DNA of 30,494 nucleotides from a virus. The notes under the pieces were generated by a model. It was given only the letters and a program-made list of their open reading frames with translations, ran no database searches and was not told the origin of the DNA. The stretch covers positions 1-30,494 of the IMG/VR virus record IMGVR_UViG_3300035199_000057; one strand, written 5' to 3'. Positions 1 through 30,494 of this stretch are shown here, piece after piece; the stretch's first letter is position 1, and each line of letters starts with the position of its first letter. Both the position numbers and the translations under genes were made by a program.

Positions 1-185
1 TTGCCCTAGTCATCATAGGAATCGCCGCCGCGATAACCGCCGCAATCTTGATCTGGAAGAACTGGGACAAGATAATCCTCGCCTTGAAGAAAACCCTGGA
101 AGTCCTCAAGGCCACTTTCAAGACCGTCTTCGACTTCATAAAAGAGATCGTCTCCAAAGTATTCGCCAAGATAACTGACCTATAC
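1..185. repeat. Terminal direct repeat (left copy), circular-genome overlap
   Basis: Bases 1-185 are repeated at 30310-30494 with one mismatch (C at 128, T at 30437). Both copies lie inside the tape-measure gene and the reading frame continues perfectly across the joint, so this is most simply the overlap of a circular or circularly permuted assembly. The mismatch is at a third codon position (Val GTC/GTT). Confidence 0.95.
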
Positions 186-755
186 AACTCCAAGTTGGGA
201 TGGCTCTTGCCGGGTGGCTCACTCATCAAAGCAATTTCATTCCTCGAAAACAACTGGAATGAGATATGGGATGGCATCCAGACCAAATTCAAGACCGTCA
301 CCGATGCCTTGGTCGCAACCTTCCAAAGCGTCAAGGGTACGATTCTTGGGATATGGGACGGCATGGTGTCCGGCATCAAGGGCGCGATAAATAGCGTCAT
401 CGGCACTATCAACGGATTTATCCAGCGGATCAACTCCATCCGGATTACCGTTCCAGGCGTAGATATTCCAGGGGTCGGGCGGGTCGGCGGATTCTCGGTC
501 GGGATGCCTACCATCCCGGAGATTCCAAGTCTAGCCAAGGGTGGCATCGTCAACCGGCCCACCCTGGCGATGCTGGGTGAGTCCGGGCCGGAAGCGGTCG
601 TCCCGTTGGGGCGTGGCCGCGGCGTCGGGATGACCATCAACCTGGTGATCAACGGGGACGTAAACGGCTTCGACGACTTCCAGCAAAAGGTGACCAGCGT
701 GATTCGGGACGCCGTCCTGGGCGGCGGATTCTCCGGCGTACTGGCGAGGGCTTAG
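1..755 (+). CDS. Tail tape measure protein, C-terminal part (continues from 29304)
   Basis: This is the C-terminal part of the tape measure protein, whose N-terminal part begins at 29304; joined across the circle the protein is 586 residues. The tape measure sets tail length and is ejected during infection. The window opens in the second base of a codon, so the Met codon at 48 is internal. Visible are an amphipathic and hydrophobic stretch, a Gly-rich segment, and near the C-terminus the sequence GPEAVVPLGR, a very common ending of siphophage tape measures. The stop TAG at 753-755 is directly followed by the ATG of the minor tail gene. The identification is firm; the opening is artificial and not a truncation. 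Confidence 0.93.
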   Translation, partial: ALVIIGIAAAITAAILIWKNWDKIILALKKTLEVLKATFKTVFDFIKEIVSKVFAKITDLYNSKLGWLLPGGSLIKAISFLENNWNEIWDGIQTKFKTVTDALVATFQSVKGTILGIWDGMVSGIKGAINSVIGTINGFIQRINSIRITVPGVDIPGVGRVGGFSVGMPTIPEIPSLAKGGIVNRPTLAMLGESGPEAVVPLGRGRGVGMTINLVINGDVNGFDDFQQKVTSVIRDAVLGGGFSGVLARA

Positions 756-2288
756 ATGGTCGTTGCAACGTACAAGCTCCAGGTAGATTGGGCGAATGAC
801 GGATCGTGGACCGGGACAGGTGAGACGATAGACATGGGCCGGGTCCGCGGTATCACTTGCAGTTTCGGGAGGGACCGGGCGTCCCAACTGACCGGACGCT
901 CAAAGGCGGGAAGCCTCCGGGCCACGCTAGACAACCGGTCAGGGGACTATAACCAGTTCAATTCTGACTCGCCCATATACGGCAACATCCTCCCAGGCCG
1001 TCCCGTCCGGCTTTTGGGGACATCGACCACCCAGTCCGATCAGGCCATATGGCAAGGCTACCTCCTCCGGGTCACGCCTCAAGTCTTCCTCGGCGGGGAT
1101 GCCACGGCGATACTTGAGGCGACCGGGCCGCTCGGCCAGATCAACCTCGACCAGATCGAGGTGGCTATGGTCACGTCCCAACGCACCGACCAGGTCGTGG
1201 ATGACATCCTGGACGCTGCCGGCTGGGGCGCCGGGAGTAGCTACCGGACTTTGGACACTGGCAAGACGACCATTACTCGTTACTGGAAGTCGGCCACCTA
1301 TACCGTCCCGGCCCTCCAGGAGGTCGAGTCCACCGAGGGCGGCTTCATCCGGGAAGGGAAAGATGGAAAGATAATTTTTGACAACCGGACCCACCGGCTG
1401 GGAGGGGCGGCGCTTACATCTCAGGCCACCTATTCAGATGCCTCCGACGCTGCGAGGGTATATTCCGGCCTCATCATGGATGACCCGCTCCCGCATATCT
1501 TCAACATCTTTGAGACCGATGTCCAGACCTACACGACCGCCAGCGTGGCGGTATTGTGGACCCTCTCGGAGACCGGCGCCAGCTCCCCGTCCATCGCTCC
1601 CGGCGTGGCCCGGACGTATATCGCCCGGTATCCGACCACCGCCTCGGCCAACAACGCCAGGGGAGTCGCATTGTGGACGACCACGGCGGCAACCACCGAT
1701 ATGCTGGGGAATACGGCGGCGGACGGCTCCGGGACCAACGTCACCGCCTCCATCGGCATCTCCGTTAGCAAGTCCTCGGAAACGATGGACATCACCCTAA
1801 CCAATAACGGGACGGTGACGGCATACATAACGAAGCTCCAGGCCAGGGGGACGGCCATCACGGCGGACGACCCGGCCAGCATCAAACAGGAGGACGCCAC
1901 CTCCCAGACCGCATTCGGCAAGCGTACCTGGCCGAGCAAGACGAAATTTATCCCGGACAGTGGCGAAGCCCTGGACTGGGCCGACTATAACCTCTCGATC
2001 TACAAAGACCCGACCGCCGTCCTCCAGCTTTCCTATTTCGCCAACCGGGACACCAACGCCATCAATGAGATGCTGGACCGGGACATCAGCGAACGGGTGA
2101 CGGTCGAGGCTGAGAACAATGCAGACCTCTCGATTGACCGGGACTTCTTCATTGAGGCGGTAACTCACCAGATCAGCGCCAACCGGCTCCACAAAGTGAC
2201 ATACCTCCTCTCGGACGCCGTCCAGTTTAGTGATTTTTGGGTCTTGAATACATCGGCCCTCGGAACCTCGACAAGGCTGGCATACTGA
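756..2288 (+). CDS. Minor tail protein (distal tail/baseplate hub type)
   Basis: A 510-residue protein that starts immediately after the tape-measure stop codon. The first ~90 residues carry the pattern of siphophage minor tail proteins: a short beta-rich opening, then LRATLDNRSGDYNQF, the SPIYG turn and LPGRPVRLLG, in that order. The remainder is long, beta-rich and without catalytic motifs. The position directly behind the tape measure is where distal tail and hub proteins are encoded, so a structural role at the tail tip, possibly in adsorption or as the platform for the fibre at 2718, is inferred. The exact baseplate position cannot be decided from sequence alone. Confidence 0.8.
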   Translation: MVVATYKLQVDWANDGSWTGTGETIDMGRVRGITCSFGRDRASQLTGRSKAGSLRATLDNRSGDYNQFNSDSPIYGNILPGRPVRLLGTSTTQSDQAIWQGYLLRVTPQVFLGGDATAILEATGPLGQINLDQIEVAMVTSQRTDQVVDDILDAAGWGAGSSYRTLDTGKTTITRYWKSATYTVPALQEVESTEGGFIREGKDGKIIFDNRTHRLGGAALTSQATYSDASDAARVYSGLIMDDPLPHIFNIFETDVQTYTTASVAVLWTLSETGASSPSIAPGVARTYIARYPTTASANNARGVALWTTTAATTDMLGNTAADGSGTNVTASIGISVSKSSETMDITLTNNGTVTAYITKLQARGTAITADDPASIKQEDATSQTAFGKRTWPSKTKFIPDSGEALDWADYNLSIYKDPTAVLQLSYFANRDTNAINEMLDRDISERVTVEAENNADLSIDRDFFIEAVTHQISANRLHKVTYLLSDAVQFSDFWVLNTSALGTSTRLAY

Positions 2289-2716
2289 TGGCAGATGATT
2301 ACATAGTCCAGCACCAAGACCTCCAGCCGGACCCGTATCTGACGACGGTCCGGGGGATGTATATGCGGATGGGATTCGGCCCACTCCCGGACCCGACCGA
2401 GGACAACACCTCCGGCCAGGTCGCGGCCCGTATCAATCATGGCCGTTGGCTGGTCGATTGTCCTGGGTGCAATAGCGCCCTCGTCGTTGACCTCTCCCAG
2501 CCGGTCTTCATGTGCGTGGAATGCGGCAACGCCGCCAACGACGGGAAGTGGTTCAAGGTGACCGTCCCGACCAACCGGAAGGCCATCGAGGCCGAGTTAT
2601 TAAAGCGGCCCTGGAACGGGCGTAACCCAGCCGAGGCGGTCAACCGTAATTGGGAGCCGGGAGAGACGGTGGCAACGCTGAAACAAGAAAACACCGAGCA
2701 TGGAATAGGAGCTTAG
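2288..2716 (+). CDS. Zinc-ribbon protein of the tail module, function unknown
   Basis: A 142-residue protein whose ATG overlaps the preceding stop (TGATG at 2286-2290); this start is preferred to an upstream GTG because overlap coupling is the rule here. Four cysteines form a classic zinc ribbon: CPGC (residues 58-61) and CVEC (76-79), with hydrophobic residues between. The N-terminal ~50 residues are acidic and Pro-rich. It sits between the minor tail protein and the tail fibre, so it is probably made late with them; whether it is in the virion or assists assembly cannot be told. The family is not one I can name. Confidence 0.75.
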   Translation: MADDYIVQHQDLQPDPYLTTVRGMYMRMGFGPLPDPTEDNTSGQVAARINHGRWLVDCPGCNSALVVDLSQPVFMCVECGNAANDGKWFKVTVPTNRKAIEAELLKRPWNGRNPAEAVNRNWEPGETVATLKQENTEHGIGA

Positions 2717-2717
2717 A

Positions 2718-3593
2718 ATGGCCTGGACGACTCCGAAAACTTGGGCATCTGGCTACGTGGTTTTGGCCGCAGATTTGAACACCCACTTAAGAGACAATCT
2801 CAACGTCACCGCTCCGGCTGTGCTGACTACGGCGGGTGATATCCTCTATGCTTCGGGAGCCAACACTCCCGCGAGATTAGCTAAGTCGACGACCTCCACC
2901 CAATATCTCGCAAATACTGGAACGAGCAACGCCCCAGCCTGGAACGAAGTGGCCCTGGCGACCGGAGTCAGCGGGACTTTGCCGGTCGGGAATGGCGGGA
3001 CCGGAGCTACTACTTTAACCGCCAATGGGGCTTTGATTGGAAATGGGACTTCGGCCATAGCATCGGTCGATATGTCCACCAAGGGCGGATTACTGGTCGG
3101 GGATGGCTCCGGTAATCCTTCGGTCCTCGCTGTCGGTGGTACTGCTGACCATGTGCTGACAGTAGACTCCGGCGAGGCCACCGGGATCAAGTGGTCGGCG
3201 GTTGCCACCGTACCGGACGCCGCTACACAGGCGGAATTAGAAGCCGCGTCCTCTACCTCAACCTACACGTCTCCAGGGCGTCAGCAGTACCATCCTACGG
3301 CGTGTAAGATGTGGTGTTCCATAGAGATTACCGGCACTCTAGAGTCCCCGTCCTATAACGTGGCTAGTGTGGGCGATACCGGAACGGGAAACAGGGATAT
3401 AAATTTCACGACGGCTTTCAGTACTGATACGTTTCCTAGTTGGGCGGCGTTCACCGTTAGTGACCAGGGCCAGAATAAATACATTGTGGCAACGATGAAC
3501 TCGACCGGCGATATGAATCTAATCGTCCGAACGGACGCGGGAGGCCTGGACGATGCGGCGACGGCCCAGGGGTCTTTCGGAGATCAGACCTGA
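2718..3593 (+). CDS. Tail fibre / receptor-binding protein
   Basis: A 291-residue protein beginning MAWTTPKTWASGYVVLAADL and then NTHLRDNL, an N-terminus typical of phage tail fibres and appendages. The middle (about residues 75-160) is rich in Gly, Thr, Ser and Ala and contains LPVGNGGTG and related turns typical of fibre shafts. The C-terminal ~110 residues are a separate beta-rich, presumably receptor-binding, head. It probably trimerises and attaches to the tail tip. It is followed by a one-base overlap with a chaperone-like gene, the usual fibre/chaperone pairing. The receptor cannot be deduced. Confidence 0.82.
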   Translation: MAWTTPKTWASGYVVLAADLNTHLRDNLNVTAPAVLTTAGDILYASGANTPARLAKSTTSTQYLANTGTSNAPAWNEVALATGVSGTLPVGNGGTGATTLTANGALIGNGTSAIASVDMSTKGGLLVGDGSGNPSVLAVGGTADHVLTVDSGEATGIKWSAVATVPDAATQAELEAASSTSTYTSPGRQQYHPTACKMWCSIEITGTLESPSYNVASVGDTGTGNRDINFTTAFSTDTFPSWAAFTVSDQGQNKYIVATMNSTGDMNLIVRTDAGGLDDAATAQGSFGDQT

Positions 3594-4228
3594 TGGTTGT
3601 AACAATTTTACATCAACTTCCTTCCGGCGTGGTTGCCAGTTATCCGCCCAGTGCTGATCTGATGGCTCTGATGATGGGTGAGGGGCTGGGATGGGACGAT
3701 GGCGCCATCGCTCGGGAGGTCACGTTACGAATGACTCCCGCGACACGTAACTCATGGCCGGGATATTCCAGGGCAATATCGGAGGAATGGGCGGCAGCAG
3801 TAGGGCGCGGCGGTCTAACCGAGGCGCAAGCCCTCGATTTATTCACCCGTTTTACCAAGGAGCGCCAGGGTTCATTGGCGACATTTCTAACTAATACGGA
3901 CGATCTGCCAGACGAGTTTCTCAAGGATCGTTATTTTCGAGATGCCATTGTCTGGGACGATACGGCTCCCGCAAAATGCCGATGTAACATGGATGCATGT
4001 CGGGTCATCCATATGGACAAGATACGGTTAGCCAGGAACGCCGAGCTGGATCGAGAGGATGTCAACATGCTCCGGGCTATCGAATCTGGCGATACGTCGG
4101 AGCAATCGATCATATCCAGCAGAAAACAGGCTCTCCGGGATATTCCACAAACTTTCGACCTGACTACCGATAGTACATCCATACTCCAGGGACGATGGCC
4201 CTCGGAATTGCCAGCGCGGGAGTCCTAA
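3593..4228 (+). CDS. Probable tail fibre assembly chaperone
   Basis: A 211-residue protein overlapping the fibre gene by one base (TGATG). The C-terminal part contains SSRKQALRDIPQTFDLT followed by a WPSELP tail; the pattern of Arg/Lys-Gln-Ala-Leu-Arg-Asp-hydrophobic-Pro ending near a WP motif is typical of small chaperones encoded just downstream of fibre genes. The N-terminal ~120 residues are of unknown fold. The role, folding or trimerisation of the fibre, is inferred from this motif and position. An alternative is that it is itself a tail-tip component. Confidence 0.6.
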   Translation: MVVTILHQLPSGVVASYPPSADLMALMMGEGLGWDDGAIAREVTLRMTPATRNSWPGYSRAISEEWAAAVGRGGLTEAQALDLFTRFTKERQGSLATFLTNTDDLPDEFLKDRYFRDAIVWDDTAPAKCRCNMDACRVIHMDKIRLARNAELDREDVNMLRAIESGDTSEQSIISSRKQALRDIPQTFDLTTDSTSILQGRWPSELPARES

Positions 4229-4459
4229 GTGGCGGACCTGGCAGGGCTGGCCGAGATAGTCGGGCCAATCGGAGTCCTGGTGGTCGTCGTGGCCTGGGCT
4301 ATCATCAGCCGGCGCCACGGCAACGGCAGTTCCGACCGTTACCAGGTCGTGGTCACCAAGTTGGATTCACTCCGGGACGACATCGGGGAGATTAAGACCG
4401 ATGTCCGAGACCTCCGCGCCAACCTGGTCCGGCACCTGGAGGATCACGCCAACGCTTAG
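4229..4459 (+). CDS. Holin-like small membrane protein with coiled coil
   Basis: A 76-residue protein starting with GTG directly behind the previous stop. One hydrophobic segment (about residues 9-27, rich in Val, Ile and Gly) is followed by RRHGNG and then a charged, heptad-like helix (about 43-75). This topology, an N-terminal transmembrane helix with a cytoplasmic coiled coil, resembles one class of small phage holins and haemolysin-like proteins. It is the last gene of the late tail block and is followed by a terminator-like hairpin, the usual place for lysis genes, but no endolysin is adjacent. Holin is a topological guess. Confidence 0.5.
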   Translation: MADLAGLAEIVGPIGVLVVVVAWAIISRRHGNGSSDRYQVVVTKLDSLRDDIGEIKTDVRDLRANLVRHLEDHANA

Positions 4460-4496
4460 ATAGAATTCCATCTCATCTCTTTCACCTCCTAGGAGC

Positions 4497-4534
4497 GGCC
4501 CCGGCGGATTCGGCACCCACCGGGGTCGTTGCTA
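4497..4534 (+). terminator. Weak intrinsic terminator-like hairpin ending the late operon
   Basis: GGCCCCGG (4497-4504) can pair with CCGGGGTC (4520-4527) around a 15-base loop, but the following bases are only moderately T-rich. It resembles a degraded copy of the strong GCCCCGGC terminators at 17314, 18007 and 18440, and like them stands just upstream of the conserved promoter element. Confidence 0.45.
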
Positions 4535-4550
4535 TTTGGCGTCATCCAAT

Positions 4551-4620
4551 ATCAACGAGTTTTGCAAATTGGTATAGAAAAAGCTTGACAGTTTATGGCG
4601 GTGTGCCTTATAATATACAT
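4551..4620 (+). promoter_or_regulatory. Promoter P1 of the repeated phage promoter family
   Basis: The conserved upstream element ATCAACGAGTTTTGCAAATT begins at 4551. It is followed by TTGACA (4585-4590), an 18-base spacer and TATAAT (4609-4614) continuing ATACATAG. Sister copies are at 7259, 16886, 17348 and 18051. It should drive the early block starting at 4648. Confidence 0.88.
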
Positions 4621-4647
4621 AGTCAATCAAACAGGAGGAAATCAACC

Positions 4648-4836
4648 ATGACGACAACCATCAGCATCCCCGAGGGAACCATCGTCGGACGGATGACCGG
4701 CGACAAGGTGACTCCGGTCACCCTGGCCGGGAGCGTCTACGTCGAGGCATACCGCGACTATGACGGGTCGTGGGTCTACAGCGTCGGCAAGCAACAGTAC
4801 TGTTGCGCTGGAGGACTGGCGACAGTCCTCGCCTAA
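4648..4836 (+). CDS. Small protein of unknown function, first gene after promoter P1
   Basis: A 62-residue protein starting at ATG 4648, nine bases behind a strong AGGAGGA. An in-frame TTG further up lies inside the -35 box of P1 and cannot be the start. The sequence is beta-rich, with two adjacent cysteines near the C-terminus (QYCCAGG) and no recognised domain. A 7-bp inverted repeat (4811-4830) ends the coding region just before the TAA. As the first gene behind a strong promoter it is probably an early protein, perhaps acting on host functions, but nothing in the sequence proves that. Confidence 0.7.
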   Translation: MTTTISIPEGTIVGRMTGDKVTPVTLAGSVYVEAYRDYDGSWVYSVGKQQYCCAGGLATVLA

Positions 4837-4894
4837 ACGGTGAGCCAGCCCTTCGGGGCCGTAACCCACAACAAGAGCCGGTGGCAAGTCCGGC
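4811..4894 (+). other. Run of three RNA hairpins across a gene end and the next leader
   Basis: Three stems follow one another: GAGGACT/AGTCCTC (4811-4830), GCCC-UUCG-GGGC (4848-4859) and GCCGG/CCGGC with an 8-base loop (4877-4894). The last is followed by the GAGGAGGAGG ribosome-binding region of the gene at 4918. They could slow RNase decay or control translation; there is no U tract, so termination is unlikely. Confidence 0.5.
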
Positions 4895-4917
4895 CAAACA
4901 GAGGAGGAGGAGACGAG

Positions 4918-5262
4918 ATGCTAGGAAACATTTACTGCACCATCCACCGGGACACCGTCAGAGAGGTCAACGTCATCGTTGGGGAGATAACCGAGGAACA
5001 ACAGAAGAAGCTAGAACGGAAAGTCAGCCGCGCCATGAGCGCAGGACTCCAGGTCGAATGGCCGGACGGATCGCGCCAGTGGATCGACATCCATCCGCTC
5101 TACAACTTCAACGAGTCGGCGGCATCTGGGTACACTTGGGACGCCAGTGGCGACCGTATCAAATGCGAGTACATCCGAAACACTCTAGCAAGCGACGGCG
5201 ACACAATCTCCAAGGAGGTCATCAAGACCCGGTTCGTAAATTACGACAAAGCCTTCGCATAA
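4918..5262 (+). CDS. Protein of unknown function upstream of hammerhead ribozyme 1
   Basis: A 114-residue protein; the ATG at 4918 follows a purine-rich GAGGAGGAGG leader and is preferred to an upstream in-frame GTG. It is a mixed alpha/beta, moderately acidic protein with a helical EEQQKKLERKVSRAM segment (about residues 26-40) and several aromatics (WPDG, WIDIHPLYNF). No domain is recognised. Its stop codon TAA (5260-5262) merges directly into the first hammerhead ribozyme, so its mRNA would acquire a 3' end 52 bases downstream of the stop when the ribozyme cuts. Confidence 0.72.
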   Translation: MLGNIYCTIHRDTVREVNVIVGEITEEQQKKLERKVSRAMSAGLQVEWPDGSRQWIDIHPLYNFNESAASGYTWDASGDRIKCEYIRNTLASDGDTISKEVIKTRFVNYDKAFA

Positions 5263-5264
5263 CC

Positions 5265-5318
5265 CGCCCTGACGAGGCCCGGTGGCTCCGGGCCGAAACT
5301 CCCTCCGGGGAGTAGGCG
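5265..5318 (+). ncRNA. Hammerhead ribozyme 1 (type I)
   Basis: All core elements are present in order: stem I 5' strand CGCC (5265-5268), CUGACGA (5269-5275), stem II GGCCCGG/CCGGGCC with loop UGGCU (5276-5294), GAAA (5295-5298), stem III CUCCC/GGGAG closed by a UCCG tetraloop (5299-5312), UA (5313-5314), then GGCG (5315-5318) closing stem I. The expected cut is between A5314 and G5315. Stem I is the open stem, so this is type I. The 3' product would begin 11 bases before the AAGGAGG (5326-5332) of the next gene. Confidence 0.92.
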
Positions 5319-5339
5319 ATAAGCCAAGGAGGAGATGAG

Positions 5340-5468
5340 ATGGCAACTAAGACGGGCAAATGCCCCAGGTGCGAAGCCAAATTTCCCAACACCAAGATGG
5401 GACGGATACAACTAGCAAGCCATTGGGCGAAGTTGCAGAACCAAAGTGATCCAGCCCATACGGCATAA
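5340..5468 (+). CDS. 42-residue zinc-finger-like peptide between two hammerheads
   Basis: A short gene with a strong AAGGAGG seven bases before the ATG. The product has CPRC at residues 8-11 and histidines at 28 and near the C-terminus (DPAHTA), a plausible single C2H2-like or treble-clef zinc site, with a Lys/Arg-rich N-terminal half. It lies exactly between hammerhead 1 and hammerhead 2, and both ribozyme sequences start at the stop codon of the gene before them with the same bases (ATAACCCGCCCTGACGAGG). Cleavage at both sites would free a 206-nt RNA carrying only this gene. Function unknown; nucleic acid binding is possible. Confidence 0.75.
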   Translation: MATKTGKCPRCEAKFPNTKMGRIQLASHWAKLQNQSDPAHTA

Positions 5469-5470
5469 CC

Positions 5471-5524
5471 CGCCCTGACGAGGCCGGATGGTTACCGGCC
5501 GAAACTCCCTTCGGGGAGTAGGCG
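5471..5524 (+). ncRNA. Hammerhead ribozyme 2 (type I)
   Basis: Same architecture as ribozyme 1: CGCC (5471-5474), CUGACGA (5475-5481), stem II GGCCGG/CCGGCC with loop AUGGUUA (5482-5500), GAAA (5501-5504), stem III CUCCC/GGGAG with UUCG (5505-5518), UA (5519-5520), GGCG (5521-5524). The cut is expected after A5520. Stem II is one base pair shorter than in copy 1 with both strands changed together, and the tetraloop differs (UUCG against UCCG): changes that preserve pairing. Confidence 0.93.
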
Positions 5525-5548
5525 ATAAACCAAGGAGGAGGACAGGGA

Positions 5549-5794
5549 TTGACCATGCAGTCATTAGATCAAAACATTAGACTCCTACGGGACAGGTGTC
5601 AGAAACAAAGAGCGGATTGGTTGAAACTCAGTGCATGGCAACGCCGCAAACGAAAGCAAGACTCGGGATATCATGCATTTATCATGGGTGAAGAATTTGC
5701 TTATTCCGTAGTCATTGGCCTTATCAATAGACAGGGCAACGAAGAAGAAATGCAAAAGTTCATCGGACAGTTGGTAGGGGAGAGCAGTGAATAG
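5549..5794 (+). CDS. Small basic protein of unknown function
   Basis: An 81-residue protein directly behind hammerhead 2. Two starts are possible: TTG 5549, seven bases after GGAGG (5537-5541), or ATG 5555, thirteen bases away; the TTG has the better spacing. The N-terminal half is Arg/Lys-rich (RLLRDRCQKQ, WQRRKRK) and probably helical. The C-terminal half is acidic and ends two bases before the ATG of the next gene. No known domain. It would be translated from the 3' product of ribozyme 2 with the short leader GGCGAUAAACCAAGGAGGA. Confidence 0.65.
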   Translation: MTMQSLDQNIRLLRDRCQKQRADWLKLSAWQRRKRKQDSGYHAFIMGEEFAYSVVIGLINRQGNEEEMQKFIGQLVGESSE

Positions 5795-5795
5795 G

Positions 5796-6182
5796 ATGAC
5801 AACCCGCGACAAGGTTATTCAGATACGGGCGGAGCAACCCAACGCCCACGCCGCCCAGATAGCCCGGATCATCGGCGTGACCAGTGGGCGGGTCTACCAG
5901 ATACTCCAGGAGCTAGGTCTAGCCACGACCATCCCCGGAGCGAAGGGCCGCCCACGCCAGAAGGCCGCGCTATGGGTCAGCCGTAAGGCCAAGGCACTCC
6001 GCATCAGGAAGCGGTTGGAGTCGGGACAGGCATACACCGAGGCGGATGGGACGGTCTGGTGGTTCGTCACCGACCTGACGCCTCAGTGGGGCCAGGTGAT
6101 CGTCTCCACATGGTCCGGCGCGGTCAAGACCGGCGAGAGGGTATATCCCGGCATCGACGCCGCCCTGGAAGCGGAGGTCTAG
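5796..6182 (+). CDS. Helix-turn-helix protein, possible early regulator
   Basis: A 128-residue protein; ATG 5796 is used, although a GTG at 5787 overlapping the previous stop is also possible. Residues about 18-42 form a helix-turn-helix (AAQIARIIGVTSGRVYQILQ) of the winged or AsnC/MarR-like sort, preceded by RDKVIQIRAEQPN. A basic stretch (KGRPRQK, RKAKALRIRKR) follows, then a beta-rich C-terminal domain with WWF and WGQV. It is likely a DNA-binding regulator. It is a candidate for recognising the element repeated in the five phage promoters, but that link is only inferred from its being a regulator in the early block. Confidence 0.7.
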   Translation: MTTRDKVIQIRAEQPNAHAAQIARIIGVTSGRVYQILQELGLATTIPGAKGRPRQKAALWVSRKAKALRIRKRLESGQAYTEADGTVWWFVTDLTPQWGQVIVSTWSGAVKTGERVYPGIDAALEAEV

Positions 6183-6183
6183 G

Positions 6184-6399
6184 ATGTACTGCATATCATG
6201 TGGCAAGAAGGGAGTCCATTGGCCCAAGAATAACCCGAAGGCTTGTTCGATGAAGTGTCTGGCTTTCCGGGTACTGGGCGAATATGGCTCCGGCGGCGAC
6301 GGGTTTTATTGTCCTGATTGCGGGTTGGATATCGACTCAGACCATTGCGATATAAGCGGCTCAAGACTTGAATCATCATGGGAGGAACGCGAGAAATGA
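6184..6399 (+). CDS. Small cysteine-rich zinc-binding protein
   Basis: A 71-residue protein with CISC near the N-terminus (residues 3-6), a central CSMKC and CPDC plus a later HC pair: enough ligands for two zinc sites. It starts one base after the preceding stop codon. The layout resembles small phage proteins annotated only as zinc-finger hypotheticals. The last codons overlap the start of the next gene (ATGA at 6396-6399). Function is unknown. Confidence 0.7.
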   Translation: MYCISCGKKGVHWPKNNPKACSMKCLAFRVLGEYGSGGDGFYCPDCGLDIDSDHCDISGSRLESSWEEREK

Positions 6400-6614
6400 T
6401 GGAGACCAAACACCCAAGCCTAGAGTTTCATTGTCCCGCAACGAAGGAGCATATATCCCTAGCATTCGGGTATCTTGCCAACGAGGCGATGATGCCCATA
6501 TTCCGGGGCGACGAGTTGGTCGCGATGCTACCAAGGGAGGTGCTTATCGCCGCCCTCCGGGAAGGATGGGGCGGGACCGAGTCGGGCTGGTGGGTCGATC
6601 CCGCCAGTAACTAA
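6396..6614 (+). CDS. Small protein of unknown function
   Basis: A 72-residue protein. The ATG at 6396 overlaps the preceding stop and stands ten bases after GGAGG (6381-6385), so it is preferred to ATG 6378, which lies ahead of that site. The chain is acidic, with one cysteine and a helical middle (ANEAMMPIF, ELVAMLPREVLIAALREGW), and ends WWVDPASN. No domain is recognised. It is the last gene of the compact early run; base composition changes abruptly after it. Confidence 0.6.
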   Translation: MMETKHPSLEFHCPATKEHISLAFGYLANEAMMPIFRGDELVAMLPREVLIAALREGWGGTESGWWVDPASN

Positions 6615-6636
6615 AGGACTCCGCATTAAACGCAAT

Positions 6637-7245
6637 ATGTCACAACAAGTCAAAATATGTATACCGTACTATGTCGGGATGTTTACTGATGAGTTTACAG
6701 AAGCGATCGACCGAATAAAATCACCTCGTGAATTGATCGTTGAGTCCATTAGTCATTCACAAGCTAATGAGTTTGTGTTCCATCATCACTACCTACACCG
6801 ACGTTTATATATTGCTCGGAATGTCTCATATGGCCTTTACGCTGGAGGTTTTTGTGTTGGCGTTGCGATGTTTGGTTACCCTGTGTGGACCACTTATCAA
6901 GGGTTGGTCCCACCGATGGCGCCAGCAGAATGCCCCGAACTGTTACGGCTTTGCACAGTGGGGGGGCTACCTAAGAACTCAGAGTCATGGTTTATCGCAC
7001 GATGTATAAAACGGATGATCCCCGACTGGAAACGGGAGACTGGTGTGAGCCTAAAATGTATTACGTCCTTTTGTGACCATAGCATGGGCTTTTTGGGTGC
7101 GTTATATCGTGCATCGAATTTTGAAGAATACCGGAAGACCGAAGGGCGTCCAGCAAACCCAGGTTTGCCACATGGTAAATGGGGAGCTAACACGGCATCA
7201 GACAAAAGCAGCAAGACGATGTATGTTTATTTCCTTAGTCGATAA
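6637..7245 (+). CDS. Mom-like DNA adenine modification protein (GNAT fold)
   Basis: A 202-residue protein resembling the Mu Mom / phage acyltransferase-like family, which in Mu converts adenine to a carbamoylmethyl form and protects DNA from restriction. Diagnostic blocks are HHHYLHRR (49-56), LLRLCTVGGLPKNSESWFI (102-120) with the Arg-Leu and Lys-Asn-x-Glu-Ser pattern, and ITSFCDHSMGFLGALYRASN (142-161) with the Asp and YRASNF end. The gene is clearly richer in A and T at third positions than its neighbours and has no Shine-Dalgarno in front of its ATG; both suggest recent acquisition and special translational control. The substrate is inferred from the family only. Confidence 0.75.
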   Translation: MSQQVKICIPYYVGMFTDEFTEAIDRIKSPRELIVESISHSQANEFVFHHHYLHRRLYIARNVSYGLYAGGFCVGVAMFGYPVWTTYQGLVPPMAPAECPELLRLCTVGGLPKNSESWFIARCIKRMIPDWKRETGVSLKCITSFCDHSMGFLGALYRASNFEEYRKTEGRPANPGLPHGKWGANTASDKSSKTMYVYFLSR

Positions 7246-7258
7246 ATAAGCCCATCGA

Positions 7259-7330
7259 TATTAACGAGTTTTGCAAATTGCTATATAATCGCTTGACAAT
7301 GGATGCCGTATCCCTTATAATATACATAGT
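7259..7330 (+). promoter_or_regulatory. Promoter P2 of the repeated phage promoter family
   Basis: TATTAACGAGTTTTGCAAAT (from 7259) is followed by TTGACA (7293-7298), a 17-base spacer and TATAAT (7316-7321) with the shared ATACATAG continuation. The leader GTTAAGTAAGGGAGGGACC carries the ribosome-binding site for the gene at 7351. Confidence 0.9.
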
Positions 7331-7350
7331 TAAGTAAGGGAGGGACCGAG

Positions 7351-7563
7351 ATGAGATACACAGCTAACGACCGAGTTACATGCTCCGCCTGCAATCGTTC
7401 TTTTGCCGCCGTATCCGAATACCATGTCAATCGCAACCGGATCGAACTGACTACCAGTGTTCATGGGAAACTTGGCGGATGTTCCGGCAATGCCCACAGA
7501 TACAATTCAGCCGGCGAGTTACTCGGCAAGTATGTCCGGGGCGAATTTCAAGAGACTGTATAA
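7351..7563 (+). CDS. Small protein in a promoter-gene-terminator cassette
   Basis: A 70-residue protein behind promoter P2 with GGGAGGG nine bases before the ATG. It has CSAC at residues 10-13 and a further cysteine and histidine in GGCSGNAHRYN, compatible with one zinc site. The rest is basic and beta-rich. It is alone between its own promoter and a strong terminator (7594-7626), so it forms an independently expressed unit like those at 16996-18470. Its function is unknown; an early host-directed role is plausible but unproven. Confidence 0.72.
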   Translation: MRYTANDRVTCSACNRSFAAVSEYHVNRNRIELTTSVHGKLGGCSGNAHRYNSAGELLGKYVRGEFQETV

Positions 7564-7593
7564 CGGGTCTTTTAGTTAGCGTTAACCCGGACC

Positions 7594-7626
7594 AAGCCCT
7601 CGGCCATGCGCCGGGGGCTTTTCTTT
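7594..7626 (+). terminator. Strong intrinsic terminator
   Basis: AAGCCCTCGG (7594-7603) pairs with CCGGGGGCTT (7611-7620) around a 7-base loop and runs into TTTTCTTT. It closes the P2 cassette. Confidence 0.92.
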
Positions 7627-7886
7627 GCGGCAATCTTTTCTTGCCGTACGGCAACGTTTCTCTACCGTATCGACCACGCTCAAAGTTTATACTTTTCTTA
7701 AAAAATCGACGCTCTGAGAGGCCCGTACAGGCGTTTTACCGAGCGAGGTGGACTATTACTACCTCTGTGCTATTTTCTATACCATGCTTTGCTAAGTGTA
7801 AAACCGTTATTTAATCCGTAGCTAACGACCATCGACTTGTGATATAATCGAGGTGGATTCATAGCCTATCAGGCATAGGAGACCGG
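7627..7886 (+). other. A/T-rich non-coding stretch with palindromes and a promoter
   Basis: No convincing gene is seen in the ~320 bases between 7563 and 7887. It holds the terminator above, a perfect 14-bp palindrome TTGCCGTACGGCAA (7641-7654), an inverted repeat GAGGT/ACCTC near 7745-7772, and an extended -10 box TGATATAAT (7840-7848) without a clear -35. A small dyad CCTAT/ATAGG precedes the ribosome-binding site of the gene at 7887. The palindrome could be an operator for one of the nearby helix-turn-helix proteins. Confidence 0.6.
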
Positions 7887-8093
7887 ATGAAAACGCCGAA
7901 CCAAGAACTGCTGGAACTCCAGCGGCATCTCCCTATCAAGGACATTCTGTTGACCACCCTGGAGCAATACCGCGGACGCCGGAACTCTAACGTGATGGCG
8001 GCGGCGGACCTGGGCATCAGCGTCCAAACGCTGGCGAACTGGTGCAAGGAATACGAGATAGACATCCATTCTTACAGGCTGGTCCGGTCTTAG
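7887..8093 (+). CDS. Small Fis-type helix-turn-helix protein
   Basis: A 68-residue protein that is essentially one DNA-binding domain: a helical N-terminus, then RNSNVMAAADLGISVQTLAN and WCKEYEI (residues 32-58), the helix-turn-helix of Fis/transposase type with the Ala-Ala-x-x-Leu-Gly-Ile-Ser turn. It follows the extended -10 promoter at 7840, a short dyad and AGGAGA. It probably regulates transcription or helps organise the replication region that follows; autoregulation at the dyad or at 7641-7654 is possible but not shown. Confidence 0.72.
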   Translation: MKTPNQELLELQRHLPIKDILLTTLEQYRGRRNSNVMAAADLGISVQTLANWCKEYEIDIHSYRLVRS

Positions 8094-8105
8094 GTGGCGT
8101 TGCGG

Positions 8106-8225
8106 ATGCACCGGGTCGAGTGTCTCGATTGTGGCAAGGTCGCCATCCGGTTGATACCGGAAGACATCCCGGTCTATTGCGGGAGATGCGGTTCCGCGGC
8201 CCTGATGTGGATGCCAACCGCATGA
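8106..8225 (+). CDS. 39-residue zinc-ribbon peptide
   Basis: Starts at ATG 8106, eight bases after AGGTGG (8092-8097); a GTG at 8094 is an alternative. The peptide has CLDC (residues 6-9) and YCGRC (25-29), a complete four-cysteine zinc ribbon in a minimal chain. Its stop overlaps the next start (ATGA at 8222-8225), which supports it as a real coupled gene. Function unknown; such mini-ribbons often contact nucleic acid or a partner protein. Confidence 0.68.
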   Translation: MHRVECLDCGKVAIRLIPEDIPVYCGRCGSAALMWMPTA

Positions 8226-8521
8226 CCACGCCCATCGCCCGGACGACCGACCCGTGGACTTCCCATGCTGGCGCGGTGGAGGTTACCGACTCCGGTCGGC
8301 GCCGGACCCAGGCCGAGCGATGCCTGGACGTTGTCCTGACCCGTCCCGGCCTGACCGCTGGGGAGATCGGGGAATTGACCGGCCTCGGCCATGTCCCGGC
8401 CCAGCGTAGACTCTCAGACCTTAAAGCCGCCGGGAAGGTCGGCGTCGGGATGGCCCGTCAATTCCAGGGCCGTCCCCAAGTGACCTGGTGGCCGACCGAC
8501 CGGCAGGGAACATTATTGTGA
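8222..8521 (+). CDS. Winged-helix DNA-binding protein
   Basis: A 99-residue protein; the ATG at 8222 overlaps the preceding stop. The N-terminus TTDPWTSHAGAVEVTDSGRR is a sequence frequent in small phage DNA-binding proteins. Residues about 43-72 (LTAGEIGELTGLGHVPAQRR followed by LSDLKAAGK) form a helix-turn-helix with a recognition helix ending in RRLSDL, and GKVGVG...QVTWW makes the wing. It is likely a transcriptional or replication accessory factor of the early operon. No catalytic residues are seen. Confidence 0.75.
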   Translation: MTTPIARTTDPWTSHAGAVEVTDSGRRRTQAERCLDVVLTRPGLTAGEIGELTGLGHVPAQRRLSDLKAAGKVGVGMARQFQGRPQVTWWPTDRQGTLL

Positions 8522-8544
8522 CCACAATATTAGGAGGTGGAACC

Positions 8545-8631
8545 ATGAACCAGACGATGCCGATCGTCAAGATTAAAGACCTGGCGATAGCCCTCGCGGC
8601 GTACATCGCCCAGAAACGGAGGACCGCATGA
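8545..8631 (+). CDS. 28-residue helical peptide
   Basis: A very short frame with an excellent ribosome-binding site (AGGAGGTGG at 8532-8540) and a stop overlapping the ATG of the next gene. The peptide is amphipathic, with IVKIKDLAIALAAYIAQKRR as its body: one hydrophobic helix followed by a basic end. It could be a real small peptide or a leader that couples translation into the gene at 8628. Both readings fit the sequence equally. Confidence 0.5.
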   Translation: MNQTMPIVKIKDLAIALAAYIAQKRRTA

Positions 8632-9077
8632 CAACCTCGGAGACTATCGAGAACCACTACGGCGCCGCCCACGCCCATCTTTCCGACGATGAACTCCTGG
8701 CCGAGATGGAGCATATCGGGGCCATCCTGGACGGCTTCAAGAACACCCTCGGCCATCTGGAGCAAGAAGCCTACCGCCGGATAGAGGAACGCGGGGCGAC
8801 CTCCATCCCGTCCGAGACTTACATCTGCGAGATGGAAACCGGCTTCAAATACGACCAGATGTCCTTCGGGCCGCTGAAGGAGGTCTTCAACGATGCCGAC
8901 CTCCAAAAGTGCCTAACTCCGGCCCATACCGAGGAGGTCAAGGTCGCGGACAAGTGGACGACCGCGACCGTCAAGAGCTTGGCGACCAAGTACGGCGCGG
9001 AAGCCCTCCGGATATTTGAGAACGCCCGGACGGAGAGCCGAGGTCGGCTGAAGTTCGCCCGGAGGGAAACCAAATAA
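8628..9077 (+). CDS. Conserved-type early protein, function unknown
   Basis: A 149-residue, mostly helical acidic protein. Residues about 18-55 look like a coiled coil (DDELLAEMEHIGAILDGFKN). The C-terminal part has TVKSLATKYGAEALRIFENA, a helical repeat-like stretch, and a basic end. It overlaps its successor by one base (TAATG). In this position, immediately before an OB-like protein and the replication genes, a role in recombination or replication is plausible, but no diagnostic motif is present. Confidence 0.65.
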   Translation: MTTSETIENHYGAAHAHLSDDELLAEMEHIGAILDGFKNTLGHLEQEAYRRIEERGATSIPSETYICEMETGFKYDQMSFGPLKEVFNDADLQKCLTPAHTEEVKVADKWTTATVKSLATKYGAEALRIFENARTESRGRLKFARRETK

Positions 9078-9787
9078 TGACGACCGCCATCGAGTCCCAA
9101 TATCACTTCACCGCCGAGGTTAAGACCAAAGGCAAAGCGAGGAGCGGGAACGGCTGGGCGCTGACGTTGGGCTGGAGGTTCCCAGGTTCCCAGTATGACC
9201 TGATCCTCAACGGTCAGGACTGGGAGACCATCGAGGCCCATGATGTTGGAGATACGGTCATCATCACGATCCAGCAAGGCAACCTCAAGAAAGATAAAAC
9301 CGGCCAATATTCCTCGGACTACTTCTGGGACATGGTGTCCATCGAACAGACATGGATCGCCGGCGATGGGGAGAGGGTGGCGTCCGACGAGGCGCCGCCA
9401 GTCCAAGCACCGCCCAAGCCTAACCCGGCCCCAAGGGCGGACCCACCGGCCCGGACTCCGGCGCCCAACATGGAACCGCCACCCAACCCGGCGGCGCTGG
9501 GCGCTTGCCATAATCACGCCGTTGATTTCATCGTCCGCGGCGTCCTCCCCGTCCCCGAAGGGCGGGAACTATTCGGCTGGGTCCGGGAACTCAGGGACCG
9601 CTTTTACAGGGAGATCAACCAGGCCCCGGTGGCCCCGCTCCATTACTGCTACGAACACGACCAGGAACGGCGGCAGGGGCCAGACGGAGGATGGGGCCAT
9701 CTGCTACCCAAGGAAGCGGACGACCACGAGAACTCCTACTGCATCGAAGGCCGGGAAGGTTGGAGGGTATTCGACACGAACCAATAG
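9077..9787 (+). CDS. Possible single-strand DNA-binding (OB-like) protein
   Basis: A 236-residue protein in two parts. Residues 1-95 are beta-rich (HFTAEVKTKG, WALTLGWRFPGSQYDLILNG, DTVIITIQQGNLKKD, WDMVSIEQ) and compatible with an OB fold. A Pro-rich linker (about 105-142) leads to a C-terminal part with several histidines and cysteines (CHNH, HYCYEHDQER). The order, OB-like domain plus flexible linker directly upstream of the replication initiator, suggests an ssDNA-binding or replication accessory role. No strict SSB signature or acidic tail is present, so this stays tentative. Confidence 0.45.
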   Translation: MTTAIESQYHFTAEVKTKGKARSGNGWALTLGWRFPGSQYDLILNGQDWETIEAHDVGDTVIITIQQGNLKKDKTGQYSSDYFWDMVSIEQTWIAGDGERVASDEAPPVQAPPKPNPAPRADPPARTPAPNMEPPPNPAALGACHNHAVDFIVRGVLPVPEGRELFGWVRELRDRFYREINQAPVAPLHYCYEHDQERRQGPDGGWGHLLPKEADDHENSYCIEGREGWRVFDTNQ

Positions 9788-9813
9788 AGCAACCGCTAGA
9801 CGATGGCCGGTCT

Positions 9814-9856
9814 GGGCCGAGCTTATCGGCCCACTCCGAGCGTTATCTAACGGAGG
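9814..9856 (+). other. Two hairpins in the leader of the replication initiator gene
   Basis: In the 84-base gap before the initiator gene, GGGCCGA/TCGGCCC form a perfect 7-bp stem with loop GCTTA (9814-9832). A second stem CTCCG/CGGAG (about 9834-9856) touches the beginning of the GGAGGGAGGAGG ribosome-binding region, so folding could limit initiator translation. Confidence 0.5.
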
Positions 9857-9871
9857 GAGGAGGACGACGGG

Positions 9872-10663
9872 ATGAGCGTCAAGATAATGTCCCAGGTCTG
9901 GGAGTTGGACATCGACCACAGCGAGATGATCGTCCTTCTGGCTATGGCCGACCACGCCGATGATGACGGCCAGAACTGTTATCCCTCCAACGCATACCTC
10001 GCCTGGAAGACCGGGTACTCCGACCGCCAGGTCCGCCGAGTCCTCCGGACCCTAGAATCAACCGGCATCATCACCAGGGTCGCCCATGAAGAAGGGGGTC
10101 GAGGACTCGCCACCGAGTACCGCCTAAACCCGGAAAAGGGGGACAAAAAGTCCGCCTTTATGGCAAACAAAAGGCGGACATCCACGACACTAAAGGGGGA
10201 CATCCTGTCCGAAAAGGCGGACATGGGTGTCCATAAAGGCGGACATAGCTATGTCCCCCCAACCATCAGTAACCATCAACTAAACATCAAGGAACCATCA
10301 GGGGACGGCGCCACCGCCAATTTCGATTACCCCGAATGGTTCCAACCGCTGGTTGGTCTGAAGGGATTCAAGGCGACCGCCCACAAGACCGCCATCATCT
10401 CCGTCCGGGAAGGCTGCGAGGAGGCCGGCGTCAACGAGGCCGACATCGTCCGGGCCTTTGCGGACTATTACCGGGACGGCGGGAGGGCGACCAACGGCTG
10501 GAGCGATCCGGTCGCCGCTTTGGTGAGGACTCTCCCCGTCCAGATCAACAAAACCAGAAAAACCGGGAAAACCGGCAATAGTCCGCCGCCGTCCGATGTT
10601 GACCCGGTCGAGAAACACCGCCAAGCTGCCGCCGATATCGCGGCCAGGAGGGCCAACCGATGA
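9872..10663 (+). CDS. Winged-helix replication initiator, with origin inside the gene
   Basis: A 263-residue protein with GGAGGGAGGAGGACG ahead of its ATG. Residues about 15-75 form a helix-turn-helix/winged domain (DHSEMIVLLAMADHADDDGQ, then YPSNAYLAWKTGYSDRQVRR, TLESTGIITRV), the usual N-terminus of phage replisome organisers. A low-complexity, basic linker (about 87-135) is encoded by the iteron array at 10135-10246. The C-terminal domain (about 150-225) is helical and may contact the loader encoded next, with which it overlaps by four bases. The arrangement parallels lambda O/P and similar initiator/loader pairs. It should bind the iterons and bring in host DnaB through the DnaC-like protein. 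Confidence 0.82.
   Translation: MSVKIMSQVWELDIDHSEMIVLLAMADHADDDGQNCYPSNAYLAWKTGYSDRQVRRVLRTLESTGIITRVAHEEGGRGLATEYRLNPEKGDKKSAFMANKRRTSTTLKGDILSEKADMGVHKGGHSYVPPTISNHQLNIKEPSGDGATANFDYPEWFQPLVGLKGFKATAHKTAIISVREGCEEAGVNEADIVRAFADYYRDGGRATNGWSDPVAALVRTLPVQINKTRKTGKTGNSPPPSDVDPVEKHRQAAADIAARRANR
10135..10300 (+). repeat. Probable replication origin: iterons inside the initiator gene
   Basis: Direct copies of AAAGGSGGACAT start at 10170, 10192, 10213 and 10235, spaced 22, 21 and 22 bp (two helical turns), with another at 10135 and an inverted copy at 10150-10159. Most GGACA halves face a TGTCC or GTCC, and the last forms the perfect palindrome GGACATAGCTATGTCC (10241-10256). Four copies of AACCATCA or AAACATCA follow at 10261, 10271, 10282 and 10293, 10-11 bp apart. 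Regular iterons followed by a second repeat set inside a replication gene is the classical lambdoid origin design. Confidence 0.85.
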
Positions 10664-11502
10664 CACAACCGCCCGATGTACTACAACCGGGAGACTCCAA
10701 GTTCCACGCTTATCCCAAGCCGCCCAAGGTCAAGGTCGGGATGGAATCGCTGGGAGACATCTTCGCCCGTGTCCGGGCCGGGTCCACCAGAATCCCCGAT
10801 GACGCCGTCTGCGGAGTTTGTGATCAACTGCATGGCGACCATCCGGCCATCATCGAATGGAGGGAGTCCCATCCGGGATACCGTCCGAGGGTCTGCCGGT
10901 GTCAGTACAACGCGGACGCCGAGGAGTCGGCCAGATTGCGCCGGTACGCCCAAGCCAATTTCCCGTCAGGTGGTCCCCGGACATTCGATAATTTCTATCC
11001 GCGGGACGGGGCCGACGACATGCTGGCCTCCGGGCGTATCTTCCGGGACCAGAAAGGACCGCGCCGGATGGTCATTCAGGGCAGTTATGGGAGCGGGAAG
11101 TCCCACATGCTGGAGGCCATCGGTCAGGCGTGGCTCGACCGTGGGAAGTTCGTCCGCTACGAGGGCGTCCCGACCCTGATGGACCGCCTTCGCTCCACTT
11201 ATTCCAACGGGTCGGACGACAGCGTGGACTCGTTGATGCATTGGTATTACGGCCACAGTCTGTTACTCCTGGACGACCTCGGCGCCGAGAAGTCCAACGA
11301 CGGCGCGGACGGATACGTGGCCGAGCAGATCACGAAAATCTGGGATACCCATCCGTGGTGGTTAGTCATCTCCACCAACAAGACTGAGCGGGAGATGGCC
11401 CAAAAGTTGGGCGACCGTCTGGCGTCACGGCTTTATTCTGGCAACCCTGACCTGGACGAGATGATGCTGGTTATCAACACCGCGAAGGACTACCGCGCAT
11501 GA
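10660..11502 (+). CDS. DnaC/IstB-type helicase loader ATPase
   Basis: A 280-residue AAA+ protein. Walker A is GSYGSGKS (residues 141-148), Walker B LLLLDDLGAEK (201-211), a sensor-like LVISTNK follows, and GDRLASRLYSG carries the likely arginine finger. The N-terminal ~100 residues have CGVC (51-54) and CRC (79-81), a probable zinc site as seen in several phage loaders. It overlaps the initiator gene by four bases (ATGA). It should load the host replicative helicase onto the origin melted by the initiator. No phage helicase, primase or polymerase gene is seen, so replication would rely on the host machinery. Confidence 0.9.
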   Translation: MTQPPDVLQPGDSKFHAYPKPPKVKVGMESLGDIFARVRAGSTRIPDDAVCGVCDQLHGDHPAIIEWRESHPGYRPRVCRCQYNADAEESARLRRYAQANFPSGGPRTFDNFYPRDGADDMLASGRIFRDQKGPRRMVIQGSYGSGKSHMLEAIGQAWLDRGKFVRYEGVPTLMDRLRSTYSNGSDDSVDSLMHWYYGHSLLLLDDLGAEKSNDGADGYVAEQITKIWDTHPWWLVISTNKTEREMAQKLGDRLASRLYSGNPDLDEMMLVINTAKDYRA

Positions 11503-11714
11503 CCAGCGGAGAAAAACAGCCGATTCGCCCGATCTTGTCCGCCATCCGCCGGACCTGTCCGAAATGCGGCGGCGACATGAGCGTCGAACTGTTACGCCCG
11601 GACCCGCACGATGCGCCGGTCCCGTTCCTGGTCTGCCCTTGCGGGTATTGGGAAGCGGCGCCGGCGGACATCGAGGCCGAGTTGGAGGACCGTCCCCGGA
11701 TGCCGGGATTTTAG
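11499..11714 (+). CDS. Small zinc-ribbon protein
   Basis: A 71-residue protein overlapping the loader by four bases. Two CxxC-type pairs, CPKC (residues 20-23) and CPC (46-48), separated by a beta-rich, Pro-rich stretch, make a zinc ribbon. The first 15 residues are flexible. It is one of a dozen such mini-proteins in this genome. Role unknown; coupling to the helicase loader suggests early expression. Confidence 0.68.
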   Translation: MTSGEKQPIRPILSAIRRTCPKCGGDMSVELLRPDPHDAPVPFLVCPCGYWEAAPADIEAELEDRPRMPGF

Positions 11715-11726
11715 GAGATGGAAAAG

Positions 11727-11957
11727 ATGACGACATACAACGTCGGAGACCATATCCGCATCGCCGGTCGATGCGGTTGCGCTAAATTGCCCAAGCCAGC
11801 CAAGGGAAGTATCCCGGCCCTGGCCCTCCGGGAGTCCAGCGCTTGTTGGCACGGACTGAGGACAAGGGTCATCCGGGTATTCGCAAGCGGCGACTACCTC
11901 CTGGAGAACGGAGGCGGTGATGTCCGGCTGGCCCGACCCGACGAGGTCTGCCGCTGA
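11727..11957 (+). CDS. Small protein of unknown function
   Basis: A 76-residue protein. ATG 11727 is chosen because AGGAG (11713-11717) is nine bases in front of it, whereas the upstream ATG at 11718 abuts that site. The N-terminus (YNVGDHIRIAGRCGCAKLPK) and the C-terminus (VIRVFASGDYLLENGGGDVR) look like an SH3-like or other small beta barrel. Several cysteines and one histidine could hold a metal. No confident family. Confidence 0.6.
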   Translation: MTTYNVGDHIRIAGRCGCAKLPKPAKGSIPALALRESSACWHGLRTRVIRVFASGDYLLENGGGDVRLARPDEVCR

Positions 11958-12205
11958 TGTCCGCCCACGATAAACATCCGACCCGCGTCTCGGTGGAGGT
12001 GGACGGATTCACGTGGCGCATCCACGGCACCCGGCGGACGGGTCAGCGGTGGCATTGCCATCTGGTCGAGTTGGTCGGCCCTCTGCCGCTGGACGGCCCG
12101 GTGACCCAACCGCTCCGGGACAAGATACGGACGGCGTTGGCGAAAGCCCTGGAATTGCCGGAGTCCGAGGTCGCCCGGATACCGGCGGACCTGATCCTGG
12201 CGTAG
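11957..12205 (+). CDS. Small protein of unknown function
   Basis: An 82-residue protein coupled to the preceding gene by a one-base overlap (TGATG). A beta-rich first half (RVSVEVDGFTWRIHGTRRTG, WHCHLVELVG) is followed by a helical second half (PLRDKIRTALAKALEL). No motif identifies it. The gene ends just before the remnant of a radical SAM gene, and base composition changes at that point. Confidence 0.6.
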   Translation: MSAHDKHPTRVSVEVDGFTWRIHGTRRTGQRWHCHLVELVGPLPLDGPVTQPLRDKIRTALAKALELPESEVARIPADLILA

Positions 12206-12685
12206 AGCAATGATGGAAATACGCCTCACACATATCGATGGCAAGCGAGGATCAACGAACTCCGCGAAGGCCATTTTAAGGTGTCCTTTAATCAGGGCGT
12301 CAATATCCGGATGGTTGACGAGGAAAGCGCGACGGCCTTGGCATCGGTGAGGTATTACGATGACCAATTCAAGACCCGCCGACTTTATACGGCCTGGGAC
12401 AACGTCGGCCAGGAAAAGGTCTTCTTCAAAGGCTTGGAAATGCTAAACCAGGCCGGCATTCCTTCACGGCATCTCATGGTCTATATGCTCATTGGCTATA
12501 AACCCGGCGAGACAATGGACGAAATTTTACACCGATACCGGCGCCTCAAGGATGCGGGATGTCTCCCTTATCCGATGGTCTATGACAACAAAAACCGTAA
12601 ATTAAAAGACTTCCAGAAGTGGGTCGTCCGCCAGTATGACCGATATATCCCTTGGGAAGAATACGATCCGGCCAAAGCGCATTGA
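12206..12685 (+). pseudogene. Radical SAM protein, N-terminally truncated remnant
   Basis: The frame is open from the stop at 12203-12205 to 12685. From about 12239 it encodes the C-terminal half of a phage-type radical SAM enzyme: WQARINELREG, FNQGVNIRMVDEESATALAS, RRLYTAWDNVGQEKVFF, HLMVYMLIGYKPGETMDEIL and PYPMVYDN follow in family order. The N-terminal half with the CxxxCxxC iron-sulphur site is absent, and the sequence upstream belongs to an unrelated gene. No ribosome-binding site or good start codon is present (the GTG at 12281 aligns inside a core strand). The DNA is less G/C-rich than its surroundings. Best read as a decayed acquired gene; expression as a partial protein cannot be excluded. 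Confidence 0.75.
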
Positions 12686-12722
12686 ACGCTCAAGAACTCA
12701 TAACCGAGCGTGAACGCTCAAG
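12683..12722 (+). repeat. 12-bp direct repeat with embedded palindrome
   Basis: TGAACGCTCAAG occurs at 12683-12694 and again at 12711-12722. The second copy forms part of the dyad GAGCGT-GA-ACGCTC (12706-12719), right in front of the AGGAGG of the next gene. It could be an operator or the scar of a short duplication at the edge of the radical SAM remnant. Confidence 0.6.
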
Positions 12723-12734
12723 GAGGTGGCCATC

Positions 12735-13205
12735 ATGTCTGCCTGGAAAGGGCCGATGGCATTTCATCCATATTCCCATCCTCAACTGGGGATGATGACC
12801 GCGGACCGGTGGAGTCCGGAAGCCAGTCAATACTGGAGATGGGACCCATACACTGCGACCCATACACGAAAAGCCGCCGAGTGGATGCTGCCGATAGTCC
12901 TCGGCGAATTGGAGTCCCGCCATCATGACGGGGAGATACATTGCCGCGGATGCGGTCATCGACGGCAATATATGCAGCGGGGAGTGTGTGATAGATGCTG
13001 GCCGATATGGGCCAAAGCCGGAAGGAGGTATGAGGACCGACGCAATCGTGACCGGATACTGAAGCAACGCCAGATAAAGAAGGAGAAACAATGGTTGAAG
13101 AAAAGCGGGATACTACTGAAACAAGTCCGGAAACTACTCAAGAGCCCAGAAGTCTTAGCATCAGCAAGGGCGGAATCACAACGGCAGAGGACTTTGCCAG
13201 TTTGA
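12735..13205 (+). CDS. Zinc-ribbon protein with basic coiled C-terminus
   Basis: A 156-residue protein; ATG 12735 stands eight bases after AGGAGG (12721-12726). CRGC (residues 73-76) and CDRC (88-91) form a zinc ribbon, followed by an unusually basic helical tail (RRYEDRRNRDRILKQRQIKK). The last ~38 codons overlap the next gene by 115 bases, far more than any other pair here, so the C-terminal tail may be a read-through of an old frame rather than a selected sequence. Function unknown. Confidence 0.62.
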   Translation: MSAWKGPMAFHPYSHPQLGMMTADRWSPEASQYWRWDPYTATHTRKAAEWMLPIVLGELESRHHDGEIHCRGCGHRRQYMQRGVCDRCWPIWAKAGRRYEDRRNRDRILKQRQIKKEKQWLKKSGILLKQVRKLLKSPEVLASARAESQRQRTLPV

Positions 13206-13390
13206 TGTCCAGCGTGATGTCCGATGTCATCGATGGTCGGTTGTCGCCGCCCGTAGCCAACGCCGTTTGTAACGCTGGCGGGAAGCTCATCAAGATCGTG
13301 GAGATGCAATACAAATACGCAGGGAAACCGTCCCAGGCCGTCGAGCAAGTCCCGCCATCGCTACAACTGACGGGTAAACCTAAAACATAA
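13091..13390 (+). CDS. Conserved-type phage protein of unknown function
   Basis: A 99-residue protein starting seven bases after AAGGAG (13078-13083). The first 25 residues are disordered and acidic/Thr-rich. Residues about 28-80 (GGITTAEDFASLMSSVMSDV, IDGRLSPPVANAVCNAGGKL) form a helical segment of a kind common in phage replication regions next to VRR-NUC nucleases. The C-terminus is Pro-rich. It starts within the upstream gene and ends two bases before the nuclease gene. It is probably early; its molecular role is not known. Confidence 0.72.
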   Translation: MVEEKRDTTETSPETTQEPRSLSISKGGITTAEDFASLMSSVMSDVIDGRLSPPVANAVCNAGGKLIKIVEMQYKYAGKPSQAVEQVPPSLQLTGKPKT

Positions 13391-13392
13391 CG

Positions 13393-13725
13393 ATGCAACT
13401 CATCACCGAGAAGGACTTCCAGGCGACGGTCATCGACCTGGCCCGGACTTATGGCTGGATCGTGGGATTCACTCACGACTCCAGGAAGTCCGAGCCGGGG
13501 GAGCCAGACCTCCGGATGGTGCATCCCGACCAGCACCGGGTGATATTCGCGGAGTTGAAGACGGTCAAGGGCAAGCTGACCAAGGGCCGGTTGAACAAGT
13601 CCGGGCGCTGGCTCCCAGGACAGGACGAATGGGGCGATGCCCTGACATCCTCCGGCGTGGAGTATTACCTCTGGAGACCGGACGGCCTGGACGGGGAGAT
13701 CGAGCGGATATTGAGAGGTGAATGA
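13393..13725 (+). CDS. VRR-NUC nuclease (Holliday junction resolvase-like)
   Basis: A 110-residue protein matching the VRR-NUC domain from end to end: FQATVIDLARTYGW (9-22), GEPDL (36-40), FAELKTVKGKLT (52-63) with catalytic-type Asp39, Glu54 and Lys56 of the PD-(D/E)xK core, then YYLWRPDGLDG near the C-terminus. Such stand-alone domains in phages are thought to cut branched DNA during replication, recombination or packaging. It lies at the end of the replication operon and overlaps the next gene by four bases. Confidence 0.9.
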   Translation: MQLITEKDFQATVIDLARTYGWIVGFTHDSRKSEPGEPDLRMVHPDQHRVIFAELKTVKGKLTKGRLNKSGRWLPGQDEWGDALTSSGVEYYLWRPDGLDGEIERILRGE

Positions 13726-13940
13726 TGCCTAGCATCGGAGACATCGTCCGAGCTTCAGACCTGGGGATGGTCGGTGGCCGGAAGTACCGCTGGACAGAAT
13801 GCCCCGACTGCCACCTCCAGCGGTGGGCGGTCATCAGGACGCTGGACCGGAGCGCCTACCGCCAATGCCAGGAATGCGTCCGGGCGAAGGCGAAGAGGGT
13901 CTTCAAGATAGGGAGGGCGCACACCATCGACCGGCCCTGA
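13722..13940 (+). CDS. Small zinc-ribbon protein at the end of the early operon
   Basis: A 72-residue protein overlapping the nuclease gene (ATGA; a second ATG follows at 13725). CPDC (residues 27-30) and CQEC (49-52) make a zinc ribbon with a basic end (RAKAKRVFKIGRAH). The N-terminal PSIGDIVRASDLG is a short beta-hairpin-like start. Proteins of this build are common near phage nuclease and terminase genes and may bind nucleic acid; the precise role is unknown. Confidence 0.72.
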   Translation: MMPSIGDIVRASDLGMVGGRKYRWTECPDCHLQRWAVIRTLDRSAYRQCQECVRAKAKRVFKIGRAHTIDRP

Positions 13941-14198
13941 CCCTCCCGCGGATGTACCCTAAATGCTTCAGAGAAGCCCGTAGGGGCGATTTGCTACCAC
14001 CGGCAGTAGTCCAGACCACCCACGCTATGCGGTATGGTAGAATAGCGGCGCCACCTACGGGTGGACATTCATCCGTTACGGGATGGAGCATTGGTTCCGG
14101 GCGCTTGATTTACCGGGTGTCACCCTGACACCTGGTCAGGCGTCCGGGGATGAAATGATATGGCGATGAGGAACCAGAATAGGGGCACTGGCTAAATC
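13941..14198 (+). other. Structured non-coding region before the terminase genes
   Basis: No gene is seen. A 12-bp stem CCCGTAGGGGCG (13977-13988) / CGCCACCTACGGG (14049-14061, one bulged A) encloses a second stem CTACCA-CCG / CGG-TA-TGGTAG (13994-14002 with 14030-14040). Its 3' arm can instead form CCACC-UACG-GGUGG (14051-14064). Then come CATCC/GGATG (14070-14085), the dyad GGTGTCA-ccc-TGACACC (14116-14132) and an overlapping alternative CCTGAC/GTCAGG (14124-14140). An extended -10-like TATGGTAGAAT is at 14033-14043. It may be a regulatory RNA, a late promoter or a packaging site. Confidence 0.7.
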
Positions 14199-14714
14199 GT
14201 GGCTATACAAAACGGCAAGGCCATAATCGCGGAAGCGCGGCGCCAGACGGTCATCCAGATGAAGATGGCCGGAGAGACCGAGCAATCCATCGCCGACCAG
14301 CTTGGCGTCTCCAAGGCCCAGGTCTGGAACGATGTTAAAAGACGGCTCGCCGAGGTACGCCGCGACGACAAAGAAGCCGTCCAGCAAGAGTACAACCTCC
14401 AGCGGTCAAGGTATGAACGGCTCCTCCTCCGGTGGTGGAGTCAGGCAACCGGCCCCGATGACACCCAGGCCGCGAGGGCCACGGGGATTGTCCTGGACAT
14501 TCTCCGGCGCCTGGACACCATCGGCGGACTGATACCGGAGAAGCCTTTGATCCAACTCCAACAACAGAACGTCATGGTTGGCGGCGTCACCTTCGCGGAC
14601 CTACTCCGGGAAGCGATGGACGGCGCCGGCCAGGTAGTGGAGGCTGAATGTGTCGATATGGGGACTAACCTGGCCGTGGGCCAAGAAGACAGGGCGGACG
14701 GTCAAGAGCTATGA
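14199..14714 (+). CDS. Terminase small subunit (probable)
   Basis: A 171-residue protein starting with GTG. Residues about 28-50 form a helix-turn-helix (EQSIADQLGVSKAQVWNDVK), followed by a long helical region (about 60-110) suited to oligomerisation and a C-terminal tail that may contact the large subunit. It lies just upstream of the large terminase, the standard place, and directly behind the structured DNA at 13941-14198, which could contain its recognition site. Sequence similarity to named small-terminase families is weak, so the call rests on domain plan and position. Confidence 0.75.
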   Translation: MAIQNGKAIIAEARRQTVIQMKMAGETEQSIADQLGVSKAQVWNDVKRRLAEVRRDDKEAVQQEYNLQRSRYERLLLRWWSQATGPDDTQAARATGIVLDILRRLDTIGGLIPEKPLIQLQQQNVMVGGVTFADLLREAMDGAGQVVEAECVDMGTNLAVGQEDRADGQEL

Positions 14715-14919
14715 CAAGATTGGACGGCTCCGGGTATTGTGTATCGCTGGCGGGTCTCCCGTAACCGGCGAGATCGAAATCCAGCAAGACCGACAATACG
14801 GGCTGGATGGCCCAATATCCAGATGGACACGGTGTCCTGAATGCAACCATAAGATACGAGTAACCGGGTTTAAGTCCAAGACGCGGTTGACTGTCCATAA
14901 CGCGGATAAGAAAACGTGA
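14650..14919 (+). CDS. Small protein overlapping both terminase genes
   Basis: An 89-residue frame starting at GTG 14650, six bases behind GGAGG (14639-14643), inside the end of the small terminase gene (65-base overlap), and ending in a four-base overlap with the large terminase. CPEC occurs at about residues 62-65 with a lone cysteine upstream (VLCIAGG) and a histidine near the end. The chain is basic. It could be a real zinc-binding protein or start later at TTG 14736; the first ~20 residues are doubtful. Confidence 0.55.
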   Translation: MSIWGLTWPWAKKTGRTVKSYDKIGRLRVLCIAGGSPVTGEIEIQQDRQYGLDGPISRWTRCPECNHKIRVTGFKSKTRLTVHNADKKT

Positions 14920-16280
14920 CAACGCTAACCCAGGCTGAGAAGCAGTTCTTGGTTGACCACTCCAGGACTGACCCGGCCTGGTTCTGGGACGCCGTCCTCG
15001 GTTGCGCCAGCGTTTACGACAAGCAACTCCAGATGGCGGAGGCCGTCCGGGACCATAACCGGGTCGCGGTCGTCGGCGCCAACGGGACCGGCAAGGACTG
15101 GCAATCGGCGCGGCTGATGCTCTGGTGGATGGCGACCCGTTATCCCGCCATCTGTGTTGTCCTCGGCCCGACCCATCGCCAGGTCTCGGACATCGTGTGG
15201 AAGGAAGCCAGGTCGGCATACCTCACGGCGAGGGCGCCGCTGGGCGGTCAGATGTACCGGACGGCCCGGTGGGAGTTGGACGACCGGCACTATGCGGTCG
15301 GATTCGCCACCGATAACGAATACAACATCCAGGGCTTCCACAGCCCGAACCTCCTGGTCATCCTGACCGAAGCTCACAACATCGAGCAATCCCACATCGA
15401 CGCCGTCAAGCGGCTCAACCCGGCCCGGATGCTCCTGACCGGCAACGCCTTCGCCAGCTCCGGCGAGTTCTATGATGCCTTCCACGGCGGCGCCGACCTT
15501 TACCACACCATCGAGATCGCCGCATCCGACACGCCGAATATCCAACAGGGCCGAGAGGTAATCCCCGGCATGGTGACCACCCAACAGATCGAGGAACGGC
15601 GGAAGGAATGGGGAGAGGAGTCGGCCCTATATATCGCCTCCGTCCTGGGCCGGTTCCCGGACAATTTGGAGGACGCCATCGTCCCGCGGTCTCTCCTGAT
15701 GGACGCGGTCGAGCGGCAACTGGAGCCGGTGGGCGAGGCCATGCTGGCTTGTGACGTTGCCAGATTCGGCGCCGACAAGACCGTGGTCTACCGCCGGCAA
15801 GGGAACGTCTGCCGGCTGGTCTGGAAGTCTCAAGGCCGGGACACCCAACAGGTCGCCGGACATCTCAAGGCGATGGCCGAAGATGACCCGGAGGTGGGCC
15901 AGATCATCGTGGACGACACGGGCGTCGGTGGTGGCGTGACCGACCGGCTGAACGAGGAAGGGGTGGCTGGGGGACGAGTTAGGATCGTCCCGTTCAACGG
16001 TGGGGAGAAGGCCCGGAGGTCTGACCGTTACGTCAACGCCATCGCCGAGGCTTGGCTGGAACTGGGTCAAGCCTTCCGGGACGGCATGATAGACATCGAT
16101 GACAATCCGTCAGTGATCGCCCAGCTATCGGCCAGACGGTACACCGTCCAGGGAGACCGGCGCATCAAGCTGGAGTCCAAGGACGATTTTAAGAAACGGT
16201 CAACGGGCGGAAGCCCCGACGATGCGGACGCTTTGGCGATGTGCTGGGCGGCTACGGGTCCGGGCGTGGGAGTCTGGTGA
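14916..16280 (+). CDS. terL: Terminase large subunit (packaging ATPase and nuclease)
   Basis: A 454-residue protein with the two domains of a large terminase. ATPase: Walker A GANGTGKD (residues 54-61), an adenine/motif III-like VVLGPTHRQV (81-90), Walker B LLVILTEA (146-153) where Glu152 is the catalytic glutamate but Thr151 replaces the usual Asp, and the coupling motif LLTGNAF (173-179). RNase H-like nuclease: CDVARFGADKTV with Asp280, IIVDDTGVGGG (330-340) and DDADALAMCWA (435-445). It pumps DNA into the prohead and cuts it. The GTG start overlaps the preceding stop. Family assignment is firm. Confidence 0.95.
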   Translation: MTTLTQAEKQFLVDHSRTDPAWFWDAVLGCASVYDKQLQMAEAVRDHNRVAVVGANGTGKDWQSARLMLWWMATRYPAICVVLGPTHRQVSDIVWKEARSAYLTARAPLGGQMYRTARWELDDRHYAVGFATDNEYNIQGFHSPNLLVILTEAHNIEQSHIDAVKRLNPARMLLTGNAFASSGEFYDAFHGGADLYHTIEIAASDTPNIQQGREVIPGMVTTQQIEERRKEWGEESALYIASVLGRFPDNLEDAIVPRSLLMDAVERQLEPVGEAMLACDVARFGADKTVVYRRQGNVCRLVWKSQGRDTQQVAGHLKAMAEDDPEVGQIIVDDTGVGGGVTDRLNEEGVAGGRVRIVPFNGGEKARRSDRYVNAIAEAWLELGQAFRDGMIDIDDNPSVIAQLSARRYTVQGDRRIKLESKDDFKKRSTGGSPDDADALAMCWAATGPGVGVW

Positions 16281-16471
16281 TGGAGGAGTCCATGACATCC
16301 GAGGAACCAAAGACTCCAGCGGAATACTTCCGGGACGGTCGGGCGTGGTTGGACGCGGCAGAGAGCAAGGTCGTGGAAGGCCAAGACTCGGCCACGCTGG
16401 GTATGCTGGCGATGGCGTCCGCCCTCCTGGGGATATGCTCGCAGTTCATCAAGGAGCAAGGGGACGATTGA
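16280..16471 (+). CDS. Small protein downstream of terminase, function unknown
   Basis: A 63-residue acidic protein. ATG 16280 overlaps the terminase stop (TGATG); ATG 16292, five bases after GGAGG (16283-16287), is an equally good start and would give a 59-residue product. It is helical (PAEYFRDGRAWLDAAESKVV and LGMLAMASALLGICSQFIKE) and could dimerise. No membrane segment is convincing. It is coupled by TTGA to the Com-like gene that follows. Confidence 0.62.
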   Translation: MEESMTSEEPKTPAEYFRDGRAWLDAAESKVVEGQDSATLGMLAMASALLGICSQFIKEQGDD

Positions 16472-16578
16472 CCAAGGAACTCCGGTGCAACCTTTGCGGG
16501 AAGCTCCTGGCCGAGAAGGCCGAGCGGGGGACGGTCATCATCTGCCGGAGGTGCAAGACCCGGAACGAGGCGGAATAA
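16468..16578 (+). CDS. Com-like zinc finger (36 residues)
   Basis: A minimal protein starting with TTG overlapping the previous stop. It carries LRCNLCGKLL (residues 5-14) and IICRRCK (25-31), the arrangement of the Mu Com family, where RCxxCxKLL is followed ~14 residues later by CxRCK. Com of Mu is an RNA-binding zinc finger that activates translation of mom. This genome also encodes a Mom-like protein (6637-7245) without a ribosome-binding site, so a functional link is conceivable though the genes are about 9.2 kb apart. The Mu protein is longer (about 60 residues); here only the finger remains. Confidence 0.7.
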   Translation: MTKELRCNLCGKLLAEKAERGTVIICRRCKTRNEAE

Positions 16579-16805
16579 TGCCGTTAACCGTCAAGACTAA
16601 GGATTGGGCCGCTGGCCGGCGGTGGGCAAGGCGTAACGCCGTCGCGACTCCCGGCGTGACTTACACCATCGTCCGGGACGGGCGCCATCTGAGCTACCGT
16701 TATGAGGATGGGCTGATGTATTGCACCGGGACCGGCAAGCGGGTCGAGCCGTATCGCCCCTGGACCTGGGCCGAGTGGAATAAGAATCGGAAGGCCAAAG
16801 CATGA
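16578..16805 (+). CDS. Small basic protein of unknown function
   Basis: A 75-residue protein starting at ATG 16578, which overlaps the preceding stop (TAATG). It is basic and rich in Arg, Trp and Tyr (WAAGRRWARR, YRPWTWAEWNKNRKAKA) and may form a small beta-sheet (GVTYTIVRDGRHLSYRYEDG). No named family. Coupling on both sides marks it as real. Confidence 0.65.
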   Translation: MPLTVKTKDWAAGRRWARRNAVATPGVTYTIVRDGRHLSYRYEDGLMYCTGTGKRVEPYRPWTWAEWNKNRKAKA

Positions 16806-16954
16806 CCGCTCCGAAGTCCCTGGCTTGTGTGTTCGATGCCCACGGTGTCTGCCAGTTGGTCGGTTGCACCTGTCCATGTCATCAAAACGAGTTTATACCA
16901 ATCCTCAATATTGGTTGTCAAAACACTTGCTATTCCATACGGTATCCCTTATAA
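16802..16954 (+). CDS. Cysteine-rich mini-protein running into promoter P3
   Basis: A 50-residue frame starting with an ATGA overlap. The first 29 residues contain LACVFDAHGVCQLVGCTCPC followed by H, a dense set of zinc ligands typical of small phage proteins. The remaining ~20 residues are encoded by promoter P3, including its -35 box and part of its -10 box, and look unselected. Probably the promoter cassette inserted into or replaced the original gene end, and the frame happens to stay open as far as the TAA inside TATAAT. Confidence 0.55.
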   Translation: MTAPKSLACVFDAHGVCQLVGCTCPCHQNEFIPILNIGCQNTCYSIRYPL

Positions 16955-16985
16955 TATACATAGTAAGTAAGTAAGTAAGTAAGGG
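16886..16985 (+). promoter_or_regulatory. Promoter P3 with expanded GTAA leader
   Basis: AACGAGTTT (16886-16894) keeps only the start of the conserved element; the rest has diverged and contains CCAAT/ATTGG. TTGCTA (16927-16932), a 17-base spacer and TATAAT (16950-16955) follow. The leader then has five GTAA units (16963-16982) before GGGAGGAACC. Confidence 0.87.
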
Positions 16986-16995
16986 AGGAACCGAG

Positions 16996-17292
16996 ATGAG
17001 CAACCAAGAGATCGCCACCACAATCATCAGCCAGTTCGGGCGGAGCTTCCCACAGATGGTCGGACTTAAGGACGCAGTAGCGATAGAGCGCGGAGTCCAG
17101 TTTGGAATAGCGAAAGCGGACCAGGGCATCAACAAGGTAGTAATAACCCTGAACGCGATGGACACCTACGACCTCCACTTCTGGAGAATCACCAACAAGA
17201 CCACCAAAGAGATCGTCGGAGTCGGGGACATTTACAACGACCAGCTCGGCGGAGTCTTCGAGAATATCACGGGGCTATACACCCACCTCTAA
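16996..17292 (+). CDS. Small cassette protein under promoter P3, unknown function
   Basis: A 98-residue protein with GGGAGGAACCGAG before its ATG, the same leader as in P4 and P5. The sequence is mixed alpha/beta: a helical start (NQEIATTIISQF), a middle with AIERGVQFGIAK and a beta-rich end (DLHFWRITNKTTKEIVGVGD). No cysteines, no membrane segments, no recognised domain. It is isolated between its own promoter and a strong terminator, as expected of a separately expressed early or accessory gene inserted between packaging and head genes. Confidence 0.75.
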   Translation: MSNQEIATTIISQFGRSFPQMVGLKDAVAIERGVQFGIAKADQGINKVVITLNAMDTYDLHFWRITNKTTKEIVGVGDIYNDQLGGVFENITGLYTHL

Positions 17293-17313
17293 ACCACCGA
17301 AACCCAACCCTCC

Positions 17314-17345
17314 AAGCCCCGGCCAATCGCCGGGGCTTTTCTTTT
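17314..17345 (+). terminator. Strong intrinsic terminator
   Basis: AAGCCCCGGC (17314-17323) pairs with GCCGGGGCTT (17329-17338) around CAATC, followed by TTCTTTT. The next promoter element starts three bases after it. Confidence 0.95.
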
Positions 17346-17347
17346 GG

Positions 17348-17430
17348 TATCAACGAGTTTTCCAAATTGGTGGTCAAAACACTTGCTATTCCATATGGTG
17401 TCCCTTATAATATACATAGTAAAGCAAGGG
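17348..17430 (+). promoter_or_regulatory. Promoter P4 of the repeated phage promoter family
   Basis: TATCAACGAGTTTTCCAAAT (from 17348) is followed by TTGCTA (17383-17388), a 17-base spacer holding CCATATGG, and TATAAT (17406-17411). The leader has one GTAA unit and then AAGGGAGGAACC. Confidence 0.92.
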
Positions 17431-17440
17431 AGGAACCGAG

Positions 17441-17659
17441 ATGACTGAGTACATCAAAATTAAGGGATACGGAGCCAACGCCAGGACATTAAACTACAGA
17501 GTCGAACGGACGGAATCCTATTCCATCGTCGGGATGGAGACGGTTTACTACGGGCGGAGAGTTAGGGCTAACAACCACCTACAAGGCTTCGGCTCAGAGA
17601 AGCTTATCTGCACCAGCGGTGACTTGAAATTCCGCCGATACCAACTAGAGACGAGGTAA
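17441..17659 (+). CDS. Small basic cassette protein, unknown function
   Basis: A 72-residue basic, beta-rich protein (YIKIKGYGANARTLNYRVER, TVYYGRRVRANNHL) with the shared GGGAGGAACCGAG leader. It is followed after twelve bases by a second gene (17672) before the terminator, so the P4 cassette holds two genes. The many tyrosines and arginines would suit nucleic-acid or protein contact, but no family is recognised. Confidence 0.7.
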   Translation: MTEYIKIKGYGANARTLNYRVERTESYSIVGMETVYYGRRVRANNHLQGFGSEKLICTSGDLKFRRYQLETR

Positions 17660-17671
17660 GGAGCGAACGAG

Positions 17672-17986
17672 ATGATTAAGATCACCAAGAAAGCACCCGC
17701 CTCCCGCGGCCACGGTCGCGGAATGGATGCCGCATACACACCGGCTCAATACTACATAGAGCAAGACGGGAATCGGCTTGGCGTTATTTTCGGCTCTGAG
17801 ACTCGACGGGGACGGTCGCCTGAGTGGGAAGTGTTTGAATACCAGACAGATGCCCAAACGGGTGAGGTTACTGGACTAAAGGCACTAAAACGCTTCTTCA
17901 CTTTCCAATCAACAAGGGCTGGCATATACGAAGGGAGTCCGTTCAAACAAGCCAAAGAGTTCGCGGCTGAATACTTCGCCAACTAA
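17672..17986 (+). CDS. Second cassette protein under P4, unknown function
   Basis: A 104-residue protein with AAGGAGCGAACG in front of its ATG. The N-terminus is basic and Gly/His-rich (ITKKAPASRGHGRGMDAAYT). A beta-rich middle (YYIEQDGNRLGVIFGSETRR, WEVFEYQTD) and a helical end (SPFKQAKEFAAEYFAN) follow. It shares an operon only with the gene at 17441. No known domain; probably an accessory early protein. Confidence 0.7.
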   Translation: MIKITKKAPASRGHGRGMDAAYTPAQYYIEQDGNRLGVIFGSETRRGRSPEWEVFEYQTDAQTGEVTGLKALKRFFTFQSTRAGIYEGSPFKQAKEFAAEYFAN

Positions 17987-18006
17987 CCCCCAACCTACCA
18001 CCACCC

Positions 18007-18048
18007 AGCCCCGGCGGAGGATTCATGCCCGCCGGGGCTTTTCTTTTT
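18007..18048 (+). terminator. Strong intrinsic terminator
   Basis: AGCCCCGGCGG (18007-18017) pairs with CCGCCGGGGCT (18029-18039) around an 11-base loop and ends in TTTTCTTTTT. Promoter P5 begins three bases further on. Confidence 0.95.
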
Positions 18049-18050
18049 GG

Positions 18051-18140
18051 TATCGACGAGTTTTGCAAATTGGTTGCCAAAACGCTTGCTATTCTATATG
18101 GTATCCCTTATAATATACTTAATAAGTAAGTAAGGGATGG
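18051..18140 (+). promoter_or_regulatory. Promoter P5 of the repeated phage promoter family
   Basis: TATCGACGAGTTTTGCAAAT (from 18051), TTGCTA (18086-18091), a 17-base spacer and TATAAT (18109-18114). The leader has two GTAA units (18126-18133), then GGGATGGAGGAACC before the ATG at 18151. Confidence 0.92.
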
Positions 18141-18150
18141 AGGAACCGAG

Positions 18151-18414
18151 ATGAGTATCATAGTCGAGCAATGGATGGACAAGCTGGCGATAGTAGAGAA
18201 ATTCGAGAAGGCCGAGGATACCACCCAGACCAACCGGACCCTGAGTTCCAAAGACCGCACCAACCAGATGCGAATCTGCCGAGACCAAGTCCTCCGCGGA
18301 CGGGAAGAGATGGACCGGATGGCCGACCGGATGACTGAGGAAGAACGGGAGGAGGCGGGACAGTGGTACGAACGCCACCTGGTCGAGGACCGACCCGGAC
18401 TCTACCTCGGATAA
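18151..18414 (+). CDS. Small charged helical cassette protein, unknown function
   Basis: An 87-residue protein, almost wholly helical and highly charged (EKFEKAEDTTQTNRTLSSKD, REEMDRMADRMTEEEREEAG). It starts behind the shared leader GGAGGAACCGAG and ends 25 bases before a strong terminator. Coiled-coil dimerisation is likely. The acidic, helical make-up is similar to many phage proteins that bind a host enzyme, but no target can be named. Confidence 0.72.
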   Translation: MSIIVEQWMDKLAIVEKFEKAEDTTQTNRTLSSKDRTNQMRICRDQVLRGREEMDRMADRMTEEEREEAGQWYERHLVEDRPGLYLG

Positions 18415-18439
18415 ATTAACGACCCGACCCAACCCACCC

Positions 18440-18470
18440 AGCCCCGGCCAGTCGCCGGGGCTTTTCTTTT
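18440..18470 (+). terminator. Strong intrinsic terminator before the head operon
   Basis: AGCCCCGGC (18440-18448) pairs with GCCGGGGCT (18454-18462) around CAGTC, followed by a TTTTCTTTT tract. It isolates the cassettes from the portal gene. Confidence 0.95.
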
Positions 18471-18479
18471 GCTCCCCGT

Positions 18480-18490
18480 TATGCTAGATT
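18480..18490 (+). promoter_or_regulatory. Candidate late promoter (extended -10 only)
   Basis: TATGCTAGATT shares TATG-TAGA-T with TATGGTAGAAT at 14033, ahead of the terminase genes. It stands between a strong terminator and the portal gene, where a promoter is needed. There is no clear -35, so a phage activator would be required. Confidence 0.4.
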
Positions 18491-18553
18491 TTAACCAGTG
18501 GCCTTATCCGGCAAGTGTCCGAGGCGGAAGCCCGAAGCCGGTGGAGGTCACTT

Positions 18554-20662
18554 TTGCCGTTCTGGGACTTCCTCCGAAAGCAAGAACCGGGCGACGTAGC
18601 GGTCGCCGTCCCGCTCAATTATGACGTTGGACCGGCGACCTACCCGGACGCCAGCTTTGAATCATTCGCCACCGAGGGATACGCCAAGAGCGAGATCGTC
18701 CACGCTTGCATCCGCGAGCTTGCGGTCAGCGCGGCCTCTCCCCGGTACTACGTCCAGGCTCCCGCCCAAGGTGGCGGCGCCGTCGAGATAACCTCTGGCC
18801 TTCTTCACGACCTGACCAGCAAGCCCAACCCGACCTCCGATTGGTACAGTTTTATCGAGACCCTGGTCACATATCTCAACGTGGCCGGGAATACCTACAC
18901 CCTCAAGGAGCGCAACCGGAGCGGCAAGGTGTCCGCGCTTTACCACCTCCGGCCCGACCGGGTCCGGATCATCGGCGGTGATCACGGCGCCGAGGGTTAT
19001 ATCTACACGGTCGGCGGCAAGGACTACTCCATCCCGCGAGAGGACATCTGCCATCTGGCGCTGCCGAATCCCGGCGGCGACCTTTACGGCCTGAGTCCCC
19101 TTCAAGTCCTGGCGCGGAATGTCAATCTCGACTTGAATATGACCGACTTCGCCAAGGTCTACTTCCAGAACGCCGGCGTCCCGTCCGGTCTATTGAAACT
19201 CAAGCGGCGCCTCAATACCCAGGAGGAAGCCGCCACCATCCGGTCCCGTTGGCGGTCCCAATTCGGCGGGAGGAACAACTTCCACCGCATCGCCATACTC
19301 GATGAAGATGCCGACTATGTCCCGATGGCTAACGCTCCGAAAGACATGGCCCTCCCGGAACTCCACAACCTGACCGAGTCCCGGATATGCGCCGTCTTCG
19401 GCGTCCCGGCTATCCTGGTCGGGGCCAACGTGGGACTACAACGAAGCACTTATTCCAACTACCGCGAGGCCCGAATGGCCTTCCACTCCGAGACTCTGGA
19501 GCCGATGGTCTCTCGCATCCTCCGGCATCTTAACCGGAATCTGTTTGACGATTATCCGGGTAATGAGACCTTGACGGTGGACTGGGCCGAGATGCGCTCC
19601 GGCCTGGACGACCGCGAGGCGATGACCTCCAGAGTCACCGGATTATTCGCCGGCGGCATCGTGACATTGAACGAGGCCAGGGAACAACTCGGCTTGGTAG
19701 CTATCTTGGGCGGCGCGATCCGGCGTATCCCAGCGGCCATCTTTGAAGTGGCCGAGGGTACACCGGCCCCGGTGGCCGTTGGCGCCGCTCCGGTGGAGGA
19801 GTCGTTGCCGGTCGGGACGCTCAAGGAATGGGAAGACCTCCCGGCCTTGAAGGCGCCGAGGGTAGCGAGACGGGCCGGGATATTACGCCGCCAACTCCTG
19901 GAGGACCGGGAGGAGGAGACCGACCAGATGGCGAAGCGGGTCCAGCGGCACTTCCGCGGACTACGCAACCGGGTGGACGGCATCCTGGGACGGTGGATGG
20001 AGCGGACTAGCTCCGACTCCAAGGACTTCCCTCCGGGCTTTGATCCTTCCATGTTGGACTTACCGGACGGGATACCCGACCTCCAGGCCATCATCGAGCA
20101 AGCCATGACGCGGATGTCCAAGAAAACAGTTGACGCGATAAACGCCACCGGCCTCGCCGGGACGCTGGAGTGGACGGAACAACTACCCTTTGTCCAGTCG
20201 GTCTTGGTCCAGGCGCCAGCCAGGGCGACGATGATCCACCGGACGACCAACCGGGCCATCAGCCGAGCGGTGGGAATCGCTCTTGAGAATGGCTACTCCA
20301 TCGCGCAACTGGCGCGGGGAGTCCCGACCGCCGACCCTCCTTTCCCAGGTCTCCGGGCCATCCTGACCGAGACCGAGAACCGCTCCCGCCTGATCGCGAG
20401 AACAGAGGTCATGCGGAGCCAAAATCTGACCTCGGTCGGCTTCTTCAAAGAACAGGGCTTTAACTACGTCCGCGCCGACGATATAGACGGCGACCCGGAC
20501 GACAACTACATCGACCCTGGCGACCCGTATGGGCGGACATGCGCCGAGCGTAACGGCCAGATATACACCGTGGAGGACGCCCAAAACATAGACGACCATC
20601 CCAACGGGACTTTGAATTGGCAACCGATGCCCCGGAATTACAAGCCGGAGGAGACCGCATGA
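18554..20662 (+). CDS. Portal protein fused to Mu F/SPP1 gp7-type head protein
   Basis: A 702-residue protein. TTG 18554 is chosen because GGAGG (18543-18547) is six bases before it; GTG 18515, with no such site, would add 13 residues. Residues ~1-400 are an HK97-type portal: SEIVHACIRELAVSAAS, SFIETLVTYLNVAGNTYT, YHLRPDRVRII, DLYGLSPLQVLARN and FGVPAILVGAN are in family order. Residues ~540-650 resemble the Mu F/SPP1 gp7 minor head domain (SRLIARTEVMRSQN, then DPYGRTCAERNGQ). The fusion would tie the portal ring to an internal head protein. It overlaps the protease gene by four bases. Confidence 0.92.
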   Translation: MPFWDFLRKQEPGDVAVAVPLNYDVGPATYPDASFESFATEGYAKSEIVHACIRELAVSAASPRYYVQAPAQGGGAVEITSGLLHDLTSKPNPTSDWYSFIETLVTYLNVAGNTYTLKERNRSGKVSALYHLRPDRVRIIGGDHGAEGYIYTVGGKDYSIPREDICHLALPNPGGDLYGLSPLQVLARNVNLDLNMTDFAKVYFQNAGVPSGLLKLKRRLNTQEEAATIRSRWRSQFGGRNNFHRIAILDEDADYVPMANAPKDMALPELHNLTESRICAVFGVPAILVGANVGLQRSTYSNYREARMAFHSETLEPMVSRILRHLNRNLFDDYPGNETLTVDWAEMRSGLDDREAMTSRVTGLFAGGIVTLNEAREQLGLVAILGGAIRRIPAAIFEVAEGTPAPVAVGAAPVEESLPVGTLKEWEDLPALKAPRVARRAGILRRQLLEDREEETDQMAKRVQRHFRGLRNRVDGILGRWMERTSSDSKDFPPGFDPSMLDLPDGIPDLQAIIEQAMTRMSKKTVDAINATGLAGTLEWTEQLPFVQSVLVQAPARATMIHRTTNRAISRAVGIALENGYSIAQLARGVPTADPPFPGLRAILTETENRSRLIARTEVMRSQNLTSVGFFKEQGFNYVRADDIDGDPDDNYIDPGDPYGRTCAERNGQIYTVEDAQNIDDHPNGTLNWQPMPRNYKPEETA

Positions 20663-21708
20663 TCAACAAGTTTTTTATCTCGGACGCCAAAGTCCTGGAC
20701 GACCGCGCCGGTATTGTCGAGGCATACGTCAACACGATGGGAATCAGGGACGCGGACGGGGACATCATCGATCCCGGCGCCTTCAACGCCAGCATCAAGT
20801 CGAACCTCCCCATCCCGGTACTGGCCGGACACGACCAGAGCAAGTTGGTCGGGAAGGTCTTATTCGCCCAGTCCGAGCCGACCGGCTCCGCGGACGAGCA
20901 TCGGCTATATACCCGGATGCAACTCAATATGGAGACCCAGGCCGGTCAGGAAGCCTATAGCAACATCGCCGGCGAGTACATCCGGGAATGGTCGGTGGGA
21001 TTCAACCTCCCAGCCGGTGACGCGGTCGTCTATGACCGGGCCGGAAAAGAGACAACCCGCCGCATCCTAGACCTGGACTGGGTGGAGGTCTCCGCGGTCA
21101 TCCGCGGCGCCTCGCCTTCAACGTCAACCATCGCGGCCAAGTCGGCGACCGTCAAAGCTCCGGACACTTACTCCACCAGGGAGGAAGCCGAGTCCAGGGC
21201 CGACGCATTGGGATGCTCTGGCGCCCACCGGATGGAGGTGGACGGGGAATCCGCCTGGATGCCTTGCTCGACCCATTCGGCTTACGAGACCGCCGCGGAG
21301 GGGAGCCGTTATGCGGCCCCGGACCCGGAGGTCAAGCCTTATCCAAACTTCCACGCTTGCCGCATCCTGGAGCCGGACGCATTCGACCGCTTCCGGACAT
21401 CCTCCGAGACCATCGAGGACGGGGACTTTGACGGCAAGTCGGTCGAGATATTATTCGGACGCCACGCCGAATCTGGAGCGTGGTCACTAACGTCTTACCG
21501 GATGCCAGCCGAGGAGTGGTCAGAGACCGAGGCCCGGTCGTTCTGCCGCGCCCACGACGGCATCTTGTTCGAACCAGCCACCGGCGAGTCCATGTCGGAC
21601 GATCCAGTTGGCGCCGCCTCTGACACGGTCACCATGACCGCCTCGGACACGGCCAGCCATCGGTTACGCCTCGCCCGGATGCGCCTTGAATTGCAAACAA
21701 ACAGATAA
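20659..21708 (+). CDS. Prohead maturation protease with C-terminal extra domain
   Basis: A 349-residue protein starting at ATG 20659 in an ATGA overlap. The N-terminal ~160 residues are an HK97-type prohead protease: VEAYVNTMGIRDADGDIIDP, PVLAGHDQSKLVGKV with His58, REWSVGF with Ser112 and LDWVEVSAVIRGA with Glu143 as the likely catalytic set. Residues ~170-215 form a small extra domain (REEAESRADALGCSGAHRME, MPCSTHSAYE) often attached to such proteases. A disordered Asp/Thr/Ser-rich tail ends the chain. It should process the capsid protein and itself inside the prohead. Confidence 0.9.
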   Translation: MINKFFISDAKVLDDRAGIVEAYVNTMGIRDADGDIIDPGAFNASIKSNLPIPVLAGHDQSKLVGKVLFAQSEPTGSADEHRLYTRMQLNMETQAGQEAYSNIAGEYIREWSVGFNLPAGDAVVYDRAGKETTRRILDLDWVEVSAVIRGASPSTSTIAAKSATVKAPDTYSTREEAESRADALGCSGAHRMEVDGESAWMPCSTHSAYETAAEGSRYAAPDPEVKPYPNFHACRILEPDAFDRFRTSSETIEDGDFDGKSVEILFGRHAESGAWSLTSYRMPAEEWSETEARSFCRAHDGILFEPATGESMSDDPVGAASDTVTMTASDTASHRLRLARMRLELQTNR

Positions 21709-21721
21709 CAGGAGACATAAA

Positions 21722-23029
21722 TTGGATACAAAAGAACTGAGAAGCCAAGCCGGTGCATTGCTTGACCAGGCCCAGACGGCTATGGATCAAGGCGAGATGG
21801 ATACCTTCCGGCGATTAGTTGACGAGGCCCAGGTCACGATGACCAAGGCCGACGAGATCGACGCCGCCGCCTCCCAGGTGCGAAAGCTCCGCGGGGAGTT
21901 CAACCAACCATTGAACGCCATCCCGGTGACATCCAGCGATGTGGCGATCCACAACGCGATGGACACCACCGCCCGGACCAAGGGCGACTACAAACCGGCC
22001 TCCTGGGTGAAAGGACTCCCGGCGATGGCCCAACCCTTGTGGGTCCAGGAGCAGATGGGCGACAACGTCAAGGACGAGGCCCGGTTTATGACCGACGCCT
22101 TCATCAAGTGGTTCCGGTCACCGTCCGAGGACATGTTCTGGAAGACGGCCAGCGCGGACGAAGTCAAAGCCATGCAAGAGGATACCGACGCCGAGGGCGG
22201 TTTCTTCGTCCCGGAGCAGTTCATCAACCAGGTCGTACACGACACGGGCGTCCCAGGTTCCCAGCTTCGGCCCCTATGCACCGTCATCCGGGTCGCATCC
22301 AAGGACGGGTACATCCCAACCCTGGCAAGTGCGACATGGGCGGCAATAGCGGAAGAAGCCGCGCCGACCGAGTCCACGCCGGTGGTCGGCCAGGTCAGCT
22401 TCAGCATCGAGAAGTCCGGCGGTCTGGTCAAGGTCAGCCGCGAACTCCTGGAGGACTCGGCCATCAACCTCCCGGCGTTCCTGTCGCAGATATTCCAGGA
22501 AGCGGCGGGACAGTACGAGGACACGGGAATAATCAGCGGTAATAACACGACCCAGTACGCCGGCATCATGTCCGATGGGGATGTGGCGTTCTACACGATG
22601 GCTAATGCGACGAGCGTGGTCGGGGCCGATTTGATTGGGACTTATTACGCATTGAACGCCCAGCACCGGGCCAACGCCTCATGGGTGATGAAGTCCACCA
22701 TCGCGGCACTCATCAACTCGATCGCTATCACCGCCGCCGGGGTGCATTCCATCCCAAGCCTGACCGCGGCACCGGCTGACTTCATCCTCGGCAAGAGAAA
22801 CGTCTTGGTGGATGTAACGTCTGGCTTGGGTGGGAACATCACCTCAACGGAGAAGATAGGCATCTTCGGCGACTTCAAACAGTATTACATCTTCGACCGG
22901 GTGGGCTTCGCCATCCGCCGGAATGACAGTCTATACATGGGCAACGACCAGGTTGGCTTCTTTGCCACTCATAGGGGTGACGGCCAGGTCGGTCTTGCCG
23001 CCGCCTTCAAGATTCCGAGAGCCGCCTAA
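21722..23029 (+). CDS. Major capsid protein (HK97 fold)
   Basis: A 435-residue protein. TTG 21722 stands seven bases after GGAG (21711-21714) and is preferred to a Met codon at 21686 inside the protease gene. Residues ~1-60 are a charged coiled coil, the delta/scaffolding segment that the protease removes. The body has EGGFFVPEQFINQVVHDTGV, IEKSGGLVKVSRELLEDS, a WVMKSTIAAL segment, and a C-terminal FGDFKQYYIFDR and HRGDGQVGLAAAFKIPRA: the order of HK97-type capsid proteins. It is the main head shell protein. Confidence 0.94.
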   Translation: MDTKELRSQAGALLDQAQTAMDQGEMDTFRRLVDEAQVTMTKADEIDAAASQVRKLRGEFNQPLNAIPVTSSDVAIHNAMDTTARTKGDYKPASWVKGLPAMAQPLWVQEQMGDNVKDEARFMTDAFIKWFRSPSEDMFWKTASADEVKAMQEDTDAEGGFFVPEQFINQVVHDTGVPGSQLRPLCTVIRVASKDGYIPTLASATWAAIAEEAAPTESTPVVGQVSFSIEKSGGLVKVSRELLEDSAINLPAFLSQIFQEAAGQYEDTGIISGNNTTQYAGIMSDGDVAFYTMANATSVVGADLIGTYYALNAQHRANASWVMKSTIAALINSIAITAAGVHSIPSLTAAPADFILGKRNVLVDVTSGLGGNITSTEKIGIFGDFKQYYIFDRVGFAIRRNDSLYMGNDQVGFFATHRGDGQVGLAAAFKIPRAA

Positions 23030-23046
23030 TCAGCGGTCAGTTAATA

Positions 23047-23072
23047 GGGCGCGGGGCTTCGGCTCCGCGCCC
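23047..23072 (+). other. Stable UUCG hairpin after the capsid gene
   Basis: GGGCGCGGGGC pairs with GCTCCGCGCCC (11 bp, one G-U) around UUCG. No U tract follows and the next ribosome-binding site begins eight bases later, so it probably protects the abundant capsid mRNA rather than terminating it. Confidence 0.7.
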
Positions 23073-23088
23073 AACTCAGGAGGACAAC

Positions 23089-23298
23089 ATGCCCAATGTA
23101 ACTTGCATCCAGAGCTTCTCCGATGGGAGCGGGATCGCCTACGAGTCCGGCGTGGAGTACGACGTGCCGGCCGAGACCATCAAAGCCAACCCGGATTATT
23201 TCAAGCAGTCCGGGACCGCGGAGAATAAACAGGCCGACACCGCCGAGGACAAGTCCGACGACGGTGCCACCGAGGAAGTCACCGAGGAAGCTGAATAG
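23089..23298 (+). CDS. Small acidic head-region protein
   Basis: A 69-residue protein behind AGGAGGA. Residues 1-40 (VTCIQSFSDGSGIAYESGVE, YDVPAETIKANPDYF) make a small beta domain; the rest is a disordered Glu/Asp/Lys tail. Such proteins are frequent between capsid and connector genes and may decorate the head or assist assembly. The role is inferred only from position. It overlaps the next gene by one base. Confidence 0.65.
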   Translation: MPNVTCIQSFSDGSGIAYESGVEYDVPAETIKANPDYFKQSGTAENKQADTAEDKSDDGATEEVTEEAE

Positions 23299-24215
23299 TG
23301 GCGACTCGCCACACATACGCCAGCTCGGACGACCTCCGGGACTACCTGGCCGGGACAAGTTTCTCGTCCGGCTGGACGAGTGACGCCGGGAGCATCCGGC
23401 GCATCCTGGAGGCATCGTCCCGGCGTATCGACCTCTATTGCGAGGGCGGGACGTTTGGGCCGCTGACCGAGACCCGGTTCTACGACATCGGGTCCGGGTC
23501 ATTGGTCCAGTCTCCCCAGTACGCCGTCCTGGCCGGGACGGACGCCATCGCGACCACGGTCTCCCTGGCGAATGTCATCCCGCTGGACGGCTGGCTGGTC
23601 TCCCCGACGACGGTGACGGCCTACGACGACACCGACCGGGGAGCCAGTGCGGTATTAACCGAGGGCTATAACGCGGACTTCTGGCTGATGCCTTACAACG
23701 TCAGCCCAAAGACCATCTTCAAATTGAACGAGGACACCAGCAACACTTTGGACGCCGGTCAACAGACCTTATCCATCCTGGGAAGCTGGGGATATACCGC
23801 GGACACGTTGTCCGTCACTACGGCGGACGCTATAGGCTCCACGACCGCGACCTCCATCAGCGTCACCAGCGCGACCGACCTGGGACCGGCCCAGACCATC
23901 TTGATCGATTCCGAGCAGCTTTACATAACGGCCATCAGCGACAATACCCTGACCGTCCAGCGGGGCGTCAACGGGACGACCGCGGCCACACATTCCGGAG
24001 GCGCCGCGGCGACCCGGTACGACTACCCGGAGCTGGTCGTCCAGGCTTGTCTGGACATCGCCAAGCTGACCTTCCGCAACCGAGACCTCGGGGCGGTGGG
24101 TAGCATCGGCGCCGGGGAGATGTCGATGACGGTGGCCGAGGGAGAGGTCCGGTCGGTCTTGATGACCCTGGAGGACTTCCGGGTGACCGGGACCAGCAAC
24201 GGAGTGATCTTTTAA
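23298..24215 (+). CDS. Head-tail connector protein (HK97 gp6-like) with beta insertion
   Basis: A 305-residue protein starting with GTG (TAGTG overlap). The N-terminal helices (YASSDDLRDYLAG, SIRRILEASSRRIDLYC) and the C-terminal helices (YPELVVQACLDIAKLTFRNR, EVRSVLMTLEDFRV) are those of HK97 gp6/SPP1 gp15-type connectors. Between them, residues ~60-240 form a Thr/Ser-rich beta region; within it, DSEQLYITAISDNTLTVQRG is a small repeat-like module also found in tail proteins. The insertion makes it about three times the usual connector length. It should form the ring below the portal. Confidence 0.82.
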   Translation: MATRHTYASSDDLRDYLAGTSFSSGWTSDAGSIRRILEASSRRIDLYCEGGTFGPLTETRFYDIGSGSLVQSPQYAVLAGTDAIATTVSLANVIPLDGWLVSPTTVTAYDDTDRGASAVLTEGYNADFWLMPYNVSPKTIFKLNEDTSNTLDAGQQTLSILGSWGYTADTLSVTTADAIGSTTATSISVTSATDLGPAQTILIDSEQLYITAISDNTLTVQRGVNGTTAATHSGGAAATRYDYPELVVQACLDIAKLTFRNRDLGAVGSIGAGEMSMTVAEGEVRSVLMTLEDFRVTGTSNGVIF

Positions 24216-24619
24216 TGGCTGAACCATTCGGCGTCCATTTTGAGGTTACCGGCCCGGTCTTTGACGGCTCCGGCCTCCGCGTCATGCAAGGCATCATCAA
24301 CCGGGGGCTATTCGACATCGCGACCCTGGAAGGGGCCAACAAGGTCAAAGACCAGCTTTATGGCCCTCCGGCTTCGCAGTATTGGCAGTCGAAACCGGCT
24401 GACCGACACGGCGCCCATACCCGCGACCTCAAGCGGCGAGTTGCCGCCAGTCAACCGTCCGACAATCTGGCGATCTTCAACGCCGGCGGCGTCCATTACG
24501 CGCCGAAGATCGAGGCGTTGTATCACATGTTTGAGAACGCCACCAAGGCCATCGAACGGGACAAGGCCGCGCTCTATCACAAGTATATCGGCGGGGCTTT
24601 GATCGAGGCGTTCGATTGA
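24215..24619 (+). CDS. Head-tail joining protein (HK97 gp10-like)
   Basis: A 134-residue protein overlapping the connector by one base (TAATG). The order connector, gp10-like, tail terminator, major tail protein is the standard siphophage neck. The sequence has a beta-rich start (FGVHFEVTGPVFDG), a basic middle (HTRDLKRRVAAS) and a helical end (ATKAIERDKAALYHKY). Similarity to named families is weak; the call is by position and fold plan. Confidence 0.68.
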   Translation: MAEPFGVHFEVTGPVFDGSGLRVMQGIINRGLFDIATLEGANKVKDQLYGPPASQYWQSKPADRHGAHTRDLKRRVAASQPSDNLAIFNAGGVHYAPKIEALYHMFENATKAIERDKAALYHKYIGGALIEAFD

Positions 24620-25050
24620 GCCGCTCCGGAGCATTGGACAGGATCGATGTCTTGTTATCGACCATCACCGACCCGGCATTCGCCGCGGTCATCCGGGCCG
24701 AGCCTCTGGCGTTGTCCGGGACTCCCGTCCTGGCGTACTGGGTCCAGGGCCGGACCAACGGCTGGCAGACATTGTCGGATATTGGCTCGACGACGACCAT
24801 CATGGTCCGGGCTTATTTCCGGCTCCAGGCATCGGCTGATGTCCGGGAAAGCATCGAATTGGAACTCTGGGACGCGATGGTGGAGGTGGACACCAAGCTC
24901 CGGTCGGACGCCAACCTTGACGGGAATTGCACCGACTCCACGGTCGGGTCGGCCACGGTCGCCACGCTGGACATGGGCGGGGCTTTATACCGCGCCGCCA
25001 CCATCCCGTTTGAGATTCAGCTTTACGAGGAAGTAACCATCACTCCATAG
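24616..25050 (+). CDS. Tail terminator/completion protein (probable)
   Basis: A 144-residue protein starting with TTG in a TTGA overlap. It begins with a helix (DRIDVLLSTITDPAFAAVI), followed by beta strands around YWVQGRTN and TTTIMVRAYFRL, a helix (SIELELWDAMVEVDTKLR) and a final strand set ending in IPFEIQLYEEVTITP, the alpha/beta plan of tail-terminator proteins. It lies just before the major tail protein. Function inferred from position and layout: it caps the tail tube and joins it to the head. Confidence 0.7.
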   Translation: MSRSGALDRIDVLLSTITDPAFAAVIRAEPLALSGTPVLAYWVQGRTNGWQTLSDIGSTTTIMVRAYFRLQASADVRESIELELWDAMVEVDTKLRSDANLDGNCTDSTVGSATVATLDMGGALYRAATIPFEIQLYEEVTITP

Positions 25051-25059
25051 GGAGAGGAT

Positions 25060-25806
25060 ATGGCAAAGAAAAGCGGACTCGGTCAACAGATATTCGTTCA
25101 CGGTTACGACCTGAGTGGGGACGTTGCGGCCATCGACAACGCCGGGAGCCCTCGGGAATTGCTGGACACAACCGCCCTCAATTCTTCAGCCCACGAGCGG
25201 GTGGTCGGACTGTCGGACGGGAACATCTCGGTCTCAAGTTGGTTTAACGATGCGACCGAGCAAGAGCATGCCGCCTTCAAGGGACTGGTGACCACCGACC
25301 GGATCGTGACCTGGGCATTCGGGGCGACCCGCGGGGACGTTGCCGCTTGTCTGGTCGCCAAGCAGATCAACTATGACCCAAGCCGTGGGTCGGACGGGTC
25401 GTTATCTTTCACCATCGACACCCAGGCCGCATCGGGGGAGCCGCTGGAGTGGGGGAATACCCTCACAACCGGCAAGGAAACCCATAGCTCGGCGGCGGTC
25501 TCCACCAGCCGGGATGATGGTGCGACCACCGGCTACGGTCTGGTCGGCATCCTATCAGTCACTGCTGTTGATTCGGGAACAGCGACCGTGAGCATCCAAC
25601 AATCAGCCGATAACGTGACATTTGCGGACATTCTATCTTTCGTAGCGGTGGACTCCTCATCGACCCCAACTGCTCAGAGGTTGCCTCTCAGCGGGGCGAT
25701 ATTGCGATACCTCCGGGTGAGGACAACCGGGACATTCACGAATTGTGATTTTTGTATGGTAACCAGGAGAGGCACCCTGCAAGATGATGTCAGCCTCAAT
25801 CCGTAA
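25060..25806 (+). CDS. Major tail protein, long form with extra C-terminal beta domain
   Basis: A 248-residue tail tube protein. Residues 1-145 (MAKKSGLGQQIFVHGYDLSG, SPRELLDTTALNSSAHERVV, SVSSWFNDATEQEHAAFKGL) align with the whole of the shorter paralogue at 28347. Residues ~150-245 are an additional beta domain (GLVGILSVTAVDSGTATVSI, LRYLRVRTTGTFTNCDF) likely to project from the tube. It has AGGGAGAGGA in front of its ATG and overlaps the next gene by one base. It probably forms the tube or its outer decoration. Confidence 0.85.
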   Translation: MAKKSGLGQQIFVHGYDLSGDVAAIDNAGSPRELLDTTALNSSAHERVVGLSDGNISVSSWFNDATEQEHAAFKGLVTTDRIVTWAFGATRGDVAACLVAKQINYDPSRGSDGSLSFTIDTQAASGEPLEWGNTLTTGKETHSSAAVSTSRDDGATTGYGLVGILSVTAVDSGTATVSIQQSADNVTFADILSFVAVDSSSTPTAQRLPLSGAILRYLRVRTTGTFTNCDFCMVTRRGTLQDDVSLNP

Positions 25807-26102
25807 TGGACGACATCCAGGAGGAATTGCGCCTGGCGCGGGAGGAGTTAGCACGGCTAAAAACGCCGGAGGACAAGTCCGAAAAAATCCAGATGACGAG
25901 TTCGGATATCGTCCGGCTCGTGATAGCGGCGCCGGTGGTTTTCGTATGGCTGTTCCTGGGGAGCCGCATCATCATATCGGCAACAACAAGTCAGCATGTC
26001 CTCAGTAATGTGGAGCCGCTTGTTATGACTTTATCCATCTTGACCATCCCGGTTACGGGCATACTCCAGAGCTTATTCGCCGCACCAGGTAATGGTAAAT
26101 GA
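25806..26102 (+). CDS. Small membrane protein with two transmembrane helices
   Basis: A 98-residue protein coupled by TAATG to the major tail gene. A charged coiled coil (residues ~2-28) precedes two hydrophobic segments, about 35-57 (IVRLVIAAPVVFVWLFLGSR) and 70-92. It heads a block of membrane and small genes placed between the two tail-tube paralogues. Holin, or an exclusion or lysis-associated protein, are the obvious possibilities, but nothing diagnostic is visible. Confidence 0.65.
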   Translation: MDDIQEELRLAREELARLKTPEDKSEKIQMTSSDIVRLVIAAPVVFVWLFLGSRIIISATTSQHVLSNVEPLVMTLSILTIPVTGILQSLFAAPGNGK

Positions 26103-26980
26103 CATTATTTGAGAAGATATGCCGCATGGTGGGAGACCGGCGGATACCGTCTCCCAAGCTGCCAGCGTTCAAAATGTTTCGGGTGGGCTTTGCCAACCGT
26201 CATGTGACCACGGTCGTAGTATTTGCCATTGTGGTCAGCGCGGCGGCGGTGGCGGTGGGTCTGTACTTCGCCATCAAAGATGTGGCGTCCTCGACCTACA
26301 ACTGGCCGGAGCCAGCCGAATACCAGGTCACCGCCGAGGGACTCCAGACGATGGGCAAGAAGAACAAGGACTACCCGGACGGTACAGAGTCACAAACCCT
26401 ATCCATTCGACTAGGCGACGGTGCCCGGATTAGTACCCTCCGTGTAAACGCCACCCATTTGGGCCGCGCTGGCATAACCAAGGCTTTTGATATCAGCCCA
26501 TTAACTACCGGCGTCACTGGCTCAAAGGCGTTTCTATTTGTGGGGACTATGACCATCACTGATAGCAGTTTTCCGACGTTTTCCATGTCCGAGTCCCAGG
26601 TTGCCAATCTGACAACCGGGTTGAAATGCGATGGGCACACAATGGCAGCGACCCTATCGCCGAGTGTTCCGGAGCAAGTCCTCTCGTCCAAAAGGCTATC
26701 TTCCGAATACCTGGTAGACGGCAGCGTTGTCGATCGGGTCCAGATTCATATCACGGGGAATTCCGGGGCATACGTGGACCAGTTGATACTTAGTGGAGTG
26801 AAGGCGCATACTGGCTCCCTATCATTAAACCGGATGCGGATCGGGAGCCTGACCAGTAATAATACGAACATGATAGGCGACGGATCGGGCGTGGATAGCG
26901 CCTCGTGCGTGTATGAATCAAGCACCGAGGCCAAAAACATCTCATCCTCTATCCAAGACGTCCCTATCCTGGTGCAATAA
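26099..26980 (+). CDS. Membrane-anchored extracytoplasmic protein, unknown function
   Basis: A 293-residue protein with an ATGA overlap. After ~35 basic residues comes one membrane helix (about 36-59, VTTVVVFAIVVSAAAVAVGL), then a ~230-residue beta-rich, Ser/Thr-rich domain that should lie outside the cytoplasm. There are only two cysteines in it (CDG and SCV), which might form a disulphide. No lysozyme, amidase or peptidase motif is seen. Superinfection exclusion or a surface-modifying role are possibilities without proof. Confidence 0.6.
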   Translation: MTLFEKICRMVGDRRIPSPKLPAFKMFRVGFANRHVTTVVVFAIVVSAAAVAVGLYFAIKDVASSTYNWPEPAEYQVTAEGLQTMGKKNKDYPDGTESQTLSIRLGDGARISTLRVNATHLGRAGITKAFDISPLTTGVTGSKAFLFVGTMTITDSSFPTFSMSESQVANLTTGLKCDGHTMAATLSPSVPEQVLSSKRLSSEYLVDGSVVDRVQIHITGNSGAYVDQLILSGVKAHTGSLSLNRMRIGSLTSNNTNMIGDGSGVDSASCVYESSTEAKNISSSIQDVPILVQ

Positions 26981-27378
26981 TGAAACACCTTGGACTTATC
27001 GGCGCCGTCCTCCCGCTGGTATTACTAGCGGTCGGCCTGATCGGTTGGGTGCTGACGGTCAGGAATGACGTTACCGACGCGGTCAAGCAGATAACCGCCG
27101 TCCAGGAGGAGGTCCGAGCCATCAACGAGCGGATGGAGAACGAGCGGACGCTCCGGACGACCCTCCACGCCGACCAGGCGGGAGACCTGGTGGACATAAC
27201 CAACGATATCACCGAGCGCATCAACGGGCTGGAGACCGACCTCGTACTGGCAAACGATCAGATGGCGACAATCATGGGCGACCATGAGGGATTCGCGGAC
27301 GTACTCCGGGAGCTGGGAGAGATCGGGGTATTGCCGTCCGGGGAGCGCCGGGAGTATGGCGGGTACGGCGGCAAGTGA
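26980..27378 (+). CDS. Membrane-anchored coiled-coil protein (spanin-like topology)
   Basis: A 132-residue protein with an N-terminal membrane segment (about 4-26, LGLIGAVLPLVLLAVGLIGW) followed by a long charged helix (~30-105) with heptads and a Gly/Tyr tail. This resembles inner-membrane spanins or holin-associated coiled coils. No lipobox partner is encoded next to it, so a true spanin is doubtful. It overlaps its neighbours by one base on each side. Confidence 0.6.
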   Translation: MKHLGLIGAVLPLVLLAVGLIGWVLTVRNDVTDAVKQITAVQEEVRAINERMENERTLRTTLHADQAGDLVDITNDITERINGLETDLVLANDQMATIMGDHEGFADVLRELGEIGVLPSGERREYGGYGGK

Positions 27379-27548
27379 TGCGGAGGATGAGCAATCGACT
27401 CGATAACGGACTGGACCGGGACGGCTTTACCTTGGGAGTAACCCTGGACTGGAGCCATGTATTCCTGGGGATAATCGGCATCTTGTTTTTAGCCCTGGCC
27501 TTCTTTGTCGGGCTGGCTTACGGGGTGGGCGTTATATGCGATTCCTAG
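27378..27548 (+). CDS. 56-residue single-span membrane protein
   Basis: Starts at ATG 27378 in a TGATG overlap. A polar N-terminus (RRMSNRLDNGLDRDG) precedes one long hydrophobic segment (about residues 27-53, VFLGIIGILFLALAFFVGLA). It overlaps the following membrane peptide by 13 bases. Such tiny tandem membrane genes are typical of lysis or host-interference cassettes; the role here is open. Confidence 0.62.
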   Translation: MRRMSNRLDNGLDRDGFTLGVTLDWSHVFLGIIGILFLALAFFVGLAYGVGVICDS

Positions 27549-27661
27549 CGCTAATAGTTTTGGCTGGTTTGGTCGCCATCATCGGGGGCGTCCTGATGTT
27601 GGGCTGGTTATATGAGGGGCCGCGGCGCCTGGTAAGACTCGCCGCTGTTAAGGCGTATTGA
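27536..27661 (+). CDS. 41-residue single-span membrane peptide
   Basis: ATG 27536 lies inside the end of the preceding gene and the frame ends in a TGATG overlap with the next. One hydrophobic helix (about 3-25, FLALIVLAGLVAIIGGVLML) is followed by a basic tail (EGPRRLVRLAAVKAY). The helix with a positive C-terminal end suggests an N-out or signal-anchor topology. Could be a holin-like or toxin-like peptide. Confidence 0.58.
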   Translation: MRFLALIVLAGLVAIIGGVLMLGWLYEGPRRLVRLAAVKAY

Positions 27662-27792
27662 TGTGCTGGTTCAACCGACATTGGTGGCGACCGCATCCGG
27701 AGGAGTGGGCCGTCCGGGTCTGCCGTATCTGCCGAGCTAGGGAGCAAGCGATGTACCATTCGGCGACCGGGCTTTACTGGATACGACTTTGA
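27661..27792 (+). CDS. 43-residue zinc-binding-type peptide
   Basis: Starts in a TGATG overlap. CRIC (residues 21-24), an N-terminal Cys, and several His and Trp residues (CWFNRHWWRPHPEEW) could hold a zinc ion. It stands between two membrane genes and is coupled to both. Function unknown. Confidence 0.58.
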   Translation: MCWFNRHWWRPHPEEWAVRVCRICRAREQAMYHSATGLYWIRL

Positions 27793-27986
27793 AGACGACC
27801 GCCTTCCGGCCACAAATCCTCGCGAGTATCGTGGCTTCGACGATCTTCTGCACGTTCACGGCATGGATCGGGTGGAAAATGGATGCGACCGAAATCATCA
27901 CTGGATTAACCGGGGCGTTTATAGGTTTCCTGGGCGGCATCTCCCTCCGGATCATCGACTCCGGGACGGACGAGGACAAGGAATGA
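27789..27986 (+). CDS. 65-residue membrane protein, two spans (holin-like)
   Basis: Starts with TTG in a TTGA overlap. Two hydrophobic segments, about 9-30 (ILASIVASTIFCTFTAWIGW) and 36-54 (IITGLTGAFIGFLGGISLRI), are joined by a short loop with an acidic C-terminal tail (DSGTDEDKE). This is the topology of class II holins. Without an endolysin nearby the lysis role remains a guess. Confidence 0.62.
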   Translation: MKTTAFRPQILASIVASTIFCTFTAWIGWKMDATEIITGLTGAFIGFLGGISLRIIDSGTDEDKE

Positions 27987-28354
27987 TGGACCGCGGACTA
28001 CTGATCCATTTCAAGATGGACCGCCCTCGGGACCACTGGCGGGAGGTGAGTTGCAAGGAGGTCGGATGCGTCAACTATGCGAATGGTTGGAAGACCATCC
28101 TACCGGCGAATGATATAGCCAATATCGAAATGATCCGCCGGTCGAATCTGGGCTTCAGGGAGGAGCGCGAGGACGGCCTGGTCGTCTTCGTATTTGCGCC
28201 GGGTCAGGAGTGCTTCACCGGCCAAGGTGGAGGCCACCGGGTAGCGCTAGAGCGTGACCCGATAATGACCCAGGACTCGCGGATACTAGAACCGCTGAAT
28301 TTTATGGATAATTGGAACGACCACCAATATCGGAGGAGTGTACACAATGGCTAA
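27983..28354 (+). CDS. Conserved-type tail-region protein, unknown function
   Basis: A 123-residue protein with ATG 27983 in an ATGA overlap. It has two pairs of conserved-looking features: HWREVSCKEVGCVNYANGWK (residues ~18-37) and VFVFAPGQECFTGQGGGH (~68-85), with cysteines that could bind metal and a GQxCF-x-H motif I associate with a protein family found in tail modules of several siphophages. It overlaps the start of the second major tail gene by eight bases. Probably a tail assembly or minor tail component. Confidence 0.62.
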   Translation: MMDRGLLIHFKMDRPRDHWREVSCKEVGCVNYANGWKTILPANDIANIEMIRRSNLGFREEREDGLVVFVFAPGQECFTGQGGGHRVALERDPIMTQDSRILEPLNFMDNWNDHQYRRSVHNG

Positions 28355-28751
28355 AGAATCAGGTTTAGGCATGAGCGTTATCATCGACGATTCGGGCGGA
28401 TCAGCCCGGACTATATCCAATGACATAACGAGCATCGACATCGCCACGCCGAGAGAGGAGCAAGACATCACCGGGTTGGACAAGTCGGCCAGGGAGCGGC
28501 TCTTACTCCTGGCGGACTTCACGGTCTCCATCTCCGGCGTATTTAACGATGCGTCAAATATGAGCCATGACGTATTCAAGACGGTGCCGTCGTCCAGCGT
28601 GGCGCGGACGACAACGACGGCGATTAGCGGTCAGACCTTGCCGGGAGAGTTATTCTATACCGACTATGCTCTGGGCCGGTCATCCTCCGGCGAGCTAACG
28701 TGGTCGGCTCCCGGCGCATTGGCCGGCGGCGTTGTCCCAACGTGGGCCTAA
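28347..28751 (+). CDS. Second major tail protein (short paralogue)
   Basis: A 134-residue protein; ATG 28347 is ten bases after GGAGG (28332-28336). It is clearly related to residues 1-145 of the protein at 25060: MAKESGLG, PREEQDITGLDKSARERLLL, TVSISGVFNDASNMSHDVFK and ELTWSAPGALAGG align with their counterparts, and only the extra C-terminal domain is missing. Lying directly before the tail chaperone and tape measure, it is in the canonical tube-protein position. The two forms might build one mixed tube or two separate layers. Confidence 0.82.
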   Translation: MAKESGLGMSVIIDDSGGSARTISNDITSIDIATPREEQDITGLDKSARERLLLLADFTVSISGVFNDASNMSHDVFKTVPSSSVARTTTTAISGQTLPGELFYTDYALGRSSSGELTWSAPGALAGGVVPTWA

Positions 28752-29159
28752 GTGGTGACGGCTAACGGGACGAAGGCCCGAAAGGGCTTTCGGATTCCCG
28801 ACCAGACGGCGCACCTCACATTCTCAGGAACCGACTACGATGGGGCCGAGATATGGGTTAGGCTGAACGTCAGCTTCCGGCATTATATCGCCCTACGTGA
28901 AGCCGCCGAAGGTGACGACCAAGCTAAGATGGCGGCTCTTTTCGGCGGTGATGTTTTGATGAGTTGGAACCTAGAAGATGATGCCGGCCAACCCATACCG
29001 GCAAACGGGGAGGGGATGCTTGAGATTCCGCTCTCCCTGGCGATGCTCGTGGTCCAACATTGGGTCGAGGCGGTGTCGGGAGTGTCCAGCCCTTTACCCG
29101 AAACATCCGGAGATATAAACATGTTGGAGGCGGCATCGACCGCGATGGAAACCGAATAA
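28752..29159 (+). CDS. Tail assembly chaperone (gpG-like)
   Basis: A 135-residue protein starting with GTG directly after the tail-tube stop. The plan, beta-rich start (AHLTFSGTDYDGAEIWVRLN), helical middle (YIALREAAEGDDQAKMAALF) and a C-terminal helix with VQHWVEAVSG, is that of tail chaperones encoded before the tape measure. In frame, the stop TAA (29157-29159) is immediately followed by AAA AAC, so a perfect A_AAA_AAC slippery heptamer (29159-29165) begins within the stop. A -1 slip there would join the frame of the next gene, but the stop comes first. Confidence 0.8.
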   Translation: MVTANGTKARKGFRIPDQTAHLTFSGTDYDGAEIWVRLNVSFRHYIALREAAEGDDQAKMAALFGGDVLMSWNLEDDAGQPIPANGEGMLEIPLSLAMLVVQHWVEAVSGVSSPLPETSGDINMLEAASTAMETE

Positions 29160-29188
29160 AAAAACCGTGGGAATTGGAGGAGGCCGAA

Positions 29189-29320
29189 TTGATTGACGGT
29201 CTTTGCCAGAGATATTCCTGCCTACCCTCCCAACTCCTAGAGGAGGATGCGACGATTCTCCGGATGTTGGCCATAGTACAAGAAGGCCAACCGGAAGAGG
29301 CTGATGGCAAACCAAGTTGA
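29189..29320 (+). CDS. Tail assembly chaperone second domain (gpT-like), separate frame
   Basis: A 43-residue frame (MIDGLCQRYSCLPSQLLEED, then ATILRMLAIVQEGQ) resembling the second domain of gpGT-type chaperones, which is normally reached by a -1 frameshift. The same frame is open upstream through IKKPWELEEAEL, the expected link to the protein before. Here TTG 29189 has its own GGAGGAGG (29176-29183) five bases in front, so independent translation is likely. It overlaps the tape-measure start by 17 bases. Either this phage makes the domain as a separate protein, or the upstream stop is a variant of a working frameshift site. Confidence 0.65.
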   Translation: MIDGLCQRYSCLPSQLLEEDATILRMLAIVQEGQPEEADGKPS

Positions 29321-30494
29321 AATAACAATCACAGCCGACCCTAAGAATGCCGAGGCCGGATTCAAGAAGGTCAAGTCGGGGTTCCAGGGGATGAAGGATA
29401 GCATCTTGAAAAACAAGAAGGCTATCGGTCTTGGCGTGATGGCTATGGGAGCCGGCATCGAAGGGTTGGCCCGGTCGCAAGCGCCTTTGACCGAGGCTAC
29501 CAAGAAGCTGGCGAACCAGACCGGGTTCGCGGAAGACGCCATTCGAGATATGGCGACCGAACTTTCTAACGCTACGTTCCCTCTAGAGTCGGCCTTGGCT
29601 CTTATGGAGACCGGCGCACAACAGGGGCTAGAAAGTGCCGCGGCCCTCAAAGAGTACGCCAATTTTTGGGATACGGTCGGGGATGCTACCGGCCTTGGAG
29701 CGGAGGAGTTAGCCAAGGCGGCGGCGGGATTAAAGGCGGTCGGGGTATCGGCCGGCGAGGAGGGTGAGCTTCTCAGTGCCTTCGGACTCATCCAGAACGA
29801 AAGCACCCTGTCCGTAAAAGAGTTTATTGACATGGTGGGCAAGCTCGCTCCCGAGATGACCGCGATGGGCCTGTCGGTGGATGACGCGGCCACCTTCGTG
29901 ACCACGATGCAACGGGAGCTAGGTTTAACCGCCAAGGTCGCCCAAGCCGAGTTCAAGGTTGCCCTCCAACAATCCACGACCGGTCTTGACGGTGTGAAAG
30001 AAGCCCTTGGACTAACCGATGCCCAGCTTGAAAAATATCGGCAGAAACTAGAGGAGTCATCCGGGGTCATCCAAGAGAACGCCGACGCTCACATGGAGAC
30101 CAAGACTAGCCTCGAAAAGTTGAAGTCGGCGTTCGACGACGTGATATTCGCGAACGGGGAATGGCTAGCCAAAGCCGCCGAGATATCCCCACTCCTCCTC
30201 GCGACCGGCCCAATCATCGCCGGGTTCAATATCATATTAGGATTCATGACTCCGGTCCTAACGGCGGTCAAGGCTCAGATGATTGCCCTCAACCTATCCA
30301 TGGGTCCGATTGCCCTAGTCATCATAGGAATCGCCGCCGCGATAACCGCCGCAATCTTGATCTGGAAGAACTGGGACAAGATAATCCTCGCCTTGAAGAA
30401 AACCCTGGAAGTCCTCAAGGCCACTTTCAAGACCGTTTTCGACTTCATAAAAGAGATCGTCTCCAAAGTATTCGCCAAGATAACTGACCTATAC
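29304..30494 (+). CDS. Tail tape measure protein, N-terminal part (continues at 1)
   Basis: Starts at ATG 29304 behind GGAAGAGG and runs off the window end in frame; across the circular joint it continues to 755, giving 586 residues. It begins MANQVEITITADPKNAEAGF, typical of tape measures, followed by a helical minor-tail/TP901-like core (GLGAEELAKAAAGLKAVGVS, LAPEMTAMGLSVDDAATFVT) and hydrophobic segments (LLLATGPIIAGFNIILGFMT, ALVIIGIAAAITAAILIW) that may insert in the host membrane during DNA entry. At roughly 1.5 angstrom per residue, the tail would be under 100 nm. Confidence 0.93.
   Translation, partial: MANQVEITITADPKNAEAGFKKVKSGFQGMKDSILKNKKAIGLGVMAMGAGIEGLARSQAPLTEATKKLANQTGFAEDAIRDMATELSNATFPLESALALMETGAQQGLESAAALKEYANFWDTVGDATGLGAEELAKAAAGLKAVGVSAGEEGELLSAFGLIQNESTLSVKEFIDMVGKLAPEMTAMGLSVDDAATFVTTMQRELGLTAKVAQAEFKVALQQSTTGLDGVKEALGLTDAQLEKYRQKLEESSGVIQENADAHMETKTSLEKLKSAFDDVIFANGEWLAKAAEISPLLLATGPIIAGFNIILGFMTPVLTAVKAQMIALNLSMGPIALVIIGIAAAITAAILIWKNWDKIILALKKTLEVLKATFKTVFDFIKEIVSKVFAKITDLY
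30310..30494. repeat. Terminal direct repeat (right copy), circular-genome overlap
   Basis: Same 185 bases as 1-185 with T at 30437 in place of C at 128. Removing one copy closes a 30,309-bp circle. Confidence 0.95.

Follow-up and report, generated by a model that had tools for sequence, protein, structure and literature searches.

The window, that is the whole stretch of 30,494 nucleotides analysed here, is a contig of siphovirus type, encoding portal, capsid, tape-measure, terminase and replication functions. Its two ends carry a repeat of 185 nt that is 99% identical (1-185 and 30310-30494), which makes it a circular or terminally redundant contig that is probably near complete. Behind a single 12/12 promoter, genes and RNA elements follow one another in the order A, twister, B, first hammerhead (HH1), C, second hammerhead (HH2), D and a helix-turn-helix-like gene (Table 1). 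Each of the three spacers between genes A to D holds one predicted ribozyme, one of them a twister and two hammerheads. The preliminary description had located the hammerheads between early phage genes; one operon of short genes behind a strong promoter is what stands of this, and the early timing is dropped. A forward terminator was sought within the array and none was found; with no T-run either, a terminator role of the ribozymes was discarded. Genes B to D have no Pfam, PHROG or PADLOC match, except that gene C has a zinc-finger match below threshold, and a role of the cassette genes in defence or anti-defence was rejected, as Pfam and PADLOC (genes A to D) and PHROG (B to D) gave it no support. 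Just 3' of the array lies a Mom-like DNA modification gene (6637-7242; Pfam Mom, E 1e-23), suggestive as the sole hint toward such a role. Near-identical strong promoter blocks (CTTATAATATAC) occur five times in the window, at 4608, 7315, 16949, 17405 and 18108, and probably belong to one regulon.

Table 1. Features of the ribozyme-containing operon (positions in the window)
Feature	Position	Strand	Remarks
Promoter TTGACA-18-TATAAT (12/12)	4585-4614	+	same -10 block recurs at 7307, 16941, 17397, 18100
Cassette gene A, 62 aa, no assigned function	4648-4836	+	in L003 too; others in L004, L006, L010, L013, L018
Type-P5 twister (predicted)	4839-4895	+	spacer preceding gene B; predicted cut U4862^A4863
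Shine-Dalgarno of gene B	4901-4910	+	
Cassette gene B, 114 aa, no assigned function	4918-5262	+	92% identical in L006; replaced in L003, L004
HH1, predicted type I hammerhead with pseudoknot	5263-5326	+	ribozyme proper 5265-5318; predicted cut after A5314
Shine-Dalgarno AAGGAGG of gene C	5326-5332	+	11 nt 3' of predicted cut; abuts pseudoknot strand
Cassette gene C, 42 aa, weak zinc-finger-like CPRC motif	5340-5468	+	this phage only, among those compared
HH2, predicted type I hammerhead with pseudoknot	5469-5532	+	ribozyme proper 5471-5524; predicted cut after A5520
Shine-Dalgarno AAGGAGG of gene D	5532-5538	+	11 nt 3' of predicted cut
Cassette gene D, 81 aa, no assigned function	5549-5794	+	start TTG 5549 or ATG 5555
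Conserved helix-turn-helix-like gene	5796-6182	+	closes variable array in close relatives

Both hammerheads are complete, with all elements in the order given by the preliminary description. In HH1, stem I is formed by CGCC (5265-5268) and GGCG (5315-5318) over 4 bp, the core CUGACGA occupies 5269-5275 and GAAA 5295-5298, stem II is a perfect helix of 7 bp (5276-5282/5288-5294) and stem III has 6 bp (ACUCCC-UCCG-GGGAGU, 5298-5313), followed by A5314 as H17. The corresponding parts of HH2 are a 4-bp CGCC/GGCG stem I (5471-5474/5521-5524), the core CUGACGA at 5475-5481, a perfect stem II of 6 bp (5482-5487/5495-5500), a 6-bp stem III with a UUCG loop (5504-5519) and A5520 as H17. The invariant residues CUGACGA, GAA with A15.1, U16.1 and A17 are all present in the two copies, whose stems measure 4/7/6 and 4/6/6 bp, stems II and III being closed and stem I open. 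Re-reading of the sequence also bore out the earlier account of the spacing between the copies (206 nt), of the differences in stem II length (7 or 6 bp) and tetraloop (UCCG or UUCG), and of the position of the elements: the stop codons of the preceding genes have their last base at 5262 and 5468, where the hammerheads begin, and the predicted cuts fall 11 nt upstream of AAGGAGG in both, a placement expected of a ribozyme insulator, which would in addition have to make expression independent of the upstream sequence. The minimum free energy folds of bare HH1 and HH2 are precisely the three-stem hammerhead. Longer stretches fold differently: at HH1 (5250-5340) the Shine-Dalgarno sequence pairs with the end of gene B, and at HH2 (5455-5545) the fold is no better than those of shuffles. 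Sequestration of the Shine-Dalgarno sequence by the end of gene B was rejected as a general switch, since it is seen in HH1 and not in HH2.

A chance match of the hammerhead pattern in GC-rich sequence would be conceivable for the bare core, which, taken without stems, is expected about once per window. A generic descriptor, in which only the core was fixed and the stems were required, was run on the 30-kb window and on 150 shuffles of 30 kb. The window gave HH1, HH2 and no other match, while the shuffles gave none with all stems of at least 4 bp and two, across all 150, with stems of at least 3 bp. Besides, a covariance model of 22 hammerheads from other phages, with near-copies of the window left out, scored HH1 at 56.9 bits (E 3e-14) and HH2 at 55.3 bits (E 1e-13), values somewhat flattered because the pattern by which the hammerhead set was retrieved shares part of stem II. 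The set is therefore not random, which affects the models and the position statistics; the test on 150 shuffles is unaffected by this bias. Chance is refuted by the shuffles with three stems (0/150), the two E values and the preservation of the elements in relatives, and its probability is negligible.

Loop II of each hammerhead is complementary to the 3' flank. In HH1, UGGCU (5283-5287) can pair with AGCCA (5322-5326) just 5' of the Shine-Dalgarno sequence, and in HH2 UGGUU (5489-5493) with AACCA (5528-5532), so that the fourth pair of this putative pseudoknot changes from C-G to U-A with both sides altered. The preliminary description made no mention of it. In a set of 65 distinct hammerheads, most of them on other contigs, loop II and 3' flank had a mean Watson-Crick match of 3.02, compared with 2.04 +/- 0.19 for shuffled partners (0/500), and other combinations seen include UAGCU/AGCUA, GAGA/UCUC, UGAU/AUCA and CGGC/GCCG. 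The stems covary as well, with 56 double-changed cells across phages versus 20 in shuffles. Covariation of both stems and pseudoknots indicates that the structure is selected, beyond what homology alone would give. A loop II pseudoknot of this kind is critical for cleavage speed (Perreault et al. 2011, PMC3088659), and the predicted one supplies the tertiary contact expected next to a stem I of 4 bp. The assignment of HH1 and HH2 as type I hammerheads is hence strongly supported by the full core, the covarying stems and pseudoknot and the scores of the other-phage model.

The Rfam models behave otherwise. The type I model had been expected to score both copies, which proved mistaken: RF00163 reached at best 14.4 bits, in HH2, against a cut-off of 34, with no match to HH1, and an Rfam scan of the full window found neither. 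According to its printed alignment the type I model expects a stem III of 2 bp. In a control, six phage contigs rich in descriptor hammerheads contained one Rfam Hammerhead_1, at 33.7 bits. Since Rfam fails for almost all such phage hammerheads, this test says little; an Rfam score is a library criterion and not a defining feature of a hammerhead or a twister. The RAGATH-1 hammerhead (RF03152) gave 15.3 bits versus 56.3 at HH2, where AUAA is present and the upstream conserved hairpin was not seen by eye. Rfam matches to HgcC, PhotoRC-I, narK, JPX_2, anti-hemB and flavivirus xrRNA, all of 10-14 bits, were put down to chance or hairpin similarity. As lineage-specific models find many ribozymes missed by Rfam, ribozyme-punctuated operons in phage genomes are probably much under-counted.

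The spacer before gene B, which the preliminary description passed over, holds a candidate twister of type P5. It consists of P2 (GG 4839-4840 with CC), P1 (4848-4859) and the P4 hairpin (4877-4894), together with the conserved GAG, UAA and CAAG blocks and two pseudoknots, T1 (CC/GG) and T2 (AC/GU). All these parts are common to the Rfam type-P5 family (RF02684), from which the window copy differs in its CC/GG T1 pair, its short stems and its score, 22.9 bits (4839-4893) versus a cut-off of 37.6, with E 0.0036 when the spacer alone was searched. A covariance model of 11 twisters, all from other contigs, scored it at 60.8 bits (E 5e-15), the rest of the matches being at noise. T1 is complementary in 39 of 39 parsable twisters, in five pair combinations, and T2 in all 18 aligned ones (GC 11, AU 5, CG 1, GU 1); covariation was found in P1, P4 and T2. 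The evidence that HH1, HH2 and this twister are ribozymes is strong, and their cleavage activity is predicted from it.

When 4 kb of the operon was compared with 50,697 phage records no match was obtained. The same operon, with twister and hammerhead, is present in three contigs (L003, L004 and L006). At the corresponding place L010, L013 and L018 have one or two twisters, and L026 and L053 have three or four hammerheads. Alignment of the window with L004 is confined to four blocks: 4219-4641 (84%), with the upstream gene and the promoter; 4839-4920 (92%), with the twister; 5256-5340 (98.8%), with the hammerhead; and 5795-6186 (84%), with the helix-turn-helix gene. The intervening genes differ. 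In the relatives, blocks of ribozyme and ribosome-binding site persist at 92-99% identity with unrelated genes between them, a degree of identity that recombination alone could produce. The ribozyme class is also exchanged: the gene 'LESGEWLEVECDCDNW' is preceded in L006 by a hammerhead, and in L013, L017 and L018 by a twister. In L007, a contig fragment otherwise without similarity to the window, 78 nt are identical to 5261-5338. There (6911-7004), 23 nt equal to the start of the conserved helix-turn-helix gene, as in L006, are followed by the hammerhead, and the two meet at a 7-nt AACCCGC common to the hammerhead 5' edge; on its sequence, this junction is a recombination joint. A further contig otherwise without similarity to the window (L060) has twister, gene and hammerhead in the same order. 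Two phages (L053 3701-3776 and L026 2584-2658) keep hammerheads in which an additional U separates core A9 from stem II, and the activity of these variants is doubtful.

The position of the ribozymes relative to genes holds beyond the close relatives. Among the 65 distinct hammerhead loci of the pattern-retrieved set, a stop codon lies at the 5' edge in 54 (6.0 at random positions in the same contigs), a Shine-Dalgarno sequence with ATG just after the cut in 52 (4.7 at random) and both in 44 (0.8 at random). Twisters have both in 36 of 44 cases. In 14/65 hammerheads (L024 to L096) the catalytic CUGA supplies the UGA that stops the upstream gene, and most of the other stop codons lie no more than 4 nt from stem I; with the stop inside the catalytic CUGA, a terminating ribosome would cover the core. 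On the minus strand of L078 (5072-10254) nine twisters occupy nearly every successive spacer of one operon, which includes amidoligase_2 and glutamine amidotransferase genes. This array is also present in L082, L084 and L090, with similar arrays in L075 and L086. Six of the L078 twisters pass the Rfam cut-off, and copies in L078, L075 and L086 reach up to 57.3 bits.

Taken together, these elements are probably genuine self-cleaving ribozymes that cut the operon mRNA once per spacer and make up a linker enabling gene exchange. HH1, HH2 and the twister would each cleave the polycistronic mRNA in their own spacer. The upstream message would carry a stable ribozyme fold as its 3' end, shortly after the stop codon, and the downstream message would begin with a 5'-OH a few bases ahead of a strong Shine-Dalgarno sequence. 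Ribozyme and ribosome-binding site would thus constitute a standard linker freeing each gene from its neighbour, which would let short accessory genes recombine in and out without upsetting the adjacent genes. The succession of stop codon, ribozyme and Shine-Dalgarno sequence is taken as a gene-swap linker because the linkers are conserved while the genes turn over, the classes are swapped and L007 contains the joint. What is observed is the anatomy of the ribozymes, their covariation and position, the conserved linkers beside changing genes, the exchange of classes and the recombination joint; cleavage activity, separation of the mRNAs and the benefit of insulation are what we infer. The mRNA-processing role, already put forward in the preliminary description, gains support from position (44/65 vs 0.8) and from unrelated ribozymes in the same slot, and is here a proposal; cutting into single-gene pieces is the most economical reading of the placement and of the interchange of unrelated classes. 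The points against it are that H17 is A and stem I only 4 bp in both hammerheads, the Rfam scores below cut-off and the altered folds of the longer HH1 and HH2 stretches. More tentatively, hammerhead and twister may be interchangeable parts of a plug-and-play format, inserted between stop codon and Shine-Dalgarno sequence to give single-gene messages and fast swapping of accessory genes. If true, this would be the long-sought reason why unrelated ribozymes cluster in phage genomes.

Active ribozymes could also serve mainly as recombination seams for the trading of cassettes, with cleavage as a side effect or as a self-preserving property of the block. This would agree with the 78-nt identical hammerhead block in the otherwise dissimilar L007, with the 23-nt joint ending there in the AACCCGC of the hammerhead 5' edge and with linkers at 98.8% next to a flanking gene at 84%. 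However, covariation of stems and pseudoknot implies that structure is under selection, twisters replace hammerheads in the same slot without common sequence, and the twisters of the L078 array are too divergent among themselves to recombine readily; we regard seams as the main function as unlikely. Still less likely is a gating of expression, in which a terminating ribosome would keep the ribozyme unfolded until upstream translation slows, or a ligand or protein would act as a switch. The overlap of the stop codon with the catalytic CUGA (14/65) or its closeness to stem I, the pseudoknot strand abutting the Shine-Dalgarno sequence and the capacity of uncut HH1 to pair that sequence with the last part of gene B would suit gating, but compact phage genomes would yield the same overlap without it, the pairing is absent from HH2 and a conserved aptamer-like extension was not seen.

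There is, finally, a slight probability that the elements are degenerate or structural leftovers without self-cleavage, for instance hairpins with a role in message-end stability or in blocking exonucleases. The activity of HH1, HH2 and the twister is predicted only, their Rfam scores are low, and two phages (L026, L053) have kept the variant whose core is followed by an additional U, all of which leftovers would explain. Yet HH1, HH2 and the twister have kept all catalytic bases and the pseudoknot, and unrelated catalytic folds occupy the same slot, whereas plain hairpins need no cores. Self-cleavage of the operon mRNA in each spacer remains the preferred reading.

Natural and engineered elements of similar placement exist. 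RiboJ is an engineered hammerhead insulator between promoter and gene that cuts the message just 5' of the ribosome-binding site; the hammerhead cut predicted here is likewise just upstream of the ribosome-binding site, but the units are natural and separate the genes of an operon. In cluster K mycobacteriophages, start-associated sequences reportedly recur as conserved elements directly 5' of many small genes, and to our knowledge they are not known as ribozymes; likened by description only, they share with the present blocks their repetition, conservation and location 5' of small genes.

Tandem phage hammerheads and the clustering of hammerheads with twisters are already known (PMC3088659; PMC10085705 quoting earlier work). 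Hammerhead clusters flanking single genes of phages or prophages include the Agrobacterium ardA array and the HHphage of haloviruses HF1/HF2 (Perreault et al. 2011, PMC3088659, Fig. 3); mRNA processing into single-gene messages was proposed for phage hammerheads in the same year (PMC3088659), and cleavage was shown for three other phage hammerhead arrays, in vitro and in E. coli (PMC3088659). Like the present locus, those arrays have tandem hammerheads between short phage genes of varying identity; a loop II pseudoknot occurs in about 40% of those hammerheads, and the HF1/HF2 ones cut 13 nt before the start codon (PMC3088659). Unlike them, the operon described here has a twister alongside the hammerheads and one ribozyme in each successive spacer, near-identical blocks of ribozyme and ribosome-binding site stay while genes swap among close relatives, and one and the same gene can be preceded by a hammerhead or by a twister. 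Hammerheads and twisters also co-localise near Mu-like phage genes, for a reason given as unknown (Roth 2014 and Weinberg 2015, as quoted in PMC10085705). There, too, different self-cleaving classes are neighbours and accompany the same genes; as far as that quotation goes, the co-localisation is statistical and spans gene neighbourhoods, whereas here an ordered operon of stop codon, ribozyme, Shine-Dalgarno sequence and start codon is accompanied by evidence of exchange. The open-access papers searched describe no cassette operon of mixed ribozyme class with one ribozyme per spacer and exchange among phages, and this linker and cassette architecture is new here. The role of hammerheads and twisters has been called open (PMC6155905), in bacteria as in phages (PMC6155905, PMC10085705), and these loci give a testable answer: one ribozyme per spacer, of interchangeable class, with linkers conserved while genes swap.

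The processing prediction is checkable in a cultured phage, Salisaeta icosahedral phage 1 (SSIP-1; JN880423, L097 in our set). Two hammerheads, of 51.5 and 27.0 bits, lie at 2577-2652 and 3000-3073 of L097, in the successive spacers ORF16-17 and ORF17-18, with predicted cuts near 10,270 and 10,690 of JN880423, and are unannotated in the record. A scan of genome contigs gave no host for the phage of the window and yielded two further contigs with hammerheads of the same kind, L095 (2359-2407) and L096, whose bins are a Clostridia and an Acidobacteriaceae genome.
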